Below, in pieces: positions 1 to 64,000 of a stretch of 64,000 nucleotides of DNA. Within the stretch, counting starts at the first letter, position 1. Each line of letters begins with the position of its first letter. The notes beneath the pieces were generated by a model. That model was given only the letters and a program-made list of their open reading frames with translations, did no database searches and was not told the origin of the DNA. Position numbers and translations under genes: made by a program. Origin of the DNA: Halomarina litorea (lineage in GTDB: Archaea; Halobacteriota; Halobacteria; Halobacteriales; Haloarculaceae). The DNA lies in the NCBI RefSeq assembly GCF_024227715.1, contig NZ_CP100448.1, positions 2,811,655 to 2,875,654 of the forward strand. Reading direction: 5' to 3'.

Positions 1-374
1 TCGCAGGCCTCGCGGAGGTACTCGTGGATGGAGCCGTGGCCCCACTCGTCGAGTTGGTCGTGGACGGCCGTGTAGCGGTCGTCGGGGTCGTCGCCGAAGG
101 TGAACAGCGCCTCGGTACACCCCGCGTCCGCGCCCGTCCGACAGGTCTCGCGGATCTCCTCGGGCGTCATCAGCGACGCCTGTCCCGGCACGTCGTAGTA
201 CGTACAGTACGTGCAGGTGTACCGACAGGCGGTCGTCAGCGGCAGGAAGACGTTTCGCGCGAAGGTGAGTTCGTCGGCGCTCGCCACCTCGACGGGCGTC
301 ACCGCGAGCGCCCGCTCGACGGCCGCCTCCTCGATTCGCACGTCGACGCCGTACGCCGCGGCACCCGGTATCAC
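1..374 (-). CDS. cofG: CofG, 7,8-didemethyl-8-hydroxy-5-deazariboflavin (Fo) synthase subunit 1 (N-terminal part)
   Basis: This is the N-terminal ~124 residues; the C-terminus runs off the left edge of the window. The protein begins with a GTG codon (V/M-IPGAAAYGVDV). It carries the radical-SAM signature CRYTCTYC, with cysteines at residues 50, 54 and 57 that would bind the [4Fe-4S] cluster. With CofH, CofG joins a tyrosine-derived fragment to a pyrimidine to make Fo, the chromophore of coenzyme F420. cofC, a second F420 gene, lies 183 bases upstream on the same strand, which supports the call. A TATA-like box about 27 bases upstream fits a leaderless start at the GTG. The assignment is strong because of the CxxxCxxC spacing, the flanking sequence and the neighbour. 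Confidence 0.93.
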   Translation of the reverse strand, partial: MIPGAAAYGVDVRIEEAAVERALAVTPVEVASADELTFARNVFLPLTTACRYTCTYCTYYDVPGQASLMTPEEIRETCRTGADAGCTEALFTFGDDPDDRYTAVHDQLDEWGHGSIHEYLREAC

Positions 375-395
375 GCTCTGTCGTCGCGTGCGGAG

Positions 396-405
396 GTACA
401 AAAGG
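396..405 (-). promoter_or_regulatory. TATA-like promoter box of cofG
   Basis: Read on the minus strand this is CCTTTTGTAC, in a GC-rich background. Its centre is about 27 bases upstream of the cofG GTG, the usual spacing for a leaderless haloarchaeal transcript. Confidence 0.5.
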
Positions 406-557
406 CTGTCAGTCCGGGTGGATCCCGGCGACAGCGTGGCTACGTGACTGCAGACGGGCTTCCGTGCGCGCACGAGTGGACGGGTGCCGGGCCGGGCGGA
501 GCCGCGGCGACGGACTCGTCCGCGCGTGCTACGACAACGCACGACACGACAAAGCTG

Positions 558-1184
558 TTACCCCCGTTCGCGCCGCACCGGGCGGACCCGACCGTCGCCC
601 GTCTCGACGTCGAACGCGTGGTCGTCGAGCCACCGCCGCGCGGTCCCCTCACCGTGGAGGAGCACCTCCACGAGGTCCGCGGGTTCGTCGACGTCCGTCC
701 CGAGTCGGTAGGAGTCGACCGTCTCGAATGTCAGGCCCGCCGTCTCGCAGGCCCGCCGGTGGTCGCGGAACGACGCGCCGTGGTAGTCCGCACGGAACGC
801 GGAGTCGCGCACGACGAGGGCGTTCGTCCCGCCGCCGCGCCCCGGCGCAACCACCACGTCGCCGTCCGTCTCGAACAGGCGACCGAGCGCGCGAGGGGTC
901 GCGAGCGGCAGGTCCGCCATCACGACCGCGACCGGGCGCTCCGGGAGCGACTCGTCGACGACGGCGTCGACCGCCCTCGAGAGTGACCGGTCGTCCACCC
1001 GCACCCGAGCGGGACAGTCGAACGGTTCGGTGGCGAGCACCGTCGGGTCGTGGCCCGCCGCCCGAACCGCCCCGAGGACGTCGTCGAGCATCGCCCGGGC
1101 GAACGCCGGCCGCTCCTCGCGGTCCAGCAGGTCCGCGAGCCGGGTCTTCGGGTCCGCGACGCGATAGGGGACGACGACGCGCAT
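558..1184 (-). CDS. cofC: CofC, 2-phospho-L-lactate guanylyltransferase
   Basis: Protein of 208 residues. It activates 2-phospho-L-lactate with GTP (or phosphoenolpyruvate in some lineages) to give the nucleotidyl donor that CofD uses to make F420-0. The ATG was chosen because the protein then starts MRVVVPYRVADPKTRLA, the expected first strand and Lys-containing nucleotide loop of the CofC/MobA-like fold; the open frame runs further upstream, but there it matches a different, broken gene. Internal features typical of the family are VVMADLPLATP, a metal-binding Asp in the second strand region, and a Gly-rich GRGGGTNAL stretch. It lies upstream of cofG on the same strand. Confidence 0.9.
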   Translation of the reverse strand: MRVVVPYRVADPKTRLADLLDREERPAFARAMLDDVLGAVRAAGHDPTVLATEPFDCPARVRVDDRSLSRAVDAVVDESLPERPVAVVMADLPLATPRALGRLFETDGDVVVAPGRGGGTNALVVRDSAFRADYHGASFRDHRRACETAGLTFETVDSYRLGTDVDEPADLVEVLLHGEGTARRWLDDHAFDVETGDGRVRPVRRERG

Positions 1185-1260
1185 GTGTCCGGTGTGGACG
1201 GCCCCCGAGGTTGAAGCTAGCGGTCCATGCGCACGGAGAGTGAGTCGCCGGGCGGGCCGG

Positions 1261-1590
1261 TCAGCGGATCCGCGACACCGTCGACCACAGGTCGGCGAAG
1301 AAGGGGTCGGGGTCGTCCAGCGAGGGGTAGTCGAAGTGGGGCTGTTCGACCAGCGACCGCAACACGGCCGGTATCTCGGGGGGGGGACGCCGCCGCAGCG
1401 TTTCAGAAAGAGGTGGCCGACGAGCGCCCACGTCGTCGGGACGTTCCCCCGCTCGAACAGGTCAACGAGCCAGCGCCACGTCTCGCGGACGTCCCGCATC
1501 CGGTCGAGGTGGTACCGGCGACGCTCGGGGTAGTGGTCGTGATACCCCCCAGATGAGCTCGGCGTCGAGCGAGATGACGACTGCCTTCAC
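1261..1590 (-). pseudogene. Truncated, frameshifted polysaccharide deacetylase-like gene
   Basis: Starting from a GTG at 1588-1590, the first frame reads KAVVISLDAELIWG, the N-terminal strand and metal-binding Asp of haloarchaeal polysaccharide deacetylase-like proteins. The frame is then lost at a run of six C (1545-1550). It resumes one frame over with YHDHYPERRRYH and a conserved WRWLVDLFERGNVPTTWALVG..HLFL block, is lost again at a run of nine G (1378-1386), and continues to a TGA at 1261-1263. Only about 108 residues are left, and the catalytic His and C-terminal half are absent. Both breaks fall in homopolymers, so sequencing error could explain the frameshifts, but not the missing C-terminus. 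A TATA-like TTTATTG survives upstream near 1617-1625. Confidence 0.75.
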
Positions 1591-1818
1591 GAGGCGAAGG
1601 GCAATATGGGTAACAATAAAGTTTTGTGAGCGCTCCGACAGGATCGGCGGCGGCCGACTGGCGGGGGCGGGCGCACCGACGCTCCGGAGCGGCGCCACTC
1701 ACGGGCGTTCGAGGGGTCGGAACGTCGAATCGCCGGGTCCGCGATACGGCGCGGGGAGACACGTCACTCGGGCCGTCGCCCGGGTGGCGGTCCGGCGCTG
1801 GTCGCCCGAGGGGTGCGG

Positions 1819-2091
1819 TCAGGCGGGGACGGTGAGGACGCTCCCGCAGTCACACGCGTAGAAGTCCCGCCGGCCCTCCCAGCCGACGACTTTCCCCGTC
1901 CGGCCGCAGTCGGGACACGCCACCAGGACTTTCGTCCCACGGGTCAGGTCGCGACACGGCGACCCCGCACGGCCGAGTTCGTGCAGGACCGTCGCGGGGC
2001 GACTCTCGGGGACCTGATGGCGTCCCGGGTTGCGGTGGATCGGTCGGAAGTCGTAGAAGGACGTGTAGGGGTCGGTCGCGAGTTCACTCAT
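1819..2091 (-). CDS. Small zinc-ribbon-like protein of unknown function
   Basis: A 90-residue protein. The N-terminal half is basic and Pro/His-containing (MSELATDPYTSFYDF). The C-terminal half has ACPDCGRTGK and YACDCGSVLTV, two knuckles that make a plausible four-cysteine zinc ribbon. I do not recognise a named family. The Cys pairs, the start at ATG and a clean stop support it as a real gene. Its neighbours, a broken deacetylase and cetZ on the same strand, say nothing about its role. Confidence 0.65.
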   Translation of the reverse strand: MSELATDPYTSFYDFRPIHRNPGRHQVPESRPATVLHELGRAGSPCRDLTRGTKVLVACPDCGRTGKVVGWEGRRDFYACDCGSVLTVPA

Positions 2092-2191
2092 GGTACCGAC
2101 GGTAGGAGTTCACGCCGGGTAACGGGCAGGGTTCGGACGTGCGGCGCGGTACCGCGGGAACGGGTCCCGGTGGGCGGCCGGCCGACCCGCC

Positions 2192-3364
2192 TCAGAACAG
2201 GGGTTCGAGTTCGTCGCTCGTGTCGTGGACGAGGCTCTCCAGGTTCCGCTCGCTGGCGTCGCGAATCTCGTCGATGTTGTCCTGGGCCTCGATGGCGACC
2301 TGCTGGAGTTCCTTGATGCGCGGCGCGTTCGTCACGCCCGCGAGGAGGACGACGCTCGCGACGAAGTCGCCGTCGTTGAGCGGGTAGTCGCCGCCGCGGA
2401 CCTCCATGCTCCCGGTCTGCTCCTCCATCCACTTGCGGCCGCGCTCGATTCCCTTCCGGTTGAGGTACCGCGAGGGACCGGCCATGACGAGGAGGCCGCG
2501 CTCGACGCCGCCGACCTCACAGGGCATGGTGAGGCGACCGAGCGCCGCCTTCCGGACCAGCGAGGTGATGCGGTTGGTCGTCTGGGCCGCGTCGAGTTCG
2601 TCGCCGCCCGTACCCCGGAACCGCGAGAGCAGGCCCGTGTCCTCGCGCTCGATGGTCTCGCTCGCGTAGCCGACGGTGGAGACGCCGCCGCCCGCGAGCG
2701 TGTTGATGATCTCGGAGGAGTCGACGACGCTCTCTGCGACCTCGCCGCCGCGTCGGACCTCGCCGGCCCCGAACAGGAGGCCGAAGCGCTCGACGATCTC
2801 GGCGTTGATGTCGTCGTAGCCGCCCTGAACCGACTCGCCGGCCTGTCGCCAGTTGTCGTTATCGAAGACGAGCAGGTTGTCCGTCTCGCGGACGAACGTC
2901 TGGAACGACCGGGCCGCGTTGAGCGTGTAGATGCCGCCCTCGTCGCTGCCGGGGAGGACGCCGAGTGCGTACACCGGTTCCGTGTAGATGCGCTTGAGGT
3001 GGCGCGCGAGGACAGGCCCGCCGCCGGACCCCGTCCCGCCGCCCATCCCGGCGACGATGAGGAACGCGTCGACCTCGTGGGCCGGGATGTCGTCCATCGC
3101 GCTCATCACCTCGTCGATGTCCTCCTCGGCGACCTCCGCGCCGAGTTCGTTGTCCGCACCGACGCCGTGCCCTTTCACGCGCGACTGCCCGATGAGCACG
3201 CGGCGCTCCTCGGGGACCCGTTCGAGGCCCATCAGGTCGGCCTTCGCGGTGTTGACCGCGAGCGCTGCCCGGACGATGTTGGACCCGGTCCGTTCGTCGT
3301 ACTCGAGGAATCGGTCGAGGATCTTCCCGCCGGCCTGCCCAAAGCCGATCATTGCCAGCTTCAT
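2192..3364 (-). CDS. cetZ: CetZ, tubulin/FtsZ-superfamily cell-shape protein
   Basis: Protein of 390 residues, the normal size for CetZ. The N-terminus [22 protein letters not shown] is the nucleotide-binding strand and loop of haloarchaeal CetZ. The GTP-binding tubulin signature GGGTGSGGG is at about residues 108-116. NTAKAD near residue 38 and the asparagine-rich VFDNDNW region are also typical. CetZ proteins polymerise with GTP and control cell shape and motility in haloarchaea, apart from the FtsZ1/FtsZ2 division proteins. The C-terminal tail ends [11 protein letters not shown]. Which CetZ orthologue group it belongs to needs a tree; the length and N-terminus fit CetZ1-like members. Confidence 0.93.
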
Positions 3365-3502
3365 TCTGTCGAAGAGAACGTGACCTGCTGTATAACTCTT
3401 GGTACTAGGATAGTAGTGCGAGACGAGAGGTCAGTCGACGTACATTCCGTCGGGGCGTCGAGACCGGGCCACGACGGGCGTGGACCCCGTGGCGCCGTCT
3501 GG

Positions 3503-4417
3503 CTACTCCGCGGGAATCGAGTCGGTCCGGCGTTCTTCGAGTCCCAGGTACTCGCCGAGCGTGGTCAGGTCGGCCTCGCTCCGCCCGAACGCCTCGACGT
3601 CGTTGTCGTCGGTGGTGTTGTCCATGCGCAGCGACCGCGCCTGGTCCTTCCCCATCGGCCCGCCGAGGGCACCGAGGAGGCCGAGACCGATGTCGGCCAT
3701 CGCCATCGGGAGCGGGAGGGGGGTGTAGGAGTGGCCCTCGGCGCGGTGGGCCATCTTCGCCACCTGCGCCATCGTGAGGACCTGCGGCCCGCCCACCTCG
3801 TAGGTGTGACCGTCGTGTGCGTCGTCTTCGACAGCGTCGGCGAGCATGGGGACGAGGTCACCCACCCAGATGGGCTGGAACTTCGTGTCGCCGCCGCCGG
3901 GGAGCGGCGAGGCCGGGCGCGGCGCGAGTTTCTTCGTGAACGGGACGAACTCGCCGCCGTCGCCGAAGACGACGGACGGCCGGAAGATGACGTAGTCGAG
4001 ACCGGAGGCCTCGACGACCTTCTCGGCCTGCCCCTTCGACTGGATGTAGGCGGTGTCGCCCTCCGGGTCCGCGCCGAGCGCGCTCATCTGGACGACCTTG
4101 GGGACGCCGTGGTCCTTCGCGGCCTGCACGACGTTCTCGGTGCCCTGCAGGTGTATCTCGAAGTGCTTGCGGTTCCCGCCGTCCGGGCGGAACAGCGGCG
4201 AGAGGGCGACGAGGTTGACGACGGCGGCCCGGCCCTCGAAGGCCGACTCGATGGAGTCGTAGTCGGTGATGTCGCCCGCCGCGGTGTCGACGCCCGCGGG
4301 GACCTCGCTGTCGTCGGGCGAACTCGACATCGCCGTGACGTCGTGGCCGCGCTCCGCGAGTTCGCCACAGAGCTTCGACCCGATGAACCCCGTACCGCCG
4401 ACGACGAGTACGTTCAT
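3503..4417 (-). CDS. NAD(P)-binding epimerase-like protein (atypical SDR, NDUFA9-like)
   Basis: Protein of 304 residues with the Rossmann motif GGTGFIG at residues 7-13 and the ordering of an atypical short-chain dehydrogenase. [13 protein letters not shown] segment follows the second strand, and a QMSALGAD segment with Y..SK (residues YIQSKGQAE) replaces the classical catalytic motif. The C-terminal part ([26 protein letters not shown]) is like the NDUFA9/complex-I-associated family common in haloarchaea. The substrate cannot be told from sequence. It lies 138 bases downstream of the cetZ start on the same strand, so its transcription is independent of cetZ. Confidence 0.8.
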
Positions 4418-4498
4418 GTCAGTAGGGACGAGCGGAACGACCGTAAACCTACGCCGACCGGAAGGGCTGGCCGGTGGTCGATACTCCCGACGGGACCC

Positions 4499-4950
4499 CT
4501 ACGCTCGCCGCCACGAGAGGAGGGCCGCGAGGGCGAACGCCACGAGGCCGACGACCGAGGCGGCGACGCCACCGAGGAGGAAGACGACGCCCGGGGCGCC
4601 GCAGACGGAGGAGAACACGACGACGCCGTAGCGGGTCCCCTCGTGGACGACGGCGGCCCCGAACGTGCCGACCCCGTCGGGGTGTACCTCGCTCGACCCG
4701 TTCCGCAGGTCGGCGAGGGCCTCGTCGAACACCTCGCGCCCGCGCGGCGAGAGGTCCTCGTACCGTACCGTCTCGCTGGGCACGTCGGCCGACTCGTTCG
4801 GCCCGAGGCGCTCGATGGTGATTCCGGACCCCGCCACGCAGGGGTCGGTGGAGTTGAGATAGAGACCGTATCCGGTCGAGGCGACGCCCCCGCGAGGACG
4901 AGGAGGGCGAGGAGTCGGACGAATCGGACGAATCGGACGACGGAGGGCAT
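4499..4950 (-). pseudogene. Membrane-anchored protein of unknown function, with an apparent N-terminal frameshift
   Basis: The body of this gene encodes an extracytoplasmic domain ([20 protein letters not shown] onward) and a C-terminal membrane segment ([20 protein letters not shown]) followed by SWRRA. In its own frame the upstream sequence is only Arg/Pro-rich. In the neighbouring frame an ATG at 4948-4950 begins [21 protein letters not shown], a convincing signal or membrane segment that would join the body if one more C were present in the run at 4887-4891. So the gene is either recently inactivated or carries a sequencing error there. The family is unknown. It is convergent with nothing and sits 88 bases from the divergent tmk start. 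Confidence 0.6.
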
Positions 4951-5038
4951 CCCTCCGAGGGTCGACGTGACGTGGCAAGTACCGTCTCCCGAATCGCCCA
5001 ATCGGGGCGCTTTACACCCCCGACGGCCACCGTCGGGT

Positions 5039-5623
5039 ATGCTCGTCACGCTCGAAGGAATCGACGGGTCCGGCAAGACCACGGCGTGGGAGGCCCTCCA
5101 CGACTCCCACCCCGACCTCACGTACACCGCCGAGCCCACCGACTCGTGGTACGGCGAGGCCGTCAGGCGGTCGCTCGCGGACGACGACGCCGACCCGATG
5201 GCCGACCTGTTCCTCTTCACCGCCGACCACGCCGACCACCTCTCTCGGGTGGTCCGCCCCGCCCTCGAACGCGGCGAGGTGGTCGTCTCCGACCGCTACT
5301 CCGACTCGCGGTACGCCTACCAGGGGGCGAGTCTCGCGGGCGTCATCAAGCGCCCGATGGAGTACGTCCGTGGCATTCACCAGCCGTTCACCCGACCGCC
5401 GGACGCGACCATCTACTTCGACGTGGACCCGCAGGTGGGCGCGGAGCGCGCGGGCGCGACGGACAAGTTCGAGGCCGCCGGCTACCTCGCCGCGGTCCAG
5501 GAGAACTACGAGACGCTCGTCGGCTACGAGCCCGAGCGGTTCGTCCGCGTGGACGCCGAGCAGTCGCCCGAGGCAGTTCTCGAAGCCGTCGAGGACGCCC
5601 TCGACCGGATTCTCGACGGGTAG
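5039..5623 (+). CDS. tmk: Thymidylate kinase (dTMP kinase)
   Basis: Protein of 194 residues. It phosphorylates dTMP to dTDP with ATP in dTTP synthesis. The P-loop GIDGSGKT is at residues 7-14, the EPTDSWYG segment contacts nucleotide, and [19 protein letters not shown] is the DRY substrate-binding motif. The length is normal for the family. The ATG at 5039 is used because the family starts within a few residues of the first strand ([14 protein letters not shown]); a long open frame further upstream is only the GC-rich shadow of genes on the other strand. Confidence 0.95.
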
Positions 5624-5742
5624 TCGAGTCAGAGCTGCCGGACGACGGGCGCGCTCGCGGTGTCGACGCAGAACGCGGCGGTTCCGAGGAGGGTGGTGGC
5701 GGCGGTGGCGGTCGGGGGGCGATTCGGGGGACTGCGGCCGGG

Positions 5743-5943
5743 TCAGACCTCGGGGTCGAACCGGACGTTCGTGGGGAGCCGTGACTGCTCGGCGACGAAG
5801 TAGACCGTCGCGGCCAGCGCCGTCAGCACGACGACGACCGGCCGGGCGGCGACGGGGGCGAGCACCGCGTTCCAGAGGACGCCCGAGATGGCGAACGTGA
5901 GGAGTGCCAGCGCGACCGTATCGACGAGATTGTAGCGGGACAT
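5743..5943 (-). CDS. Small two-helix membrane protein
   Basis: A 66-residue protein with two predicted membrane segments: VALALLTFAISGVLWNAVLA and ARPVVVVLTALAATVYFVA. The ATG at 5941-5943 (MSRYNLVDTVAL) is preferred to one 66 bases upstream, because the upstream extension is polar and overlaps a TATA-like ACAAAAGT on the minus strand near 5977. I do not recognise the family. Confidence 0.6.
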   Translation of the reverse strand: MSRYNLVDTVALALLTFAISGVLWNAVLAPVAARPVVVVLTALAATVYFVAEQSRLPTNVRFDPEV

Positions 5944-6045
5944 GGGGAGTGTTCTCGACGGTAGATTCGCGTCGAGAACTTTTGTACCCCACGAAAACGA
6001 GCGTTTCACTTCACGGACGACTGTGTAAGATTCCCGTCAGCGAGC

Positions 6046-6381
6046 CTACCGACGGGGGCTGTTCTCCCCGGCGTACCGCGAGGGGAGTTCGACGTCGTCC
6101 GGGGCGGGCATCCAGAAGTAGTCGAAGGCGACGCCGAGGGCGAGGGGCAAGACGAGGGCGATGGCGACGACGGCCCCCGTACTCCCGAGGTCGAACCCGA
6201 GGAACGACCCGAGGACGAGCGTCACCGCCAGCATGGCGACGGGGGTGATGAACAGCGTGAACACGACCGGTCCCCACTGCGTGTCGAGGCGGACGCGGAA
6301 GAAGCGCGTGAAGAGGGCGGCGACGGCCGTGTTCACCCCGACGATGACGAGCAGGCCGAGGACACCGAGCAGGGTTGCCAT
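6046..6381 (-). CDS. Three- or four-helix membrane protein of unknown function
   Basis: A 111-residue protein. MATLLGVLGLLVIVGVNTAVA is a likely first helix. Two further hydrophobic stretches follow (VVFTLFITPVAMLAVTLVLG and VVAIALVLPLALGVAFDYFW), then a polar tail. The inner ATG is chosen because the 39 extra codons upstream are polar and run into the divergent E1-alpha promoter region. This type of small membrane protein is common and unstudied in haloarchaea. Confidence 0.6.
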   Translation of the reverse strand: MATLLGVLGLLVIVGVNTAVAALFTRFFRVRLDTQWGPVVFTLFITPVAMLAVTLVLGSFLGFDLGSTGAVVAIALVLPLALGVAFDYFWMPAPDDVELPSRYAGENSPRR

Positions 6382-6492
6382 GTCCCAGATACGAGCGGCG
6401 GCCACTTTGCCGTGTCGACTGTCCGCGGGCGACCGCACAGGGAGAGCGTGGTCACCGCAACCACTTTCACCCACACCTGCCACGTCGCGCAC

Positions 6493-7524
6493 ATGCACCG
6501 GGTCATCGGCGAGCGCTCACTCTCGGAGACGCGCTACGACGAGGCGACGGCGCGGGCCATGCTGACCGACATGGTCCGGGCGCGCACGCTCGACGACCGG
6601 GCCGTCTCCCTCCAGCGCCGGGGCTGGATGTCGGGCTACCCGCCGTTCCGGGGACAGGAAGCCTCGCAGGTCGGTGCGGCCCACGCCCTCCGGGAGGACG
6701 ATTGGCTGGTCCCGACCTACCGCTCGAACGCCGCCCAACTCGCCCGCGGCGTCCCGATGAGCGACGTCCTCCGGTTCCGCCGGGGCTACCCCGAGTTCCA
6801 CTCGGACCACGACCTGCCCGTCATGCCCCAGACCGTCCCCATCGCCTCCCAGATACCCCACGCGGCGGGCCTCGGGATGGCCGCCGACTACGACGGGGCG
6901 GACTGCGCCGTCCTCTGTTGTTTCGGCGACGGCGCGACGAGCGAGGGCGACTTCCACGAGGGGCTGAACTTCGCGGGCGTCTTCGACGCACCCGTCGTCT
7001 TCTTCTGCGAGAACAACGGGTGGGCCATCTCCACCCCCGAGTCGCGCCAGACGGCGAGCGAGTCCATCGCCGTCAAGGCCGACGCCTACGGGATGGAGGG
7101 CCTGCAGGTCGACGGGAACGACCCGCTCGCGGTCCGCGACGCCGTCGAACAGGGCCTCGAATCGGCGCGCGGGGGCGACCCCGTCCTCGTCGAGAGCCTC
7201 ACCTACCGGCAGGGTCCGCACACGACGAGCGACGACCCCTCGGTCTACCGCGACGAGAGGCCCGACCTGCCGGCGTGGCGCACCCGCGACCCGATAGACC
7301 GCCTCGTGGAGTACCTCCGCGAGGAGGGGGCCATCCGCGACGACTTCCTCGGGAACGCCCGCGACGAGGCGTCCGAGGAGGTCAGCGCGGCGGTGCGGGC
7401 CGTCGAGGAGAGTGAGGACGAGGCGGGGCCGGACCCCGACGACCTGTTCGACCACGTGTACGCCGACCTGCCGCCGCGCCTGCGCGAGCAACGCGAGTAC
7501 GTCCGCGCCCGCTCGCGGCGATAG
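6493..7524 (+). CDS. Thiamine-pyrophosphate-dependent 2-oxoacid dehydrogenase, E1 alpha subunit
   Basis: Protein of 343 residues with the full E1-alpha pattern. GYPPFRGQEASQVGAAHAL is followed by TYRSNAAQLARGVP, then the thiamine pyrophosphate/Mg2+ motif beginning GDGATSEGDFHEG and ending ENNGW, and a phosphorylation-loop-like region near HTTSDDPSVYRD. It would decarboxylate a 2-oxoacid (branched-chain or pyruvate-like) together with an E1-beta subunit. No E1-beta, E2 or E3 gene is nearby, so its partner must be encoded elsewhere or it acts differently. The next gene, a TrmB-type regulator, is convergent with no bases between the two stop codons. The substrate is not predictable from sequence alone. 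Confidence 0.85.
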   Translation: MHRVIGERSLSETRYDEATARAMLTDMVRARTLDDRAVSLQRRGWMSGYPPFRGQEASQVGAAHALREDDWLVPTYRSNAAQLARGVPMSDVLRFRRGYPEFHSDHDLPVMPQTVPIASQIPHAAGLGMAADYDGADCAVLCCFGDGATSEGDFHEGLNFAGVFDAPVVFFCENNGWAISTPESRQTASESIAVKADAYGMEGLQVDGNDPLAVRDAVEQGLESARGGDPVLVESLTYRQGPHTTSDDPSVYRDERPDLPAWRTRDPIDRLVEYLREEGAIRDDFLGNARDEASEEVSAAVRAVEESEDEAGPDPDDLFDHVYADLPPRLREQREYVRARSRR

Positions 7525-8283
7525 CTAGCGGGCGCCGAGGCGCCCCTCGATGAGGCGGATGAACACGCCCGCGAAGGCCGTCTCGGCGCTCCAGATGGCC
7601 GTCTCTGCGGGCGCGTCACCCTCCCCGACACCGTCGTCGACGACGCTCAGGAGCACCGTCGCCCCGTCGGCGATGAGCAGGCGACCGCTGCGGCTCTCCC
7701 AGTCGCGGAACTCGGTGAGTTCGTGGGTCTCGACGCCGTCGGCGTCGAACCGGTCGAGGACGCCCCGGTCGCCGCCGACCACCTGCACCGACAGGCCGCG
7801 GTCGCGCGCCGCCGCGAGCGCCTCGACCACCTCGTCGGTGGCGAGTGGGGGGTGTTCGGTGGCGAACAGCACCGACGACTCCGCCTCCTCGACGAGGCGG
7901 GTGATGCGCGTCGTCACGGTGTCGAAGCCCTCGACGGTCCAGACGCCCTCCTGCTGGCCCTCCGGTTCTCCCTCGCGTTCGACCGCCCGGAGGTAGTCGA
8001 ACGCCTGCGACTCCGCGCGCTCGAAGCGCCGACGGAGCTGTGCGCTCGCCTCCTCTAAGTCGACCGCGCGGTACTGGATGGGCGAGGACTGCTGGATGGC
8101 GACGAGGCCGCGCTCTTCCAGTCGGTCGGCCGCGCCGTACACCTGCGAGCGGGGGACGTCGACGACGCGGGCGACGTCGCTGGCGGAGCCGACGCCGAGG
8201 GTGACGAGCGCGATGAACACCTTCGCCTCGTACGTGGAGAGCCCGAGTTCCTCGAGGGCGTCGACGGCCGCCTGCTGGTCCAT
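7525..8283 (-). CDS. TrmB-family transcriptional regulator
   Basis: Protein of 252 residues. The N-terminal ~70 residues form a winged helix-turn-helix of TrmB type (LGLSTYEAKVFIALVTLG, VDVPRSQVYGAADRLEERG). A short coiled linker follows (LRRRFERAESQAFDYLRAVE), and the C-terminal half is an effector-sensing, phospholipase-D-like region (TRITRLVEEAESSVLFAT). TrmB-family proteins regulate sugar and central metabolism in archaea. Here the gene abuts the end of an E1-alpha gene tail-to-tail. The sequence does not show the ligand or targets. Confidence 0.85.
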   Translation of the reverse strand: MDQQAAVDALEELGLSTYEAKVFIALVTLGVGSASDVARVVDVPRSQVYGAADRLEERGLVAIQQSSPIQYRAVDLEEASAQLRRRFERAESQAFDYLRAVEREGEPEGQQEGVWTVEGFDTVTTRITRLVEEAESSVLFATEHPPLATDEVVEALAAARDRGLSVQVVGGDRGVLDRFDADGVETHELTEFRDWESRSGRLLIADGATVLLSVVDDGVGEGDAPAETAIWSAETAFAGVFIRLIEGRLGAR

Positions 8284-8339
8284 GGGGCGGGCTATTCGTC
8301 CGCCCGGTTTAGCTGTCGCGGTGTCACACCGCCCGGGGG

Positions 8340-8615
8340 TCAGACGGCGTCGGTCGGGTCGTGGCGCTCCCGGACGCGTTCGACCTCGGCGGCGTAGCGC
8401 TCGCGGGTCGCCGGGTCGTCGACGGTGCCGAGGTTGTCGGGCGAGACGTCGAGGGCTGCCGTCGTCTCCCGGTCGTCGCCGGTGAAACTCGTCAGCGCAC
8501 GCTCCTTGCGGAAGTCACGCTCGCCGTCGGGCGTGGCGTAGGTGAGGATGATGAGGTTCTGCTCGTCGTCGGAGTAGGTGCGCTCGACCAGCCAGACCCG
8601 GACTGTGTCGTCCAT
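8340..8615 (-). CDS. Conserved haloarchaeal protein of unknown function
   Basis: A 91-residue soluble acidic protein beginning MDDTVRVWLVERTYSDDEQNLIIL. The ATG at 8613-8615 is the first that gives a compact protein, and the open frame upstream is a shadow of trkA. It contains a predicted beta-rich first half and a charged helical C-terminus (RYAAEVERVRERHD). I do not recognise a family. It lies divergent from the TrkA-type gene, 93 bases apart. Confidence 0.65.
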   Translation of the reverse strand: MDDTVRVWLVERTYSDDEQNLIILTYATPDGERDFRKERALTSFTGDDRETTAALDVSPDNLGTVDDPATRERYAAEVERVRERHDPTDAV

Positions 8616-8708
8616 GGCCGTGATACCGGCTCCCGGCGCGTGAATCTGTCGCCCCGAAGACCGCACGACGGGGATACAGTTATGGTCGGGTGTTGGCATA
8701 GGAAGACC

Positions 8709-9386
8709 ATGCGCTTTGTTATCGTAGGTGCGGGTCGGGTCGGCCGGCGGACCGCACGCGTGCTCTCCGAGGAGGGACACGACGTGACGGTCATCGAGCG
8801 CGACCCGGACCGCGTCGAGCGCGTGCGGACGAACGGCTTCGAGGTCGTCGAGGGTGACGGCGGCAACGAGGACGACCTCCTCGACGTGGGGCTGGACGAC
8901 GTCGACGGTCTGGGGGCGCTCTCGGGCGACGTCACGACGAACCTCGTCGCCTGTCTGATCGCCAAGTCTCACGGCTGTCGGACGGTCCTCCGCGTCGACG
9001 GCGACTACCGCGAGTACATCTTCCACAAGTACGCGAGCGACGTCGACGAGGTCATCTACCCCGAACGGCTGGGGGCCATCGCGGCGAAGAACGCGCTGAT
9101 GGGCGGGACCGTCCGCGCCATCGCCGACATCGCCCAGAACATCCAGTTGCTCGAACTCACCGTCCGCGAGGACGCCCCGATGCACGGCTACACCCTCTCG
9201 GAACTGGAACTCCCGTCGAACTCCAAGCTCCTGGCGTTCGGGAAGGAAGGCGAGACCGTCGACCTGCCCGACGGCGACGACTCGCTGGAGGCGGGCGACC
9301 GCGTCGTCGTCATCGCCGAGTTCGACTCGCTGGCCGACGTCCGCCACCTCATCGTCGGCGACCGTTCGCGGAAGGCGACCGCCTGA
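8709..9386 (+). CDS. trkA: TrkA-type NAD-binding regulator of potassium transport
   Basis: Protein of 225 residues with a TrkA-N (RCK-N) Rossmann domain, GAGRVGRR at residues 7-14, the acidic end of the second strand (VIERD) and the GDGGNEDDL segment. A TrkA-C domain occupies roughly residues 140-220 (LELTVREDAPMHGYTLSELELP ... GDRVVVIAE). Such subunits bind NAD(H) or nucleotides and gate a membrane Trk/Ktr channel subunit, which is not in this window. A TATA-like AGTTAT lies about 28 bases upstream. The protein is a single TrkA unit; many haloarchaeal copies have one or two. pspAB follows 39 bases later. Confidence 0.85.
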   Translation: MRFVIVGAGRVGRRTARVLSEEGHDVTVIERDPDRVERVRTNGFEVVEGDGGNEDDLLDVGLDDVDGLGALSGDVTTNLVACLIAKSHGCRTVLRVDGDYREYIFHKYASDVDEVIYPERLGAIAAKNALMGGTVRAIADIAQNIQLLELTVREDAPMHGYTLSELELPSNSKLLAFGKEGETVDLPDGDDSLEAGDRVVVIAEFDSLADVRHLIVGDRSRKATA

Positions 9387-9425
9387 CAACCCCACGGCTA
9401 AATCCTCCCGCCCCGATTCGCCTCC

Positions 9426-10034
9426 ATGGGTATCCTCGACTCCCTCCGGTCGGTCCTCGGCATGAGCGCCGAGGCCGACGCCACCCGCGAGGCCAGCCCG
9501 GAGGACCTCTTCGGGATGAGCACCGCCTACGTGACGATGCAGGCGAACCTCGGCTACGACCCCACCGGCGAGGCGGCGCTCTGCTTCTCGGGCGTCGACA
9601 GCACCGCCTTCGCCGAGACGGAACGACAGGTCGAGGCCATCCTCGAAGCCGGCGAGATAGAGACGGGGACGCAAGCCCGGTTCGTCCGCGACGGCCACGG
9701 CTACCAGTGGGTCATCCTGGAGGACGACGAGTTCGAGGACCTCGTCACCAGCATCCACTTCGCCGCCGACACGTTCGTCGAGGAGGGCTTCGGCTCCCGG
9801 CTGCTGGCGGCGCTGTTCGCCTTCGAGCGCGACGGCCGGGTCGTCTACTGGGTGTACTCCTTCCGTCGCGGGGCGTACTACCCGTTCGCGCCGACGGGAG
9901 GCCACGAACGCGACACCAGCGCTGAGTTCAAACTGGAGAGCGTCTTCGACGGCGAACTCACGGTCGAGAAGGAAAAGGAGTACTGGTACCCCCTCTGGCC
10001 CGAGGGCGACGGGCGCCCGTGGGGTCGAAGCTGA
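9426..10034 (+). CDS. pspAB: PspAB, PspA-associated protein
   Basis: Protein of 202 residues that closely matches the haloarchaeal PspAB family as I know it: an N-terminus MGILDSLRSVLGM, the block EDLFGMSTAYVTMQANLGYDPTG, a central VILEDDEFEDLVTSIHFAADT segment and an aromatic C-terminal part (EKEKEYWYPLWPEGD). The family is named for genomic association with PspA and HtpX membrane-stress proteins; no enzymatic activity is established. No HtpX or PspA gene is in the window. The next gene starts two bases after the stop, so they are probably co-transcribed. Confidence 0.85.
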   Translation: MGILDSLRSVLGMSAEADATREASPEDLFGMSTAYVTMQANLGYDPTGEAALCFSGVDSTAFAETERQVEAILEAGEIETGTQARFVRDGHGYQWVILEDDEFEDLVTSIHFAADTFVEEGFGSRLLAALFAFERDGRVVYWVYSFRRGAYYPFAPTGGHERDTSAEFKLESVFDGELTVEKEKEYWYPLWPEGDGRPWGRS

Positions 10035-10035
10035 C

Positions 10036-10476
10036 GTGGTCGCCCCGTTCGACCACTTCCGGGCCGACGAGGGCGCACCGGTGGCTCCCGGCATCTACCG
10101 CGTCGTGGGCGCCGACGACGAGCGTGTGACCCTCCTGCACGTCGGCGACACGGCGGGCGGGCGCGTCCACACGGGTCGAATCGAGCGCGTCCCTCGGACG
10201 GCACTCGACCGCCTCGAGGCGGCCGACTCGCCGGACCTGACCGGACCGCGCGCCGCCCTCGCGGGAGGGCTGGAGGGACTGTGGCTCACCGCCCGGTTCG
10301 CCCCGCGGCGGGCCGCCAAGCGACCCCTCCAGACCGTCGCCGGACTCGTCCTCTACCTCGGGGGACTGCTCGGTCCGTCCGTCGCCACCCTCCCGGACCC
10401 AGCGTTCGACCTCGCTCAGGCGGCCGGCGTCCTCCTCCTCGCCGCCGCGGTGGCCGGTCTCCCGCGCGGCCGGTGA
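10036..10476 (+). CDS. Conserved haloarchaeal protein with C-terminal membrane helices
   Basis: A 146-residue protein starting at a GTG one base after the pspAB stop, so translation is probably coupled. The first half is soluble (PGIYRVVGADDERVTLLHVGD), resembling a small beta-barrel. The second half has two hydrophobic segments, TVAGLVLYLGGLLGPSVATL and AAGVLLLAAAVAGLP, and is rich in Arg before them. I do not recognise a named family. Its place in the pspAB transcription unit hints at a membrane-related role, which is inference only. Confidence 0.65.
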   Translation: MVAPFDHFRADEGAPVAPGIYRVVGADDERVTLLHVGDTAGGRVHTGRIERVPRTALDRLEAADSPDLTGPRAALAGGLEGLWLTARFAPRRAAKRPLQTVAGLVLYLGGLLGPSVATLPDPAFDLAQAAGVLLLAAAVAGLPRGR

Positions 10477-10526
10477 ACGGGTCCACGGCCGCCTCGCGAA
10501 CCGCGCTCTCGCCACCTAAACTCTCG

Positions 10527-10542
10527 CACTCGTGAACGAGTG
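10527..10542. repeat. Perfect 7-bp inverted repeat upstream of radA
   Basis: CACTCGT-GA-ACGAGTG, two 7-base arms with a 2-base spacer. It lies 49-64 bases upstream of the radA TATA box and 50 bases after the preceding stop codon. It could be an operator for radA or part of the 3' end of the upstream transcript. Confidence 0.5.
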
Positions 10543-10590
10543 GCACGCCGCCGTCGGGCGGTTTCACTTTCACTGTGCTGTTAACGACAC

Positions 10591-10598
10591 TTTATATA
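10591..10598 (+). promoter_or_regulatory. TATA box of radA
   Basis: TTTATATA in an otherwise GC-rich sequence, with its centre 26 bases before the radA ATG. This predicts a leaderless radA transcript. Confidence 0.8.
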
Positions 10599-10620
10599 CG
10601 GATAGGCACAAGCCCTGTCC

Positions 10621-11655
10621 ATGGCAGGTCCCGTAGACCTCGAGAACCTCCCGGGCGTCGGCCCGGCGACGGCGGAGAAGTTGAAAGAGAACGGTTACGA
10701 CTCCTACCAGGGCATCGCGGTCGCCTCCCCGGGAGAGCTGTCGAACACGGCCGACGTCGGCGAGTCGACGGCCCACGACATCATCCAGGCCGCCCGCGAG
10801 GCGGCCGACATCGGCGGGTTCGAGACCGGGACACAGGTCCTCGAACGCCGCGAGCGCATCGGCAAACTGGAGTGGCTGGTCCCGGAGGTCGACGAGATGC
10901 TCGGCGGCGGCGTCGAGACCCAGTCCATCACCGAGGTGTACGGCGAGTTCGGGGCCGGCAAGTCCCAGATCACCCACCAGCTCTCGGTGAACGTCCAGCT
11001 CCCCAAGGAGGTCGGCGGCCTCCGCGGGAGCGTCATCTTCATCGACTCCGAGGACACCTTCCGACCCGAGCGCATCGAGGAGATGCTCCGCGGTCTCGAC
11101 GACGAGGTCCTCCAGGCGGCGCTCGACGACCGCGAGATCGAGGGCACGCCCGACGACGAGGACGCGATGGAGGAACTCCTCGCCGCGTTCCTCGACAAGA
11201 TCCACGTCGCGAAGGCGTTCAACTCCAACCACCAGATCCTCCTCGCCGAGAAGGCCCAGGAGATCGCCCGCGACCTGGAGGACGACGAGTTCCCCGTCCG
11301 CCTCGTCTGCGTGGACTCGCTGACGGCCCACTTCCGCGCCGAGTACGTCGGCCGTGGCGAACTCGCCCCGCGCCAGCAGAAACTCAACAAGCACCTCCAC
11401 GACCTCGACCGCGTCGGGAACCTCTACAACGCGGCCGTGCTGGTGACCAATCAGGTCCAGTCGAACCCCGACGCCTTCTTCGGCGACCCCACGAAGCCCA
11501 TCGGGGGGAACATCCTCGGCCACAAGTCCACCTTCCGGATGTACCTCCGCAAGTCGAAGGCCGACAAGCGCATCGTCAAACTCGTCGACGCGCCGAACCT
11601 CCCCGACGGCGAGGCGGTCATGCGCGTCACCGGCGACGGCCTGAAGCCGGAGTGA
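10621..11655 (+). CDS. radA: RadA, archaeal RecA/Rad51-family recombinase
   Basis: Protein of 344 residues, full length and without an intein. The N-terminal helix-hairpin-helix domain ([20 protein letters not shown], residues ~7-60) binds DNA. The [11 protein letters not shown] linker carries the polymerisation motif. Walker A is GEFGAGKSQ at residues 108-116. Walker B is LVCVDSLT, followed by the L1 ([16 protein letters not shown]) and L2 regions ([13 protein letters not shown]). RadA forms filaments on single-stranded DNA and drives strand exchange in homologous recombination and repair. A strong TATA box and a perfect palindrome lie upstream. Confidence 0.97.
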
Positions 11656-11668
11656 CGGACTCGGACGC

Positions 11669-12055
11669 TCAGCCCGACTCGTTTCCCGTCTCGAAGTGAA
11701 CGCTACCGTCCTCGTCGACGCCGACGGTGGTGAACGATCCGTCGGCCGCAGGGAGGTCGACTGACGTGTTGCCCATCGACCCGTTCTCGACGGTCGCGCG
11801 GACCCGGTACTCGCCGCTCCCGTCGAGCGTCAGCGCCGACTCGTAGTTCGACTCACCCTCGCCGTCGAGTTCGACCCGGTCGACCCGCTCGCCGTCCTGG
11901 AATACGGCGACCGTGATGGCGTTGTCCCCGTCGTCCTGGTCGACGACCCGGACGCGGTGGTCGGGGCCACTACCGAGGGTGGAACACCCGGCGAGCGCGC
12001 TAAACACGAGAAGGGCGATCAGGGCGGCGCGTGCGGTTCGTGTCACGGGCGCCAC
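11669..12055 (-). CDS. Small secreted lipoprotein
   Basis: A 128-residue protein with a Sec-type lipoprotein signal. A basic start (MAPVTRTAR) is followed by a hydrophobic stretch and the lipobox LAGC with Cys24. The mature part is a short acidic beta-sandwich-like domain (VDQDDGDNAITVAVFQDGERV ... GEYRVRATVENGS). The family is unknown. It is convergent with radA, 13 bases apart. Confidence 0.7.
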   Translation of the reverse strand: MAPVTRTARAALIALLVFSALAGCSTLGSGPDHRVRVVDQDDGDNAITVAVFQDGERVDRVELDGEGESNYESALTLDGSGEYRVRATVENGSMGNTSVDLPAADGSFTTVGVDEDGSVHFETGNESG

Positions 12056-12097
12056 TGTCCGTGCTACTGATAAGTACCTTCGGGAAGGTAAAACGAG

Positions 12098-12514
12098 CTA
12101 CTCGGTCTCGGTCTTCTCGATCTCGATGTCGCCCCGGTGGATCTTCGCGCCGTCCTGTGCCACCTTCTCGGCGAGGACGGCACACTTGATGCGCATGGGC
12201 GAGATGTCGACGCCGAGCATGTCGACGATGTCGTCGCGGTCCATGGCGACGAGGTCCTCGACGGACTTCCCCGGCAGTTCCTGCGTCAGGAGCGACGCCG
12301 AGGCCTGCGAGATGGCACAGCCGTCGCCGGAGAAGGCGACGTACTCGATGGTCTCGCCGTCGTCCTCCAGTCGGACGTCCATCCGGATGGTGTCCCCGCA
12401 GGTGGGGTTCTCCCCGACGTGCGAGAAGGTGGGGTCGTCGAGTTCCCCGTAGTTCCGCGGATTCTTGTAGTGGTCCAGGATCTGCTGTCGATACATGTCC
12501 GAGCCGAGTCCCAT
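12098..12514 (-). CDS. sufU: SufU/IscU-like iron-sulfur cluster assembly scaffold
   Basis: Protein of 138 residues. The three cluster-ligand cysteines are in the expected places: C39 in ENPTCGD (with D41), C66 in FSGDGCAIS and C111 in RIKCAVL. The N-terminus MYRQQILDHYKNPRNYG is typical of SufU. It receives sulfur from the SufS desulfurase, encoded 2.4 kb away at 14895-16172 on the same strand but in a separate unit. The ATG at 12512-12514 gives MGLGSDMYRQQ; the inner Met7 is the other possibility. Confidence 0.93.
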   Translation of the reverse strand: MGLGSDMYRQQILDHYKNPRNYGELDDPTFSHVGENPTCGDTIRMDVRLEDDGETIEYVAFSGDGCAISQASASLLTQELPGKSVEDLVAMDRDDIVDMLGVDISPMRIKCAVLAEKVAQDGAKIHRGDIEIEKTETE

Positions 12515-12706
12515 TGTTGCCCGAGATACGGGAGTGCGACCGAAAAGGATTCCGGGGCGGTGGTGCGTCGGTCAGCCGCCGATTTCAGTCTGCCGAACGT
12601 ATATGTCAGTTCCCCGGTGAGTGGTGACAGCCATGCGACCGCCCTCCACGACGGGAGTACGCCCCACCCATCGGAACCGACGACGAGACGACGGCGAGGT
12701 CAGCCG

Positions 12707-14212
12707 ATGACGGGACCGACCCGGCGCTCGTTCCTCGCCGGCGTCACGGCCGCGGGGGTCGGCGCGTCGCTCCCGACCACAGCACGGACCGGCAACTGGC
12801 GTCAGGACGCCGGCGAGTTCGCCCCGCTCGGAACCCTCGAACTGGAGGGGACCGAAGACGCCGACGTGAGCCCCGACGGTGAGACGGTCTACGTCGCGGT
12901 TGGCGACGGGTTCGCCGCCGTGGACGTCTCGACGCCGGGGGACCCGACGCTCCTCGCCGAACGACGGGGTATCGAGGCCGACCGGGAGACGGGACCGCTG
13001 ACCGGAATCTGGGACGTGCAGGCCGACGGGGAGTTCCTGCTGGTCGTCGGCCCCGCCGGCCCCGCCGAGACGGAACTGAAGGGCGCGGCGCTGTACGACG
13101 TGCGCGACCCCGCCGACCCGCGGCAGGTGTCGTTCTTCGAGACGGACCACGACATCCACAACGCGGCGCTGGCGGGGACGACGGCCTACCTGACGGGGTC
13201 GGGCCCGGACCGCGCGCCCGTGGTCGTAGTCGAGATGGAGGGCACCCCCGAGGAGGTGGCGCGGTGGTCGCTGTTCGACGTCGACGACCGCTGGGCCGAG
13301 GTTCCACAGGCCGCACGCACCTGCCACGACGTGATGGTGCGCGACGGCGTCGTCTACGCCTCCTACTGGGACGCGGGGACGTGGGTGGTCGACCTGAGCG
13401 ACCCCGCCTCACCGGAGTTCCTCGCGCGGGTCGGCGGTCGACCGTTCGAGACGCTCGCCGACATCCCGGAGAACGACGGGTTCGAGTCGGCGCTCACGCT
13501 CCCCGGGAACGCACACAACGCGGCGCTGAACGACGACGGGACGGTCCTCGCGGTGGGTCGGGAGGCCTTCGACGTGGAGGGGACCGGCGAGACGGCGACG
13601 ATGGGCGGCGTGGCCCTGTGGGACGTCTCGGACCTCGGGTCGGCCGAGCACCGGACGACCATCGCGCCGCCAGAACTCGACCGGGGAGGCGGCGTCCACC
13701 TCACCACCGCCCACAACTGTCACTTCCGTGGTGACCGCCTCTACACCTCCTGGTACCAGGGTGGCGTCCGGGTCTACGACGCCTCCGACCCGACCGCCCC
13801 GACGCGTCTCGCGTCGTGGGCCGACGCCGGGCGAGCCTCGTTCTTCGACGCCCTGCCCGTCGCGGACGGCGTGGCCGCGCCGAACCTCGGCGTCAGTCCG
13901 GAACAGGGGGGCCCCCCCGAGGGTGCGGGCGTGTACACCTTCCCCGAACCGGAGGCTGGGGGCGAACCGGCGACGACGCGGACCCCCACGGGGACGCCCA
14001 CTCCGACGGCGAACGGGACTGCGACGAGTGCCACGCCGACCGGGACGACCGAACCGGTCGTGACGACGGGAGCGGCGACCACGGCCCCGACCAGCGTCGC
14101 CGACTCGCCCGCCGCGACCAGTGCGGACGGGCCGGGGTTCGGCCCGCTGGCAGCACTCGCGGGCGGTGGGCTGGCAGCGTGGCGACTGCTCGCGGGTGAC
14201 GCCGAGAAGTGA
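12707..14212 (+). CDS. Tat-exported LVIVD-repeat surface protein with archaeosortase-type C-terminus
   Basis: Protein of 501 residues. The N-terminus MTGPTRRSFLAGVTAAGVGA is a twin-arginine signal (RR at 6-7). The body is made of LVIVD-type beta-propeller repeats (for example VYVAVGDGFAAVDVSTPGDP, VYASYWDAGTWVVDLSDPASP, LYTSWYQGGVRVYDASDPTAP). A Thr/Pro-rich, probably glycosylated stalk occupies residues ~415-470. The last ~27 residues hold GPGFGP, a hydrophobic stretch and a short charged tail, resembling the PGF-CTERM signal processed by archaeosortase A. This indicates a folded domain held at the cell surface. An in-frame GTG at 12617 is an alternative start. The function of the propeller is unknown. 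Confidence 0.85.
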   Translation: MTGPTRRSFLAGVTAAGVGASLPTTARTGNWRQDAGEFAPLGTLELEGTEDADVSPDGETVYVAVGDGFAAVDVSTPGDPTLLAERRGIEADRETGPLTGIWDVQADGEFLLVVGPAGPAETELKGAALYDVRDPADPRQVSFFETDHDIHNAALAGTTAYLTGSGPDRAPVVVVEMEGTPEEVARWSLFDVDDRWAEVPQAARTCHDVMVRDGVVYASYWDAGTWVVDLSDPASPEFLARVGGRPFETLADIPENDGFESALTLPGNAHNAALNDDGTVLAVGREAFDVEGTGETATMGGVALWDVSDLGSAEHRTTIAPPELDRGGGVHLTTAHNCHFRGDRLYTSWYQGGVRVYDASDPTAPTRLASWADAGRASFFDALPVADGVAAPNLGVSPEQGGPPEGAGVYTFPEPEAGGEPATTRTPTGTPTPTANGTATSATPTGTTEPVVTTGAATTAPTSVADSPAATSADGPGFGPLAALAGGGLAAWRLLAGDAEK

Positions 14213-14235
14213 GAAGGTGGAACGGGAGTCCCCGG

Positions 14236-14547
14236 TCAGTCCGCGCCGACGGCGTGCGAGGACTGCTCGGCGGAGTGTTCGACGGACTGTTCTCCGGACC
14301 GGTCGTTGAAGCGGTGCGGCGAGCGGAGGAACGCGATGAGACTCCACATGACGCCCGTGAGGAGCGACCCGACGGCCGAGAAGGGCATCCCGAGGCTGAG
14401 GAAGGTCGCACCGTAGACGACGCCGATAGTGGCGGAGGGGAGGGTGGTTCCGAGCGGGACGCTCGCCATCGAGTCACGGAGCGTCGGCACGAGGACCGCG
14501 AGTGAGAAGACGCTCCCCGCGAGGAACACCGCGTCTTGCCACATCAT
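14236..14547 (-). CDS. Three-helix membrane protein, possibly PQ-loop/SemiSWEET-like
   Basis: A 103-residue protein with three hydrophobic segments (AVFLAGSVFSLAVLVPTLRD, LPSATIGVVYGATFLSLGM, AVGSLLTGVMWSLIAFLRSP) and an acidic, Ser/Glu/His-rich cytoplasmic tail. The proline at the end of helix 1 (VPTLRD) and the overall three-helix size are reminiscent of SemiSWEET-type half-transporters, but the sequence match is weak and I would not assert transport. Confidence 0.5.
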   Translation of the reverse strand: MMWQDAVFLAGSVFSLAVLVPTLRDSMASVPLGTTLPSATIGVVYGATFLSLGMPFSAVGSLLTGVMWSLIAFLRSPHRFNDRSGEQSVEHSAEQSSHAVGAD

Positions 14548-14894
14548 CGTCGAACCCGTGCAGCCGCTGTGTGGTTAGCGAGTGAGACAACGTTCACACC
14601 GTCCGTAGCGGAAGCATCTTGAAAAGATTTACTGAGTTTCGTGTAAGGATTTTCGTGACCGTTCGATTTGGCACCGAACCACGAACAGTCGTTCGTAGGG
14701 GATTCGAACCGGCCGCGAGAACCGAGACGTCACTCCAAACGCGCCGCTCGTCGACCTCGCGGTCGGCGAGCGCTCACAGCGGGAAGTCCGAAGAAAAGCA
14801 CTCGTCGCCCCCGTCGGCGCACCCACACCGTTCGTGCCCGGTGGTCGGAGTTCGGCCGCTCGTTCGCCCGGAGGCTCGCTCTCGGGAACGCGCC
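14548..14894. other. Intergenic region with no recognised gene; one tRNA-T-arm-like fragment and a small hairpin
   Basis: 347 bases between a membrane protein gene and sufS. I see no supportable ORF. There is a perfect inverted repeat ACGAAC-AGTC-GTTCGT at 14681-14696, followed at about 14698-14710 by GGGATTCGAACC, which on the minus strand reads like a tRNA T-arm (GGTTCGAATCCC). The rest does not fold as a tRNA. The AT-rich stretch 14613-14660 could carry a terminator or a promoter without a recognised gene. Confidence 0.5.
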
Positions 14895-16172
14895 TCAGGC
14901 GAACAGTTCGACCGCGGCGTCGACCGCCTCCAACAGCACGTCGATCTCCTCTCGCGTGTTGTAGAGGTAGAACGACGCCCGCGCGGAGGCGGCGACGCCG
15001 AGTTTGTCGTGGAGTGGCTGGGTGCAGTGGTCGCCCGCGCGGATGGCCACGCCGTAGTCGTTGACGATAGAGGAGAGGTCGTGGGCGTGGACGCCGTCGA
15101 CGTTGAACGCGACGAGACCGCCGCGGTCGTCGGCGGGCGGGCCGTAGATGGTGACGTCGCCGCGCGCGTCGAGTTCCTCGTAGGCGTACTCCGTCAACTG
15201 CTGTTCGTGGGCCTGAATCCGCTCCAGTCCGACGTCGTCGAGGTACTCGCACGCCTCGGCGAACGCGATGCCGTCGGCGACGTTCGGCGTGCCCGCCTCG
15301 AACTTCCACGGGAGGTCCTCCCACGTCGCGTCGTCGTAGGTGACCTTCCGGATCATGTCGCCGCCGTAGAGGTACGGCTGCATCTCTTCGAGGATGTGCT
15401 CGCGCCCGTAGAGCGCTCCGACGCCGGTCGGGCCGCACATCTTGTGCGCCGAGAACGCGAGGAAGTCCGCGCCGAGGTCGGAGACGTCGACGGGCCGGTT
15501 CGGGACCGACTGGGCGGCGTCCACGAAGACGTAGGCGTCGTGGTCGTGGGCGAGGTCGGCGAGGTCCGCGATGGGGTTTATCGTCCCCAGCGTGTTCGAG
15601 ACGTGGACGGCGCTGACCATCCGCGTGTCGTCGGTGATGAGTTCCGCGGCGGCGTCCATGTCGAGGCGACCCTGCTCGTCGACGGGGATGTACTTCACCG
15701 CGGCGCCGGTGCGCTTGCCGATCTGTTGCCACGTCACCAGCGAGGCGTGGTGTTCCATCTCCGTGAGGACGACCTCGTCGCCCGGGCCGAGTTCCTCCAG
15801 CCCCCACGCGTAGGCGACGAGGTTCATCGCCTCGGTGGTGTTCTTGGTGAAGACGATCTCCTCGCGGCCCTCGGCGCCGACGAAGTCGGCGACCGTGTCG
15901 TGGGCCTCCTCGTAGGCGACGCTGGCCTCCTGGCTGAGGCTGTGGATGCCGCGGTGGACGTTCGAGTTGTACACCCGGTAGTACTCCGCGATGGCGTCGA
16001 CGACGCGGTCGGGGGTCTGGCTCGTCGCCGCGTTGTCGAGGTAGACCAGCGGCGTGTCGTCGCCCGGCCCCTCACCCGGCGTCGAGACGTCCCCGCCGAC
16101 CTTCCGCCCGAGGATGGGGAAGTCCTCGCGGATGCGCTCGACGTCGAGCGGTTCGGACTCTTGTACTCCCAT
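14895..16172 (-). CDS. sufS: SufS/Csd-type cysteine desulfurase
   Basis: Protein of 425 residues. It is a PLP enzyme that takes sulfur from cysteine for iron-sulfur cluster building. YLDNAATSQTPDRVVDAI, then NVHRGIHSLSQEASVAYEEAHDTVA, the cofactor Lys in FSAHKMCGPTG, and the catalytic Cys in AGDHCTQPLH all match group II (SufS) desulfurases. The start at MGVQESEPLDVERIREDFP fits the family; the open frame upstream is a shadow of the divergent lipoprotein gene. SufU is encoded at 12098-12514. No sufB, sufC or sufD is in the window. Confidence 0.93.
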   Translation of the reverse strand: MGVQESEPLDVERIREDFPILGRKVGGDVSTPGEGPGDDTPLVYLDNAATSQTPDRVVDAIAEYYRVYNSNVHRGIHSLSQEASVAYEEAHDTVADFVGAEGREEIVFTKNTTEAMNLVAYAWGLEELGPGDEVVLTEMEHHASLVTWQQIGKRTGAAVKYIPVDEQGRLDMDAAAELITDDTRMVSAVHVSNTLGTINPIADLADLAHDHDAYVFVDAAQSVPNRPVDVSDLGADFLAFSAHKMCGPTGVGALYGREHILEEMQPYLYGGDMIRKVTYDDATWEDLPWKFEAGTPNVADGIAFAEACEYLDDVGLERIQAHEQQLTEYAYEELDARGDVTIYGPPADDRGGLVAFNVDGVHAHDLSSIVNDYGVAIRAGDHCTQPLHDKLGVAASARASFYLYNTREEIDVLLEAVDAAVELFA

Positions 16173-16296
16173 TGTACGGAGGGACGGTGTCGAGAGGGAA
16201 CACTCCTTCGGTCGCGCACCCGAGAGACGGTCTCGGCCGTACCTATCGCTGATAAATATACTCATAACTACACTACATCCCCCGAACTCGGGGGCG

Positions 16297-17169
16297 ATGT
16301 ACTCGGACGACACACGACGTGCACGCGCGACGACCGACCGCGACGCGACGGCCGGCCTCACCCGACGCCAGTCCCTCGGCCTCCTCGCGGCCACGGCGGC
16401 CACCGGCCTCGCCGGGTGTACCGGCGACGACGGGACGGGGAGTCCCGCACCCGGCGACGGAGCGGCGGGCGACGGGGCGACGGCCGACGGCGACGGTTCG
16501 GGCGGGACGACGGCCAAAGGGGACGGCGGCGAGACGACGGGCGGTGCGGGCGACGACGAGAGCGGCGAGACGACGGGCGGTGCGGGCGACGACGAGAGCG
16601 GCGAGGGTTCCGGCGGTGGTAAGGTCGACGACCTCACGCTCTACCGGTTCGAGCGCCCCGAGACGTACACCTTCGAGACGGTGGACGGACTGGCCGCGGA
16701 CGGGGCGAGCGGTCGCCTCGTCGTGGACGTGACGGAGGCGGACGGCGAGACGGCGAGCGTGGACCTGACCTACGAGTACGGCGACCAGCGCTTCGAGGAC
16801 ACCGTCAGCGGCCCGGTGGACGAGGACCTCCAGGCCGACCTCATGCTCTCGCGGGCGGGCGGCTACTTCTTCTCGATGGGGCAGACCGGCATCGCCAACT
16901 ACCTCCAGGTGCGCGAGACGGTGACCGTCGGCGACGTCTGGGAGACGGGCGGGAGCAACCGCCTCCGCGTGGAGATCACCGAGCGGGCGACCCTCGCCGG
17001 CGTCGAGGGCTACCGGTTCGTCACGTCGCTCGTGGGCGGCGAGGACGAGGGCGTGGTCTCGCGCGGCGTCTACTCGCCGGACCTGCAGGTGCTTCCGGAG
17101 TTCGTCATGGAGGGAGAGGAGGGAGAGACGGCGCTCTCGAAGACGCTCGTGGAGTACGAACGGCGGTGA
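16297..17169 (+). CDS. Tat lipoprotein of unknown function with a low-complexity linker
   Basis: Protein of 290 residues. RRQSLGLLAATAATGLAGC is a twin-arginine lipoprotein signal (RR at 23-24, lipobox Cys41). A Gly/Asp/Thr-rich linker runs from about residue 42 to 108 and contains a perfect 12-residue duplication. The C-terminal ~180 residues form the folded domain (LYRFERPETYTFETVDGLAA ... VTVGDVWETGGSNRLRVEIT ... YSPDLQVLPEF), acidic and beta-rich. Several lipoproteins of this layout exist in haloarchaea without known roles. AT-rich sequence (ATAACTACA, 16264-16272) sits about 27 bases before the ATG. Confidence 0.75.
   Translation: MYSDDTRRARATTDRDATAGLTRRQSLGLLAATAATGLAGCTGDDGTGSPAPGDGAAGDGATADGDGSGGTTAKGDGGETTGGAGDDESGETTGGAGDDESGEGSGGGKVDDLTLYRFERPETYTFETVDGLAADGASGRLVVDVTEADGETASVDLTYEYGDQRFEDTVSGPVDEDLQADLMLSRAGGYFFSMGQTGIANYLQVRETVTVGDVWETGGSNRLRVEITERATLAGVEGYRFVTSLVGGEDEGVVSRGVYSPDLQVLPEFVMEGEEGETALSKTLVEYERR
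16528..16599 (+). repeat. Perfect 36-bp tandem duplication in the lipoprotein linker
   Basis: Two identical 36-base units (16528-16563 and 16564-16599), each encoding GETTGGAGDDES. A third copy begins (GGCGAG) before the pattern is lost. The unit is in-frame, so the linker can grow or shrink without breaking the protein. Confidence 0.95.
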
Positions 17170-17199
17170 GGAGCGGGGGGACGCGACGGGACCGCGGGC

Positions 17200-17499
17200 C
17201 TACATCCGCAGCAACTGGGCGTGGCGCGTCCCGTCGAGGTTCAACACCGTGCTCTCGTCGACGAAGCCGTTCTCGACCGCCAGCGAGACGGCGCGGGTGC
17301 CGACGATGTTGGCGACGGAGGCGCGGGCCAGCGCACCGACGACGCGGTCCTCGTCGGCCTCCTCGGCCCCCTCCGCGTAGAAGGACTCCTCGACGGTGAG
17401 GGAGACGGGACCGTCCTCGAACGTCTGGCCGAGGACGTCCGGGTCGCAGACCGACACGAGGAGTCCCTCCTGTGTCTCTCGTTCCGTCAGGAGCATCAT
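17200..17499 (-). CDS. DUF424 family protein
   Basis: A 99-residue protein starting MMLLTERETQEGLLVSVCDPDVLGQTF, the pattern of archaeal DUF424 proteins. It continues with VSLTVEESFYAEG and VVGALARASVANIVGTRAVSLAV. The family is conserved in euryarchaea and often sits beside translation genes, but its function is not known. Its start codon overlaps the stop of the upstream TPR gene by four bases (ATGA type), so the two are translationally coupled. Confidence 0.8.
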   Translation of the reverse strand: MMLLTERETQEGLLVSVCDPDVLGQTFEDGPVSLTVEESFYAEGAEEADEDRVVGALARASVANIVGTRAVSLAVENGFVDESTVLNLDGTRHAQLLRM

Positions 17500-18227
17500 T
17501 CGACCATCCGCGCTTCGGCGCGCTGGCGGAGTTCGTCGGCCTCCTCGGAGAGGCGTTCGGCCTCCTCGTCGCGTCCGAGGTGTTCGAGCGCCGCCGCCTT
17601 CTCCTCAAGTATCTCGGGGGTGCGGAAGTCGAGTCTGAGGGCGTTGTCGAAGCAGTCGACGGCCTCCTCGTTCAGGCCGCGTTCGGCGAGGAAGAACCCG
17701 CGGTTGTACCACGCCTGCCCGAACCGGGGGTCGACCTCGACGGCGCGTTCGGCGTGTTCGAGGGCCTGTTCGGTCCGGCCGGCCTCCCACAGCGCGTACG
17801 CGAGGTTCGTCTCGGCGGTGGCGGCGTGTTCGGACTCGTCGTCGATGAACAGGGCCTCCTCGTAGGCGCCGATGGCCTCGTCGTACTCCTCCAGTTCCGC
17901 GTGGGCCGCCCCCTTGTTGACCCACGCCTCCTGTTCGAGGAGGGGGTCGTCGGCCACGCGCGCGGCGCGTTCGAGGGTCTCGGTGGCCTGTTCGAAGCGG
18001 TTGATCTGCATATACGAGAGCCCCACGTCGATGAGGGCCTCCACGTCCATCTGTCCTTTCGGTATCTGGCGTTCGTCCAGCAGGTCGGTCAGGGCGCGGG
18101 AGTCCACCGGGTCGACCTGTTCGGGGTCGACCTCGAGTTCCGGCGGGTCGAGGTCGAACCCCTCGTACGGGTCGCCGAACCCCTCGCCGTCCGAGAACCG
18201 ATGGTCCCGGTCTCGCTCGTCGCTCAT
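17496..18227 (-). CDS. Tetratricopeptide (TPR) repeat protein
   Basis: Protein of 243 residues. The first ~45 residues are acidic and disordered. From about residue 65 to 230 there are TPR units (ALIDVGLSYMQINRFEQATE; EAWVNKGAAHAELEEYDEAI; AETNLAYALWEAGRTEQAL; QAWYNRGFFLAERGLNEEAV; ILEEKAAALEHLGRDEEAE) with the usual Gly/Ala/Pro spacing. It is probably a soluble protein-protein interaction scaffold. It is the first gene of a two-gene unit with DUF424 and is divergent from thpR. Confidence 0.85.
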   Translation of the reverse strand: MSDERDRDHRFSDGEGFGDPYEGFDLDPPELEVDPEQVDPVDSRALTDLLDERQIPKGQMDVEALIDVGLSYMQINRFEQATETLERAARVADDPLLEQEAWVNKGAAHAELEEYDEAIGAYEEALFIDDESEHAATAETNLAYALWEAGRTEQALEHAERAVEVDPRFGQAWYNRGFFLAERGLNEEAVDCFDNALRLDFRTPEILEEKAAALEHLGRDEEAERLSEEADELRQRAEARMVE

Positions 18228-18283
18228 GGTCCGGTTTGGCGACTGGTATGGTTAAGGGCTACGCCACCGCTCTCACAGACGAG

Positions 18284-18835
18284 ATGCGCGCGTTCGTCAG
18301 CGTGGACTGCGACCCCCTCGTCGAGGGGATTCGGGCCGCACAGGAACCCTTCCGCGACGTCGACGGCATCAGGGTCGTCGACCCGGAGGGCGCGCACGTC
18401 ACCCTGAAGTTCCTCGGCGACATCGAGGAGGACCGCGTCCCGGCCGTCGAGGAGGCCCTCGCCGCCGCCGTCGGGGACGCCGACGTGGGACCGTTCGACC
18501 TGCGACTGACCGGGTACGGCGCGTTCCCGAGCACTGACTACATCAGCGTGGTGTGGGTCGGCGCCGACGAGGGGAGCGCGGAACTGACCCGCCTGCAGGC
18601 CGCCGTCGAGGACCGACTCGTGGCACTCGGCTTCGATTCGGAGGACCACGAGTTCACCCCGCACGTCACGATAGCGCGGATGGACGACGCCCGCGAGAAG
18701 ACCCACGTCAAGCGCGTCGTCGCGGAGGAGACGCCCGACGCGGGAACGATGCGCGTCGAGTCGGTGGCCCTCACCGAGAGCACCCTCACCCGCGCGGGCC
18801 CGGAGTACGACACCGTCGCCCGGATTCCGCTCTGA
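18284..18835 (+). CDS. thpR: RNA 2',3'-cyclic phosphodiesterase (ThpR/LigT)
   Basis: Protein of 183 residues in the 2H phosphoesterase family. Both catalytic motifs are present: HVTLKFLG near residue 42 and HVTIAR near residue 127. The enzyme hydrolyses 2',3'-cyclic phosphate ends on RNA. The ATG at 18284 gives MRAFVSVDCDPLVEG, the conserved family N-terminus, so I prefer it to an ATG 36 bases upstream. A TATA-like GGTTAAGG lies about 31 bases before it. Confidence 0.9.
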   Translation: MRAFVSVDCDPLVEGIRAAQEPFRDVDGIRVVDPEGAHVTLKFLGDIEEDRVPAVEEALAAAVGDADVGPFDLRLTGYGAFPSTDYISVVWVGADEGSAELTRLQAAVEDRLVALGFDSEDHEFTPHVTIARMDDAREKTHVKRVVAEETPDAGTMRVESVALTESTLTRAGPEYDTVARIPL

Positions 18836-18857
18836 GCGGGGACGGTTTCGGCCCGCC

Positions 18858-18873
18858 TAAATTATCGAATTCG
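18858..18873 (+). promoter_or_regulatory. Promoter and possible operator of the ZIP transporter gene
   Basis: TAAATTAT (18858-18865) is centred about 23 bases before the ATG at 18884. It is followed at once by the palindrome CGAATTCG (18866-18873) inside a looser TATC-N8-GATA inverted repeat. A palindrome between TATA box and start codon is a good place for a metal-responsive repressor, but this is inference. Confidence 0.45.
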
Positions 18874-18883
18874 TGATAGGTTT

Positions 18884-19756
18884 ATGGCCGGGGGACGGCT
18901 ACCGGGGGACGTGGTCGAGTTCGCCAACGTCGTGCTGGTGTTCGTTGCGGGCCTCGTGACGGCCCTAGCGACCGGTATCGGGGCGCTCCCCTTCTTCCTC
19001 GTCGAGGACGTCTCAGACAGGTGGAACGTCGTGCTCTGGGGGCTGGCCTCCGGCATCATGGTGGCGGCGTCGGTGTTCGGCCTCGTCGGCGAGGGGCTGG
19101 CGGCCGCAGAACCGTGGGTTCTCCCCGTCTCGCTCGGCCTGTCGGCGGGCGTCCGGACGGCGATACCGCTCGTCGTCGGTCTCGCGGCGGGCGTCGTCCT
19201 GGTCGTCGTCGTCCACGCGGTCATCGAGGGGGCGGAGGTGGACCCGAAACAGTACGAGGAGGCGGGTTACCGCAGACTCGTGCTCATCCTCGGCGTCCTC
19301 ACGGTCCACTCGTTCCCCGAGGGCGTCGCCATCGGCGTCTCCTTCGCGGAACTGGGCTTCGAGGGGGGCTACCCGCTGTTCGGGTTCTCGATACCCCTGC
19401 TGGCGGTGTTCATGACCGTCGCCATCTCCATCCACAACGTCCCGGAGGGGCTCGCCATCTCCATCCCGTTGCGGTCGATGGACGTCCCGCCCGTGCGAAT
19501 GGTCTGGTGGGCGGTGTTCTCCAGCCTGCCACAGCCAGTCGGGGCCGTCGTCGCCTTCTACTTCGTGCGGGTCGCCCGCGAGTTCCTCCCCGTCGGGTTC
19601 GGCTTCGCGGCGGGCGCGATGATCTACCTCGTGGTGAGCGAGTTCATCCCCGAGGCGCTGGACGTGGGCGAGGAGTTGCCCGGCCGCGGCTACCCGGAGC
19701 TGACCGCGGGCGTCCTCGCCGGGGTGGCGCTCATGGTGCCGCTGGCGCTCGTCTGA
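18884..19756 (+). CDS. ZIP-family divalent metal transporter
   Basis: Protein of 290 residues with about eight hydrophobic segments. The two ZIP signature motifs are clear: VLTVHSFPEGVAIGVSFAEL in helix 4 and ISIHNVPEGLAISIPL in helix 5, whose His, Pro, Glu and Gly residues form the metal path for Zn2+, Fe2+ or Mn2+ import. A short cytoplasmic loop (VIEGAEVDPKQYEEAGYRR) separates the halves and lacks the usual His-rich stretch. The start codon lies just downstream of a TATA-like element, consistent with a leaderless message. Confidence 0.88.
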   Translation: MAGGRLPGDVVEFANVVLVFVAGLVTALATGIGALPFFLVEDVSDRWNVVLWGLASGIMVAASVFGLVGEGLAAAEPWVLPVSLGLSAGVRTAIPLVVGLAAGVVLVVVVHAVIEGAEVDPKQYEEAGYRRLVLILGVLTVHSFPEGVAIGVSFAELGFEGGYPLFGFSIPLLAVFMTVAISIHNVPEGLAISIPLRSMDVPPVRMVWWAVFSSLPQPVGAVVAFYFVRVAREFLPVGFGFAAGAMIYLVVSEFIPEALDVGEELPGRGYPELTAGVLAGVALMVPLALV

Positions 19757-19766
19757 TTCCCGACAC

Positions 19767-20339
19767 CTATCGCGCCTCCCGGAGCGTGGCACCCGTCGTG
19801 GCGATAGCTGTCGTCACCCCGTGGTCGAGCGTGGCCCGTCCCGCGTCCGTGAGCCAGCGGGCCGCCGGGTCGTCGGTCCACAGTTCGACGACCCGACCCG
19901 CGTCGTCGACGGGCCGGTAGCGCCGCAGATACGTCCGGCCGTTGTCCCCGTGGGCGAGGGCCGTCAGGTAGGTCCCGCCGTCCGGGTGGGGCCACTCGCG
20001 GAGGCGGACCCACTCGACGCCCCCGAGGTTCGTGCTCATCGCCCCGGTGGCGAGCTGTCGTTCGACCCACCTCCGGTCCAGCGTCTGTCGGTCGCCGGTC
20101 CGGCGCTCGACGACGTCGACCCGTCGCCCGCCGACGCGTTCGACCTCCCACGCGCGGAGCGTCTGGACCGGTTCCCGGTCGCCCTCCCAGAGCAGGTCGC
20201 CCTCGGCGACCCGGACGAACCACGGTCGGCCCGCCGTCGACCGCAGGGATATCTCCGATTCCTCCCCCGTCGCGGAGCCCTCGGGGGCCGACCCCCCGAC
20301 CGACTCCCCGCGCTTCCGTCGTGACTCTTCCATCTCCAT
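19767..20339 (-). CDS. Haloarchaeal protein of unknown function
   Basis: A 190-residue soluble protein. After a charged, low-complexity N-terminus (~25 residues) it has a mixed alpha/beta body with many Arg, Trp and Glu residues (RPWFVRVAEGDLLWEGDRE, RRWVERQLATGAM, YLTALAHGDNGRTYLRRY). No membrane segments, cysteines or motif that I recognise. The real start may be inside the disordered N-terminus. It is convergent with the ZIP gene, 10 bases apart. Confidence 0.6.
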   Translation of the reverse strand: MEMEESRRKRGESVGGSAPEGSATGEESEISLRSTAGRPWFVRVAEGDLLWEGDREPVQTLRAWEVERVGGRRVDVVERRTGDRQTLDRRWVERQLATGAMSTNLGGVEWVRLREWPHPDGGTYLTALAHGDNGRTYLRRYRPVDDAGRVVELWTDDPAARWLTDAGRATLDHGVTTAIATTGATLREAR

Positions 20340-20519
20340 CGTCTCACCGCCAGCGCTGCCCGAGGCGCGCTACAGCGTCACAGTAGGGCGGGGACGGTCA
20401 TAAGCTCACTGTTACCATAGCACACGGATAACCGCCGGGCGGCGGGCCGACGCGGGCCGGGAACCTCCCCGCGTCGGTGGGTACCCCGACGGCGTTCGCG
20501 GCGAACAAAGGAACAACCA

Positions 20520-20525
20520 TTTAAG
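20520..20525 (+). promoter_or_regulatory. TATA-like box of the rpl39e operon
   Basis: CATTTAAGC, core TTTAAG, lies 29 bases before the rpl39e ATG. It is the only AT-rich element in the region before the first gene of the ribosomal/eIF6/prefoldin/FtsY unit. Confidence 0.6.
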
Positions 20526-20550
20526 CACGCCAGCGGAAGTGCCTGCCACT

Positions 20551-20703
20551 ATGGGCAAGAAGTCGAAGGCCAAGAAAAAGCGGCTCGCGAAGCTCGAGCG
20601 GCAGAACAGCCGCGTCCCCGCGTGGGTCATCCTCAAGACCGACCGCGAGACGATGCAGAACCCCAAGCGACGCCACTGGCGGCGTAACGACACGGACGAA
20701 TGA
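20551..20703 (+). CDS. rpl39e: Ribosomal protein L39e (eL39)
   Basis: A 50-residue, very basic protein, [18 protein letters not shown] then [10 protein letters not shown] and a C-terminal [14 protein letters not shown]. This is the complete L39e, a small protein lining the ribosomal exit tunnel. Its stop overlaps the rpl31e start by four bases. Together with L31e and aIF6 it forms a conserved archaeal gene group. Confidence 0.97.
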
Positions 20704-20975
20704 GCGCGAACGACTTCGAGGAGCGCGTCGTCACCGTCCCGCTCCGTGACGTGAAGTCGGAACCGAAGCACAAGCGCGCCGACAAGGCGATGAGCCTCGT
20801 CCGCTCGCACCTCGCCAAGCAGTTCAACGTCGAGGGCGACGCCGTCCGACTGGACCCCTCCATCAACGAGGCGGTCTGGTCGCGCGGCCGCAAGAAACCC
20901 CCGAGCAAGCTTCGCGTCCGCGCCGCCCGCTTCGAGGAGGAGGGCGAGAGCGTCGTCGAAGCAGAGACGGCATAG
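20700..20975 (+). CDS. rpl31e: Ribosomal protein L31e (eL31)
   Basis: Protein of 91 residues: a short N-terminus, the core [24 protein letters not shown] and [11 protein letters not shown], and ARGRKKPP-like basic stretch [17 protein letters not shown]. The C-terminus is acidic, as often in haloarchaea. eL31 sits near the tunnel exit, where SRP docks. Overlaps rpl39e by four bases and is followed two bases later by eif6. Confidence 0.97.
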
Positions 20976-20977
20976 GC

Positions 20978-21643
20978 GTGCTCCGCACGGCACTCTCCGG
21001 GTCGACGTACGTCGGCGTCTTCGCACGGGCGACGGACGACTGCCTGCTCATCCGGCCGGACGCCCCCGACGACGCCGTCGAGGAGTTCGCCGAGGAGCTG
21101 GAGGTGCCTGCGCTGCCGACGACCGTCGGTGGCTCGTCGACCGTCGGCGCGCTCATCACGGGCAACGAGAACGGCCTGCTCGCGAGCAGTCGCATCAGCG
21201 ACCGCGAGCGCGAGACTATCGAGGAGGCGACGGACCTCCCCGTCACCGAACTGCCGGGGCGCATCAACGCCGCCGGGAACGTCGTCCTCGCGAACGACTA
21301 CGGGGCATACGTCCACCCCGACCTGCCCCGGAACGCGGTGCAGGCGGTGAAAGACGGCCTCGACGTCCCCGTCGAGCGCGGCGAACTCGGCGGCGTCCGA
21401 ACCGTCGGAACCGCCGCGGTGGCGAACAACGAGGGCGTGCTCTGTCACCCCAAGTCGACGGACGGAGAACTCGACTTCCTCGAAGAGCACCTCGGCGTCC
21501 ACGCCGACATCGGCACCATCAACTACGGCGCGCCGCTCGTCGGCTCCGGGCTGGTCGCCAACGACTACGGCTACATCGTTGGGCGGGAGACCACCGGACC
21601 CGAACTCGGCCGTATCGAGGACGCCCTCGGCTACATCGACTGA
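20978..21643 (+). CDS. eif6: Translation initiation factor 6 (aIF6), anti-association factor
   Basis: Protein of 221 residues from a GTG two bases after rpl31e. The pentein-type repeats of aIF6 are visible ([69 protein letters not shown]). It binds the large subunit and prevents early joining with the small subunit. The start is fixed by the family N-terminus ([20 protein letters not shown]). Confidence 0.96.
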
Positions 21644-21699
21644 GCCGGCGACGAGAGCCAAAGGGAACTTACTTCCCGCTCCCTCACGCATCAGCAGGT

Positions 21700-21873
21700 A
21701 TGAGTCAGTTTACTGTGAGCGGCCGGTTCCAGTCGCGAGGCGGCTGGCGGTCGTTCTCGAAGTCGGTCGAGGCACCCAACGAGCGTGTCGCCCGTGAGTT
21801 CGCCTTCTCGCGGTTCGGCTCCGAACACGGGCTCAAGCGCACGCAGGTCCGCATCGACGGGGTGGAGGCATGA
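21700..21873 (+). CDS. rplX: Ribosomal protein L20a/LX (eL20)
   Basis: A 57-residue protein, MSQFTVSGRFQSRGGWRSFS then EAPNERVAREFAFSRFGSEH and a C-terminal KRTQVRIDGVEA, the archaeal LX (L18a/L20e) pattern. Its stop overlaps the pfdA ATG by four bases, giving translational coupling. Confidence 0.95.
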   Translation: MSQFTVSGRFQSRGGWRSFSKSVEAPNERVAREFAFSRFGSEHGLKRTQVRIDGVEA

Positions 21874-22343
21874 GCCTCGGTGGCGGCGGTGGCGGCGGCC
21901 AGATGGAACAGCTCCAGCAGCAGATGCAGGCCATCGATCAGGAGATCGAGGCCCTCGAGGAGGAGATTCAGGGCTTCCGCGACGAGAAGGGCGAGGCCGA
22001 CGAGGCCATCGAGGCCATCGACCGCCTCGACTCCGGCGACACCGTGCAGGTGCCCCTCGGCGGCGGCGCGTACATCCGTGCCGAAGTCTCCGACATCGAC
22101 GAGGTCGTCGTCGACCTCGGTGGCGGCTACGCCGCGGAGCGCGACGAGGAGGGTGCCGTCGACAGCCTCGAACGCCGCAAGGAGCTGCTCGACGAGAAGA
22201 TCGAGGGCGTCGAGGAGGAGATCGAGGAGCTCGAAGGCGAGAGCGAGAAGCTCGAACAGCAGGCCCAGCAGATGCAACAACAGCAGATGCAACAGCTCCA
22301 GCAGCAGATGCAGCAGCAACAGGGCGAGCAGGACGACGAGTAG
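21870..22343 (+). CDS. pfdA: Prefoldin subunit alpha
   Basis: Protein of 157 residues. Two long coiled coils (about residues 12-55, and 95-150) flank the hydrophobic beta hairpins (DTVQVPLGGGAYIRAEVSD, EVVVDLGGGYAAER). Prefoldin is a hexameric (alpha2 beta4) chaperone that holds unfolded chains and passes them to the thermosome. The C-terminal helix is unusually rich in Gln and Met (repeated QQQMQQ), which looks like expansion of a CAG-rich stretch. It is in the operon with L20a and ftsY. Confidence 0.95.
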   Translation: MSLGGGGGGGQMEQLQQQMQAIDQEIEALEEEIQGFRDEKGEADEAIEAIDRLDSGDTVQVPLGGGAYIRAEVSDIDEVVVDLGGGYAAERDEEGAVDSLERRKELLDEKIEGVEEEIEELEGESEKLEQQAQQMQQQQMQQLQQQMQQQQGEQDDE

Positions 22344-22352
22344 CGACCCACC

Positions 22353-23588
22353 ATGTTCGACGGACTGAAGGAGAAGCTGGGGCGGTTCAGAGAGGACGCC
22401 GAGGAGGCCGCGGAGCAGGCCGCCGAGGAGGAGGCACAGGCCGCGGCCGAAGCGGACGCGGAGGCCGCCGCCGAGGAACCGACCGAGGACGGGCCCCCCG
22501 AGTCGGCGGCCGGCGCCGAACCGGCGGAGACGGCCGAGTCGCCCGAGTCCGTCGAGGCGGACGAGGCGGTCGACCCCGAACCGGCGTCGGACCGCGACCC
22601 GACGCCGGAACCCGCCGCCGACGAGGTGGACGACGACGATGACGATGACGAGGACGGGGACGACTTCACGCCGAGTTTCGGCCAGCGCGCGAAGGCGTTC
22701 GCCACCGGCGGCGTCATCATCCGTCCCGAACACCTCGACGAACCGCTCGAACAACTGGAACTCGCGCTCCTGTCGAGCGACGTGGAGATGACCGTCGCAC
22801 AGGAGATCCTCCAGAACATCCGCGAGCGCGTCGAGGGGACCACCCGCGCACAGGTCCAGTCGACGGGGCAGGTCGTCGAGAACGCGCTCCGGGAGGCGCT
22901 GGTCGACGTCATCAGCGTCGGGCAGTTCGACTTCGAGGCGCGCGTGCGCGACGCCGACAAGCCGATGGTCATCATCTTCACCGGCGTCAACGGCGTCGGC
23001 AAGACGACGACCATCGCGAAGCTCTCGCGGTACTTCGAGGACCAGGGCATCTCGACGGTGCTCGCCAACGGCGACACCTACCGCGCGGGGGCCAACGAGC
23101 AACTGCGCGAACACGCCGAGGCGCTCGGCAAGAAGATCATCACCCACGAACAGGGCGGCGATCCCGCGGCCGTCGTCTACGACGCCGTGGAGTACGCCCG
23201 CGCACACGACGTGGACGTGGTGCTCGGCGACACGGCCGGTCGCCTACACACCTCCAACGACCTGATGAGCCAGCTAGAGAAGATCGACCGCGTCGTCGAC
23301 CCCGACATGACGCTGTTCGTCGACGAGGCGGTGGCGGGACAGGACGCGACCCAGCGCGCCCGCCAGTTCAACGAGGCCGCCGCCATCGACGGCGCGGTGC
23401 TCACGAAGGCAGACGCCGACTCGCAGGGCGGCGCGGCCATCTCCATCGCCCACGTCACCGGGAAGCCCATCCTCTTTCTCGGGACCGGGCAGGGCTACGA
23501 GGACATCGAGCGCTTCGACCCCGACCGCATCGTCGACCGCCTGCTGGGCGGCGACGAGGACGCGGCACCCGGCGAGGCGACGGCCTGA
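22353..23588 (+). CDS. ftsY: FtsY, signal recognition particle receptor
   Basis: Protein of 411 residues. A long acidic, Ala/Glu-rich A domain (residues ~15-110) is followed by the N domain (LEQLELALLSSDVEMTVAQEIL) and the G domain: P-loop GVNGVGKTT, then DTYRAGANEQLREHAE, DTAGRLHTSNDLM and TKADADSQGG. FtsY receives SRP-ribosome complexes at the membrane and activates GTP hydrolysis with SRP54, encoded at 30910-32307. The ATG lies 9 bases after pfdA, in the same operon. Confidence 0.97.
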   Translation: MFDGLKEKLGRFREDAEEAAEQAAEEEAQAAAEADAEAAAEEPTEDGPPESAAGAEPAETAESPESVEADEAVDPEPASDRDPTPEPAADEVDDDDDDDEDGDDFTPSFGQRAKAFATGGVIIRPEHLDEPLEQLELALLSSDVEMTVAQEILQNIRERVEGTTRAQVQSTGQVVENALREALVDVISVGQFDFEARVRDADKPMVIIFTGVNGVGKTTTIAKLSRYFEDQGISTVLANGDTYRAGANEQLREHAEALGKKIITHEQGGDPAAVVYDAVEYARAHDVDVVLGDTAGRLHTSNDLMSQLEKIDRVVDPDMTLFVDEAVAGQDATQRARQFNEAAAIDGAVLTKADADSQGGAAISIAHVTGKPILFLGTGQGYEDIERFDPDRIVDRLLGGDEDAAPGEATA

Positions 23589-23701
23589 CACAGTACGTCG
23601 CCGCCTCGCCGTTCGACGTCCCCGTCCACTTCCCTTTCCGAGTAGTCACGACGCCCGGCAACAACGCATTTGTGCGGCCAGCCCCCTGACTATCACGAAC
23701 G

Positions 23702-24025
23702 ATGATGGAGGACGATTCGCCGCCCGACCGCGACCGTGGCATCGACTTCGCCGGACTGGGCGAGGCGCTCGCCGCCCACGACTACCCGACGACGCTGTCG
23801 GACCTCGTGGCGGCCCACGGCGACCACACGATTCGCCTGCAGAACGGGTCGCGGACCTTCCGTGAGGTGGTGGGCGACCACACCGACCGGCAGTGCGAGT
23901 CGCCGGAGGACGCCCGGCGGACGGTGCTCACGCTGGTGGACGAGTCCGCCGTGGGGAGAAAGGGGTACTCGGACCGCGACCCGCCGGGGCCGGGTGACTC
24001 GGAGCGGGACGAACAGTCGTTCTGA
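23702..24025 (+). CDS. DUF5789 family protein
   Basis: A 107-residue acidic protein. The core GEALAAHDYPTTLSDLVAAHGDHTIRL, then RTFREVVGD, and the strongly conserved end GRKGYSDRDPP match the haloarchaeal DUF5789 family as I recall it. The function is unknown. The start could be Met1 or Met2. It is a separate unit, 113 bases after ftsY. Confidence 0.75.
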   Translation: MMEDDSPPDRDRGIDFAGLGEALAAHDYPTTLSDLVAAHGDHTIRLQNGSRTFREVVGDHTDRQCESPEDARRTVLTLVDESAVGRKGYSDRDPPGPGDSERDEQSF

Positions 24026-24036
24026 GTCGGGGGACG

Positions 24037-24228
24037 CTACTCCTCAATTTCCGCGAGGACGCGGTCGAAGCAGTCTGCACAGAGGTTTCCGCTCACCGTC
24101 TCGCCCTCCTCGTCGCGGAGGCGGTCGGCGAGGACGAACGCGCGGCGGTCGTCCTCCACGGCAGCGCCACATCGTGCGCACGATTCCGTCGGGACGTACC
24201 GAAGCACGTCGGGGCCTCCGTTCGACAT
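24037..24228 (-). CDS. Small zinc-binding protein
   Basis: A 63-residue protein with four cysteines in two CxxC pairs, ESCARCGAAV and NLCADCFDRV, and an acidic middle (RLRDEEGE). It is probably a zinc ribbon of unknown function. Convergent with the DUF5789 gene. Confidence 0.65.
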   Translation of the reverse strand: MSNGGPDVLRYVPTESCARCGAAVEDDRRAFVLADRLRDEEGETVSGNLCADCFDRVLAEIEE

Positions 24229-24282
24229 ATCCCCGCTTACGAGGTCACGACGTTTCAGTCCGGTGGCCGCGCCCCCGACAGG

Positions 24283-24543
24283 TCAGAAGACGGCCGGGCG
24301 CTCCTCGCCGGCGTGGAAGTACGCCACGCGTTCGTCCTCGCCGACCTGCCGGTCCCGTTCGACGTCGTAGCCCGCCGTACAGCGCCGTCGATAGCGCCCG
24401 AAGTAGTCCAGCGGCGACCCCGCGAAGAGGTCACCCCACCGGAGGCCGCGTTCGACGACGACCCGTTCGGCGTACGACTCCCCGCAGACCGGGCAGTCGT
24501 CGGATTGCTGTGCGCTCACGGACCGATTAGCGGGTCGCGCCAC
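24283..24543 (-). CDS. Small cysteine-containing protein of unknown function
   Basis: An 86-residue protein with DDCPVCGESYAERVV near the N-terminus and one more Cys (RRRCTAGYDVERDRQ). It is too few cysteines for a complete classical ribbon unless it dimerises. The start may be the internal GTG (V9). It lies 48 bases upstream of the methyltransferase stop codon, on the same strand, and may be a separate unit. Confidence 0.5.
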   Translation of the reverse strand: MARPANRSVSAQQSDDCPVCGESYAERVVVERGLRWGDLFAGSPLDYFGRYRRRCTAGYDVERDRQVGEDERVAYFHAGEERPAVF

Positions 24544-24591
24544 TTTACCGTGACGTGTGCTACCACGATACAGTTCCCGGCCGCAGTCGAG

Positions 24592-25179
24592 TCACTCGCG
24601 TTCGAAGACGATCCCGTAGTGGTGCGGGGGGAGGTCGACCGTCTCCTCGGCGCTGAACCCGGCCGGTTCGACCGCGTCGGCCGTCTCCTCGGGGGACATC
24701 CGGAGGCCCGTCGGCGGCCCCCGCGGTTCGCCGAGGGCCGGCGTCTCCTCGGGCGGTCGGTCGTGCCAGTTGACGACGGCGAACCGGCCGCCGGGGAGGA
24801 GCGTCTCGTGGACGCGCCGGGCGAGGTCCGTCCGGTCGGGGACGCCGTGGAACGTGTTCGCCACGAGCGCACCTTCGACCCGTTCGGGCAGGCAGTCGGG
24901 GAGGGTGCGCGCGTCCGCCTCGACGGCGTGGACGGTCACTCCCGCCGCCTCGGCCGACTTCGTCAGGGACGCGAGGAGGTCGGGATCGAGGTCGAGACCG
25001 TACACCGGTCCGTCGACGAGGCCGGCGGCCGGCACCGTGAAGTGACCGTTCCCGCAGGCCACGTCGAGGAGGGAGTCACAGCGGCCGACGCCGAGGCGTT
25101 CGAGCGTCCCCGCCGGGTCCGGCCAGAGTGCCTCCCACCAGTCGCGGTCCGGGTGGCCCGTGTTCTGGAAGTCGCTCAT
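24592..25179 (-). CDS. Class I SAM-dependent methyltransferase
   Basis: Protein of 195 residues. Motif I is LLDVACGNGHFTVPA, motif II is PVYGLDLDPDLLASL and the acidic motif is VEADARTLPDC, a standard SAM-binding Rossmann fold. A hydrophobic VEGALVANTFHGVPD and VNWHDRPPEETP follow. Methyltransferases of this size act on small molecules, proteins or RNA; the substrate cannot be assigned. No neighbour gives a lead. Confidence 0.8.
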   Translation of the reverse strand: MSDFQNTGHPDRDWWEALWPDPAGTLERLGVGRCDSLLDVACGNGHFTVPAAGLVDGPVYGLDLDPDLLASLTKSAEAAGVTVHAVEADARTLPDCLPERVEGALVANTFHGVPDRTDLARRVHETLLPGGRFAVVNWHDRPPEETPALGEPRGPPTGLRMSPEETADAVEPAGFSAEETVDLPPHHYGIVFERE

Positions 25180-25230
25180 CGTGCGTCGTTCACCGGGCGA
25201 CCGAATGGGGCTTTCGGGCGGCCGTCGCGA

Positions 25231-27318
25231 CTACTCGTCCCCGTCCTCGTCGTCCGCGTCCCCCGCGTCCCTCGCGTCGTCCTCGCCCACGCTCAGGCCG
25301 TCGTCGCCCCGGTCCAGCGCTCGGGGGACGTCGTGGTGGTCGGAGTAGCCGTCGAACCAGCGAATCGTGCGCTCTAACCTGTCTACGACGTGCGCCGGTT
25401 CGCCCGACCGGGAGAGTTCGTGGCCCTCGCGGGGGTAGCGCACGAGGCGGGTGTCGACGCCCTGCTTTCTGAGGAAGAGGTAGAGCATCTCGCCGTTGTT
25501 GACGGGCACGCGGAAGTCCTCGTCGGCGTGCATCACCAGGGTGGGGGTGGTGACGTCCTCGACGTAGGCGACGGGCGAGTGCTCCCAGAGGAACTCGGGG
25601 TCCTCCCACGGCGTCGTCCCGAAGTCCATCTCGACGAGTTTGAACGCGTCCGTCGACCCGTAGAACGACGAGAGGTCGTAGACGCCCCGCTGGGCCACCG
25701 CGCCCGCGAACCGGTCGGTGTGGCCGACCAGCCACGCCGTCATGTAGCCGCCGAACGAGCCCCCGGTGACGAACTGGTTCTCCTCGTCGACGTACTCCCG
25801 CCCGGCCACGAGGTCCGCGCCCGCGAGGACGTCCGTCGCGGTCACGTCGCCCCAGTCGCGTTCGATGGCCATCGCGTGGTCCTCGCCGTAGCCCGTCGAC
25901 CCGCGCGGGTTACACCAGAAGACGACGTAGCCGCGCGCCGCCAGCAACTGGAACTCGTGCCACATCGTCCCCGACGTGCTCCACATGACGTGCGGGCCGC
26001 CGTGTATCTCGACGGCGAGGGGGTACTGCTCGTCGTCGCCCTCGTCGAAGTCCGGGGGTGTCAGCACCCACCCCTGAATCTCGGTTCCTCCCTCACCGGA
26101 CTGCGTCCGGTTGCTCGACGAGCTCTGCTCGTCGTAGGACTCGAACCACACCTCCTCCGGTTCGCCGACGTGGCGGTCGCCGAGGAGGTCGGCGTTGACC
26201 GCGGTGAGTCGCGTCACCTCCCCGTTCTCGGCGAAGAACACGTCGCCGGGGTGGTCCCACTCGCTCCGGATGAACGCGACGCGACTCTCGCGGACCGAGA
26301 GGCCGGAGAGTTCACCGCCCCCGACGACGCGTTCGGGGGAAGCGTCGAGACCGGCCCGCCGGAGGACCACCTCTCCCTCGTCGGGCGTGAGGAAGTACAG
26401 CGACCGGCCGTCCCACCGGAAGCCGCCGGGGACGACGGTCCGGTCGAGGTCGGCGGTGAGCACCGTCTCGTCGCCCGTCCCCCGGTCGAGGGCGACGAGG
26501 TCCGTCTGGCGCATCGCGGCCTTCTCCTCGAGGGTGCGGGGGTAGGCCAGCAGGCCGTCCCCGGTGGCGGCGAGGCCGCCGATCCAGCCCGTCGTCTCTG
26601 CCACCGTCTCGGCCTCGCCGGATTCGAGCGAGAGGGCGTCGACGTCGTAGCGGATGGTGTCGTCGGGTTCCGGGTCGCGGTTGACGGCGTAGTAGAGCGT
26701 CTCCCCGTCGCCGAACTCAGGGACGAGGAAGTCCCGGTCGCCGTCGGTGTGGCGGGTCACCTCGTCCGCCTCGCCCCCGAGCGAGACGGTGTAGACGTGA
26801 CTGCGCGTGCCGTCGAGGTAGGCCGCCCCCGCGCGGTACACCATCCGGTCGACGACGCGCGGGTCGGGCGTCTCGCGTTCGTACTCCTCGTCGCCCTCGG
26901 TGTCGAGGCCCTCCTCGCGTTCGGCTTCGGTGGTGCGCTGACAGAAGGCGATTCGGTCGCCGTCGGGCGACCAGACGAGGTTCGAGACGCCGCCGACCAC
27001 GTCCGTCACCTGCCGTGCCTCGCCGCCGTCGGTGGGCAGGACCCACAGTTGCGGGGCGTCCGCGTCCCCGCGGACGCTGGTGAACGCGAGGCGGTCGCCG
27101 GAGGGACTCCAGCGCGGTTCGGCGTCGCGCCCCTCGCGTGCCGTGAACGAGCGGGCCTCGCCCTCCCCGTCGGCGTCGACGACGTAGACGGTGGACTCGT
27201 ACTCCTCGTCGCCGTCGGGGACCGTCCGGACGAAGGCGACGCGGGTGCCGTCCGGGGAGAGCCGTGGGTCGCTCACCTTCGCGACGTCGTGGAAGTCGGA
27301 CGCGTCGATGGACTGCAT
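25231..27318 (-). CDS. S9-family serine peptidase (prolyl oligopeptidase / acylaminoacyl-peptidase type)
   Basis: Protein of 695 residues without a signal peptide. An N-terminal beta-propeller (repeated SPDG/SPSG units such as DPRLSPDGTRVAFVRTV, EPRWSPSGDRLAF, NLVWSPDGDRIAF) covers the alpha/beta hydrolase domain at ~430-650. The nucleophile is S521 in FVTGGSFGGYMTA, with acid and His in VMHADEDFRVPVNNG and YPREGHELSRSG. It would remove small acyl-peptide or dipeptide units from oligopeptides in the cytoplasm. Between propeller and catalytic domain, DNA with two perfect palindromes (26095-26134) encodes a polar insert near SSSSNRTQSGEGG. The C-terminal ~50 residues are very acidic. The ATG gives MQSIDASDFHDVAKVSDPR. 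Confidence 0.9.
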   Translation of the reverse strand: MQSIDASDFHDVAKVSDPRLSPDGTRVAFVRTVPDGDEEYESTVYVVDADGEGEARSFTAREGRDAEPRWSPSGDRLAFTSVRGDADAPQLWVLPTDGGEARQVTDVVGGVSNLVWSPDGDRIAFCQRTTEAEREEGLDTEGDEEYERETPDPRVVDRMVYRAGAAYLDGTRSHVYTVSLGGEADEVTRHTDGDRDFLVPEFGDGETLYYAVNRDPEPDDTIRYDVDALSLESGEAETVAETTGWIGGLAATGDGLLAYPRTLEEKAAMRQTDLVALDRGTGDETVLTADLDRTVVPGGFRWDGRSLYFLTPDEGEVVLRRAGLDASPERVVGGGELSGLSVRESRVAFIRSEWDHPGDVFFAENGEVTRLTAVNADLLGDRHVGEPEEVWFESYDEQSSSSNRTQSGEGGTEIQGWVLTPPDFDEGDDEQYPLAVEIHGGPHVMWSTSGTMWHEFQLLAARGYVVFWCNPRGSTGYGEDHAMAIERDWGDVTATDVLAGADLVAGREYVDEENQFVTGGSFGGYMTAWLVGHTDRFAGAVAQRGVYDLSSFYGSTDAFKLVEMDFGTTPWEDPEFLWEHSPVAYVEDVTTPTLVMHADEDFRVPVNNGEMLYLFLRKQGVDTRLVRYPREGHELSRSGEPAHVVDRLERTIRWFDGYSDHHDVPRALDRGDDGLSVGEDDARDAGDADDEDGDE
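26095..26134. repeat. Pair of perfect palindromes inside the S9 peptidase gene
   Basis: The first is ACCGGAC-TGC-GTCCGGT (26095-26111), with 7-base arms and a 3-base loop. Four bases later comes CGACGAGC-TCT-GCTCGTCG (26116-26134), with 8-base arms and a 3-base loop. They encode the Ser/Asn/Gln-rich insert of the S9 peptidase without breaking the frame. Compact palindromes with this look are usually intergenic in haloarchaea. Confidence 0.8.
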
Positions 27319-27414
27319 ACCCGTACCCCGGAGACGTGCCGACGTAGCTCTGTGCATCGGGCGGGCGACACGGCGATGCGGAAGCCTCAAGCGAGTGGCC
27401 AGAGACTCGGAACC

Positions 27415-29304
27415 ATGACCGACTCGGTTCGTGCCCTGGTCCGCGGACCAGTCGCAGACGCGCTCTGGGACCTGCTCGAACGGGAACACGGCGTTCGCCT
27501 GACGACGGAACCGGACGACCCGGTCGACTGCGTCGTCGCGTCCGCACCGGTGGCGACGGGCGATCCGACCCAGTTCGAGGACGTCCCCCTGATCGTCCTC
27601 CACGAGGACGGACGGGCGGCCGCGGCGGCCCTCGACGCCGGTGCGGACCGCTGTGTCCACCTGAGCGGGGACCACGAGGCGGACGCGGCGCACCTCGCCG
27701 CCACCGTCCGTCACGAACTGGAGACGGACGCCGCGCGCAGCGAGTACGAGAGCCTCCTGCAGGAGTCACTCGACGCCCTCGCGGACGTCTTCTTCCTGTT
27801 CGACACGGAGATGCGCTTTCTCGCGTGGAACGAGACGCTCACCGAGGTGACGGGCTACACCGACGAGGAGGTGGCCAGCATGGAGCCACTGGAGTTCATC
27901 GCCGACGAGGACACCGAACCCATCATGACGGCCATCGCCCGGGCACTCGAGGAGGGGCGGGCGACGGAGACGGCGTTCCTCGAGACCAGCGACGGCCAGC
28001 GCATCCGCTACGAGTTCACGGGCACGGCGCTGACGGACGACGACGGCGAACTGCTCGGCATCTGTGGCATCGGTCGCGACATCACCGAGCGCCACCACCG
28101 CGAGCAGAAACTCGAACGGCAGGCCGAGCGACTGCGGACGCTCAACCGCATCAACGAGGTCATCCGCAACGTGAACCGCGACCTCGTCCGCGCCTCGACG
28201 CGAGAGGAGATCGAGCGGGCCGTCGTCGAACGACTGGGCGGCGAGGAGCCCTACCGCTTCGCGTGGCTGGGCGAGTACGACACGACCACGGGTCGCGTCG
28301 TCCCGCGGGTCAGCGCCGGGGCCGGGGAGGCCTACCTCGACGCCCGCGAGGAGTTGACCTTCGAAGACGGTGACACGACCGCCGAGACGGCACTGGAGAC
28401 GCGCGAGGTTCAGATCGCGGAGTACATCGCGGACCGGCCGGGGGTCGACGCCTGGCGGGAGGCGGCGCTGGAGGCGGGCTACGAGTCGGCGGCGGCCATT
28501 CCCCTCGTTTACCGCGACGTGACCTACGGCGTCGTCTGCGCCTACGCCCCCCGCGAGGACGCCTTCGACCAGACGGAGCGGGACGTCCTGCGGGAACTCG
28601 GGGAGACCATCGCCTACGCCATCAGCGCGGCCGAGCGACGCCGGGCGCTTCTCGCGGACACCGTCGTCGAACTGGAGTTCCGCCTGAACGACCGGTCGCA
28701 GTTCCCCGTCGCCGCGTCGCTGGCGGGCGCGACCGTCGAGTTCACGGGGGCCGTTCCCGGCGACGACGGCGGCCTCATCCGGTTCTATCGGGTCGAGGGG
28801 ACCGCCCCGTCGACCGTCCTCGAGGAGACCGAGGTGGACGGAACCGTCGTCAGGGAGTCGGGGGACGCCGGCGTCGTCCGCGTCTCGGCCGACGAGGGAC
28901 TGGGCGAGGTGCTGGCGGACTTCGGTGGGGCCATCCGCTCCGTCGAGGCCGACGACGGCGAGGCCCGCGTCCGCGCCACGTTCCCGCCGGGGACGGACGT
29001 TCGACGGGTCGTCGAGGTCGTCCAGGACTTCTCGACGGGGGCGGAACTCGTCGCGCGCCGCGAACGCGAACGCGCCGACGCCGGTCGGAACGGGCACGAC
29101 GCCACCCAGGCGCTGACCGACCGCCAGCGGACCGTGCTGACGACGGCGTACCTCTCGGGGTTCTTCGACGCCCCGCGGGCGAATACGGGCGCGGACATCG
29201 CCGAGATGCTCGACATCTCGACGCCGACGTTCCACGAGCACATCAGAATCGCCGAGCGGAAACTCGTCGAGGCGTTCCTCGATCCCCGACCTGACGCGGA
29301 GTGA
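27415..29304 (+). CDS. Bat-like regulator: receiver-like, PAS, GAF and HTH-10 domains
   Basis: Protein of 629 residues. About 1-105 is a receiver-like domain (LIVLHEDGRAAAAALDAGADRCVHLS), without a clear phosphorylation Asp pocket. A PAS domain covers ~125-225 (DVFFLFDTEMRFLAWNETLT ... GICGIGRDITER). A GAF domain covers ~255-415. A bacterio-opsin-activator-like region follows, and the C-terminal HTH-10 motif is at about 575-625 (ALTDRQRTVLTTAYLSGFF ... TGADIAEMLDISTPTFHEH). Such proteins sense redox, light or small molecules and activate transcription. Targets are unknown. It is divergent from the S9 peptidase gene, 96 bases away. Confidence 0.9.
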   Translation: MTDSVRALVRGPVADALWDLLEREHGVRLTTEPDDPVDCVVASAPVATGDPTQFEDVPLIVLHEDGRAAAAALDAGADRCVHLSGDHEADAAHLAATVRHELETDAARSEYESLLQESLDALADVFFLFDTEMRFLAWNETLTEVTGYTDEEVASMEPLEFIADEDTEPIMTAIARALEEGRATETAFLETSDGQRIRYEFTGTALTDDDGELLGICGIGRDITERHHREQKLERQAERLRTLNRINEVIRNVNRDLVRASTREEIERAVVERLGGEEPYRFAWLGEYDTTTGRVVPRVSAGAGEAYLDAREELTFEDGDTTAETALETREVQIAEYIADRPGVDAWREAALEAGYESAAAIPLVYRDVTYGVVCAYAPREDAFDQTERDVLRELGETIAYAISAAERRRALLADTVVELEFRLNDRSQFPVAASLAGATVEFTGAVPGDDGGLIRFYRVEGTAPSTVLEETEVDGTVVRESGDAGVVRVSADEGLGEVLADFGGAIRSVEADDGEARVRATFPPGTDVRRVVEVVQDFSTGAELVARRERERADAGRNGHDATQALTDRQRTVLTTAYLSGFFDAPRANTGADIAEMLDISTPTFHEHIRIAERKLVEAFLDPRPDAE

Positions 29305-29338
29305 GACGGTCACCCACACCCGAACAGTGAGGGGGGAG

Positions 29339-29370
29339 TTTTAATTCAATATGTTCAAGAGCTATAATTA
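29339..29370 (+). promoter_or_regulatory. AT-rich promoter region of the subtilisin gene
   Basis: A TTTTAATTCAATAT stretch and a second AATTAA stand out from GC-rich flanks. TTTTAA lies 33 bases and CAATAT about 26 bases before the ATG, so a leaderless transcript is likely; which box is used cannot be decided. Confidence 0.55.
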
Positions 29371-29374
29371 ACCC

Positions 29375-30823
29375 ATGGAGGGACATCACACGGAAGACGG
29401 TGACACGGGGGGACAGTCGCGCCGTTCTGTGCTGAAGACGACGGGCGCACTCGGCGTGGGGGCGCTCCTGCCCGCCGCGACGGGCACGGCGAGCGCGGAC
29501 GACGACGGTCTCGGCGTCGTCGGCGACCTCCTCGACACGGCGACGGACGCCACACAGGAGACGCTCGTGGTCTTCGAGTCGAACGGGGCAGTGAGCGAAC
29601 TCGGCGAACTCGACCTCGCGGAGGGCTACCTCGCCTTCGAGGTGCTCCCGGTCGGCTACGCGCTCCTGACCGGCCCGCAGGTCGAGGAGGTGGCCTCGTG
29701 GGACTCGGTGCGCTACGTCGAGAAGAACCGCGACCTCGACTGGCACAACGACGACGCACAGGAGGTCACGAAGGTCTCACAGGTCCAGTCGAACCTCGGG
29801 TACACCGGCTCCGCGGCACACACCGCCGTCGTCGACTCGGGTGTGGACGGCGACCACCCGGACCTCGGCGCGGTGGCGAACAACTACCAGTGGGCCGGCA
29901 ACCCGCTCGGGGAACCCACGCTGTGGCTCCCCGTCGGCGGCCTCGACTCGGACGAAATCGGCCACGGCACCCACTGCTCCGGCACCATCGCCGGCGATGG
30001 CACCGCGAGCGACGGCCAGTACGAGGGGATGGCCCCCGACGCCACCCTCACCGTCTACTCCTCGGGGGCGGCCATCTCCATCCTGAAGGCCGCCGCCGCG
30101 TTCGACCACCTCCTCGCGAACCACGCCGACGACGTGCAGGTCGTCTCGAACTCCTACGGCTCCGCGAGCGCGGACGACTACAACCCCGACGGGACGCTCC
30201 AGACGGCGACGTGGGAGACGTTCGAGGCGGACGTCCTGCCCGTCTTCTCGGCCGGGAACAGCGGTCCCGGCACCGACACGCTCAACGACTACGCGAAGGC
30301 CCCGCACGTGCTCTCGGTCGCCGCGACGAAGGACGACAGGACCGTGACGGACTTCTCCTCGCGCGGCCGCGCCGCCTCGACGGGCGCAAACTACGACCGG
30401 AAGACGGCGCTCGACAACCTCCGGGCGTACTACGACTCCGGGAGCACCTCGGGTCCCGTCGGCCTCTACCGCAACGGCGTCGGCGCGCCCGGCAACGCCG
30501 TGATGAGCACGATGTCGCCCGCCGACCCGCTACAGGATGGCGACACGAACCTCTACTATGCCGCCATCTCGGGCACGTCGATGTCCTGCCCGGTCACCAG
30601 CGGGTCGGCCACGCTGGTCGTCGACGCCTACACGCAGACACAGGGGAGCGAACCGGCCCCCATCGACGTGCTCAACACCGTCGAGGCGACGGCCTACGAG
30701 GCCCACGAGGGCTACACCCCCGCGAACGTGGGTGCCGGCTTCGTCGACGCGCTGGCGGCCGTGACCCGCGCCGAGAACGGCAACCTCGCCGGCTTCGGCG
30801 ACGTGACCCTGACCCAGCCGTAG
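29375..30823 (+). CDS. Tat-exported S8 (subtilisin-like) serine protease, halolysin-type
   Basis: Protein of 482 residues. The signal SRRSVLKTTGALGVGALL is a twin-arginine signal (RR at 16-17), fitting folded export in high salt. A propeptide-like inhibitor I9 region occupies ~55-120 (LVVFESNGAVSELGELDLAEGYLAFEV). The catalytic triad is D154 in VVDSGVDGDHPD, H197 in GHGTHCSGT and S402 in SGTSMSCPVTSG. The oxyanion Asn is probably in FSAGNSGPGT. It ends soon after the peptidase domain, so it lacks the C-terminal extension found in many halolysins. It is probably an extracellular protease. Confidence 0.92.
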   Translation: MEGHHTEDGDTGGQSRRSVLKTTGALGVGALLPAATGTASADDDGLGVVGDLLDTATDATQETLVVFESNGAVSELGELDLAEGYLAFEVLPVGYALLTGPQVEEVASWDSVRYVEKNRDLDWHNDDAQEVTKVSQVQSNLGYTGSAAHTAVVDSGVDGDHPDLGAVANNYQWAGNPLGEPTLWLPVGGLDSDEIGHGTHCSGTIAGDGTASDGQYEGMAPDATLTVYSSGAAISILKAAAAFDHLLANHADDVQVVSNSYGSASADDYNPDGTLQTATWETFEADVLPVFSAGNSGPGTDTLNDYAKAPHVLSVAATKDDRTVTDFSSRGRAASTGANYDRKTALDNLRAYYDSGSTSGPVGLYRNGVGAPGNAVMSTMSPADPLQDGDTNLYYAAISGTSMSCPVTSGSATLVVDAYTQTQGSEPAPIDVLNTVEATAYEAHEGYTPANVGAGFVDALAAVTRAENGNLAGFGDVTLTQP

Positions 30824-30879
30824 CGCCGTCCGGCACCCCCGACGGGGAGACTGGGCGGGGAGACACCGTGAGCAAAGCC

Positions 30880-30883
30880 TTTA
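30880..30883 (+). promoter_or_regulatory. TATA-like box of srp54
   Basis: GCCTTTACC, core TTTA, is 28 bases before the srp54 ATG. It is the only AT-rich element in the short gap after the protease gene. Confidence 0.5.
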
Positions 30884-30909
30884 CCGACTCCATTGCGTAG
30901 CCCCCGCCA

Positions 30910-32307
30910 ATGGTACTCGACAATCTCGGCAGTTCCCTCCGCGGCACCCTGGACAAGTTGTCCGGGAAGTCCCGCCTGAGCGAGGAGGACGTCGAGGAGG
31001 TGGTCAAGGAGATCCAGCGGTCGCTCATCCAGGCCGACGTGGACATCAGCCTCGTGATGGACCTCTCGGACTCCATCAAGCAACGCGCACTCGACGAGGA
31101 CCCCCCGGCGAGTACGAGCGCGCGGGACCACGTCCTGCGCATCGTCTACGAGGAGATGGTCGCCCTCGTCGGCGACTCCACCGAACTCCCCCTCGAACCG
31201 CAGACCATCCTGCTGGCCGGTCTACAGGGGTCGGGGAAGACCACGAGCGCCGCCAAGATGGCGTGGTGGTTCTCGAAGAAGGGCCTCCGCCCCGCCGTCA
31301 TCCAGACCGACACCTTCCGGCCCGGCGCCTACGAGCAGTCCCGCCAGATGTGCGAACGCGCCGAGGTGGAGTTCTACGGCGACCCCGACGAGGAGGATCC
31401 GGTCGAAATCGCCCGCGCGGGCTTCGAGGCCACCGAGGACGCCGACGTGCGCATCGTCGACACCTCCGGGCGCTCCGGTCTGAACGAGGAACTCATCGAG
31501 GAACTGAAGGAGATCGAGGGGTTCGCGAACCCCGACCGCAACCTGCTGGTCCTCGACGCGGCAATCGGGCAGGGGGCGAAAGACCAGGCCCGCGCGTTCG
31601 GCGACGCGGTGGGCATCGACGGCGTGGTCATCACCAAACTCGACGGGACGGCGAAAGGTGGGGGTGCGCTCGCCGCCGTCAACGAGACGGACTCGACCAT
31701 CGCCTTCCTCGGGACGGGCGAGACCGTCTCGGACATCGAGCGCTTCGAACCGAACGGCTTCATCTCCCGGCTGCTCGGGATGGGGGACCTGAAGCAACTC
31801 GCCGAACGCGTCGAACGCGCGATGCAGGAGACGGGCGGCGAGGACGAGTGGGACCCCGAGGACATGATGAAGGGGCAGTTCACTCTGCACGACATGCGCA
31901 AGCAGATGCAGGCGATGAACAACATGGGGCCCCTCGATCAGGTCCTCGACATGATTCCGGGCATCGGCGGCGGCCTGATGGACCAGTTGCCCGACGACGC
32001 GATGGACGTCACGCAGGGCCGGATGCGCGACTTCGAGGTGGTGATGGACTCGATGACCGAAGAGGAGTTGCAGAACCCGAAGGTCGTCGGCAAGACGCGC
32101 GTCGAACGAATCGCCCGCGGGTCCGGCAAACCCGAGGAGCGCGTCCGCGAACTGCTCGAACAGCACAAGATGATGGAGCGGATGTTGAAGCAGTTCCAGG
32201 GGATGGGCGACGGCGACATGCAGCGCATGATGAAACGCATGGAACAGCAAGGCGGCGGTGGCGGGGGCGGGGGGATGGGTGGCATGGGCGGCGGCCCATT
32301 CGGGTAG
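30910..32307 (+). CDS. srp54: SRP54 (Ffh), signal recognition particle GTPase
   Basis: Protein of 465 residues. N domain [23 protein letters not shown] domain with P-loop [14 protein letters not shown], then [31 protein letters not shown] and [13 protein letters not shown]. The methionine-rich M domain ([19 protein letters not shown], then [10 protein letters not shown] ... [18 protein letters not shown]) binds signal peptides and 7S RNA. It ends in a Gly/Met-rich tail. It works with the FtsY receptor encoded 7 kb upstream. Confidence 0.97.
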
Positions 32308-32353
32308 TCCACCCGCCACTCTCCCGACAGCGACTTCGCTCGTTTCGACCGTT

Positions 32354-33991
32354 CTAGTCGTTCTCTCCCTCCAGAAGCCGGTACCGCTGGACCTTCCCGG
32401 TCGCCGTCGTCGGGAGTTCCGCGAGGAACTCGACCTCGCGGGGGTAGGCGTGTCGGGCCAGTCGCTCCTTGACGTGTGACTGCAGGTCAGAGGCGGCCCG
32501 ATCGGGGTCCTCGTGCCGGTCGGTCGGGACGACGAACGCCTTCACTCGCTGGCCGCGCTGGTCGTCCGGGACGCCGACGACGGCCGCCTCCGCGACGAGG
32601 GGGTGTTCCATGAGGCTGCTCTCCACCTCGAAGGGGCCGATTCGGTAGCCAGAGGAGATGATGACGTCGTCGCTGCGCCCCTCGTACCAGTAGTAGCCGT
32701 CCTCGTCGCGCCGGGCGAGGTCGTCGGTCAGCAACCATCCGTCGTGGAACGTCTCCTCGCGCTTCCCGGGGAGCCGCCAGTAGTCGCTCATCAGCACCCA
32801 GTCACGGGGTTTCACCACCACCTCGCCGATTTCGTCCGTCCCGACCGGTTCCCGCGTCTCGGGGTCGAGGAGGTCCACCGTGTAGCCCGGACACGGACGG
32901 CCCATCGACCCCGGCCTGACGTCCACGTCGAGGCCGGCGTAGTTGTTGACGACCATCCCCGCCTCGGTGAGGCCGTACGTGTCGTGGATGGGCAGTCCGA
33001 GGTGGGACTCGAACCAGTTGTACACCTCCGGGTTCAGCGGTTCGCCGGCGCTGCTCAGCACCCGGAGGTCCTCGAAGGAGTGTCCGTCGAGGACCTCCTC
33101 CCCGGCGGCCATGATGCCGCGGTAGGCGCTCGGTGCGGCCCCGAGGACGGTGATTCCGTGTTCGTCGAGGACATCGACCCAGTGGGCCGCGTCGAACTGC
33201 CCGCCGTGGAGGACGCGCGTCGCACCGAGCATCATCGGGGCGAATCCGGTGGTGAACAGTCCGTAGGACCAACTCGGGTCCGCCGCACCCCAGACGACGT
33301 CGTCCGGCCCGACGTCCAGCGCGTACTTCGAGTGCGGGTAGAGGACCGGGAGTGCCCGGTGCGGGAGGACGACCCCCTTCGGGTCGCCCGTCGTCCCGGA
33401 GGTGTACTGCATCGTGGCGGGGTCGTCCATCGCGGTTCGAACGACGTCGAAGTCCATGGATTGCTCCTCGACGAGCGTGTCGTACGCGTGGTCGGTCGCC
33501 GGGTCCTCGCCGACGCCGACCGTCACGAGGCTCTCGGGGGCGTCGACGGCCGCGACGGTGTCCGTGTGGTCGGCGTGGACGACGAGCAGTTCCGGGTCGC
33601 AGTCGGTGAGACGGAACTCGACCGCCCGGTCCTCGAAGGCGGTGAACAGGGGGACGTGCATCGCCCCCGTCTTCCAGATGCCGAGCACCGTGACGATGGT
33701 CTCCGGTATCTTCGGGAGCAGTGTCGCCACCCGGTCGCCCCGTTCGACGCCGAGGTCGGTCAGCGCGTTCGCGACCCGGTTCGAGGCGTCGCGCAGGTTG
33801 GCGAAGGTGTACTCCGTCGCCTCGCCGTCCTCGGACACCCAGACGAACCCGAGGTCACCCGACCCGGCGTGCCGGTCGCAGGCCTCGTGGGAGATGTTCA
33901 GTTCGTCGGGAGCGTCCCAGTCGAACGTGTCGAGGACCGCCTCCCAGTCGAACGCCTCGAACACCGCCTCGTAGTCGTCCGTCGGCGACAT
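32354..33991 (-). CDS. AMP-dependent acyl-CoA synthetase
   Basis: Protein of 545 residues in the ANL superfamily. The ATP loop is MQYTSGTTGDPKGVVLPH, the second motif is DTYGLTEAG, and DGWLLTDDLARRDEDGYYWYEGRSDD is the hinge region. The catalytic Lys is in TGKVQRYRLLE. These residues adenylate a carboxylic acid and then make the CoA thioester. The best resemblance is to medium-chain acyl-CoA synthetases; the true acid is unknown. The start MSPTDDYEAVFEAFDWEAVL is preferred over an ATG 57 bases upstream, as the upstream extension is Cys-containing and unlike the family. It is convergent with srp54. Confidence 0.88.
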   Translation of the reverse strand: MSPTDDYEAVFEAFDWEAVLDTFDWDAPDELNISHEACDRHAGSGDLGFVWVSEDGEATEYTFANLRDASNRVANALTDLGVERGDRVATLLPKIPETIVTVLGIWKTGAMHVPLFTAFEDRAVEFRLTDCDPELLVVHADHTDTVAAVDAPESLVTVGVGEDPATDHAYDTLVEEQSMDFDVVRTAMDDPATMQYTSGTTGDPKGVVLPHRALPVLYPHSKYALDVGPDDVVWGAADPSWSYGLFTTGFAPMMLGATRVLHGGQFDAAHWVDVLDEHGITVLGAAPSAYRGIMAAGEEVLDGHSFEDLRVLSSAGEPLNPEVYNWFESHLGLPIHDTYGLTEAGMVVNNYAGLDVDVRPGSMGRPCPGYTVDLLDPETREPVGTDEIGEVVVKPRDWVLMSDYWRLPGKREETFHDGWLLTDDLARRDEDGYYWYEGRSDDVIISSGYRIGPFEVESSLMEHPLVAEAAVVGVPDDQRGQRVKAFVVPTDRHEDPDRAASDLQSHVKERLARHAYPREVEFLAELPTTATGKVQRYRLLEGEND

Positions 33992-34110
33992 GGCTACGGC
34001 GTCGTTCGGTAGCACGTGACATAAACACGCCCCTGACAGCGTCGCCACCCCCCGAACCGTCCCGCCCCCGCCGACCGGTTTTATCAGTCCGGCCCGCTTT
34101 CTCCCGCCCG

Positions 34111-34686
34111 ATGACCGTCCGCGAGGTGGCCCGCGACGCCTACCGCGAGGGAGTGCCGGCGCTGCTCGGCAGCGCGGTCGGCGGCCTGCTCGCGGGGGTG
34201 GTCCTCAGCGGGATGCGCGCGGAGTTCGAAGCCGTCCCCGGTCTGTTGGTTCTCGTCCCGGCACTGCTCGCGACCCGCGGGAACGTCTACGGTTCCCTCG
34301 GCGCGCGGGTCGCCACCGCACTCCATCAGGGTATCATCGAGCCCTCGCTGCGCGAACGCGACGAACGCCTCGGAGCGGCCGTCGCCGCCGCCATCGGGAA
34401 CGGACTGCTGGCGAGCGCCTTCGCCGCCGTCCTGGCGTTCCTCGCCCTGCGGGTCCTCGGCGGGAACCCAGCGCCGCTGTGGATGTTGGTGAGCATCGCG
34501 CTGGTGGCCGGCGTCCTCTCGGGAGTCGTCCTCTCGTTCGTGGTACTGGCCGTCGTCTTCGCGGGCTACCGCCACGGCTACAACCCCGACACGCTCGTCG
34601 GGCCCGTCGTCACGACCGCGGGTGACGTCTTCGGCGTCGCGTTCCTCCTGCTCGCCGTCCGCGTCGTCCTCGGGGTGGCCGGATGA
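34111..34686 (+). CDS. MgtE/SLC41-type divalent cation transporter, half subunit 1
   Basis: Protein of 191 residues with about five membrane segments. It contains the integral membrane core of MgtE: LVPALLATRGNVYGSLGARV and GPVVTTAGDVFGVAFLL are the paired signatures that line the Mg2+ path. The cytosolic N and CBS domains of bacterial MgtE are absent. The next gene, overlapping by four bases, encodes a second, diverged copy, so a heterodimer is likely. TTTTAT 34079-34084 is a probable TATA element about 30 bases upstream. Confidence 0.82.
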   Translation: MTVREVARDAYREGVPALLGSAVGGLLAGVVLSGMRAEFEAVPGLLVLVPALLATRGNVYGSLGARVATALHQGIIEPSLRERDERLGAAVAAAIGNGLLASAFAAVLAFLALRVLGGNPAPLWMLVSIALVAGVLSGVVLSFVVLAVVFAGYRHGYNPDTLVGPVVTTAGDVFGVAFLLLAVRVVLGVAG

Positions 34687-35237
34687 CGACCGACTGGACG
34701 GTCCGCGCCATCACTCGCGCGACCCTCCCGGTCCTGCTCGCGCTCACGCTCGTCGAACTCCTGAGCGGGCTGGTCCTCGGGCGCTTCGAGGCGACCCTCC
34801 TCCAGTATCCGACCCTGCTCGTCCTCGTCCCCGTCACCATCGGGACCGCCGGGAACCTCGGGAGCGTCCTCGCCTCGCGGCTCTCCTCGGCGTTCCACCT
34901 CGGGACGCTCGAGTTCGGTGCCGACGACACCCTGTTCGGTAACGCGCTGGCGACGGTGCTCCTCGCGCTGACGACGTTCCCGCTCATCGGCGCAGGGGGG
35001 TGGGCGCTGGCGGGGGTGACCAGCGGGACAGACCTCCCGCTCTCGACGGTGCTCGTCGTCGCGGTGAGCAGCGGCGCGGCCCTCGCGGTCCTCGCCGTCG
35101 TCGTCACGTTCGTCGCGACCTACGCGGCCTACCGACTGGAACTGGACCCCGACGACGTCGTCATCCCCGTCGTCACGAACACCTGCGACGTGCTGGGCGT
35201 GGTGGTACTGTTCGCCGTCGTGCAGGTCGTGGTCTGA
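34683..35237 (+). CDS. MgtE/SLC41-type divalent cation transporter, half subunit 2
   Basis: Protein of 184 residues, a second MgtE membrane domain: LLVLVPVTIGTAGNLGSVLA and IPVVTNTCDVLGVVVLF correspond to the signatures of the first copy. Its start overlaps the first gene's stop (ATGA). The pair is a split version of the two-fold MgtE/SLC41 fold and would make a Mg2+ (or other divalent ion) channel or carrier together. Confidence 0.82.
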   Translation: MTTDWTVRAITRATLPVLLALTLVELLSGLVLGRFEATLLQYPTLLVLVPVTIGTAGNLGSVLASRLSSAFHLGTLEFGADDTLFGNALATVLLALTTFPLIGAGGWALAGVTSGTDLPLSTVLVVAVSSGAALAVLAVVVTFVATYAAYRLELDPDDVVIPVVTNTCDVLGVVVLFAVVQVVV

Positions 35238-35241
35238 CCGG

Positions 35242-36090
35242 TCAGTCCGTCCCCACGTCCGCCTCGACGCTCTCGGGGTCGGTCGGCGGTTCCCAGATGT
35301 CGTCCACGTCGACCCGGTCCGCGAGGACGGCGTTCAGGACGGCGCCGACGAGGATGACCAGTCCCCCGAGGTAGAGCCACGTCAGAAGGAGGAGGAGGCC
35401 GCCGACGACGCCGTAGAACTGGACGCTCCGTGACATGCTCGCGTAGACGCGGATGAAGAGGCCGAGGAGGGTCCACGTCGTCGCCGCGAACACCGCCCCC
35501 GGCAGCGCCTCCCGGACGGTCACGTCCTCGCCGGGGAGGACGTAGTACAGCGGGAGGAACGCGGCGGTGAGGACGACGAGGACGACCAGCGGGACGACGA
35601 CGACGAACAGCGTCCCGCCGAGCGCCGAGACGAGCGCGAGGCCGACGGCGCCGAGGATGACGATAGCGAGCGGGACGGCCACCGTCACCGTCGCGATGTC
35701 GAGTGCCTTCTGGACGAGCGAGACCTCCTCGCGGACGCCGTAGACGCGCTCGAACGCCGCATTCGTCGTCTGGAACGTCTGGACGACGCTCCACGCGAGG
35801 ATGAGGAAGGCGAGGACGCCCGCGCGAGTCCGGCCCGTCGCGTTCTCCGTGAGCGAGGTGAGCGACGACTCGACGCCGCCCGCGGAGATGCCGACAAGCG
35901 CCTCGACGGCCCGCGCCGCGAGGCCGAACTGCCCGAGCAGCGAGAGGGCGATGACGGCGAACAGCGTGAGGGGGATGAGCGTGTTGAACGCGTGGTAGCC
36001 GAGACTCGCCGCGGCGACCGTCACCTGTTGCTCGCGGGCGACGGTGACGGCGGTCCGGGCGACGCTCCGTAGGTCCTTCGGCGGGTTCAC
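35242..36090 (-). CDS. YihY/BrkB-family membrane protein
   Basis: Protein of 282 residues with six or so membrane helices. The family core is visible: AREQQVTVAAASLGYHAFNTLIPLTLF, then VVQTFQTTNAAFERVYGV, YYVLPGEDVTVREALPGAVFAA and VQFYGVVGGLLLLLTWLYLGG. YihY family members were once called ribonuclease BN; their true role is uncertain. The start is a GTG (VNPPKDLRSVART). It is convergent with the MgtE pair. Confidence 0.88.
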   Translation of the reverse strand: MNPPKDLRSVARTAVTVAREQQVTVAAASLGYHAFNTLIPLTLFAVIALSLLGQFGLAARAVEALVGISAGGVESSLTSLTENATGRTRAGVLAFLILAWSVVQTFQTTNAAFERVYGVREEVSLVQKALDIATVTVAVPLAIVILGAVGLALVSALGGTLFVVVVPLVVLVVLTAAFLPLYYVLPGEDVTVREALPGAVFAATTWTLLGLFIRVYASMSRSVQFYGVVGGLLLLLTWLYLGGLVILVGAVLNAVLADRVDVDDIWEPPTDPESVEADVGTD

Positions 36091-36140
36091 GCAGGGCGTT
36101 CGACGCCGCCGAACAAAAAGGGGGGGCTCGTCGTCTCGAC

Positions 36141-36482
36141 TCAGGCCATGGCGCGGCAGGACTCCGCGCACTTCGGGAGGACTTCCGCGCAGGTCTGGCA
36201 GTGGTCGGCGTCGTGTTGCTCGCACTCCTCGGCGCAGGCCTCGCAGGCCTCCGCACAGGCTTCCGCGAGCTGCGTGCTGTAGTTGGAGTCGCGGGCCATC
36301 AGTCGCGCGTGGAGCGACGCGATGTCCGCGACGTCGCGACAGAGGCGGATGCACTCGGCCATGTCCTCGCCCTCGCCTGCGCACTCGTCGGCGCACCACT
36401 CACACGCCTGGACGGCCTCCAGACAGTTGTCGATACACTCGCGCTGGTCCTCGCTCAGGTGGTCGAGTTGCTGTAGTGCCAT
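36141..36482 (-). CDS. Four-helix-bundle copper-binding protein (Csp/DUF326 family)
   Basis: A 113-residue protein with 15 cysteines, mostly in CxxxC or CxxC arrangements along helices (ECIDNCLEAVQACEWCADEC; AECIRLCRDVADIA; EACAEACEACAEECEQ; HCQTCAEVLPKCAESC). This pattern matches the Csp copper-storage proteins, in which Cys residues line the inside of a four-helix bundle and bind many Cu(I). There is no signal peptide, so it would be cytosolic like Csp3. It starts MALQQLDHLSEDQRECID. No copper pump is beside it. Confidence 0.88.
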   Translation of the reverse strand: MALQQLDHLSEDQRECIDNCLEAVQACEWCADECAGEGEDMAECIRLCRDVADIASLHARLMARDSNYSTQLAEACAEACEACAEECEQHDADHCQTCAEVLPKCAESCRAMA

Positions 36483-36898
36483 TGCACGTAGAGAGAGTGC
36501 GGGAGCCGTCGTATCGTCTCGCCTTGCGTTCGGCGGGTGGCGTCCCGCGTCGGCGCGGCCGTCTCGACGGTCGAACGAACCGTCGCCTCGAATCCCGTCG
36601 TCGGGAACGACCCCGACTTCGGGTTCCAAAGGACCAGTATCGGCCCGAGCCCGCCCGACGACCCACTTCTCGCGCTCTGGCGGCCCGAGGTGGCGGTCTG
36701 TGGCGAACTGTTCCGGGAACCGCTCGCTGTCCACTTCGCATCCGTAGCAGAGGGTGGCTTGAACGGGCGCCCGGACATGCGACCGATGGACTCCGAGGGC
36801 CGGGTGCCGGGCGGGACACAGTCCTGGTCCGCGACCACTCGCTCTCGCTCGGGTTCGTCGCTTCCTCACCCGTCGACGCCCCGCTCGTCGCGGACTGC
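36483..36898. other. Intergenic region with no confident gene
   Basis: 416 bases. Open frames exist on both strands but are mutual shadows. On the minus strand a short stretch with high third-position GC reads ATLCYGCEVDSERFPEQF, then RHLGPPEREKWVVG. It has no start codon close to it and decays into low-complexity sequence before the Csp gene, so it could be a relic of a small zinc protein or chance. No hairpin or tRNA found. Confidence 0.4.
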
Positions 36899-37507
36899 CT
36901 ACCGCGCTTCCGCGAACCGCTCGGGGAGGTAGTCCGCGAGGTGGGGCGGGAGCCGTCCCGCCAGCGCCGCCCAGAGGTCGGCCAGTCGCTTCCTGAGGAC
37001 GGTGTAGGCCATCGCGGCGACCAGCAGGAGCGTCACGCCGTCGTCGAGGGGGGCGCTGGTGACCGCCAGCGCGGGGAGGCCCGCGACGCCCGCGAGGAGG
37101 AGGTCCGCGGGCGCGCCGTCGTAGGGGACGAGCCGTCGAGGCGGGAGCCACCGCCCATGATAGTGGCTGTAAACGGCGCGCTCGGAGGTCGCACGCCACG
37201 GTTTCAGTTCGAGGCCCCCGCCGAGGACGTCCATCGACGCGTGCAGGCCCGCCGAGAGCAGGAAGGCGGCGAGGGCGGCGAGCGCGGGGCCGCCGACGGC
37301 GAGTGCGCCGGCCAGCGCGAGCACCCCTGCGAGCGGGCCGTAGACCGGGAAGTGGAGCGTCTTCCGGTGGCCGGCGTAGAGGTCGAGGTCCGGGACGGCC
37401 CCGCCGAGCGCGCCGGCGAGGAGGGCGAACGTGCCGGCCTCGGGCGCGAGGAGGGCGACGCAACCACCCACTACGATACCCACGAGCACGTGGGTCATCA
37501 CCATCAT
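36899..37507 (-). CDS. Membrane-bound metal-dependent hydrolase-like protein (DUF457/YdjM-like)
   Basis: Protein of 202 residues. It begins MMVMTHVLVGIVVGGCVALLAP with an early His, then GALGGAVPDLDLYAGHRKTLHFPVYG, and AGLHASMDVLGGG. The HxxxG...PDLD...H...HxxxD arrangement is that of the DUF457 family (putative inner-membrane metal-dependent hydrolases). About five membrane segments. Its activity is unproven. Met1, Met2 or Met4 may be the start. Confidence 0.75.
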   Translation of the reverse strand: MMVMTHVLVGIVVGGCVALLAPEAGTFALLAGALGGAVPDLDLYAGHRKTLHFPVYGPLAGVLALAGALAVGGPALAALAAFLLSAGLHASMDVLGGGLELKPWRATSERAVYSHYHGRWLPPRRLVPYDGAPADLLLAGVAGLPALAVTSAPLDDGVTLLLVAAMAYTVLRKRLADLWAALAGRLPPHLADYLPERFAEAR

Positions 37508-37599
37508 CGAGGGTCCGTACGGGCCGGAGGGGATAAACTCGTGTCGGGTCGCCGGGGACAGGGTTTAGCCGTCGCCGGGCGTATCACTCGCGAGCGAGC

Positions 37600-38244
37600 A
37601 TGGGCCAGTTCGTCGACCGGGCGGCGCGGTACCAGCGGGGGCTGAGTCGCCTCCTGCAGGTCGCCATCGCGGCGATGCTCGTCGCCGGCCTCCTCACGCT
37701 GAACGTGGGCGTCGTCGTCAACGCGACGGCCGCCCTGGCGGTCACCTTCCTCCCCGCCGTCCTCGCGCGGGACGACTCGCTGCGCCTCGACCCGAAGCTG
37801 ACGCTGTGGGTCACGCTCGCCGTCTTCCTCCACACGCTGGGGATGTTCGGCGGCTACGAACACGTCTGGTGGTGGGACCACGTCACCCACACGCTCTCGG
37901 CGACAGTGGTCGCCGCCGTGGGCTACGCCACCGCGCGCGCCCTGGACGAGTACTCCGACGCCATCCGCTTCACGGGGGGGTTCCTCTTCGCGTTCACCCT
38001 GCTGTTCACCATCGCGCTGGGCGTCCTCTGGGAGGTCGTGGAGTTCTCGATGCGCGAACTCGGCCACCTGTTCGACCTCGAACCCGTCCTCGTCCAGTAC
38101 GGACTGGAGGACACCGTCGTGGACCTCGTCTTCGACATCGTGGGGGCGATACTCGTCGCGACGTTCGGCACCCGCGAACTCTCGGACCTCGCGAACCGCC
38201 TCACCGAACGGTTCGAGCGTGACCGCGACACGCGGGTGAAGTAG
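37600..38244 (+). CDS. DUF2238/YjdF-like membrane protein
   Basis: Protein of 214 residues with about six helices. HTLGMFGGYEHVWWWDHVTHTLSAT and LGVLWEVVEFSMRE carry the conserved His, Asp, Trp and Glu residues of the DUF2238 family, and DTVVDLVFDIVGAILVA is the conserved last helix. Function unknown. A GGTTTAG element (37561-37567) lies about 35 bases before the ATG. It is convergent with the CBS-MaoC gene, 5 bases between the stops. Confidence 0.75.
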   Translation: MGQFVDRAARYQRGLSRLLQVAIAAMLVAGLLTLNVGVVVNATAALAVTFLPAVLARDDSLRLDPKLTLWVTLAVFLHTLGMFGGYEHVWWWDHVTHTLSATVVAAVGYATARALDEYSDAIRFTGGFLFAFTLLFTIALGVLWEVVEFSMRELGHLFDLEPVLVQYGLEDTVVDLVFDIVGAILVATFGTRELSDLANRLTERFERDRDTRVK

Positions 38245-38249
38245 CCGCG

Positions 38250-39200
38250 CTACCCCGTGTCGGGTGTCTCCAGTTTCTCCTCGACGCTGTAGGGCAGGTC
38301 GTCGACGAGGACGACGGCCTCGCCGTCGACGACGCGCGCGCCCTCCTCCTCGGCACCCGCCTCCACGTCGCTCACGTCGTAGACGGCGGTCACGAGGCGG
38401 AACTTCCCGCCGCCGAGGTCCTCGACCACCTCGCAGACGGCGGCGATGGTGTCGCCCACCTCGACCGGGCCGAGAAAGCGCAGGTCCTGCGAGAGGTAGA
38501 TGGTGAGACCGGGGAGGCGCGCGAGGGCGGCGCTGATGGTGCCCGAGACGAGCGTCCCGTGGGCGATGCGCTTGCCGAAGCGCGTCTCGCTCGCGAACTC
38601 GCCGTCGAGGTGGAGGCGGTTCGTGTCGCCGCTGGCCTCCGCGAACGCCCGCACGTCGGCGTCCGAGAGCACCTTCCGGAACCGGATGACGTCGCCGACG
38701 GAGAGGCCGTCCTCCTCGCCCTCGTGGTGGAACTCCCAGTCGGTGTCCTCGTAGGCCGTCACGTCGGTCCCCAGTCGGGCGTAATCCGCCCGCGGGCGGC
38801 CCGCCTCGACCGACAGCGCGAACCGCGGGAGGTAGTACGCGAGGTCCGTCGTCGTGAGGATGCCGACGAGCGACCCGTCGTCGAGGACCGGGAGGCGCTT
38901 GATGTCCTCCTCGCGGAGCATCGTCGCCGCCGTCTCCAGGTCGTCGTCCGCCTCGGCGGTGGTGACCGGCGAGCGCATCACGTCGCGGACGACCGTGGCG
39001 GTCGGGTCCGCGCCGTCGGCGACCAGCCCCACGATGTCGCCCTCCGTGACGATGCCGACCGGGGCGTCGTCCTCGACGACGACGAGCGACCCGACCGTCG
39101 CATCGTGCATCCGCCGGGCCGCGGTCGCGACGGCCGTCTCCGGCGAAACGGTCTCGGCGGGCGACGTCATGGCGTCGCGTACGTGCAGGGGAACCACCAT
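38250..39200 (-). CDS. CBS-domain pair fused to a MaoC-like hydratase domain
   Basis: Protein of 316 residues, one continuous frame. Residues ~5-135 are two CBS domains (VRDAMTSPAETVSPETAVAT, VEDDAPVGIVTEGDIVGLVA; VRDVMRSPVTTAEADDDLET, LVGILTTTDLAYYLPRF). Residues ~165-300 are a MaoC/hot-dog hydratase domain (GDVIRFRKVLSDADVRAFAE, SGDTNRLHLDGEFA, FGKRIAHGTLVSGTIS; the catalytic Asp and His are in SGDTNRLHLD). CBS pairs bind adenosine nucleotides, so an enoyl-CoA hydratase or similar activity may be controlled by energy state. The start MVVPLHVRDAM is the CBS start. Acid substrate unknown. Confidence 0.88.
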   Translation of the reverse strand: MVVPLHVRDAMTSPAETVSPETAVATAARRMHDATVGSLVVVEDDAPVGIVTEGDIVGLVADGADPTATVVRDVMRSPVTTAEADDDLETAATMLREEDIKRLPVLDDGSLVGILTTTDLAYYLPRFALSVEAGRPRADYARLGTDVTAYEDTDWEFHHEGEEDGLSVGDVIRFRKVLSDADVRAFAEASGDTNRLHLDGEFASETRFGKRIAHGTLVSGTISAALARLPGLTIYLSQDLRFLGPVEVGDTIAAVCEVVEDLGGGKFRLVTAVYDVSDVEAGAEEEGARVVDGEAVVLVDDLPYSVEEKLETPDTG

Positions 39201-39275
39201 ACCACACGTGACACCCTCCGGGGTAATCACCCTGCCGTCCGCGCCACCTATCGACGGGGGGCACGTAGTGGTGAC

Positions 39276-40322
39276 GTGCGTCTCGAACTCCCCCCGCGGC
39301 TGGTCGACTGGACGCTCCTCGCGGCGGTGGGTCTCGCCCTCGTGACGGGACTCGCCAGCCTCACCGCCGGGAGCGCCCGCGAGTGGTGGCTGTTCGTCCT
39401 CCACGGGGCCGGCGCGCTCACCCTCGTCGCCCTCCTGTTCTGGAAGCTCCGCCGGGTGCGCCACCGCCTGCGCGGGCGCTCTCCCACCGTCGCGCTCTCG
39501 GCCCTGCTCGCCCTCGTGACGATGGCGGCGCTCGCCACGGGCGTCGCGTGGGTCCTCGGCGTCGGCGCGGACCGCCGGGTCGCCGGGTGGACGCTCCTCA
39601 ACCTCCATATCGGCCTCGGCCTGCTCGTGGTCCCCCTGCTCGCCTACCACCTCGCCCGGCGGTACCACGCGCCCCCGCGGGCCGACTGGGAGGGCCGGCG
39701 GACCGTCCTCCAGTACGCCGCGCTGGCCGTCGGCGGGGCGCTCGTCTGGCGGGCACAGCAGGCGCTCGTCGCGGTGCTAGGAGCGGACGACCGGCGGTTC
39801 ACCGGGTCGCGCCCGGAGGGCAGGTCGGGCAACCGCTTCCCGGTGACGAGCTGGGTGCTCGACGACCCGGCCCCCGTCGACCCGGCCGAGTGGCGACTCC
39901 ACGTCGTCGGGCGGGTGGCCCGCCCGCTGGAACTCGGCTACGACGACATCACGGGAAGTCCCCACACCACTGAGTCGGCGCTACTGGACTGCACCAGCGG
40001 CTGGTACGTCGAACGCGACTGGCGCGGCCTCGGCGTGGGGGACCTGCTCGACGCCGCCGGGGTCGGCGAGAGCGCCCGCTGGGTGACGTTCCACTCGGTG
40101 ACGGGCTACCGGTTCGGCTTCCCGGTCGAGGTGGCCCGCAGGCTCGTGCTGGCGACGCACGTCGACGGCGAGCGCCTGACCCACGGCCACGGCTTCCCGC
40201 TCCGGGTGGTCGCCCCCGACCGGCGGGGGTTCCAGTGGGTGAAGTGGGTCACCGCCGTCGAGGTGCGCGAGACGCGCGACTGGGGGCAGTGGCTCGCCAT
40301 CTTCGTCAGCGGCATCGACTGA
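39276..40322 (+). CDS. Membrane-anchored molybdopterin oxidoreductase (cytochrome b561-like domain plus SUOX/YedY-like domain)
   Basis: Protein of 348 residues from a GTG. The first ~160 residues hold four helices with His residues spaced like heme ligands (VLHGAGALTL; NLHIGLGLLVVPLLAYHLARRYH). The C-terminal ~180 residues match the sulfite-oxidase-type molybdopterin domain: RFPVTSWVLDD, WRLHVVGRVARPLELGYDDI, the Moco-ligand Cys in ALLDCTSGWYVERDW, and HGHGFPLRVVAPDRRGFQWVKWV. It resembles a fusion of the MsrQ heme protein and MsrP/YedY reductase kinds. The substrate, perhaps a sulfoxide, is unknown. The start codon is weakly supported; upstream GTGs exist. Confidence 0.82.
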   Translation: MRLELPPRLVDWTLLAAVGLALVTGLASLTAGSAREWWLFVLHGAGALTLVALLFWKLRRVRHRLRGRSPTVALSALLALVTMAALATGVAWVLGVGADRRVAGWTLLNLHIGLGLLVVPLLAYHLARRYHAPPRADWEGRRTVLQYAALAVGGALVWRAQQALVAVLGADDRRFTGSRPEGRSGNRFPVTSWVLDDPAPVDPAEWRLHVVGRVARPLELGYDDITGSPHTTESALLDCTSGWYVERDWRGLGVGDLLDAAGVGESARWVTFHSVTGYRFGFPVEVARRLVLATHVDGERLTHGHGFPLRVVAPDRRGFQWVKWVTAVEVRETRDWGQWLAIFVSGID

Positions 40323-40347
40323 GCCGAGCGGGACGGACCGCCGGGAC

Positions 40348-41892
40348 TCAGTCGCGGGACGCGCGCGGGTAGCGGGTCGCGAGCGCCTCGGTCGCGGGCC
40401 CGTCGATGACCTCGCCGTCGGCGTCGAACCGGGAGCCGTGACAGGGGCAGTCCCACGACCGCTCGGCGGCGTTCCAGTCGACGACGCACTTCATGTGGGG
40501 ACACACGGCCGAGACGGCCCGCAGGTCGCCCGACTCGTCGCGCGAGACGGCGACGGGGCTGGTCCCCTCTCGAACGACCGTCCCCTCGCCCGGCGCGAGG
40601 CCGTCGAGCGAGCGCCGGTCGGCCGCCCGGAGCCACCCCCGGAGGAAGTGGCCGGCGCTGTCGGCGTTCTCGGTCACGAGTTCGCGCAGCGAACGCCCGG
40701 AGAGCGTCACCCGTCGGGGGCTGTAGAGGTCCGCCCAGCGGTGGTCCCGGCCGGCGACGAGTGCCGCGAGCACGCTCGCCGCGGCCGTCCCGTTGGTCAT
40801 CCCCCAGCCGCCGAACCCCGTCGCGACGAAGCAGTGGTCGGTCGCCGGGCCGAGGCGACCGACGTACGGTACCCGGTCGGTGGTGACGTAGTCCTGTGTC
40901 GACCACCGGTACCTGACGTCGGTCACGTCGAAGTGCTCGCGGGCGAACGCGGCCAGCCGCCGGTAGCGCTCCGCCGCGTCCGCCTGTCCCGTCTTGTGGT
41001 TCTCGCCGCCGACGAGGAGGTACTCCTCGCCGTCGTGGCGGTGGGGACGGAGCGATCGGTAGGGGTCCGAGTGGTCGTAGTACATCCCGTCGGGCACCTC
41101 GCCGTCCACCGTGACCGCGAGGACGTACGACCGCTTGGGGTACATCCGGGCGAAGAACCCGCCACGGTCTTGGATGGGGAAGTGCGTCGCGAGGACGACG
41201 TCGTCTGCGCGGACGGTCCCCCGGTCGGTCTCGACGCGGCAGGGTACCCCGCCGTCGACGTCGGTCACCTTCGTGCGCTCGAAGACGCGCCCGCCGGCGT
41301 GGACGAACTGCTCGACGAGTGCGAGGAGGTACCGCCGCGGGTCGAACTGTGCCTGGTCGGCGAACGCGACCGCCCCCGCGGTCCGGTAGGGCAGGTCGAG
41401 TGCGTCGTCCCCGACGAACGACGCCGGGAGGCCGAGGCCGTCTGCGACCTCCGCCTCCCGCCGAACGGCCGACCGGTCGTCCCCGGATCGGGCGTAGGTG
41501 TACGCCGGGAGGCGACGGAAGCCGCAGTCGATGTCGCTCTCGGCGACCCGATCGCCGATCTCGTCGACGGCGGCCTCGTTCGCCTCGCCGTACTGTCGGG
41601 CCGCGTCGGCACCGAGCGTTCCGCGCAGGCGGTCGTAGACGAGGCCGTGCAGGGAGGTGACCTTGGCCGTCGTCCGGCCGGTCACCCCCTCGACGACCCG
41701 GTCGCGTTCGAGGAGGGTGACGTCGTAGCCGTCCTCGAGGAGTCTGAAGGCGGTCGTCACGCCGACGATGCCGCCGCCGACGACCGCGACGTCGGTCGCC
41801 TCGTCGCCCGCCATGGGCGCGTAGTCGGTCCTCGGGGCGGTCGTCGCCCAGAGGGGCGCCGTCTCCTCCGGGAGGTCGGCGTCGCCGCTCAC
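40348..41892 (-). CDS. FAD-dependent oxidoreductase (DAO family) with a C-terminal Rieske domain
   Basis: Protein of 514 residues. The FAD motif VAVVGGGIVGVTTAFRLLEDG is near residue 36. The middle is a DadA-like oxidase (RTTAKVTSLHGLVYDRL; VGGENHKTGQAD; WSTQDYVTTDRVPYVG; VATGFGGWGMTNGTAAA). The last ~90 residues are a Rieske [2Fe-2S] domain with CPHMKC and CPCHGS, giving two Cys-His pairs. Such proteins probably oxidise an amine or amino acid and pass electrons through the Rieske centre. It is convergent with the molybdopterin enzyme, 25 bases apart; whether they share a pathway is not shown. Confidence 0.9.
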   Translation of the reverse strand: MSGDADLPEETAPLWATTAPRTDYAPMAGDEATDVAVVGGGIVGVTTAFRLLEDGYDVTLLERDRVVEGVTGRTTAKVTSLHGLVYDRLRGTLGADAARQYGEANEAAVDEIGDRVAESDIDCGFRRLPAYTYARSGDDRSAVRREAEVADGLGLPASFVGDDALDLPYRTAGAVAFADQAQFDPRRYLLALVEQFVHAGGRVFERTKVTDVDGGVPCRVETDRGTVRADDVVLATHFPIQDRGGFFARMYPKRSYVLAVTVDGEVPDGMYYDHSDPYRSLRPHRHDGEEYLLVGGENHKTGQADAAERYRRLAAFAREHFDVTDVRYRWSTQDYVTTDRVPYVGRLGPATDHCFVATGFGGWGMTNGTAAASVLAALVAGRDHRWADLYSPRRVTLSGRSLRELVTENADSAGHFLRGWLRAADRRSLDGLAPGEGTVVREGTSPVAVSRDESGDLRAVSAVCPHMKCVVDWNAAERSWDCPCHGSRFDADGEVIDGPATEALATRYPRASRD

Positions 41893-41970
41893 GGGCCAGA
41901 CCCTCGCGATGGGTCACGTCGGGTGCGGTGGCGTTGGTGCGTCATGAAAAACGGTGTCGTCGTTCGCTCG

Positions 41971-42534
41971 CTACTCGCGGAACTGCTGGACCGCCTCGGC
42001 GACGCTCGCGTTCTGGAGGTAGTCCGCGAACGCGAGCAGCGTCGGCGCCCAGAGGCCGACGAACAGGCCGTACTCCCGGTCACCGCGGACGTAGAACTGG
42101 TACCACGAGAACAGCACGGACCCGATGGCCGCCACCACGACCGGGTCGCTGGTGTCGACGGCGTCGGTGACGTCGGACTGGCGCGCTCGTTCGACGGTCT
42201 TCGACTCGCGGGCCTTCTGGACCGCGTCGTGGTTGCGGACCCGGTCTGCCAGTCCCTCGCGGCGGTGGCCGTCCACGTCGTTCTTCCGGGTGTGTTCGAG
42301 GCCGTGGTCGTCCGGGTCGGGGTCGGTCCCCTCCCCGTCCTCGTCGTCCAGCGTCGACTGGTCGACCTGCGACTCCGGCCCCGCGGCCTCGGCGGGTTCG
42401 GCCGCCCCCGCCGCCCCCTCCTCCGGCGGTTCCTCGGTCATCGACCCCGTCGAGGCCGTCGCGTCGGTGTCCTCCGCGGCCGTCTCCTCGTCCCGGTCCT
42501 CGGTCTCGGCGTTCGCGGTAGTGTCGTCTGTCAT
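41971..42534 (-). CDS. Acidic protein with C-terminal membrane helices, unknown function
   Basis: A 187-residue protein. The first ~95 residues are disordered and rich in Glu/Asp/Ala/Thr. A charged helix (LADRVRNHDAVQKARESKTVERARQ) follows, then two membrane segments (PVVVAAIGSVLFSWYQFYV and YGLFVGLWAPTLLAFADYL). Starting at MTDDTTANAE is preferred to an upstream ATG. No family recognised; haloarchaeal membrane proteins with long acidic tails are common. Confidence 0.65.
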   Translation of the reverse strand: MTDDTTANAETEDRDEETAAEDTDATASTGSMTEEPPEEGAAGAAEPAEAAGPESQVDQSTLDDEDGEGTDPDPDDHGLEHTRKNDVDGHRREGLADRVRNHDAVQKARESKTVERARQSDVTDAVDTSDPVVVAAIGSVLFSWYQFYVRGDREYGLFVGLWAPTLLAFADYLQNASVAEAVQQFRE

Positions 42535-42626
42535 CGGTCGGAGTTCGACCGCCACGGGTGTCACGTCTGTGCCCGCACGTGCGTGGTCCGATGCCGATTC
42601 GCGGGTTCGGAGGGGGCTGAGACGCG

Positions 42627-43244
42627 CTACCGGTCCCCGGCGAGGATTCGCGTCGGGCCGGGGACCGCCCCCTCGACGTGGACCGCCTCGAACCCGGCGG
42701 CGCGCGCACCCTCGACGTCCGCCGCCGCGTCGTCGCCGACCATCACGTACCGGTCGGCGGGGAGGGCCTCACGGGCCGCGTCGAAGGGTGCGGGGTCTGG
42801 CTTGTGCGCCCCGGCGTCGTAGGAGGTGACCACCGTGCCGAACGGGTCGAGGAGACCGGTGTGCGCCAGTTTCGCCCGCTGGACGGCGGTGACGCCGTTG
42901 GTCACCACGCCGAGGCGGGCCCCGTCCGCGAGGGCGTCGAGCGTCTCGCGGACGCCCGAGGGGACCGTCGCCTCGCGGCACTCGCGGGCGACGAGTGCCT
43001 CCGCGAGCGCCGACGGGTCGGCGTCGAGGTCGAACGCGGCGCAGACGTCGGCCATCGCGCGGCGGTACGGGTCCGGCGCGAGGGCCTCGAAGTGGGAGAA
43101 GAAGCGCTCGCCGTAGCGGTCGACCCATCGGGCCTCCGACCGGCCCAGGCGGTCCTCGAAGGCCCCGGTGAGGACGCTTTCGTAGTCCGGGAGGCGCAAG
43201 AGCGTCCCGTCGAGGTCGAAGCAGACGGCCGTCCGCTCGCTCAT
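42627..43244 (-). CDS. HAD-superfamily hydrolase (phosphatase-like)
   Basis: Protein of 205 residues. Motif I is CFDLDGTLL, motif II is VVTNGVTAVQRAKL, motif III Lys is in DAGAHKPDPAPFD, and motif IV is VMVGDDAAADVEGARAAGF. These make a complete HAD catalytic site for phosphate monoester hydrolysis. The cap domain suggests a phosphoglycolate phosphatase-like or nucleotidase-like enzyme; the substrate is open. It is the last gene of a three-gene unit and overlaps the upstream gene by four bases. Confidence 0.88.
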   Translation of the reverse strand: MSERTAVCFDLDGTLLRLPDYESVLTGAFEDRLGRSEARWVDRYGERFFSHFEALAPDPYRRAMADVCAAFDLDADPSALAEALVARECREATVPSGVRETLDALADGARLGVVTNGVTAVQRAKLAHTGLLDPFGTVVTSYDAGAHKPDPAPFDAAREALPADRYVMVGDDAAADVEGARAAGFEAVHVEGAVPGPTRILAGDR

Positions 43245-43681
43245 CGCTCGCGCGCGTCCCCGTCGCCCTCCCGCGAGACGGGGACGCCGTCCTCGGTGGG
43301 CGGCGCGACGTGTTCGATGTAAGCGTCGGCGTCCGGTTCGCGGACCGTCACCTCGACGAAGAGGTCCCCGAGTTCGCTCTCGGAGCCGACGGCGAAGTTC
43401 ACCTTCCCCACGAACGCGGCCTGCTTCTTCAGGCAGAAGGTGAACGTGTCGCCCTCCAGCGTGTCGCGGAAGGTGTTGCGCGCGGTGTCGAGGATGGCTT
43501 GCTCGTGGAGTAGGTCCGAGAAGTGGTCGAGCGAGTGGGCCTCGCCGACGAGTTCGCCCGGTTCCTCGCGCATCTCGGCCGTGGGGAAGAGCGCGGTGAC
43601 GGCGTCGCGCACCCGGTCGGTGACCTCCGTGTCGCGGACCGGGGCGCGAATCTCGACGTCCACGCTGTAGACGGCGCTCAT
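43241..43681 (-). CDS. RNA-binding protein of the archaeal COG1325/DUF54 type
   Basis: Protein of 146 residues. The N-terminus MSAVYSVDVEIRAPVRDTEVT and the core VRDAVTALFPTAEMREEPGE, LDHFSDLLHEQAILDTARNTF, CLKKQAAFVGKVNFAVG match this archaeal RNA-binding family (predicted exosome subunit). The acidic tail is variable. It is translationally coupled both to the upstream kinase-like gene and to the downstream HAD gene (four-base overlaps). Confidence 0.8.
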   Translation of the reverse strand: MSAVYSVDVEIRAPVRDTEVTDRVRDAVTALFPTAEMREEPGELVGEAHSLDHFSDLLHEQAILDTARNTFRDTLEGDTFTFCLKKQAAFVGKVNFAVGSESELGDLFVEVTVREPDADAYIEHVAPPTEDGVPVSREGDGDARER

Positions 43682-44268
43682 CGCGCCTCCTCCGCGTCCT
43701 CGGCCGCGTCGGGCGCGTCGGCCGTCCCGCCGGCGAGCACCGCCCGCGCTCGCTCGCGGAACGCCTCGAGGGTGCCGTCGTTCTCGATGGTCACGTCCGC
43801 GTGCTCGATGACCTCGCCCATGCCGAAGCCGAGTTCGCGTTCGTCGCGGGCCGCGAGTCCCTCGCCGCCCTCGTCCGCGCCCGCGTCGCGCCCCCGGTCA
43901 GCGATGCGTTCCTCGCGCAGGTCGAACGGCGCGGTGACGGCCACGAGGACGAAGTCGTCACCGAAGCGTTCCTCGAAGCGGTCGGCCTCGTCGCCCGAGC
44001 GCAGGCCGTCGACGAGGACCGTCTCGTGGTCCGCCAGTCGGTCCTCGACCATCGGGAACGAGCGCTCGGCGATGGCGAGGGGGCCGTCCTCCTCGCGGAG
44101 CGCCCGCGCCACCTCGCCGTGGTGGTCTGCCGGGTCGAGCCCACGACTCCGACACTCCGCCCGGACGACGTCGCCCATCGTGACGACCGGAACGCCCGCC
44201 TCGCGGGCGACGTTCGCCAGTTCACCCTTCCCGCTCCCCGCGAGACCGACCGTACCGATGACTCTCAT
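43678..44268 (-). CDS. UPF0200 family P-loop kinase-like protein
   Basis: Protein of 196 residues. P-loop TVGLAGSGKGELANVA near residue 6-21, then VPVVTMGDVVRAECRSRGLDP and VLVDGLRSGDEADRFEERFG, all characteristic of UPF0200, an archaeal family related to nucleotide kinases and dephospho-CoA kinase. The substrate is unknown. It is the first gene in the three-gene unit with the RNA-binding protein and HAD phosphatase, a combination conserved in euryarchaea. Confidence 0.85.
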   Translation of the reverse strand: MRVIGTVGLAGSGKGELANVAREAGVPVVTMGDVVRAECRSRGLDPADHHGEVARALREEDGPLAIAERSFPMVEDRLADHETVLVDGLRSGDEADRFEERFGDDFVLVAVTAPFDLREERIADRGRDAGADEGGEGLAARDERELGFGMGEVIEHADVTIENDGTLEAFRERARAVLAGGTADAPDAAEDAEEAR

Positions 44269-44647
44269 TGTCCGTCGGTAGTGGGGACCCGCTCATAAAC
44301 GCTGGTTCTGCCGCCGGCTGTCGGCCGTCGGGGCTGTCCACCCTCGGCGGGACCCGCAACCTGCTGGAAAGGACTGACGGCGGTACATCGGGATGTGAGT
44401 GCGAGTGAGGGCGAGATGGTCTCTCGGAAGACACGACGGTAGCTCCTCGCGGCCTCCGACGCGGCGCGGTCCGACCGCACCGAATAGCGGGCCACCTCGA
44501 CACGCTCGTCGCCGCGACGACGGCGCCCGAGACGCGCCGGTCGGCGCTCCCCTGGGAAGAGTGGGAAACGTTGTTCGGCGGCCGGGCGTGACCGGAGGGG
44601 CCGACCGAATCCGACCGTTTTTGGCGTCGGGGCTGGTTCCCCCGGTA
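44269..44647. other. Intergenic region before tRNA-Arg, no recognised gene
   Basis: 379 bases between the kinase-like gene and tRNA-Arg. ORFs on either strand are Arg/Pro/Ser-rich and one would run through the tRNA antisense, so I reject them. No clear TATA box for the tRNA stands out; the sequence GACCGTTTTTGG at 44611-44622 is a possible promoter element about 30 bases before the tRNA. Confidence 0.4.
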
Positions 44648-44751
44648 GGGCACGTAGCTCAGCCTGGATAGAGCGTCGGACTTCTAACTCCGCCCGGAAC
44701 CGGGCGGGGGGAGACATCCGACGGTCATGGGTTCGAATCCCATCGTGCTCG
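44648..44751 (+). tRNA. tRNA-Arg (anticodon UCU) with a 29-nt intron at 37/38
   Basis: Acceptor GGGCACG pairs with CGTGCTC (one G-U), discriminator G. The D-stem is GCTC/GAGC, the anticodon stem TCGGA/TCCGA with loop C-T-TCT-A-A, and the T-arm is ATGGG-TTCGAAT-CCCAT. The exon is interrupted after A37: 44687-44715 is a 29-base intron that can fold into a hairpin (CCGCCCGG-AA-CCGGGCGG), with the flanks able to form a bulge-helix-bulge for archaeal splicing endonuclease. The anticodon TCT (44683-44685) reads AGA and probably AGG. CCA is not encoded. Confidence 0.92.
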
Positions 44752-45326
44752 CTCACTTCGTTCGCTCGCACGATGTAGTCCCGTTCGCTCCGTCGCCGGC
44801 TTCCAGCGGGACCAGAGGTCCCGCACGGCTCACGGGACTCCCATCGTGCTCGTGTGCCGCCGTGAGTTCACGAGCGGAGGCCACGAGCACCGGGATTCGA
44901 AGCAGGGAGCGAACGTCACTGAGCGACCGCGGTTCGAATCCCGTCACGGCCGTCTCCTTCGCTTCGTTCAGTCGACGGCCGTTCCTGACTCCCGCTCGCA
45001 GTGCTCGCGGGAGTCCCGTCACGCCCGTTTTCCTGCGAACGGAGCGAGCAGTGAAAACGGGCGTTTCCGACGCTCACCGCGCGCACGTCGCGTACGACGA
45101 GTTCGCCAGTCGTTCTCGTCGGGAGGGTCGACGACCGGCCGGGACGCTGGTGGTCCTCGTCGGGTCAGGTCCAAAACGGGGGAACCGTGTGGAGACCCCC
45201 GCGCACATGAGTCGACGGCACAGACGACGTCGGATGTTGATGCCGGTGTCGCGCCGTCAACGGAACCCGGGCACTCGGCGATAAAATGCCTTCTGCAACA
45301 CCCACGAAGTAGAGAAATAACGGAAA
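44752..45326. repeat. Repeat-rich region: tRNA 3'-end fragments and perfect inverted repeats
   Basis: 575 bases with no credible gene. Copies of the tRNA-Arg 3' end are present: TCCCATCGTGCTCG again at 44839-44852; a degenerate inverted copy at 44884-44901; and related T-arm/acceptor-like ends GGTTCGAATCCCGTCACGG (from 44931) and AGTCCCGTCACGCCCG (from 45012). Between them lie perfect inverted repeats: 8-base arms at 44806-44813/44817-44824; 9-base arms at 44946-44954/44974-44982; 9-base arms at 44987-44995/45007-45015; and 12-base arms at 45021-45032/45053-45064. This looks like a decayed integration or repeat-expansion site. Confidence 0.75.
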
Positions 45327-45542
45327 TCAGACGTCCCGGACGACCCAGTCGCCGCTGACCTGTTTCGCGGCGACGGTGAACTCGTGCTGTTCGTCGGTCC
45401 GGACGAGTTTCACGGTGACGCGGCGTTCGCCCTCCGTGGCCTCGTCGGGGTCGGTGGCAGTCACCTGATGGCGCTCGGCGAAGCGCTGGGACGCCCAGTT
45501 CCGAATCGCCTCGTCGATGGTGTCTCCGGTTCCCGATGCCAT
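45327..45542 (-). CDS. Small conserved haloarchaeal protein
   Basis: A 71-residue soluble protein: MASGTGDTIDEAIRNWASQRF, then HQVTATDPDEA and RRVTVKLVRTDEQHEFTVAAKQVSGDWVVRDV. It is a short helix followed by a beta-rich half. No named family known to me. The start, size and amino-acid composition are typical of a real gene. Confidence 0.65.
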   Translation of the reverse strand: MASGTGDTIDEAIRNWASQRFAERHQVTATDPDEATEGERRVTVKLVRTDEQHEFTVAAKQVSGDWVVRDV

Positions 45543-45668
45543 GCCCCCGAAATGTCACCGCGGGATAAAGCAGTTGCCCAGGCGGGCGGACCGGCGCGGA
45601 CGGGACCGAACGGGTTGCTGTGGCAAGCCACGCGTTGAACCGGGACGGCGGACACACACCCGGACGCT

Positions 45669-45890
45669 ATGTCCCGAACCGAGGCGGACGCCGACGCGCA
45701 GACGCGGAGCGCACAGGACAGTGACATCGACGAGACGGGCACCGAGTACGTCGAGGAGGGGGCAGCGGCGCTGTTGCTGGTCGTCGGTATCGTCCTCTTT
45801 TTCTTCCCCGAACCGTTCACCTCGCTTCTGGGTATCGGCCTCATCCTTCTGGGCGCGGCGGTGTGGCTCGTCGACTACTTCACGGGCTGA
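45669..45890 (+). CDS. Small membrane protein with two helices
   Basis: A 73-residue protein. The first ~30 residues are acidic; then two hydrophobic helices, AAALLLVVGIVLFFFPEPF and LLGIGLILLGAAVWLVDYF, joined by a Pro-Glu-Pro turn. Very short proteins of this layout are common in haloarchaea. Function unknown. Confidence 0.65.
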   Translation: MSRTEADADAQTRSAQDSDIDETGTEYVEEGAAALLLVVGIVLFFFPEPFTSLLGIGLILLGAAVWLVDYFTG

Positions 45891-46039
45891 ACGGACCCGC
45901 GGTGGTCCGGCTTGGCCCGGTCCGGTAGCGGGTCGCCGGGGCGACGAGCGTCTCCGGGACGTTCCCGCCCGGCCGTCGACGTCGCGCGACGATGGGGTGC
46001 GGCGAGTATTTCCCCGGTCGTGACCGATCTCCGGGTGGT

Positions 46040-46507
46040 ATGTCCCCAACAGGAACTGCGGCGCGGGAGACGCTGCGACCGTCCCGGTCCCCGCGCCCGG
46101 CGCTCAACCGCGGGCTGTTCGCGGTGCTGGGCGCCATCGTCGCCGTCGCACTCGTCCGCGGCGTCGCCGGTGTCCTCGTCGGGTCCCTCGACGCCTACCC
46201 GCCACTGGCTTGGCCGGCACTCGTCGGTGCCACTATCGTCACCGGAACCGCCGCGACGCTTGTCTACGTGGTCCTCCAGCAGGTCGTCGAGGCCCCCGAA
46301 CGCTGGTTCCTCGCGATCGCGGTCGTGGTGCTCGCACTCTCGTTCGTCCCGCTCCTGACCGTCGCGCCGACCCTCCCGGGGGCGACGGCGGGGCTCGTGG
46401 TCACCCTCGGCGTGATGCACGTCGCCGTCGCCGTCGTCGTCGCCGCGACGCTGACCTACCGCGCGGCGGCCGAGCGAGACGACGTCGCCGTCGAGGAGTC
46501 GGTCTGA
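46040..46507 (+). CDS. DUF6069-like four-helix membrane protein
   Basis: A 155-residue protein. The ATG at 46040 (MSPTGTAARETLRPS) is used. Four hydrophobic helices follow a basic N-terminus: LFAVLGAIVAVALVRGVAG, AWPALVGATIVTGTAATLV, FLAIAVVVLALSFVPLLTV and LVVTLGVMHVAVAVVVAA. LSFVPLL and VMHVAVA resemble the haloarchaeal/actinobacterial DUF6069 family, from memory. Role unknown. Confidence 0.6.
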   Translation: MSPTGTAARETLRPSRSPRPALNRGLFAVLGAIVAVALVRGVAGVLVGSLDAYPPLAWPALVGATIVTGTAATLVYVVLQQVVEAPERWFLAIAVVVLALSFVPLLTVAPTLPGATAGLVVTLGVMHVAVAVVVAATLTYRAAAERDDVAVEESV

Positions 46508-46557
46508 CCCCGACGGAGCCCCGAGACTGATAACGTCTCCCCGGATAGCCGGTGGTG

Positions 46558-46965
46558 ATGAAATCTGCAGAACACGCGACCATCGGGGTCGTCGTGAGCA
46601 CCGTCGGCGTCGCGCTCATGCGTAGTCGCTCGCTCCCCCGGCGGGCTGTCCTGTGGGTCTACGGGGTCCTCCTGAGCGTGTTCATCGACCTGGACCACTT
46701 CGTCATCGCCCGCGACCGGACCGGCGACTGGTCCATCCTGCGACGCTGTCTGCGCGACCCCGTCTGGGCGTTCACCGAGCAGGACGAGGTGTTCTCCGAC
46801 CTCGAGGAGGACATCGACTTCGAGCGACTGGTGAGCCACGCGGTCCTCGGCGGCCTGCTCACCGCCGGGTGGTACCTCGTCTCCCCGGTCGTGGCGGTGT
46901 ACACCGCCGTCGTCCTCTACTTCCACGTCCTCGCCGACGTGGTCCGCGAGGCGGAACTCCTCTGA
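46558..46965 (+). CDS. Membrane protein with a PDLDH-like His/Asp motif
   Basis: A 135-residue protein starting MKSAEHATIGVVVSTVGVAL. An early His, then VLLSVFIDLDHFVIARDR, then FERLVSHAVLGG and VVLYFHVLADVVREAEL. The His-Asp spacing recalls the DUF457 (membrane metal-dependent hydrolase) group, as in the gene at 36899-37507, but is shorter. About four hydrophobic segments. Two GTG codons just upstream are alternative starts. Confidence 0.6.
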   Translation: MKSAEHATIGVVVSTVGVALMRSRSLPRRAVLWVYGVLLSVFIDLDHFVIARDRTGDWSILRRCLRDPVWAFTEQDEVFSDLEEDIDFERLVSHAVLGGLLTAGWYLVSPVVAVYTAVVLYFHVLADVVREAELL

Positions 46966-47037
46966 GGGCGGACCGCTCCCCGCCACACTCCCGTTCGGGT
47001 CCCCGCGACGTTCGCGCCCCGGATGCGGTGGGTCGTC

Positions 47038-48132
47038 CTACTGGGAGAAACCGTCTTCGAACCTGAACGTCCCGTCGCGCTGGACGACCTCGCCGTCGAC
47101 CTCGATGAACGAGTCCTCGCTCATGTCGACGATCATGTCCACGTGGACGGCAGACTCGTTCTTCTCTCGTCCCTCGCCGACGCAGTCGTCGTAGGCGCGC
47201 CCGACGGCCATGTGGACGGTGTCGCCCATCTTCTCGTCGAACAGCATGTTGTAGGTGAACCGGTCGATGCCGCGGTTCATCCCGATGCCCAGTTCGCCGA
47301 GGCGGCGCGCGCCCTCGTCGGTGTCGAGGATGTTCGTGAGGACGTCCTCGTTCTTCGCGGCGGAGTGTTCGACCACGCGGCCGCCCTCGAAGGTGACGCG
47401 CACGTCGGTGATCTCGCGGCCCTGCTGGTAGACGGGCTTGTCGAAGTAGACGGTCCCCTCGACGCTGTCGGGGACGGGCGCGGTGAACACCTCGCCGCCG
47501 GGGAGGTTGGCCTCGCCGTAGTCGTTGAGCGTCGTCATACCCTCGACGCTCATCGTCACGTCCGTCTCCTCGCCGGAGACGATGCGCACCTCGCTGGCCG
47601 GGTCGAGGATGTCGACCATGTGCGACTGGAACTCGCGCTGTTCGTCCCAGTCGCGGATGGTGGCGTCCCAGACGAAGCTCTCGTACTCCTCGGTGCTCAT
47701 CTCGGCGAGTTGCGCGTTGGCCGCCGCGGGGAACTGCGTGAGACACCACGTCTTGCCCAGGCGCTCCTCGAGGATGGGCTGGGTGACCTGGTCGTACTCG
47801 CGGGTCGTCTCGGGGTCGATGTCGCTCGTCTGGCTGACGTTGTCCGAGGCACGGATGGCGATGTAGACGTCCATCGCCTCGTAGAGCGCCATCTGGTGGT
47901 CCGGGAAGTCGAAGTCCCCCTCGTGGTTCCGGAGGTACGCTCGCCGGAAGCGCGTGCCCGTACGCTCGGAGACGACCAGCGGGTTCGCCCCCACGTCGGC
48001 GATTCGCTCGTGGAGGGCGACGACGAGGTCCTCGGCGACCGGGTGGGCGTCGATGACGACGTTCTCGCCCGCCTGCAGGTCGGTCGAGTGCTCGACGATG
48101 ATGTCGGCGTGTTCGCGGATTCGCGGGTCCAT
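47038..48132 (-). CDS. M29-family aminopeptidase
   Basis: Protein of 364 residues. MDPRIREHADIIVEHSTDLQAGENVVI is a typical M29 start. The C-terminal part has ELGIGMNRGIDRFTYNMLFDEKMGDTVHMAVGRAY and ESAVHVDMIVDMSED, holding the Glu, His and Asp ligands of the two metal ions. These are cytosolic metallo-aminopeptidases that remove N-terminal residues from peptides. The ATG at 48130-48132 gives the family start; the open frame upstream is not conserved. It is divergent from the aldolase gene. Confidence 0.9.
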   Translation of the reverse strand: MDPRIREHADIIVEHSTDLQAGENVVIDAHPVAEDLVVALHERIADVGANPLVVSERTGTRFRRAYLRNHEGDFDFPDHQMALYEAMDVYIAIRASDNVSQTSDIDPETTREYDQVTQPILEERLGKTWCLTQFPAAANAQLAEMSTEEYESFVWDATIRDWDEQREFQSHMVDILDPASEVRIVSGEETDVTMSVEGMTTLNDYGEANLPGGEVFTAPVPDSVEGTVYFDKPVYQQGREITDVRVTFEGGRVVEHSAAKNEDVLTNILDTDEGARRLGELGIGMNRGIDRFTYNMLFDEKMGDTVHMAVGRAYDDCVGEGREKNESAVHVDMIVDMSEDSFIEVDGEVVQRDGTFRFEDGFSQ

Positions 48133-48248
48133 GAGTGACCGTGCCGGGGCGAGGGAAAACGGCTTTCGAAGTTCCCGTCCGTCCCGCCCTCCCGGGGGCG
48201 ACACGGTCGGGCAAGGTGGACGGAACCGGCCGGCCGCGCACCACGCCC

Positions 48249-48254
48249 TATTTA
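48249..48254 (+). promoter_or_regulatory. TATA box of the threonine-aldolase-like gene
   Basis: TATTTA in CCCTATTTACTC, centred 27 bases before the ATG, in GC-rich surroundings. This predicts a leaderless transcript. Confidence 0.6.
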
Positions 48255-48278
48255 CTCGTCGCCCGGGAAGGGCGGTCC

Positions 48279-49289
48279 ATGATAGACCTCCGCAGCGACA
48301 CGGTCACTCGTCCGAGCGACGCGATGCGGGAGGCCGCCAGCGACGCCGAGGTGGGCGACGACGTCTACGGCGAGGACCCCACCGTCAACGAACTGGAATC
48401 ACGGGTGGCCGACCTGCTGGGCTACGAGGCGGCGCTGTACGTCCCCAGCGGGACGATGGGCAACCAGATCGCCGCCCGCGTCCACACCGACCGCGGGCAG
48501 GAGGCGCTGGTCGAACGCGAGAGTCACGTCTACAAGTGGGAACTCGGCGGGTTCGCCCAGCACGCCCAGTTACAGGTCAGACCCGTCGACGGCGGCGAGC
48601 GGGGCACCGTCACGCCCGAACAGGTCCGCGAGGGCTACGTCGAGGCCGACGACCACCGCGCCGGGACGGGCCTCCTCTGTCTGGAGAACACCCACAACTC
48701 GAAGGGCGGCGTCGCCATCGCGCCGGAGGAACTGGACGCCGCGGCGGAGGCGGCCCACGAACTGGGCGTCCCCGTCCACCTCGACGGGGCGCGCCTCGCG
48801 AACGCCGCCGTCGCCCGCGACGTGCCCCTCTCACGGATGACCCGCGAGGTGGACTCGACGATGACGTGTCTCTCGAAGGGGCTGGGCGCGCCCGTCGGGT
48901 CGGTGCTCGCCGGGAGCGAGGACTTCGTCGAGGCCGCCCACCGGGTCCGCAAACTGTTCGGCGGCGGGATGCGGCAGGCGGGTATCATCGCCGCGCCGGG
49001 CATCCGGGCGCTGGAGAACGTCGACAGACTCGCCGAGGACCACGGGAACGCCCGCGTCCTCGCCGACGGTCTGGACGAACTCGACGGCCTCGACGCCCAC
49101 GACCCCGAGACGAACATCGTCCTCGTGGAGACCGACGACCCCGCGGAGGCGTTTCTCGAACGCTGTGGCGAGGTGGACGTCCACGGCGTGCCGTTCGGGG
49201 AATACGTCGTCCGGTTCGTCACCCACTGGGACGTCTCCCGCGCGGACGTGGAGACGGCCGTCGAGCGAATCGCCGGGCTGGAGGACTAG
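48279..49289 (+). CDS. L-threonine aldolase family PLP enzyme (beta-eliminating lyase)
   Basis: Protein of 336 residues. MIDLRSDTVTRPSDAMREA and VGDDVYGEDPTVNELESRVADLLG are the hallmark start of L-threonine aldolases. YVPSGTMGNQIA contacts cofactor phosphate, HLDGARLANA has the Asp near the PLP ring, and the PLP Lys lies in TMTCLSKGLGAPVGSVLAG. It would split L-threonine or allo-threonine to glycine and acetaldehyde. Related lyases with other beta-hydroxy amino acids cannot be excluded. Confidence 0.92.
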   Translation: MIDLRSDTVTRPSDAMREAASDAEVGDDVYGEDPTVNELESRVADLLGYEAALYVPSGTMGNQIAARVHTDRGQEALVERESHVYKWELGGFAQHAQLQVRPVDGGERGTVTPEQVREGYVEADDHRAGTGLLCLENTHNSKGGVAIAPEELDAAAEAAHELGVPVHLDGARLANAAVARDVPLSRMTREVDSTMTCLSKGLGAPVGSVLAGSEDFVEAAHRVRKLFGGGMRQAGIIAAPGIRALENVDRLAEDHGNARVLADGLDELDGLDAHDPETNIVLVETDDPAEAFLERCGEVDVHGVPFGEYVVRFVTHWDVSRADVETAVERIAGLED

Positions 49290-49420
49290 CGCCGCCGGTC
49301 GTCGTAGCCCTCGCGGAACGCGACCATCGTCCGGCGGAACATGAGGTAGAGCGCGAGGATGATGCCGAGGACGACGGCCAGGATACCGAGGAGGACGGGG
49401 TCGAGCCCGAAGACCTGCAT
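49286..49420 (-). CDS. Small single-helix membrane protein (44 aa)
   Basis: ATG at 49418-49420, stop CTA read at 49286-49288. The peptide begins MQVFGLDPVLLGILAVVLG and ends with a cytoplasmic, Arg/Asp-rich tail (MFRRTMVAFREGYDDRRR). A single hydrophobic helix of about 20 residues with Leu/Val/Ile and a basic, then charged, tail is a good sign of a real, tail-oriented membrane peptide. It is too short for most annotation. Its stop codon overlaps that of the convergent aldolase gene by a few bases. Confidence 0.65.
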   Translation of the reverse strand: MQVFGLDPVLLGILAVVLGIILALYLMFRRTMVAFREGYDDRRR

Positions 49421-49470
49421 ACCCTCTCTGGAGGACAGCCGGGCAAAGGCGTTTCGGGGGCGCGGCCCGC

Positions 49471-49974
49471 CTACTCGCCGACGGAGAACCGCTCCAGTTC
49501 CTCGCCCTCGGTCGTCACGAGGCGGCCGCGGAACGGGTCGAGGGCGAGTTCGGCGTGGGCTGCCTCGTAGCGCCGCGGGTCGGCGTGGCTCCCCGGGTTC
49601 AGGACGGGGACGTCGGCGACCGACCGGAACTCGGGGCGGTGGGAGTGCCCGACGACGACGAGGTCCGCGTTCTCCTGCCGGCCGTACATCGCCAGCGCGG
49701 TGTCGCTGTGTTTGTGGCCGTGCGCCATGGCGATGCGCACGCCCTCGAACTCGACGGTTCGTCGTGCCGGGAGGCGATCGCGGACCCTGACCGTGTCGTT
49801 ATTGCCGGTGACGCCCGCGAACCGGGCGGACTCGGCCTCGAAGGCGTCGAGGACGGCGGCGGTGAGGAAGTCGCCCGCATGACAGACGAGGTCGGCCTCG
49901 CGGACGGCCTCCAGCGTCCGGCCCGTCAGTCGGTGGCCGTCCCTGCCGTGGGTGTCCGAAACGACGGTAATCAT
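49471..49974 (-). CDS. Metallophosphoesterase (YfcE/MJ0936-like phosphodiesterase)
   Basis: Protein of 167 residues with all metal-binding blocks: VVSDTHGRDG, LVCHAGDF, VTGNNDTV, MAHGHKH and VVGHSHRPEF. This is a two-metal (Mn2+/Ni2+ type) phosphodiesterase of the YfcE family. Natural substrate unknown. The ATG at 49972-49974 gives MITVVSDTHGRDG; the upstream open frame overlaps the divergent CDF region and is not conserved. Confidence 0.92.
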   Translation of the reverse strand: MITVVSDTHGRDGHRLTGRTLEAVREADLVCHAGDFLTAAVLDAFEAESARFAGVTGNNDTVRVRDRLPARRTVEFEGVRIAMAHGHKHSDTALAMYGRQENADLVVVGHSHRPEFRSVADVPVLNPGSHADPRRYEAAHAELALDPFRGRLVTTEGEELERFSVGE

Positions 49975-50047
49975 ATCGGGACTCGGGCGAGCGCGTTTAA
50001 GAAACGTGGCGGTAGGCCTTTCCCGTACCGGGGAGTCGGCCCGTCTA

Positions 50048-50995
50048 ATGGCAAGCAGCAAGTCGGTCGTCATCGCCGCACTCATCGCGAACGGGGCCAT
50101 CGCGATACTGAAGTTCATCGGCTTCACCATCACCGGGAGCGCCGCGATGCTCTCGGAGACCTACCACTCCATCTCCGATACGGGCAATCAGGTGTTCCTC
50201 CTCGTGGGCATCCGCTACAGCAGCAAAGAGGCCGACCGCGGCCACCCCTTCGGCTACGGGAAGGCACAGTTCTTCTACTCGTTTCTCGTCGCAGTCCTCC
50301 TGTTCGGCATCGCGGGCTGGGAGTCCGCCAAGCACGGCTACGAGGCCATCGTCCACCCCCACCCGGTGAGCACGGGAAGCGCGACGCTCCCACTGGTGGG
50401 AATCGAGATTCCCGGGGTGTGGGTCAACTACATCGTCCTCATCGGGGCCATCGTCTTCGAGAGCTACGCGCTCTACAAGGCCTACCAGGGGATGACCCGG
50501 CAGATGCGCGAGAACGACTGGGAGACCCTCCGCGAGGCGTTCCGCAAGACCAGCGACGTGACGACGCTGACGGCGTTCACCGAGGACTCCATCGCCATCG
50601 GCGGCGCGGGGCTAGCGCTGGTCGGCGTCTACCTCTCGCGGGTGACGAACGACCCGATATACGACGCCGTCGCGTCGTTCCTCATCGGCCTCATGCTGAT
50701 GGGCTTCGCGCTCGCACTGGCGTGGGAGAACAAGCGCCTCATCCTCGGCGAGAGCCTCCCGAAGGAGGACGAGCGGCCGCTCCGTGAACTCATCGCCGGG
50801 TGGAACGGCGTCCGGCACATCGACGACTTTCGGTCCGTCTACTTCGGCCCGGAGCGCCTCATCGTCACCGCGGACGTCACCTTCGAGCACGACCTCGGCG
50901 TCGAGGAGATAGACGACCAGATCACGGCCATCGAGAACGCGATGATGGAGCGCCAGCCGATGGTGAAGAAGGTGTACATCGAACCGGAGGTCTGA
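50048..50995 (+). CDS. Cation diffusion facilitator (CDF) family metal exporter
   Basis: Protein of 315 residues with about five or six helices. Helix 2 has SAAMLSETYHSISDTGNQVFLL, the HxxxD metal site (H in YHS, D in SDT). A later helix has DPIYDAVASFLIGLMLMG, where Asp replaces the His of classical HxxxD. The cytoplasmic C-terminal domain (WNGVRHIDDFRSVYFGPERLIV) is present. It moves Zn2+, Mn2+ or similar out of the cell using protons. Metal specificity is not certain. The start MASSKSVVIAALIANGAIA follows a TCTAATG. Confidence 0.9.
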   Translation: MASSKSVVIAALIANGAIAILKFIGFTITGSAAMLSETYHSISDTGNQVFLLVGIRYSSKEADRGHPFGYGKAQFFYSFLVAVLLFGIAGWESAKHGYEAIVHPHPVSTGSATLPLVGIEIPGVWVNYIVLIGAIVFESYALYKAYQGMTRQMRENDWETLREAFRKTSDVTTLTAFTEDSIAIGGAGLALVGVYLSRVTNDPIYDAVASFLIGLMLMGFALALAWENKRLILGESLPKEDERPLRELIAGWNGVRHIDDFRSVYFGPERLIVTADVTFEHDLGVEEIDDQITAIENAMMERQPMVKKVYIEPEV

Positions 50996-51166
50996 AGCAC
51001 CTCGTGGGGCGAACAGGTGGCACTCACGACTCGCACGACGGGCGTGCCACACACCTGCGCCCGCGGCCCGTCCGTTCCCGCGTGGGGCCGCGACCCGTCG
51101 CGCGTCGGGAGGTCAGGTCACGCCGTCGGTGGCCCCGCTCTCCCCCTTGAACCCTCGCACGAAGCC

Positions 51167-51172
51167 TTTTAG
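51167..51172 (+). promoter_or_regulatory. TATA-like box of the Rad3-type helicase gene
   Basis: TTTTAG in AGCCTTTTAGCA, centred 28 bases before the GTG start. It predicts a leaderless transcript. Confidence 0.55.
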
Positions 51173-51196
51173 CAGACAGCGCGCAAGCAGACCGTA

Positions 51197-53461
51197 GTGA
51201 CCGACCCGGCGTACATGCGGTTTTTCCCGTACGGCACGCCCTACGACCACCAGCGCGAGGCGATGGACGACATCGCGGGTGCGCTCGACGACGGGCGCGA
51301 CGTGCTGTTCGAGGGGGCCTGCGGGACGGGAAAGACGCTCGCGGCGCTCGTTCCGGCGCTCGAACACGCCCGCCAGACGGACAAGACGGTCGTCATCACG
51401 ACCAACGTCCACCAGCAGACGCGCCAGTTCATCGAGGAGGCCCGCGCCATCACCCGACAGGAGCCGATTCGAGCCGTCGTCTTCCGCGGGAAGGGGTCGA
51501 TGTGCCACATCGACGTGGGCTACGAGGAGTGTCAGGCCCTCCGAGACACCACCCGCGAACTCGTCGAAGTCGAACAGGACAAGGGAACGCTCGGCGACCG
51601 GGAGGACGACTTACTCGAAGATGCCCAACGCGGCGAAGAGGGGGCCGCCGAGGGCCGGCAGGCCGTCATGGACGAACTCGCGGCGCTCGAAGACGAACTG
51701 GAGGACCTGCGCGAGGCCGCCACCTGCGACTACTACTACAACAACCTCGTCGGCGACACCGACGCGTTCTACCAGTGGCTGTTCGACGACGTGCGGACGC
51801 CCGACGAGATATACGAACACGCCCACGACGAGGGCTTCTGCGGGTACGAGTTGCTGAAGGAGGGGATGGAGGGCGTCGACCTCGTCGTCTGCAACTACCA
51901 CCACCTGCTCGACCCGATGATCCGCGAGCAGTTCTTCCGGTGGCTGGGCCGCGACCCCGAGGACGTGGTCGTCGTCTTAGACGAGGCTCACAACGTCGAG
52001 GACGCGGCCCGCGACCACGCCACCCGGACGCTCGCCGAGCCCACCCTCGACGGGGCGCTGGGCGAACTCGACGAGGCGAACGACCCGCGTGTCGGGCCGA
52101 CGCGAAACGTCGTCTCGGCGTTCCGCGAAGCGCTCGCGACCACCTACGACGACGCCCTCGCCTTCGGCGAACGCGGACAGGTCGGCGAGGACTGGTACGA
52201 CCTCTCCATCGTCAACGACCGGGGCCGCGACGACCTGACGCTCGCCTTCCTCGACGCCTACACCGGGAAGGGCATCCACGAGGACTTAGACCAGGCGCTC
52301 GAACTCGGCGGCGCGCTGGACCGCCAGTACCACGAGGCGTACAAGGAAGGCGAGACGCGAACGAGAAAGGAGTGTCGCGTCCTGCAGGCCGCGACGTTCG
52401 TCGACGACTGGTTGCGCGACTCCGACGAGGAGGGCCAGTACCCCGTCGTGAGCGTGCGCCGGCCGGGGCGCGGGATGAGCGGGGGCGACGACGCCGACCC
52501 GGACGGAGCGTCCAGTGGGGCAGACGACGAGGACCGGATGTACGGCCGCGCGGAGCTGTACACCTGCATCCCGCGTCGGGTCACCGAACCCCTGTTCGGC
52601 GAACTCCACGCGAGCGTCCTGATGAGCGCGACGCTCCGCCCGTTCGACGTGCTCGGGGACGTCCTCGGCGTCGCGGGCGACGGCGAGGATGGGGGCGGAG
52701 ACACCGGCCCGGTGACGATGGCCTACGGCGAGCAGTTCCCCGAGGAGCGCCGTCGCACCTACGCCGTGGACCTCCCGGCGCTGTTCGCCAGCAAGCGCGA
52801 CGACCCGAGCGTCCAGCGACAGGTCGCGGAGGCCCTCTCGGACGCCGTCGGGTTCACGCCGGGCAACACGCTCGTCTTCTTCCCCAGCTATCGGGAGGCC
52901 GAGCGCTACCACGAGATGCTCTCGCGGTCCGTCGACGCCACCCTCTACCTCGACAGGCCCGGCCAGCGCGCAGAGGACCTCCGCGAGCGGTTCACGTCGG
53001 GCGAGAACGGCGCGCTGTTCACCTCGCTGTGGGGCACGCTCGCCGAGGGGGTGAGCTTCGACGACGACGACGCCCGGACCGTCGTGGTCGTCGGCGTTCC
53101 CTACCCACATCTGGACGACCGGATGGACGCCGTACAGGACGCCTACGCGACGGCGTTCGCCGACGCCGAGAGCGAGGACCCCGGCTGGGAGTACGCCGTC
53201 GAAGTGCCGACGGTCAGAAAGACCCGGCAGGCCCTCGGGCGGGTCGTCCGCTCGCCGGAGGACTTCGGCGTGCGCGTCCTCCTCGACGAACGGTACACGA
53301 AGCGCGCGCGCCGCGAGATGCGCAAGTACAGCGTCACGGACGCGTTCCCGGTCGGGGAGCGCGTCGAACACATCGACATCGACCCGCCGAAGCTGAAGTT
53401 CGCGATGCTCAACTTCTACTCGGACATGAACGCGTGGACGGGCGCGCCGCCGGTGCCCTGA
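51197..53461 (+). CDS. XPD/Rad3-type ATP-dependent DNA helicase
   Basis: Protein of 754 residues from a GTG. Helicase domain 1 contains Walker A EGACGTGKTLAAL near residue 39-51. The Fe-S domain has four Cys (MCHIDVGYEECQAL, AATCDYYYN, EGFCGYEL), and VVVLDEAHNVEDAARDHA is the DEAH box. Helicase domain 2 has LMSATLRPFDVLG, FFPSYREAERY, TLAEGVSFDDD and QALGRVVRSPEDFG. It is a 5'-3' helicase of the XPD family, probably in repair. A disordered Asp/Gly-rich insert lies at about 430-450. It is longer than classical archaeal XPD (~550-650 aa), so it is nearer to the haloarchaeal Rad3-like group. Confidence 0.92.
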   Translation: MTDPAYMRFFPYGTPYDHQREAMDDIAGALDDGRDVLFEGACGTGKTLAALVPALEHARQTDKTVVITTNVHQQTRQFIEEARAITRQEPIRAVVFRGKGSMCHIDVGYEECQALRDTTRELVEVEQDKGTLGDREDDLLEDAQRGEEGAAEGRQAVMDELAALEDELEDLREAATCDYYYNNLVGDTDAFYQWLFDDVRTPDEIYEHAHDEGFCGYELLKEGMEGVDLVVCNYHHLLDPMIREQFFRWLGRDPEDVVVVLDEAHNVEDAARDHATRTLAEPTLDGALGELDEANDPRVGPTRNVVSAFREALATTYDDALAFGERGQVGEDWYDLSIVNDRGRDDLTLAFLDAYTGKGIHEDLDQALELGGALDRQYHEAYKEGETRTRKECRVLQAATFVDDWLRDSDEEGQYPVVSVRRPGRGMSGGDDADPDGASSGADDEDRMYGRAELYTCIPRRVTEPLFGELHASVLMSATLRPFDVLGDVLGVAGDGEDGGGDTGPVTMAYGEQFPEERRRTYAVDLPALFASKRDDPSVQRQVAEALSDAVGFTPGNTLVFFPSYREAERYHEMLSRSVDATLYLDRPGQRAEDLRERFTSGENGALFTSLWGTLAEGVSFDDDDARTVVVVGVPYPHLDDRMDAVQDAYATAFADAESEDPGWEYAVEVPTVRKTRQALGRVVRSPEDFGVRVLLDERYTKRARREMRKYSVTDAFPVGERVEHIDIDPPKLKFAMLNFYSDMNAWTGAPPVP

Positions 53462-53481
53462 GGCGGGGTCCCGGGAGCGGC

Positions 53482-53970
53482 TCACCCGACTGGTATCGCT
53501 GTGACGGGTTCCCGGTAGCGTGCCGACCAGAGGTGGAGCGAGGAGACGGTCCACTCGACGGGGTCGACCCCTCGTTCGCAGAACGCCCTCACCGCGTCCG
53601 GGTCGCCGCCGCGCCCGAGGGTCACGTGCGGGACGTAGTCTTCGCCCTCGATGTCGGGGACGGGGTCGAACGAGGTGCAGAGTCGGTCGTGGAGGGCGCG
53701 GAGGCCGGGACTCTCGACGGCGAGGTAGGTGACGGGGCCGGTGGCGGCGGCGAACGTCCCCAGTCCGGCGATTCGGGCCGGACACGGCGAGGCGTCTCCT
53801 AGAACCGCCCGCGTTCGGTCGGCGAGTGCGCGGTGATCGCCGTCCCCGACACGCTTGACGACGAGGGTGGGCCGTTCGCGTGGGCGGACGCCCGCCGGCA
53901 GGTCCTCGCGGAGCCTCGCCGCGAGCGCTCGGACCGACTCGGGAACCGGCGCGTTCAGGCTGTACGACAT
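53482..53970 (-). CDS. 2H phosphoesterase-like protein (2'-5' RNA ligase family) with one catalytic His missing
   Basis: Protein of 162 residues. YSLNAPVPESVRALAARLRED is the family start. The second catalytic motif is intact (YVPHVTLGRGGD). The first, where HxTL or HTLV is expected, reads RERPTLVVKRVGDGD, so the His appears to be replaced by Pro. LAVESPGLRALHDRLC is the conserved helix. Loss of one His should abolish 2H chemistry, suggesting a binding role or changed activity. The ATG at 53968-53970 is a sensible start; the frame continues upstream. It is convergent with the helicase. Confidence 0.7.
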   Translation of the reverse strand: MSYSLNAPVPESVRALAARLREDLPAGVRPRERPTLVVKRVGDGDHRALADRTRAVLGDASPCPARIAGLGTFAAATGPVTYLAVESPGLRALHDRLCTSFDPVPDIEGEDYVPHVTLGRGGDPDAVRAFCERGVDPVEWTVSSLHLWSARYREPVTAIPVG

Positions 53971-54158
53971 CTTCGGTGACGAGCCGTGGCCGCTCGAACC
54001 GGACATTCGACGTGTATCGGTCGAACTGACCGCCAGTTCGTCGTACTCTTTTCGGTACGGCTGTTCACACACCCACCACACGCCGAGAGAACTAAAACCC
54101 CTCCAACGGTCGTGAGTGGCGCTAACACGCCGACGTAAGCGTTGCCAACCGAGACAGG

Positions 54159-54164
54159 TTTATA
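54159..54164 (+). promoter_or_regulatory. TATA box of the argG leader transcript
   Basis: TTTATA within CAGGTTTATACTC. It is the best TATA element in the gap before argG. A start about 26 bases downstream falls at 54188, two bases before the ATG of the arginine-rich leader ORF, and about 180 bases before argG itself. A weaker GATACA lies nearer argG (54345-54350). Confidence 0.75.
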
Positions 54165-54189
54165 CTCGTCGGGCAGTACCGATTCAGTA

Positions 54190-54270
54190 ATGACACGGGC
54201 CCACTCCACCGACGGCGCGTCGAGCGGTGGGTACCGCCTCGTTCTCCTGCGACCGCGACCGGGCCGTTAG
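54190..54270 (+). CDS. Candidate arginine-rich leader peptide upstream of argG (26 aa)
   Basis: ATG at 54190, TAG at 54268-54270. Five of 26 codons are Arg (positions 3, 16, 21, 23, 26; CGG, CGC, CGA, CGA, CGT), and three fall in the last six (ending RPRPGR). The ORF starts where the upstream TATA box predicts transcription to begin, so it would be translated as a leaderless message. The 3' end, CGGGCCGTTAG, is identical in sequence and frame to the end of a second Arg-rich ORF at 57233-57283. GGGCC-GTTA-GGCCC forms a hairpin over its stop codon. It is inferred to sense charged tRNA-Arg and to affect argG; there is no direct evidence of translation. Confidence 0.6.
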   Translation: MTRAHSTDGASSGGYRLVLLRPRPGR

Positions 54271-54274
54271 GCCC
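54261..54274 (+). promoter_or_regulatory. Hairpin covering the stop codon of the argG leader ORF
   Basis: GGGCC-GTTA-GGCCC, five base pairs with a four-base loop; the loop and the first base of the second arm include the TAG. A ribosome that reaches the stop would disrupt it, one stalled earlier at the CGA codons would not. Confidence 0.5.
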
Positions 54275-54321
54275 AACTCTACTCACTTCCCAGTCGGTTT
54301 CCGCATCGCTCTCGACGACCA

Positions 54322-54340
54322 CGCGCCGCGTTCCGGCGCG
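54322..54340 (+). promoter_or_regulatory. Perfect GC hairpin just upstream of argG
   Basis: CGCGCCG-CGTTC-CGGCGCG, seven G-C pairs, 28 bases before the argG ATG. It may act in transcript folding or termination control; there is no T tract after it. Confidence 0.55.
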
Positions 54341-54368
54341 CCCTGATACACCAGCACACACCACACCA

Positions 54369-55634
54369 ATGACGACGAACACGGAGAAAGTCGCGCTCGC
54401 CTTCTCGGGCGGCCTCGACACGACAGTCTGCGTCCCGCTACTGAAAGAGGAGTACGGCTACGACGAGGTCATCGGCGTCACCGTCGACGTCGGCCAACCG
54501 GCCGAGGAGTTCGACGAGGCCGAGGAGACGGCCGAGGCACTCGGTCTCGACCACTACGTTGTCGACGCGCAAGCCGAGTTCGCGGACCTCTGTTTCGACT
54601 CGGTCCGCGCGAACGCCGACTACCAGGGCTACCCGCTCGGGACCGCCCTCGCGCGCCCCGTCATCGCCGAGGCCATCCTCGACGTCGCACAGGAACAGGG
54701 CTGTACCGCCATCGCCCACGGCTGTACGGGCAAGGGCAACGACCAGCTCAGGTTCGAGGCCGTCTGGCGCGCCTCCGACCTCGCGGTCATCGCGCCGGTG
54801 CGCGAACTCGGCCTCACCCGCGAGTGGGAGAGCGAGTACGCCGCCGAGCGTGACCTGCCCGTCGAGGGCGGCAACGAGGGCGCCTGGAGCATCGACACGA
54901 ACCTCTGGAGTCGCTCCGTCGAGGGCGACGACCTGGAGGACCCCGGCTACGTGCCCCCCGAGGACATCTACGAGTGGACCGACACGCCCGGGAACGCGGA
55001 GACGGAACTCGTCGAAATCGAGTTCGAGGACGGCTACCCGGTCGCCGTCGACGGGGAGGAGATGGATCCAGTCGCCCTCATCGACCACCTGAACGAGGTG
55101 GCCGGGAAACACGGGGTCGGTCGTACGGACATGATGGAAGACCGCATGCTCGGCCTGAAGGTCCGCGAGAACTACGAACACCCCGCCGCGACGGCCCTGC
55201 TGAACGCACACGAGGCGCTCGAAGGCCTCGTCCTCACGCAGGAGGAGCGCTCGTTCAAGAAGCAGGTCGACCAGCAGTGGTCTGAGAAGGCCTACCAGGG
55301 TCTCGTGGACGCGCCGCTGGTCGACGCCCTCGACGGGTTCATCGCGAGCACGCAGGAGCGCGTGACCGGGACGGTGACCCTGAAACTGGAGGGGGGGCAG
55401 TGTCGCCCGGTGGGCCGCGAGAGCGACTTCGCGGTGTACTCCGAGTCGGCCGCCTCGTTCAACACGGAGACCGTCGACGGCATCGAACAGGCCGACGCGA
55501 CGGGCGTAGCGAAGTACCACGGCTTCCAGGGCCGCCTCGCGAAGCAGGTCATCGGGGGGCAGGAGGCACCCGCCGCGGTGACCGACGGCGGTGCCAGCCA
55601 CCTCACGGACGACGGGACCGGAGACGAGGAGTAA
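54369..55634 (+). CDS. argG: Argininosuccinate synthase
   Basis: Protein of 421 residues. It joins citrulline and aspartate using ATP, the next-to-last step of arginine synthesis. The PP-loop AFSGGLDTTV (S13-T19) is clear, followed by EVIGVTVDVGQPAEEF, GNDQLRFE (aspartate and citrulline site) and WSIDTNLWSRSVEGD. The C-terminal region is acidic. The start MTTNTEKVALAFSGGLD matches the family. It is the first gene of the arg cluster; two candidate leader elements lie before it. argH follows after two bases, so both are in one unit. Confidence 0.97.
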   Translation: MTTNTEKVALAFSGGLDTTVCVPLLKEEYGYDEVIGVTVDVGQPAEEFDEAEETAEALGLDHYVVDAQAEFADLCFDSVRANADYQGYPLGTALARPVIAEAILDVAQEQGCTAIAHGCTGKGNDQLRFEAVWRASDLAVIAPVRELGLTREWESEYAAERDLPVEGGNEGAWSIDTNLWSRSVEGDDLEDPGYVPPEDIYEWTDTPGNAETELVEIEFEDGYPVAVDGEEMDPVALIDHLNEVAGKHGVGRTDMMEDRMLGLKVRENYEHPAATALLNAHEALEGLVLTQEERSFKKQVDQQWSEKAYQGLVDAPLVDALDGFIASTQERVTGTVTLKLEGGQCRPVGRESDFAVYSESAASFNTETVDGIEQADATGVAKYHGFQGRLAKQVIGGQEAPAAVTDGGASHLTDDGTGDEE

Positions 55635-55636
55635 TC

Positions 55637-57127
55637 ATGGTCGGCGACGGCGAGGGGGGAAGCTCCTCCGGGAGCCGGACGGCGTCCGGCGACAGCGACG
55701 TGGTGCGCAGGGAGCGCTTCAGCGGCGGCCCCGCCCGCGAGTTCCTCTCGTCGCTCGCCGCCGACGAGCGCATCTTCGACGCGGACCTCGCGGTGGACCG
55801 CGCGCACGTCGTGATGCTCGCCGAACGGGGAATCGTCGCGAACGACGAGGCGGGCGACATCCTCACCGCCCTCGACATCGTGGAGGTCGCCGGCCACGAC
55901 GACCTGCCGAACGGCGAGGACGTCCACGCGGCCATCGAGACGGCCGTCATCGAGGAGATCGGCCCCGTCGGCGGGAAGATGCACACCGCCCGCTCGCGCA
56001 ACGACGAGGTGGCGACGTGCATCCGCTATCGCCTCCGCGAGGACCTGCTGGATGCCGTGGAGGCGACCGTGACGCTCCGCGAGGCGCTGCTCGACGTGGC
56101 CGCGGAGCACACCGAGACGGTGATGCCCGGCTTCACCCACCTCCAGCCCGCCCAGCCGACGACCGTGGCCCACTGGTGCTGTTCGTACGCGCAGGCGCTC
56201 GCCCGCGACACGGCCCGCCTGCTCGACGCGTACGAGCGGGTCAATCGGTCGCCGCTGGGCGCGGCGGCGTTCGCGGGCACCACCTTCGACGTGGACCGCG
56301 AACGCGTCGCCGCCCTACTCGGGTTCGACGGCGTGCTGGAGAACGCGATGGACGCGAGCGCGACGCGCGACTTCCTCGTGGAGTCGGTGAGCGCGCTGGC
56401 GACGCTCTCGACGACCCTCTCCGGTCTCGCCGAGGACCTCGTCGTCTTCGCGAACAAGGGGTACGTCGCCCTCTCTGACGACTACTCCTCTACCTCCTCC
56501 ATCATGCCCCAGAAGGTGAACCCGGACACCCTCGAACTCGTGCGGGCGACGGCGGGCGACGCGAGCGCGGGGCTCAACGGCCTGCTGACGACGCTGAAGG
56601 GTCTGCCCCGTGCGTACAACCGCGACCTGCAGCGCGCGACGCCCCACGCGTGGGAGGCGGTCGACGCCGTGACCCACGCGACGGACGTCGCCGCGGGCGC
56701 GGTGGCGACGGCCGACTGGCCCGAAGAAGTACTGGAGGACGCCGCGAGCGAGGGCTTCTCGACGGCGACGGGGGTGGCGGACCTGCTGGCGGCGGGCGGC
56801 CTGCCGTTCCGGACCGCACACGAAATCGTCGCCAAAGCCTCTGAGAGCGGCGCGGACTACGACGCCGTCGCGGCGGCGGCCGAGGAGGTACTGGACGACC
56901 CCCTCTCGACGTACGCCTCCCGCGAGGCGGTGGAGGCGGCGCTGGACCCCGTCGAGAACGTCGCGTCGCGCGACTCGCTGGGTGGTCCCGCCCCCGAGGC
57001 GGTGGCCGCGCACGTCGAACGCGCCGGGACGGAACTGGCCGAGGACGCGGCGGCCCTCGAAGCGCGCCGCGAGGCGCTGGCGACGGCGAACGCGGCGCTC
57101 CGCGAGGAGGTGAACGGGTATGCGTGA
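55637..57127 (+). CDS. argH: Argininosuccinate lyase
   Basis: Protein of 496 residues. It splits argininosuccinate into arginine and fumarate. MHTARSRNDEVATCIRYRLRED, TVMPGFTHLQPAQPTTVAHW and the signature SSTSSIMPQKVNPDTLELV are all present; the first Ser of the mobile loop (SSIMP) is the usual catalytic residue. The N-terminus is extended by ~25 Ser/Gly/Asp-rich residues. It starts two bases after argG. The last gene of the argG-argH pair; the gap of 230 bases after it contains the second leader-like ORF. Confidence 0.97.
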   Translation: MVGDGEGGSSSGSRTASGDSDVVRRERFSGGPAREFLSSLAADERIFDADLAVDRAHVVMLAERGIVANDEAGDILTALDIVEVAGHDDLPNGEDVHAAIETAVIEEIGPVGGKMHTARSRNDEVATCIRYRLREDLLDAVEATVTLREALLDVAAEHTETVMPGFTHLQPAQPTTVAHWCCSYAQALARDTARLLDAYERVNRSPLGAAAFAGTTFDVDRERVAALLGFDGVLENAMDASATRDFLVESVSALATLSTTLSGLAEDLVVFANKGYVALSDDYSSTSSIMPQKVNPDTLELVRATAGDASAGLNGLLTTLKGLPRAYNRDLQRATPHAWEAVDAVTHATDVAAGAVATADWPEEVLEDAASEGFSTATGVADLLAAGGLPFRTAHEIVAKASESGADYDAVAAAAEEVLDDPLSTYASREAVEAALDPVENVASRDSLGGPAPEAVAAHVERAGTELAEDAAALEARREALATANAALREEVNGYA

Positions 57128-57232
57128 GTCGACGGTCGTGACCGCGCGCACCCCCGCCGCCCCTGCCGTCCGACGACCGGTCCCGGGTGCCCGACCGCCG
57201 CCGGCTTCGGCCGGGACTGAACTACCACACCG

Positions 57233-57283
57233 ATGATACACCGAAATCGAATCCGACGTTCGCGCCGTTCTGCGGGCCGTTAG
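57233..57283 (+). CDS. Candidate arginine-rich leader peptide upstream of lysW (16 aa)
   Basis: ATG at 57233, TAG at 57281-57283; the peptide is MIHRNRIRRSRRSAGR. Seven of 16 codons are Arg (CGA x3, CGT x3, CGC x1). Six of these seven are A- or T-ending codons, against the strong GC3 preference of the genome. It ends with CGGGCCGTTAG, the same 11 bases and frame as the argG leader ORF. A T-rich tract (57298-57310) begins 15 bases after the stop. No TATA box is seen just upstream, so it may be reached by transcripts from argH. Inferred role: arginine-dependent attenuation of the lysW-argF genes. Confidence 0.6.
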   Translation: MIHRNRIRRSRRSAGR

Positions 57284-57297
57284 CTCTGCTTCGGTCG

Positions 57298-57310
57298 TTA
57301 ATTTTCTTTG
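57298..57310 (+). promoter_or_regulatory. T-rich tract after the lysW leader ORF: terminator or TATA element
   Basis: TTAATTTTCTTTG, in a very GC-rich region. Archaeal RNA polymerase terminates at oligo-U tracts, so it could be the termination site of an attenuator. It could equally be a TATA element for lysW, with a start near 57328. A second element, GTTAAG (57325-57330), is about 30 bases from the lysW ATG. Confidence 0.5.
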
Positions 57311-57357
57311 ACACAATCGCTGGTGTTAAGTGGCTATGGTGGTCAGTACCGAGTACA

Positions 57358-57522
57358 ATGGTAGACTGCCCCGAGTGTGGGGGAAGCGTGACCCTGCACG
57401 ACGACGCTGAGACCGGCGAGATCATCGACTGCGGGACGTGTGGAGCCGAACTCGAGGTCATCGGGACGGACCCCGTCGAACTCGAGACGGCACCCGAACT
57501 CGAAGAGGACTGGGGCGAATAG
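57358..57522 (+). CDS. lysW: LysW, amino-group carrier protein
   Basis: A 54-residue acidic protein. Two CxxC pairs (C4/C7 in DCPECGG and C25/C28 in DCGTCGAE) bind zinc, and the C-terminus ends EDWGE. The last Glu is the side chain that LysX links to the substrate amino group; the rest of the pathway acts on the carrier-bound intermediate. Found with lysX and argC, argB, argD and argE in the same order as in archaea that make lysine and/or arginine this way. Here argF, argG and argH show that arginine is the product. Confidence 0.96.
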   Translation: MVDCPECGGSVTLHDDAETGEIIDCGTCGAELEVIGTDPVELETAPELEEDWGE

Positions 57523-57523
57523 A

Positions 57524-58387
57524 ATGCGTGTCGGCGTGCTGTACTCCCGGATTCGGCGGGACGAGAAGCTCCTGCTGAACGAACTCCGGTCGCGCGACCA
57601 CGAGGTGGCGAAACTCGACGTCCGCAAACTGCGGTTCGCGCTGGACGAACCGCCAGCCGAACTCGCGGAGTGCGACGTCGTCCTCGACCGCTGTCTCGCC
57701 ACCAGCCGGAGCCTCTACGCGAGTCAGTTCGTCGACAGCTACGGCGTCCCGGTCGTGAACGGCCCGGAGACGGCCGAGGTATGCGCGGACAAGGCCAAGA
57801 ACAGCCTCGCGCTCTCGAACGCGGGCGTCCCCACCCCCCGGACGGAGGTGGCGTTCACGAAGGAGACGGCGATGGAGATCATCGAGGACTTCGGTTACCC
57901 CTGCGTCCTCAAGCCCGTCGTGGGGTCGTGGGGTCGCCTGATGGCGAAGATCGACTCGCGGTCGGCGGCCGAGGCCATCCTCGAACACAAGGCGACACTC
58001 GGCCACTACGAGCACAAGGTGTTCTACGTCCAGGAGTTCGTCGAGAAACCCGGCCGCGACATCCGCGTCGTGGCGACGGACGGCGAACCCGTGGCCGCGA
58101 TGACGCGCACCTCGGACCACTGGCTGACGAACGCCGCGAAGGGCGCGACGGCCGAACCGTTCGAACTGGACGACGAGGCACTCGACCTCGTCGAACGCGC
58201 CAGCGAGGCCGTCGGCGGGGGCCTGCTGGGCGTGGACCTGATGGAGACCGGCGAGTCCGGCTATACGGTCCACGAGGTCAACCACACGGTGGAGTTCAAG
58301 GCCCTCTCGGACGCGACGGACGTGGACGTGGCCGCCCGCGTGGTCGACTGGCTGGAGACGAAGGTGCCCGCGGAGGTCAGCGCATGA
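57524..58387 (+). CDS. lysX: LysX/ArgX, LysW-glutamate (or aminoadipate) ligase
   Basis: Protein of 287 residues in the ATP-grasp fold. KNSLALSNAGVPTPRTEVAFTKE, YPCVLKPVVGSWGRLMAKI and FYVQEFVEKPGRDIRVVA hold the ATP contacts, and the metal-binding end is GVDLMETG...VHEVNHTVEFK. It ligates the amino group of glutamate to the terminal Glu of LysW, so the ArgX name would be more exact if only glutamate is used. The ATG lies one base after the lysW stop codon. It overlaps argC by four bases. Confidence 0.94.
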   Translation: MRVGVLYSRIRRDEKLLLNELRSRDHEVAKLDVRKLRFALDEPPAELAECDVVLDRCLATSRSLYASQFVDSYGVPVVNGPETAEVCADKAKNSLALSNAGVPTPRTEVAFTKETAMEIIEDFGYPCVLKPVVGSWGRLMAKIDSRSAAEAILEHKATLGHYEHKVFYVQEFVEKPGRDIRVVATDGEPVAAMTRTSDHWLTNAAKGATAEPFELDDEALDLVERASEAVGGGLLGVDLMETGESGYTVHEVNHTVEFKALSDATDVDVAARVVDWLETKVPAEVSA

Positions 58388-59427
58388 GTACGGAGACGGC
58401 CACCGCCGCCGTCGTCGGCGCGAGCGGGTTCACCGGCGGCGAACTCCTCCGCCTGCTCTCGGCTCACCCCGAGTTCGAGATCGCACAGGCGACGAGTCGC
58501 TCCTACACGAACAAGACCGTCGGCTACTCGCATCCCAACCTGCGGGGTCTCGACCTGCGCTTTACCGACCCCGAGGACCTGGAGAGCGTGGACGTGCTGT
58601 TCGCCGCGACGCCCCACGGCGTCTCGATGGACCGCATCGACGCGTTCCGCGACGCCGCCGACACCGTCGTGGACCTCTCGGCGGACTTCCGGCTGGACGA
58701 CGAGGCGGCCTACGACGCCTACTACGACGGACACTCGCGTCCCGAACTCCTCGCGGAGTCGGAGTACGCGCTCCCCGAACTCAACCGGGAGAACCTGCGC
58801 GGTGCGGACCTCATCGCCTCGGGGGGGTGTAACGCCACGGCGACCCTGCTGGGTCTCCACCCGCTGAAGGAGGCGGGCATCCTCACGGGCGACGAACGCG
58901 CCGTCGTGGACGTGAAGGTCGGCTCGTCGGAGGGCGGCGCGAGTGGGGGAAAGGCCTCCAGCCACCCCGAGCGCTCGGGCGTCGTCCGGCCCTACGCGCC
59001 GACGGGCCACCGCCACGAGGCGGAGATAGAGCAGTTCTTCGGGAGCGTCGCGTTCACCGTCCACGCCGTGGAGATGGTGCGCGGGGCCTCGGCGACCTGT
59101 CACCTGTTCCCCGACGAACCCGTCACGAAGGGCGACCTGTGGGGGGCCTATCGCGAGGCCTACGAGGACGAACCGTTCGTCCGCCTCGTCGCGGGCGGGG
59201 GCGGCGTCTATCGCTACCCCGAACCCAAGGCGGTGGCGGGGACGAACTACGCGGAGGTCGGGTTCGAACTCGACCCCGCGAACGGACGAATCGTGGTCTT
59301 CTCGGCCATCGACAACATGATGAAGGGGTCGGCGGGCCAGGCGGTCCACGCCGCCAACATCGCCCTCGGCTTCGAGGAGACGGCCGGACTGGAGTTTCAG
59401 GGGCTCCACCCCGTGGGGACACCCTGA
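58384..59427 (+). CDS. argC: LysW-gamma-glutamyl-phosphate reductase (ArgC type)
   Basis: Protein of 347 residues. GASGFTGGELLRLLSAHPEFE is the NADP-binding start and ASGGCNATATLLGLHPL holds the active-site Cys. KVGSSEGGASGGKASSHPERS and GHRHEAEIEQFF are family segments; the active-site His is in the latter. It reduces the carrier-bound acyl phosphate to the semialdehyde with NADPH. The short ORF 59442-59561 lies between it and argB. Confidence 0.96.
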   Translation: MSTETATAAVVGASGFTGGELLRLLSAHPEFEIAQATSRSYTNKTVGYSHPNLRGLDLRFTDPEDLESVDVLFAATPHGVSMDRIDAFRDAADTVVDLSADFRLDDEAAYDAYYDGHSRPELLAESEYALPELNRENLRGADLIASGGCNATATLLGLHPLKEAGILTGDERAVVDVKVGSSEGGASGGKASSHPERSGVVRPYAPTGHRHEAEIEQFFGSVAFTVHAVEMVRGASATCHLFPDEPVTKGDLWGAYREAYEDEPFVRLVAGGGGVYRYPEPKAVAGTNYAEVGFELDPANGRIVVFSAIDNMMKGSAGQAVHAANIALGFEETAGLEFQGLHPVGTP

Positions 59428-59441
59428 GAGAGGTAGTTTTC

Positions 59442-59561
59442 ATGATACGCGAAACGGACACGACGCTGGATGGACGGGCGATGGAACGGGCGACGACAGC
59501 ACAGACGTCCCCGCGTCCGGTCCCGCCCCGCGGTGCGGCCTCCACGGAGGTGTCACTGTGA
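59442..59561 (+). CDS. Short ORF between argC and argB (39 aa), uncertain
   Basis: ATG at 59442; TGA at 59559-59561 overlaps the GTG start of argB by four bases. The peptide begins MIRETDTTLDGRAMERATT and is polar, rich in Thr, Ala, Pro and Arg (5 of 39). A purine-rich GAGAGGTAG lies 7-16 bases upstream and could be a ribosome-binding site. It may serve to couple argB translation to argC rather than to make a functional protein. Confidence 0.4.
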   Translation: MIRETDTTLDGRAMERATTAQTSPRPVPPRGAASTEVSL

Positions 59562-60406
59562 CGGTCGTGGTCAAAATCGGCGGCGCTCGCGCCGTCGACC
59601 CGAAGGGCGCGCTCGCGGACGTGGCCTCGCTCGTCGCGTCGGGCGAGGAGGTAGTCGTCGTCCACGGCGGGTCGACGGCGGTGGACGATACGCTCGACGC
59701 CCTCGGCGAGGACCCCGAATACGTCGAGACGCCCTCCGGCGTCGTCGGGCGGTTCACCGACGAGCGCACCATGGAGGTGTTCTCGATGGTGCTGCCGGGC
59801 AAACTCAACACCGACCTCGTCGTCGGCCTGCAGAACGCGGGCGTGGAGGCCGTCGGGCTCTCGGGCGTCGACGGCGGCCTGCTGAAAGGCCCCCGGAAGT
59901 CGGCCGTGAGAGTCCTCGAAGACGGGAAGAAGAAGATTCGCCGAGGGGACCACTCCGGGCGGGCGGAAGCGGTCAACGCCGACCTGCTGGAGACGCTGTT
60001 GGGAGGGGGCTACACGCCCGTCGTCACCGTCCCCATGCTCGCACAGGACGGGGACGACTGGCTGGCGGTCAACTCCGACGCCGACCGGGCGGCCGCCGCG
60101 GTGGCGGGCGCACTCGGCGCGGACCTCGTCCTCCTGACGGACGTTCCCGGCGTGCTCGCGGACCTCGACGACCCCGAGTCGGTCATCGACCGGGTCGCGA
60201 GTCCGGAGGAGTACGACGCGCTCACGGACGCCGCCGAGGGGTTCATGACCCGGAAGGTGATGGCCGCGACGGAGGCGCTGGAGGGCGGCGCGACGAGCGC
60301 CGTCGTCGCCAGCGCGAACGCCGACGCGCCGATCACGGCGGCGCTGGACGGGCAGGGGACGACGATGCTCCCCGACGCGCTGGCGGAGACGGAGGTGGCC
60401 GAATGA
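59558..60406 (+). CDS. argB: LysW-glutamate/aminoadipate kinase (ArgB type)
   Basis: Protein of 282 residues from a GTG that overlaps the preceding short ORF. VVKIGGARAVDP and VVVVHGGSTAVDDTLDALG are the ATP-binding motifs of the acetylglutamate kinase fold; GLSGVDGGLLKGPRKSAVRVL and GKKKIRRGDHSGRAEAVNADLL are typical of the LysW-dependent (LysZ/ArgB) branch. VNSDADRAAAAVAGALGADLVLLTDVPGV is conserved in the AAK family. It phosphorylates the side-chain carboxylate of carrier-bound glutamate. Overlaps argD by four bases. Confidence 0.95.
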   Translation: MTVVVKIGGARAVDPKGALADVASLVASGEEVVVVHGGSTAVDDTLDALGEDPEYVETPSGVVGRFTDERTMEVFSMVLPGKLNTDLVVGLQNAGVEAVGLSGVDGGLLKGPRKSAVRVLEDGKKKIRRGDHSGRAEAVNADLLETLLGGGYTPVVTVPMLAQDGDDWLAVNSDADRAAAAVAGALGADLVLLTDVPGVLADLDDPESVIDRVASPEEYDALTDAAEGFMTRKVMAATEALEGGATSAVVASANADAPITAALDGQGTTMLPDALAETEVAE

Positions 60407-61527
60407 CGAACTTCGTATTCAACGAGAAGCCCGTCCGCATCGCCCGCGGCGAGGGGCCGTATCTCTACAGCGAGGGCGGCGACGAGTTCCTCGACTTCGG
60501 GGCCTCCTACGCGGTGACGCCGACGGGCCACTGCCACCCCGACGTGGTCGCGGCGACGCAGGAGCAACTGGAGGAGTTGCTGTACGTGCAGGCGTCGTAC
60601 CCCGTCGGCGTCCGCGACGAGTTGTTCGAGAAGCTCTCGACGCTCGCGCCCGGCGACGCCGACAACGTCTGGCTCTGTAACTCCGGGACGGAGGCCAACG
60701 AGGCCGCCCTGAAGTTCGCCCGGAGCGCCACCGGACGCTCGAAGATCGTGGCGACGACCCGCGGGTTCCACGGCCGGACGATGGGCGCGCTGGCGACGAC
60801 GTGGAAGGACAAGTACAAGAAGCCCTTCGAACCGCTGGCCGGCGGCGTCGAGTTCGTCGAGTACGGCGACGGCGAGGCGATGGCCGAGGCCGTCGACGAC
60901 GAGACGGCGGCGGTCATCCTCGAACCCCTGCAAGGCGAGGGCGGCATCAACCCCGCGTCCACCGAGTACCTCGAAGCCGTGCGGGAGGCCTGTGACGACC
61001 ACGGGGCGGCGATGATACTCGACGAGATACAGACCGGCATCGGCCGCACCGGAGACCTCTGGGCCTGTGAGGGCCACGGCGTGACGCCCGACGTCCTCAC
61101 CACGGCGAAGGGCATCGCCAGCGGCCTCCCGATGGGCGCGACGCTCTGTCGGGACTGGGTCGCCGAGGGCGCCGGCCCCCACGGGTCGACGTTCTCGGGC
61201 GGCCCCGTCGTCTGTGCGGCCGCGAACGCCACCCTCGACGTCGTCGTCGAGGAGGACCTGCCGGGGAACGCGGCGAGCATGGGCGACTACCTGCAGACCG
61301 AACTGGACGCCGCCATCGGCGACGAGGTGCGCGATATCCGCGGGCAGGGCCTCATGCTCGGCGTCGAGGTGAAACGCGGGGCGAACCGCCTACTGCCGAA
61401 GTTGGCGATGAACCACGGGATACTGGCGCTCCCCGCGGGGCGAACGGTCCTCAGACTGCTCCCGCCGCTTGTCGTCGAGCAGGAGCACTGTGACAGCGTC
61501 GTGGACGCGCTGTCGGAGGTCGTGTGA
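60403..61527 (+). CDS. argD: LysW-linked acetylornithine/aminoadipate semialdehyde aminotransferase (ArgD type)
   Basis: Protein of 374 residues, fold-type I PLP aminotransferase. Substrate/cofactor segments are LCNSGTEANEAALKFAR, TTRGFHGRTMGALATT, DEIQTGIGRTGDLWACE and the PLP Lys in VLTTAKGIASGLPMGA. It uses glutamate to aminate the LysW-linked semialdehyde, giving LysW-ornithine. It overlaps argB by four bases and argE by one. Confidence 0.95.
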   Translation: MTNFVFNEKPVRIARGEGPYLYSEGGDEFLDFGASYAVTPTGHCHPDVVAATQEQLEELLYVQASYPVGVRDELFEKLSTLAPGDADNVWLCNSGTEANEAALKFARSATGRSKIVATTRGFHGRTMGALATTWKDKYKKPFEPLAGGVEFVEYGDGEAMAEAVDDETAAVILEPLQGEGGINPASTEYLEAVREACDDHGAAMILDEIQTGIGRTGDLWACEGHGVTPDVLTTAKGIASGLPMGATLCRDWVAEGAGPHGSTFSGGPVVCAAANATLDVVVEEDLPGNAASMGDYLQTELDAAIGDEVRDIRGQGLMLGVEVKRGANRLLPKLAMNHGILALPAGRTVLRLLPPLVVEQEHCDSVVDALSEVV

Positions 61528-62669
61528 TGAGCGAGTCACCCTGTACGACCGGTGAGGGCGCCGGCTCGCACGTCTCGGACGCGGCGGCCCGCGAACTGCT
61601 GGAGGAGGTCGTCGCCACGCCCTCGGTCACCGGAGAGGAACGCGCGTGCGCCGAACTGCTGGTCTCGTTCTTCGAGTCCCACGGCCGCGAGGCGTGGCTG
61701 GACGACGTGGGCAACGTCCGCGCGCCCGCCGACGACGCAGTGCTCCTGACCTCGCACATCGACACCGTCCCCGGGGACATCCCCGTGCGCGTAGAAGACG
61801 GCGGGTCGGCGGAGACGACCCGAGACGGAGGCGGTGAAGCCGCCGAGGCGAACGAGGACGGCCCCGAGCTCTGGGGGAGAGGGAGCGTCGACGCGAAGGG
61901 TCCGCTGGTGGCGATGGCCGTCGCCGCGGTCAGCACGGGCGTCTCGTTCGTCGGCGTCGTCGGCGAGGAAGTCGACTCGCGAGGGGCGCACCACCTCGTC
62001 GAGGACCGGGCCGCCCCGGAGGCCGTCGTCAACGGCGAACCCTCCGGATGGGACGGCATCACCCTCGGCTACCGGGGGCTGCTGGCGGGCACGTACGTCG
62101 CCACGAGTGCCTCCGGGCACACCTCCCGCCCCGAGAACAACGCCATCCAGGACGGGATGGACTGGTGGAACGCGGTGACCGCCGCGTTCGCGGACGACGG
62201 CGACGAGTGGACGCCAGTCTTCGAGCGCGTCACCCCGAAACCCATCGACGTGCAGGGCGGGACGAGCGACGACGGCCTCTCGGTGGAGGCGACGATGGAG
62301 GTGCAGTTCCGCGTTCCCCCCTCGCTGACCGTCGACGAGGTGCGCGAGGTCGCCGACGGGGAACTGAACGGCGGGACCGTCCGCTGGCACGACTCGGTGC
62401 CCCCCGTCATGCAGAGTCCCCGGACCGAGGTGGCCCGCGCGTTCCGCGTCGCCATCCGCGAGGCGGGCGGCGACCCCCGCCTCCTGCGCAAGACGGGCAC
62501 CGCGGACATGAACCTCTACGCGAAGGCGTGGGACTGCCCGATGGTGACGTACGGGCCGGGCGACTCGGACCTCGACCACGCGCCCGACGAGCACCTCTCG
62601 CTCGCGGCGTTCGACCGCTCGGTCGCCGTCCTCGAATCGGTCGCGCGCACGCTGCAGGGTGAGTCCTGA
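61527..62669 (+). CDS. argE: LysW-ornithine/lysine hydrolase (ArgE/LysK), M20 family
   Basis: Protein of 380 residues. The metal ligands are in LTSHIDTVPGD, WGRGSVDAKGPLVA and VVGEEVDSRGAHHL, and RKTGTADMNLYAKAWDCPMVTYGPGDSDLDHAPDEH holds the last ones. The central part has an acidic insertion (~residues 88-112), perhaps a salt adaptation. It releases ornithine from LysW. The gene begins one base before the argD stop ends; an in-frame GTG one codon earlier is another possible start. Confidence 0.94.
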   Translation: MSESPCTTGEGAGSHVSDAAARELLEEVVATPSVTGEERACAELLVSFFESHGREAWLDDVGNVRAPADDAVLLTSHIDTVPGDIPVRVEDGGSAETTRDGGGEAAEANEDGPELWGRGSVDAKGPLVAMAVAAVSTGVSFVGVVGEEVDSRGAHHLVEDRAAPEAVVNGEPSGWDGITLGYRGLLAGTYVATSASGHTSRPENNAIQDGMDWWNAVTAAFADDGDEWTPVFERVTPKPIDVQGGTSDDGLSVEATMEVQFRVPPSLTVDEVREVADGELNGGTVRWHDSVPPVMQSPRTEVARAFRVAIREAGGDPRLLRKTGTADMNLYAKAWDCPMVTYGPGDSDLDHAPDEHLSLAAFDRSVAVLESVARTLQGES

Positions 62670-63586
62670 TGCGCGGGGACGGTACCCCGCGTCACCTCGT
62701 CGACGTCGACGACCTCTCGCGGGAGGAACTGCTGGCGGTCCTCGACCGCGCGGCGGCGCTGAAGGGGTACGTCGAACGGGGCGACCCGCATCGCTACCTC
62801 GACGGGCAGACCCTCGGGATGGTCTTCGAGAAGCCCTCGACGCGCACCCGCGTCTCCTTCGAGACAGGGATGACACAACTGGGCGGGCACGCTATCTTCC
62901 TCGGGCCGGACGACATCGGCCTCGGGGGGCGCGAACCGGTGAAGGACATCGCGCGCACCCTCTCTCAGTACGTCGACTGCGTCATGGCGCGCGTGTTCGA
63001 CCACGACGACGTGGTGGAACTCGCGGAGTACGCGACGGTGCCCGTCGTCAACGGCCTGACCGACGACGCCCACCCCTGCCAGACGCTCGCCGACCTCCTC
63101 ACGGTCCGCGAGACGGTGGGTCTCGACGCCTCCGTCGCGTGGGTCGGCGACGGCAACAACGTCGCCCAGTCGTTCGTGCTGGGGGCGGCCCTCGCGGGCG
63201 TCGACCTCACCGTCGCCGCGCCCGACGGCTACGGCATCGACCCGGCGGTGCTCGACCGGGCCGCCGAACTCGGGACGGCCCCGGAGACGACCGACGACCC
63301 GGCGGCGGCCGTCGCGGACGCCGACGTGGTGTACACCGACGTCTGGGTCAGCATGGGTCAGGAGGGCGAACGCGAGGAGAAACTCGCCGTCTTCGAGGAC
63401 GGCGGCTTCCAAGTGAACGACGCCCTGCTCTCGGAGACGGACGCACAGGTCATGCACTGCCTGCCCGCTCACCGGGGCGAGGAGATAACCGACGCCGTCG
63501 TCGAGAGCGACCGGGCGCTGGTCTGGCAGCAGGCGGAGAACCGTCTGCACGCCCAGAAGGCGCTGTTGACCTGGCTGCTGGACTGA
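62669..63586 (+). CDS. argF: Ornithine carbamoyltransferase
   Basis: Protein of 305 residues. The carbamoyl-phosphate loop is KPSTRTRVSFETGMTQLGG, the ornithine motif is HPCQTLADLLTV and the third is VMHCLPAHRGEEI. It makes citrulline from ornithine and carbamoyl phosphate. It is the last gene of the LysW-arginine unit, and overlaps argE by one base. Its product is used by ArgG, encoded at the start of the cluster. Confidence 0.97.
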   Translation: MRGDGTPRHLVDVDDLSREELLAVLDRAAALKGYVERGDPHRYLDGQTLGMVFEKPSTRTRVSFETGMTQLGGHAIFLGPDDIGLGGREPVKDIARTLSQYVDCVMARVFDHDDVVELAEYATVPVVNGLTDDAHPCQTLADLLTVRETVGLDASVAWVGDGNNVAQSFVLGAALAGVDLTVAAPDGYGIDPAVLDRAAELGTAPETTDDPAAAVADADVVYTDVWVSMGQEGEREEKLAVFEDGGFQVNDALLSETDAQVMHCLPAHRGEEITDAVVESDRALVWQQAENRLHAQKALLTWLLD

Positions 63587-63632
63587 GACGGCGGGACGGC
63601 CCGCCGGGACCGGTCGAGCGGTGGGCCGGTGT

Positions 63633-64000
63633 TCAGTCCTCGCGGAGGAGTTCGAGCAGCCGTTCGTGGAGGTCGGCGAGACCCCGTTCGGACGGCATCC
63701 CGCGGCCGTACACGGAGAGGGTGTCGAACCCGGAGAGGCCGTGCTCGCCGGACTCGTCGCGCTCCCAGAACAGCCAGGCGGTGTCATCGTCCGGTTCGAG
63801 GCCGGTGTCCGCGACCGGGAACCGCAACTGGAGCGCCTCGACGGTCTCGGCGTTCTCACCGTGGCCGTGGGTCCGCTCGACGACCTCGCCACCGTCGACC
63901 GGGCGTGCGCCCTCGCCGTCGTCAAGCGCGCTCCGGGAGCCGAAGCGGTAACGGACGTCCTCCCCGGTCGGGTCGAACGTCGTCCGCTCCCCGTCGCTCA
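63633..64000 (-). CDS. Haloarchaeal protein of unknown function (start codon cut by the window edge)
   Basis: The frame reads SDGERTTFDPTGEDVRYRFG from the right edge; only the first base of the presumed start codon (ATG or GTG) lies outside, so about 122 residues are coded. The sequence is acidic, with a beta-rich first half and DDDTAWLFWERDESGEHGLSG, then a helical end (RGLADLHERLLELLRED). I do not recognise it. It is convergent with argF, 46 bases apart. Confidence 0.65.
   Translation of the reverse strand, partial: SDGERTTFDPTGEDVRYRFGSRSALDDGEGARPVDGGEVVERTHGHGENAETVEALQLRFPVADTGLEPDDDTAWLFWERDESGEHGLSGFDTLSVYGRGMPSERGLADLHERLLELLRED

Follow-up and report, generated by a model that had tools for sequence, protein, structure and literature searches.

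The region at 54159-54292, upstream of the argGHWXCBDEF operon, is probably a cis-acting attenuator built on an arginine leader peptide; we infer the translation of this peptide, the termination of transcription behind it, and its response to arginine. The arginine leader-peptide element is conserved across Halobacteria and has a sister element at ilvB; as judged from these sequences, it is most likely an attenuator controlled by the ribosome. The open frame, the promoter spacing, the codon content, the compensatory hairpins, the tract behind them, and the parallel at ilvB are all seen directly in the DNA. The main point of the locus is the content of a mini-ORF, namely, Arg codons placed against a hairpin.

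A preliminary description of this DNA had proposed that the mini-ORF is translated without an untranslated leader, from a start predicted by a TATA box. Rereading the letters of the window (the whole 64-kb stretch of DNA that was analyzed) confirmed the coordinates: the box TTTATA occupies 54159-54164, the mini-ORF ATG lies at 54190, and the argG ATG is at 54369, 179 nt farther downstream, where about 180 had been given. The features of the locus, including two hairpins designated A and T, are listed in Table 1. The first T of the box is 31 nt from the A of the leader ATG, and 98 nt separate the mini-ORF stop from the argG ATG. No TATA box adjoins argG in the window; the best TATA-like hexamer near this gene, CTGATA at 26 nt upstream, is weak. 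argG opens a complete arginine operon of the LysW type, argG-H-lysW/argW-X-C-B-D-E-F, which ends at 63586. Within the leader, a further Arg codon (CGT) occupies 54265-54267, and the stop codon overlaps the loop and 3' arm of hairpin T. Hairpin A can also be drawn in another register, in which TCCACCG pairs with CGGTGGG. A search of 53000-56500 against Rfam with cmscan gave three weak matches, all scoring far under the gathering thresholds and all outside 54159-54369, and a single-sequence fold of the window leader was no better than shuffles (z scores of -0.21 and +0.25).

Table 1. Features of the argG leader and its operon in the window
Feature	Position	Strand	Remark
TATA box TTTATA, leader promoter	54159..54164	+	spacing 31, the mode of 91 loci
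Predicted transcription start	54186..54190	+	predicted from box spacing
Leader ORF MTRAHSTDGASSGGYRLVLLRPRPGR, 26 codons, stop TAG 54268-54270	54190..54270	+	conserved in 103/109 loci
Hairpin A within leader ORF, arms 54199-54205/54226-54232	54199..54232	+	geometry kept, arms co-vary
Control codons CGA CCG CGA (Arg-Pro-Arg), directly 5' of hairpin T	54250..54258	+	
Hairpin T: GGGCC 54261-54265, loop GTTA, GGCCC 54270-54274	54261..54274	+	
C/U/A tract lacking G; candidate site of termination or processing	54275..54292	+	
Extra GC hairpin CGCGCCG/CGGCGCG before argG	54322..54340	+	position and form lineage-specific
argG, argininosuccinate synthase	54369..55634	+	
argH, lysW/argW, argX (LysX-like), argC, argB, argD, argE/lysK, argF	55637..63586	+	rest of arginine operon

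We examined how far this arrangement extends among argG loci. The sample consisted of named haloarchaeal loci (the best 80 of 324) plus 36 loci from further relatives; after the window was added and duplicates were dropped, the set held 109 distinct upstream regions. An ORF was scored when it began with ATG, spanned 12 to 60 codons, had a TATA-like box 18 to 36 nt upstream, and carried at least three Arg among its last 10 residues. This test, whose criteria were fixed only after the pattern had been seen, was passed by 91 of the 109 regions, compared with a mean of 0.5 and a maximum of 3 of 109 in 40 dinucleotide shuffles. When GTG starts, weaker boxes, and long ORFs were allowed, the element was found in 103 of the 109 regions, with 20 to 87 codons; this count includes one locus (L056) that was anchored at a wrong, distant stop and has its Arg run and palindrome at -156. 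Loci L047, L054, and L063 keep the Arg run and the palindrome, with the stop lost or moved. The element is absent from three loci with deep-branching argG (L117, L118, and L119). In Natronorubrum and Salinadaptatus (L047, L054, L056, and L063), the leader stop is gone and the ORF continues past the palindrome.

An anchored leader is present in 31 of the 32 named genera, with Natronorubrum entering this count only through the wrongly anchored L056; Salinadaptatus has the stop-less form. The genera carrying the leader include Haloferax, where it was seen in species other than the laboratory model Haloferax volcanii, whose argG we take to be HVO_0049. Among 25 argG loci of other Halobacteriota (L211 to L235; 25 of 36 matches), no Arg run ending against a hairpin was found; four non-haloarchaeal argG loci (L214, L223, L226, and L228) matched the ORF test weakly and have a TATA-like box, but do not resemble the element. 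A search of 29 genomes with the element pattern gave four matches, all at argG. On both strands of the 64-kb window, the ORF test picked out two ORFs only, the argG leader and one at 20551. The latter, the only other ORF of the window to pass the Arg-tail test, is a 50-codon, Lys/Arg-rich frame on the + strand with a TATA box; from its resemblance, we take it to be probably ribosomal protein L39e.

The N-terminal half of the leader peptide is highly variable, and the conserved part is the run of Arg codons tied to the hairpin. In L013, where palindromic repeats have been inserted, the frame stays open for 87 codons and ends in RRRRRPGR followed by the stop. Short palindromic repeat units also stand in frame in L017; the leader ORFs of these two loci have 87 and 57 codons, respectively, and both retain the Arg run and the hairpin. 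Since inserts keep the frame, and since positions 1 and 2 of the Arg codons stay CG while position 3 varies, these features argue that the leader reading frame is under selection as such.

Promoter spacing is equally regular. In the 91 loci with a clear box, the distance from box to ATG is 25 to 34 nt, with a mode of 31, and 60 of the 91 fall at 31 to 32; the corresponding distance to the argG start is 30 to 35 in the 39 loci where argG has a strong box of its own. The leader TATA spacing thus resembles that of leaderless promoters, and transcription would start at or near the ATG. With box spacing, frame, and Arg-rich end all kept across haloarchaea, comparison of the loci supports the earlier proposal that the mini-ORF is a leaderless first cistron. 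A second, leaderless promoter serves argG itself in 47 of 100 loci, with a TATA about 30 nt upstream of the gene; the window belongs to the leader class, which lacks it. A mapped start just 5' of argG would therefore not by itself be a counter-proof in two-promoter loci, because argG has its own promoter there. The main text of a study of haloarchaeal transcripts (PMC4983044) defines a leaderless transcript as one starting 0 to 5 nt from the start codon, and it gives 72% leaderless transcripts and 111 Haloferax volcanii genes with both leaderless and leadered starts; the same two-promoter layout is found in about half of the argG loci. Neither argG, nor HVO_0049, nor the word stem attenuat appears in that main text.

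Two further features lie between the leader and argG. Two-promoter loci (Haloferax, Natrinema, Halobaculum, and others; e.g., L028, L020, and L058) contain conserved AT-rich blocks 3' of the leader hairpin and 5' of the second TATA, about -77/-59 from argG, which are possibly regulator sites of the proximal promoter. In Haloarculaceae leaders, the last approximately 80 nt before argG hold two crossing stems, CCGCC(C)..GGGCGG and GUCGGGU..ACCCGAC, seen in L033, L055, L065, L066, L096, L105, L107, and L110, with one compensatory change in L096. These stems may form an H-type pseudoknot or, alternatively, two alternative hairpins.

The Arg codons are tightly linked to hairpin T. At least three of them lie within the 27 nt before this hairpin in 101 of 103 loci, and across the 103 loci the last Arg codon is at most 3 nt from the 5' arm, a gap whose lower bound was set by the method so that only the upper bound is informative. 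CGA accounts for 334 of the 503 Arg codons among the last 14 leader codons, compared with 27 of 1364 in 79 argG genes, and it is present in 102 of 103 leaders. The Pro-Gly pair that follows the Arg run is set by the stem sequence CCGGGCC, and loci with another stem have other residues there (RRRPAL, RPRRRAL, and RRRPGSP). As this pair is dictated by the stem and lost with it, what is conserved is the codons and the hairpin rather than the peptide.

Hairpin T has a short stem of about 5 to 6 bp, of which 18 distinct sequences occur. The inner 4 bp come in 11 distinct versions, and all of these pair, compared with a mean of 15% and a maximum of 55% when the arms were permuted; these pairs were counted by script, as a MAFFT alignment (31 of 91 distinct segments) misaligned the arms. 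The stem reads GGGCC/GGCCC in most loci, GGCCC/GGGCC in Haloferax, GGGGTC/GACCCC or GGGGC/GCCCC in Halorussus, and GACCCC/GGGGTC in L116. The stop codon is usually in or at the loop; it sits just behind the hairpin in Halomarina oriensis and Natronomonas, and the hairpin rather than the stop is therefore the fixed part. Hairpin A lies within about the first 50 nt of the ORF, at about the same position in different genera, with arms that are wholly different: CTCGCAGC/GCTGCGAG in Haloferax, CCGTCGG/CCGACGG in Natrinema, and GACTCGCGGCTC/GAGCCGCGAGTC in Halorussus. Its mean stem score is 21.0, compared with 14.8 for codon shuffles (the highest of 50 set means was 15.6), and it scores above 95% of its own shuffles in 48 of 102 loci.

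The tract at +5 to +21 is composed of 2.9% G, 46.5% C, 29% T, and 21.5% A; at most one G in 17 nt is found in 90 of 103 loci, compared with 5.8% of random 17-mers. No U run follows hairpin T, the longest T run within 30 nt being 1 to 2 in 80 of 103 loci. Inspection of the leader-class alignments revealed no general 2:3 antiterminator pairing between hairpins A and T, and almost no consensus structure emerged when RNAalifold was applied to the full set of 53 leader-class loci. In this class, 74 to 184 nt separate the mini-ORF stop from argG, and the hairpins in this interval are lineage-specific.

A leader with a parallel layout precedes ilvB, which we take to be the acetolactate synthase gene, with Ile and Val as the cognate amino acids. 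The ilvB leaders stand at promoter spacing, end in IIVGA, IIVGV, or RIVGAL, and are followed by a G-poor tract; a hairpin surrounds the stop, formed in most of them by GTAGGGG before it and CCCCTAC or a near match after it. Regions were taken from 20 of the 26 genomes with a match, and the leader was found by motif in all 20 (L291 to L310; the source genome is L296), 18 of them with a TATA-like box. Without the motif, 18 of the 20 pass a cognate test (at least three I/L/V) and 16 pass a hairpin-tract test. ATT makes up 21 of the 33 Ile codons in these leaders, compared with 66 of 1105 in argG genes; this figure is independent of the GTAGGGG-type motif used to find the leaders, whereas for GTA, the other rare codon in them, that motif itself brings in one copy per locus (20 of 25), a circularity.

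Control gene families gave a different result. A cognate-rich leader was found in none of 190 loci of trpC, trpD, hisG, argS, pheA, thrC, and dapA, and the hairpin-tract signature was found in one of them, in a scan of 500 nt that may have missed distant leaders, as matches in thrC and other families may begin inside the protein. In six control loci out of 136 (L127, L141, L204, L206, L254, and L287), the position taken as the match start did not lie in an open frame. A loose signature scan, which recovers 82 of 109 argG leaders and 16 of 20 ilvB leaders, marked seven places in the window and two 400-kb stretches of the source genome, compared with two under a Markov null. The clear places are argG and ilvB; the other five (L316, L320, L327 on the minus strand, L343, and L344) look unrelated. 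The case for a ribosome that senses charged tRNA rests most strongly on the use of one layout at two operons, each with its own cognate and rare codons.

This arrangement suggests the following mechanism. Transcription would begin on the mini-ORF ATG or no more than a few bases from it, and a ribosome would load on the leaderless 5' end and trail RNA polymerase through hairpin A to the cluster of rare CGA codons. With enough Arg-tRNA, the ribosome would pass these codons, end at the stop in hairpin T, and leave; hairpin T could then form and, together with the G-poor, pyrimidine-rich tract, halt transcription before argG, or the transcript might be cut there. When arginine is short, the ribosome would wait on CGA with its downstream edge hiding the 5' arm of hairpin T, and the polymerase, with hairpin T blocked, would continue into the operon. 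A ribosome extends about 12 nt or more past its A site; as the last Arg codon is at most 3 nt away, a waiting ribosome would cover this arm. The response would thus have the right sign: with arginine low, no hairpin forms and the operon is on. One weakness is that hairpin T would likewise be hidden by a ribosome resting at the stop, and release would therefore have to be quick relative to the polymerase. The second promoter beside argG, found in about half of the loci, would bypass the switch, a point against an attenuator. According to a Haloferax study (PMC7237163), 59% of transcripts in a reporter were stopped by a sequence able to form a hairpin, and 503 of the 1,543 ends that were mapped have a hairpin upstream, the main intergenic terminator signal being a T stretch. 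As this stretch is missing at the leader, factor-dependent termination by aCPSF1/FttA, or cleavage, is possible.

Several other explanations may account for parts of this pattern. The same leader peptide and arginine sensing could act on a different output, either translation of argG (through re-initiation or masking) or cleavage and stability of the leader RNA. The absent U-run terminator and the 74- to 184-nt interval with lineage-specific hairpins, including the possible pseudoknot just before argG in Haloarculaceae, would suit such an output. Yet the element is kept in the 47 of 100 loci with a downstream leaderless argG promoter, where translational coupling could not work because the argG mRNA made from it is leaderless, and with or without that promoter the codons are immediately followed by the hairpin and tract; we therefore consider this output rather unlikely. 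Alternatively, the peptide itself might bind arginine in the ribosome tunnel and cause arrest, in the manner of the fungal arginine attenuator peptide. Many of the peptides do end in R-P-G-R or R-P-G-L, but this Pro-Gly follows from the CCGGGCC of the hairpin and is replaced with other stems. Other residues show no strong conservation, CGA is heavily preferred among the codons, and the ilvB counterpart has a quite different peptide, all of which makes a nascent-peptide sensor very improbable.

In two-promoter species, the unit resembles a short transcript complete in itself; it could encode a small functional Arg-rich protein or a trans-acting short RNA, with hairpin T as its own terminator. 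This is very improbable given that the length (20 to 87 codons) and the N-terminal half vary while only the codon run tied to the hairpin is kept, that all pattern matches in the 29 genomes were argG leaders, and that the ilvB parallel carries cognate Ile/Val codons. A palindrome beside a repeat is also operator-like, and its place 3' of the promoter would fit a roadblock, so that a regulator might bind the CGA run and palindrome as duplex DNA, with the frame as a by-product. However, the palindrome changes in sequence between genera and stays palindromic, codon positions 1 and 2 stay CG while the third varies, and the frame is open from a promoter-spaced ATG across inserts; we regard a DNA operator as extremely improbable. 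Short ORFs are abundant in GC-rich haloarchaeal DNA, but 91 of 109 regions against 0.5 of 109 in shuffles, with cognate leaders in 0 of 190 controls, leave a chance ORF in a GC-rich leader with a negligible probability.

Ribosome-controlled attenuation thus remains the preferred reading, and it invites comparison with known systems. Bacterial attenuators (trpL, hisL, and the ilv/leu leaders) combine a leader ORF, rare cognate codons, a 1:2 stem, a GC hairpin, and a U run; arginine is an unusual amino acid for bacterial leader-peptide attenuators. Like them, the haloarchaeal argG leader has a short ORF before the operon for biosynthesis of the cognate amino acid, clustered cognate codons that are rare ones (as also at ilvB), and a GC hairpin after these codons, and hairpin A in the 5' half resembles the 1:2 stem. 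In contrast, it would start leaderless, with no Shine-Dalgarno leader, and be transcribed by an archaeal polymerase; its stop codon is usually in the hairpin; a C-rich tract replaces the U run; and no general 2:3 antiterminator was found in it, which direct masking by the ribosome would not need. While the element would work like a bacterial attenuator, we do not class it as a member of that group, because the U-run terminator is missing and both termination and the amino-acid response are deduced from the layout. The fungal arginine attenuator peptide (the CPA1/arg-2 uORF) senses free arginine by its own sequence. It shares with the argG leader an arginine-related uORF before an arginine gene; unlike it, the argG leader peptides differ outside the Arg run, keeping Arg codons but no conserved arrest peptide. 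Early termination by aCPSF1/FttA in archaea is likewise a control point, but, as presented in the available parts of PMC8448881, it involves no sensing by ribosomes or of amino acids, unlike what is proposed for the argG leader.

According to the same parts of PMC8448881, no example of attenuation or antitermination was known in archaea as of 2021, and archaea were without demonstrated attenuators as of 2014 (PMC4247193). We found no description of the element in the full-text, mostly non-subscription literature on haloarchaeal leader peptides, attenuation, and argG leaders, so that prior notice is possible; nor is it described in the available portions of PMC12482152, PMC3124441, PMC10450193, PMC11456600, and PMC8632094. 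On balance, the evidence favors the view that Halobacteria have ribosome-mediated attenuation, with leaderless leader peptides whose rare cognate codons abut a stop-holding hairpin before at least the argG and ilvB operons. This would be the first case in Archaea and simpler than its bacterial counterparts, as the stalled ribosome would mask the hairpin directly.

If this is true, attenuation of the bacterial style would extend to a new domain in a simpler form, and it would imply coupling between a ribosome that starts on a leaderless 5' end and an archaeal polymerase. Leader peptides would then be in use in another domain, whether through convergence or from ancient origin, and more such switches should be findable from sequence alone. 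The leader is common to some 30 named haloarchaeal genera, Haloferax included, which makes the question testable in a genetic model.

Follow-up and report, generated by a model that had tools for sequence, protein, structure and literature searches.

Introduction

Among the closest described systems to the locus considered here are the bacterial trp, his and ilv attenuators, in which the biosynthetic unit is preceded by a short ORF with many codons for the end-product and a T tract follows the stop codon of this ORF. No archaeal arginine attenuator was found in the papers searched, and the main text of a paper on the arg genes of Natrinema gari holds no co-transcription data. In Haloferax volcanii promoter elements have been mapped and 72% of transcripts are leaderless, the haloarchaeal leaderless promoters having a BRE (CGAAA) and a TATA element (TTWT) (PMC4983044), and its intergenic terminator motif consists of a run of T that stops at a C (PMC7237163).

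The window, that is the whole stretch of 64,000 nucleotides from Halomarina litorea that was analysed, includes an arginine-biosynthesis cluster (argG, argH, lysW, argX and further arg genes). A first-pass annotation had proposed that a 16-codon ORF in the 230 bp gap between argH and lysW belongs to an internal attenuator on transcripts coming through from argGH. This mini-ORF is like the bacterial attenuators in being a short ORF enriched in codons for the regulated amino acid ahead of a biosynthetic gene, with a T tract after its stop. It differs from them in being archaeal, in having no promoter ahead of it (the conserved promoter is that of the downstream gene, lysW, and lies downstream of the ORF), in lacking a conserved terminator/antiterminator pair or any terminator and alternative hairpin tied to translation (a hairpin is present in its own sequence only) and in being limited to part of one genus.

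Results

Features of the argH–lysW gap

The gap and its gene order are retained by nearly all haloarchaea examined, and the gaps of about 110 haloarchaeal loci were aligned on the lysW promoter. For the GTDB genus of the source organism eight genomes (G000–G007) were compared, one of which is matched by the Halomarina halobia locus. The features of the region are as follows.

55637..57127, + strand, argH, the gene upstream of the gap
57201..57214, + strand, GC hairpin CCGGC-TTCG-GCCGG in the argH 3' flank
57233..57283, + strand, mini-ORF MIHRNRIRRSRRSAGR (ATG 57233, TAG 57283), Arg in 7 of 16 codons
57234..57238, + strand, TGATA motif overlapping the mini-ORF start codon
57275..57296, + strand, possible hairpin GGCCG...CGGUC over the stop and before the T tract, not conserved
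57277..57283, + strand, CCGTTAG motif about 45 bp upstream of the lysW TATA, holding the mini-ORF stop
57298..57310, + strand, T-rich tract TTAATTTTCTTTG in the conserved AT-rich stretch before the BRE, a possible argGH terminator
57316..57331, + strand, lysW BRE/TATA, ATCGCTGG...TTAAGT (haloarchaeal consensus TTCGAAGGnTTTAAGT)
57358..57522, + strand, lysW (argW), amino-carrier protein of LysW-dependent arginine synthesis
57524..58387, + strand, argX (lysX-type ligase)

An Rfam scan of the window gave a tRNA as its sole match and no match in the argH–lysW gap.

Arginine content of the mini-ORF

The mini-ORF and its seven Arg codons are present at 57233–57283 as first described. Three of these codons are CGA, three CGT and one CGC. 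In the 39 well-supported genes of the window (901 Arg codons), usage is CGC 55.7%, CGG 29.0%, CGA 6.9% and CGT 4.7%, so the genes of the window bear out the statement of the first-pass annotation that six of the seven are of non-preferred types: CGA and CGT together make up 11.5% of genic Arg codons, and six in seven has p = 1.5e-5 under genic usage. The same choice has p = 0.012 under intergenic composition, which is a far better fit. The chance of at least seven Arg in the 15 codons after the ATG is 0.004–0.017 (local dinucleotide models, given an open frame), and the Arg share of the mini-ORF is reached by two of the 69 ATG-started ORFs of 10–30 codons in the window. An in-frame TGA lies five codons upstream of the ATG and no Shine–Dalgarno sequence was found ahead of it. 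That there is no TATA box ahead of the ORF also holds, no TATA-like sequence being present 20–45 bp upstream of the ATG, where the GC hairpin occupies the stretch instead.

The lysW promoter and its upstream motifs

The strongest conserved signal of the aligned gaps, reaching up to 2 bits, is a BRE/TATA element (consensus TGATAaGTTCGAAGGnTTTAAG) that is conserved over the 110 loci. In the window it lies at 57316–57331, between the mini-ORF and lysW, and was overlooked in the first-pass annotation. The lysW promoter resembles haloarchaeal leaderless promoters in having BRE and TATA about 30–34 bp before the start codon (ATG 57358). The distance from TATA to lysW ATG is 33 bp in 71 of 110 loci, similar to the 30–34 found for the argG leader ORF described below, and as this is the spacing of a leaderless haloarchaeal promoter, lysW is predicted to be leaderless or nearly so. 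In the clade of the source organism the lysW TATA is weaker (TTAAG vs TTTAAG elsewhere), so that read-through from argGH may matter more there, although this is only suggestive.

What goes beyond the leaderless type is the presence of CCGTTAG and TGAYA upstream at fixed spacing. Across haloarchaea the lysW upstream loci carry CCGTTAGmGG at a set distance, about 45 bp before the TATA, and the TAG of CCGTTAG[AC]G(G) lies at −44 to −46 from the TATA in 102 of 122 distinct sequences, whatever the reading frame. TGAYA stands at the same distance as the TGATA of the window in 65 of 110 loci, and across haloarchaea occurs in two places, about 95 bp upstream and immediately before the BRE. We know of no regulator for either motif. 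No CCGTTAG-like motif was found that the argG promoter has in common with the lysW upstream region. In the gaps of three species of the genus (L087, L088 and L089, from G004, G002 and G001 respectively), all of them without the Arg ORF, perfect 8-bp inverted repeats such as TTTGCAGAACGTCTGCAAA are found where the TGATA motif stands.

The T tract and RNA hairpins

The T-rich tract is where it had been reported, beginning 14–15 bases past the mini-ORF stop. It had been read as a possible oligo-U termination site, and the TTTTC that it contains does fit the H. volcanii motif and is shared with the Haloferax T-stretch terminators (PMC7237163). The tract differs from those terminators in overlapping the AT-rich tract of the promoter: T makes up about 50% of positions −30 to −19 across the 110 loci, which makes it part of the conserved promoter pattern. 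Enrichment is weak, a T run ending in C being found in 43 of 110 loci vs 31 expected, so that the tract may act as argGH terminator, with weak support from these sequence counts.

The GC hairpin in the argH 3' flank is a stable fold in most haloarchaeal loci (GTCCCC...GGGGAC type), its region being more stable than shuffled sequence (mean z −1.35, with 63% of loci below −1). No U run follows it immediately. The hairpin over the mini-ORF stop has z −1.27 in the window and a mean z of −0.25 over 110 loci; it is thus not conserved, not even in G006. No covarying helix was found around CCGTTAG. When the GC-hairpin and mini-ORF regions of 102 loci were folded jointly, no consensus structure came out, which for the GC hairpin is probably due to misaligned loops.

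Conservation of the mini-ORF outside and inside the genus

An ORF of at least eight codons with an in-frame ATG ends at the TAG of CCGTTAG in 14 of 110 loci, and in 74 there is no in-frame ATG before it. Outside the genus the TAG frame has 1.85 Arg per 15 codons and the two remaining frames have 1.92 and 1.80. With so few ORFs and no Arg excess in the TAG frame, the idea that haloarchaea in general keep an ORF in frame up to CCGTTAG was rejected. The mini-ORF takes the first letter of its ATG from the A preceding TGATA, and its TAG forms the last three letters of CCGTTAG. Since ORFs at the conserved TAG are few and there is no Arg excess outside the genus, the alignments indicate that these boundaries are frame-independent DNA (or RNA) motifs rather than the ends of a conserved cistron.

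Inside the genus a gap-free 16-codon ORF is present in four of the eight species, with 7 (G000), 10 (G003), 9 (G005) and 7 (G006) Arg codons, and G007 has a shorter, nine-codon form (MIHRVRSRR, then stop) with Arg at positions 4, 6, 8 and 9 as in the ORF of the window. Conservation of the putatively regulatory Arg codons thus extends to four of eight species and, in the shorter form, to a fifth, the Arg ORF being missing in G001, G002 and G004 and in the rest of the order. Counted by codon phase, CG dinucleotides in the four ORFs are distributed 7/2/0, 7/1/1, 10/0/0 and 9/0/1, almost only at codon positions 1–2. The sequence of the window differs by 37–49% from those of G003, G005 and G006. 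Against G006, 25 of 51 positions differ and yet each has seven Arg (neutral mean 2.3, p about 0.002–0.003). Neutral simulations starting from the window's own sequence (first- and second-order composition models) gave a mean of about 15 Arg over the other three species vs 26 observed (p = 0.003–0.007, or 0.002–0.005 when open frames were required), a comparison in which the species are not independent because G003, G005 and G006 form a clade. Retention of Arg in the genus is moderate sequence-based evidence for a lineage-specific translated ORF.

An Arg-rich leader ORF at argG

A second Arg-rich ORF of the cluster, ahead of argG, served as comparator (loci L112–L144 and L187–L226; own region 54159–54368).

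54190..54270, + strand, argG leader ORF MTRAHSTDGASSGGYRLVLLRPRPGR, 31 nt after the TATA at 54159
54261..54274, + strand, hairpin GGGCC-GTTA-GGCCC over the argG leader ORF stop

Nine haloarchaeal families contributed 73 regions upstream of argG, and 69 of these hold an Arg-rich ORF (median 29 codons); the most Arg-rich ORF was chosen at each locus, so that a few assignments (e.g. L193 and L216) may be wrong. In 53 of the 69 the ATG lies 30–34 nt after a TATA-like element. The last 10 codons contain 4.23 Arg, compared with 0.71 and 1.97 for the two other reading frames; CGA accounts for 48% of Arg codons. RRRRPGR and RRPGL are common C-terminal sequences of these ORFs, whose stop lies in a hairpin, GGGCC-loop-GGCCC, which shows compensatory changes and has varying loops (GTTA, TCCT, GTTTCTA, GGTA). 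From these sequence patterns the argG ORF looks like a haloarchaea-wide, ancient arginine leader peptide. It is proposed that ribosomes stalled on its Arg codons would mask the hairpin and that ribosomes finishing translation would free it.

The lysW mini-ORF is like the argG ORF in being Arg-rich, in ending GGC CGT TAG (in the window's own genome), in its use of CGA, the favoured Arg codon of the argG class, and in belonging to the same pathway. It is without the TATA 30–34 nt before the ATG (the GC hairpin stands where this would be expected), the order-wide conservation and the covarying GGGCC/GGCCC stop hairpin of the argG leader; only GGGCCGTTAG is shared, the 3' arm being missing (CTCTGC from 57284 onward). 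The attenuator idea is a far better fit at the argG leader than at the lysW mini-ORF.

Discussion

We think it likely, though by no means certain, that the site is a conserved region upstream of lysW that serves the regulation of its promoter, with the mini-ORF overlaid on it. Under this reading, 57201–57357 would comprise the 3' tail of the argGH unit and then the upstream regulatory region and promoter from which lysW–argX is read. Transcription of lysW would start from its own BRE/TATA, most likely giving a leaderless or nearly leaderless mRNA, and CCGTTAG, TGAYA and the AT-rich tract, fixed relative to the promoter, would be putative binding sites for a presumed regulator. The T tract may in addition end argGH transcripts. 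TGATA would supply the ATG of the mini-ORF and CCGTTAG its TAG, the Arg-rich filling between them being limited to part of one genus. The positions of the motifs, the promoter and the lack of ORF conservation are read from the sequence, and the transcription start site, the regulator and termination at the T tract are what we infer. Since lysW has its own conserved promoter downstream of the mini-ORF, its mRNA need not contain the mini-ORF at all, and a transcript begun at that promoter would lack it. The mini-ORF probably does not function as a lysW attenuator. As its ends coincide with conserved promoter motifs and it is confined to close relatives, the most it could be is a leader peptide of recent origin. 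What a reading in terms of DNA motifs alone does not predict is the in-phase CG and the retained Arg within the genus.

That the Arg-rich ORF arose purely by chance in CG-rich intergenic DNA, as a frame without function shared by descent only, is quite possible, if short of probable; its standing overlaps with that of the regulatory-region reading, since a chance origin is the form which that reading takes when the ORF has no role. In favour of chance, conserved motifs supply both ends of the ORF, the single-species probability of 0.004–0.017 applies to an ORF chosen post hoc, and codon choice is nearer to intergenic composition than to genic usage. Chance does not readily account for four species holding 7–10 Arg in frame at 37–49% difference, which the simulations reach in 0.3–0.7% of cases.

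A lineage-specific, recent Arg leader peptide acting on argGH read-through transcripts is somewhat more doubtful. In such a model scarcity of Arg-tRNA would slow the ribosome at the CGA and CGT codons, masking the stop hairpin and letting polymerase run through the T tract and on into lysW; with ample Arg the ribosome would leave and the transcript would end at TTTTC. This would accommodate the 16-codon ORFs with 7, 10, 9 and 7 Arg and the short form in G007, the p of 0.002–0.005 for Arg retention, the position of the window's own hairpin (57275–57296) immediately before TTAATTTTC, the argG precedent in the same cluster and the T-stretch termination of H. volcanii (PMC7237163). The model is opposed by the absence of a promoter or Shine–Dalgarno sequence for the mini-ORF, the lysW promoter downstream of it, a stop hairpin that is not conserved even in G006 and the absence of the ORF from three of eight species of the genus and from the rest of the order. 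As to the internal attenuator of the first-pass annotation, what stands is the rare kind of its Arg codons, the lack of a promoter ahead of the ORF, the fit of the T tract to the H. volcanii motif and the keeping of Arg in sister species beyond neutral expectation; the separate lysW promoter, start and stop codons that belong to frame-independent conserved motifs, the lack of a conserved hairpin and the absence of the Arg ORF outside part of the genus tell against it. Its supposition that transcripts come through from argGH fares similarly, as no promoter precedes the ORF and read-through is possible but a conserved lysW promoter lies between the ORF and the gene. Were the mini-ORF to work as a leader peptide, it would mean that attenuators arise anew in Archaea.

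The likely presence of a leader peptide at argG raises the prior for a second one at lysW. That the cluster has two, an ancient leaderless argG peptide and a recent one in the argH–lysW gap gating argGH read-through in part of the genus, seems to us unlikely, marginally more so than the recent leader peptide taken by itself; if true it would represent ribosome-mediated attenuation in Archaea. A reading of the whole gap as an RNA element (a 3'-UTR or leader RNA made up of GC hairpin, TGATA and CCGTTAG in the argGH or read-through transcript) is very improbable, for although 63% of loci have a GC hairpin region of greater stability than shuffled sequence, covariation showed no helix around CCGTTAG, the alignments gave no consensus fold, Rfam had no match in the gap, and the motifs keep their spacing to the promoter, as DNA sites do.

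Whichever reading applies, a conserved lysW promoter architecture with two upstream motifs has been located, and the weak case of the lysW mini-ORF can be set apart from the strong one, the haloarchaea-wide argG Arg leader ORF with its stop-overlapping hairpin, which brings ribosome-mediated control in Archaea within reach of direct tests in Haloferax. A carA leader was considered as a second regulon member in the window's own genome and rejected, there being no Arg-rich leader ORF of the argG kind at carA in this genome. The region upstream of carA in the same genome (L247) has a palindrome-like sequence around ACGAATTTCGTAA, near a putative divergent Lrp-type regulator gene.
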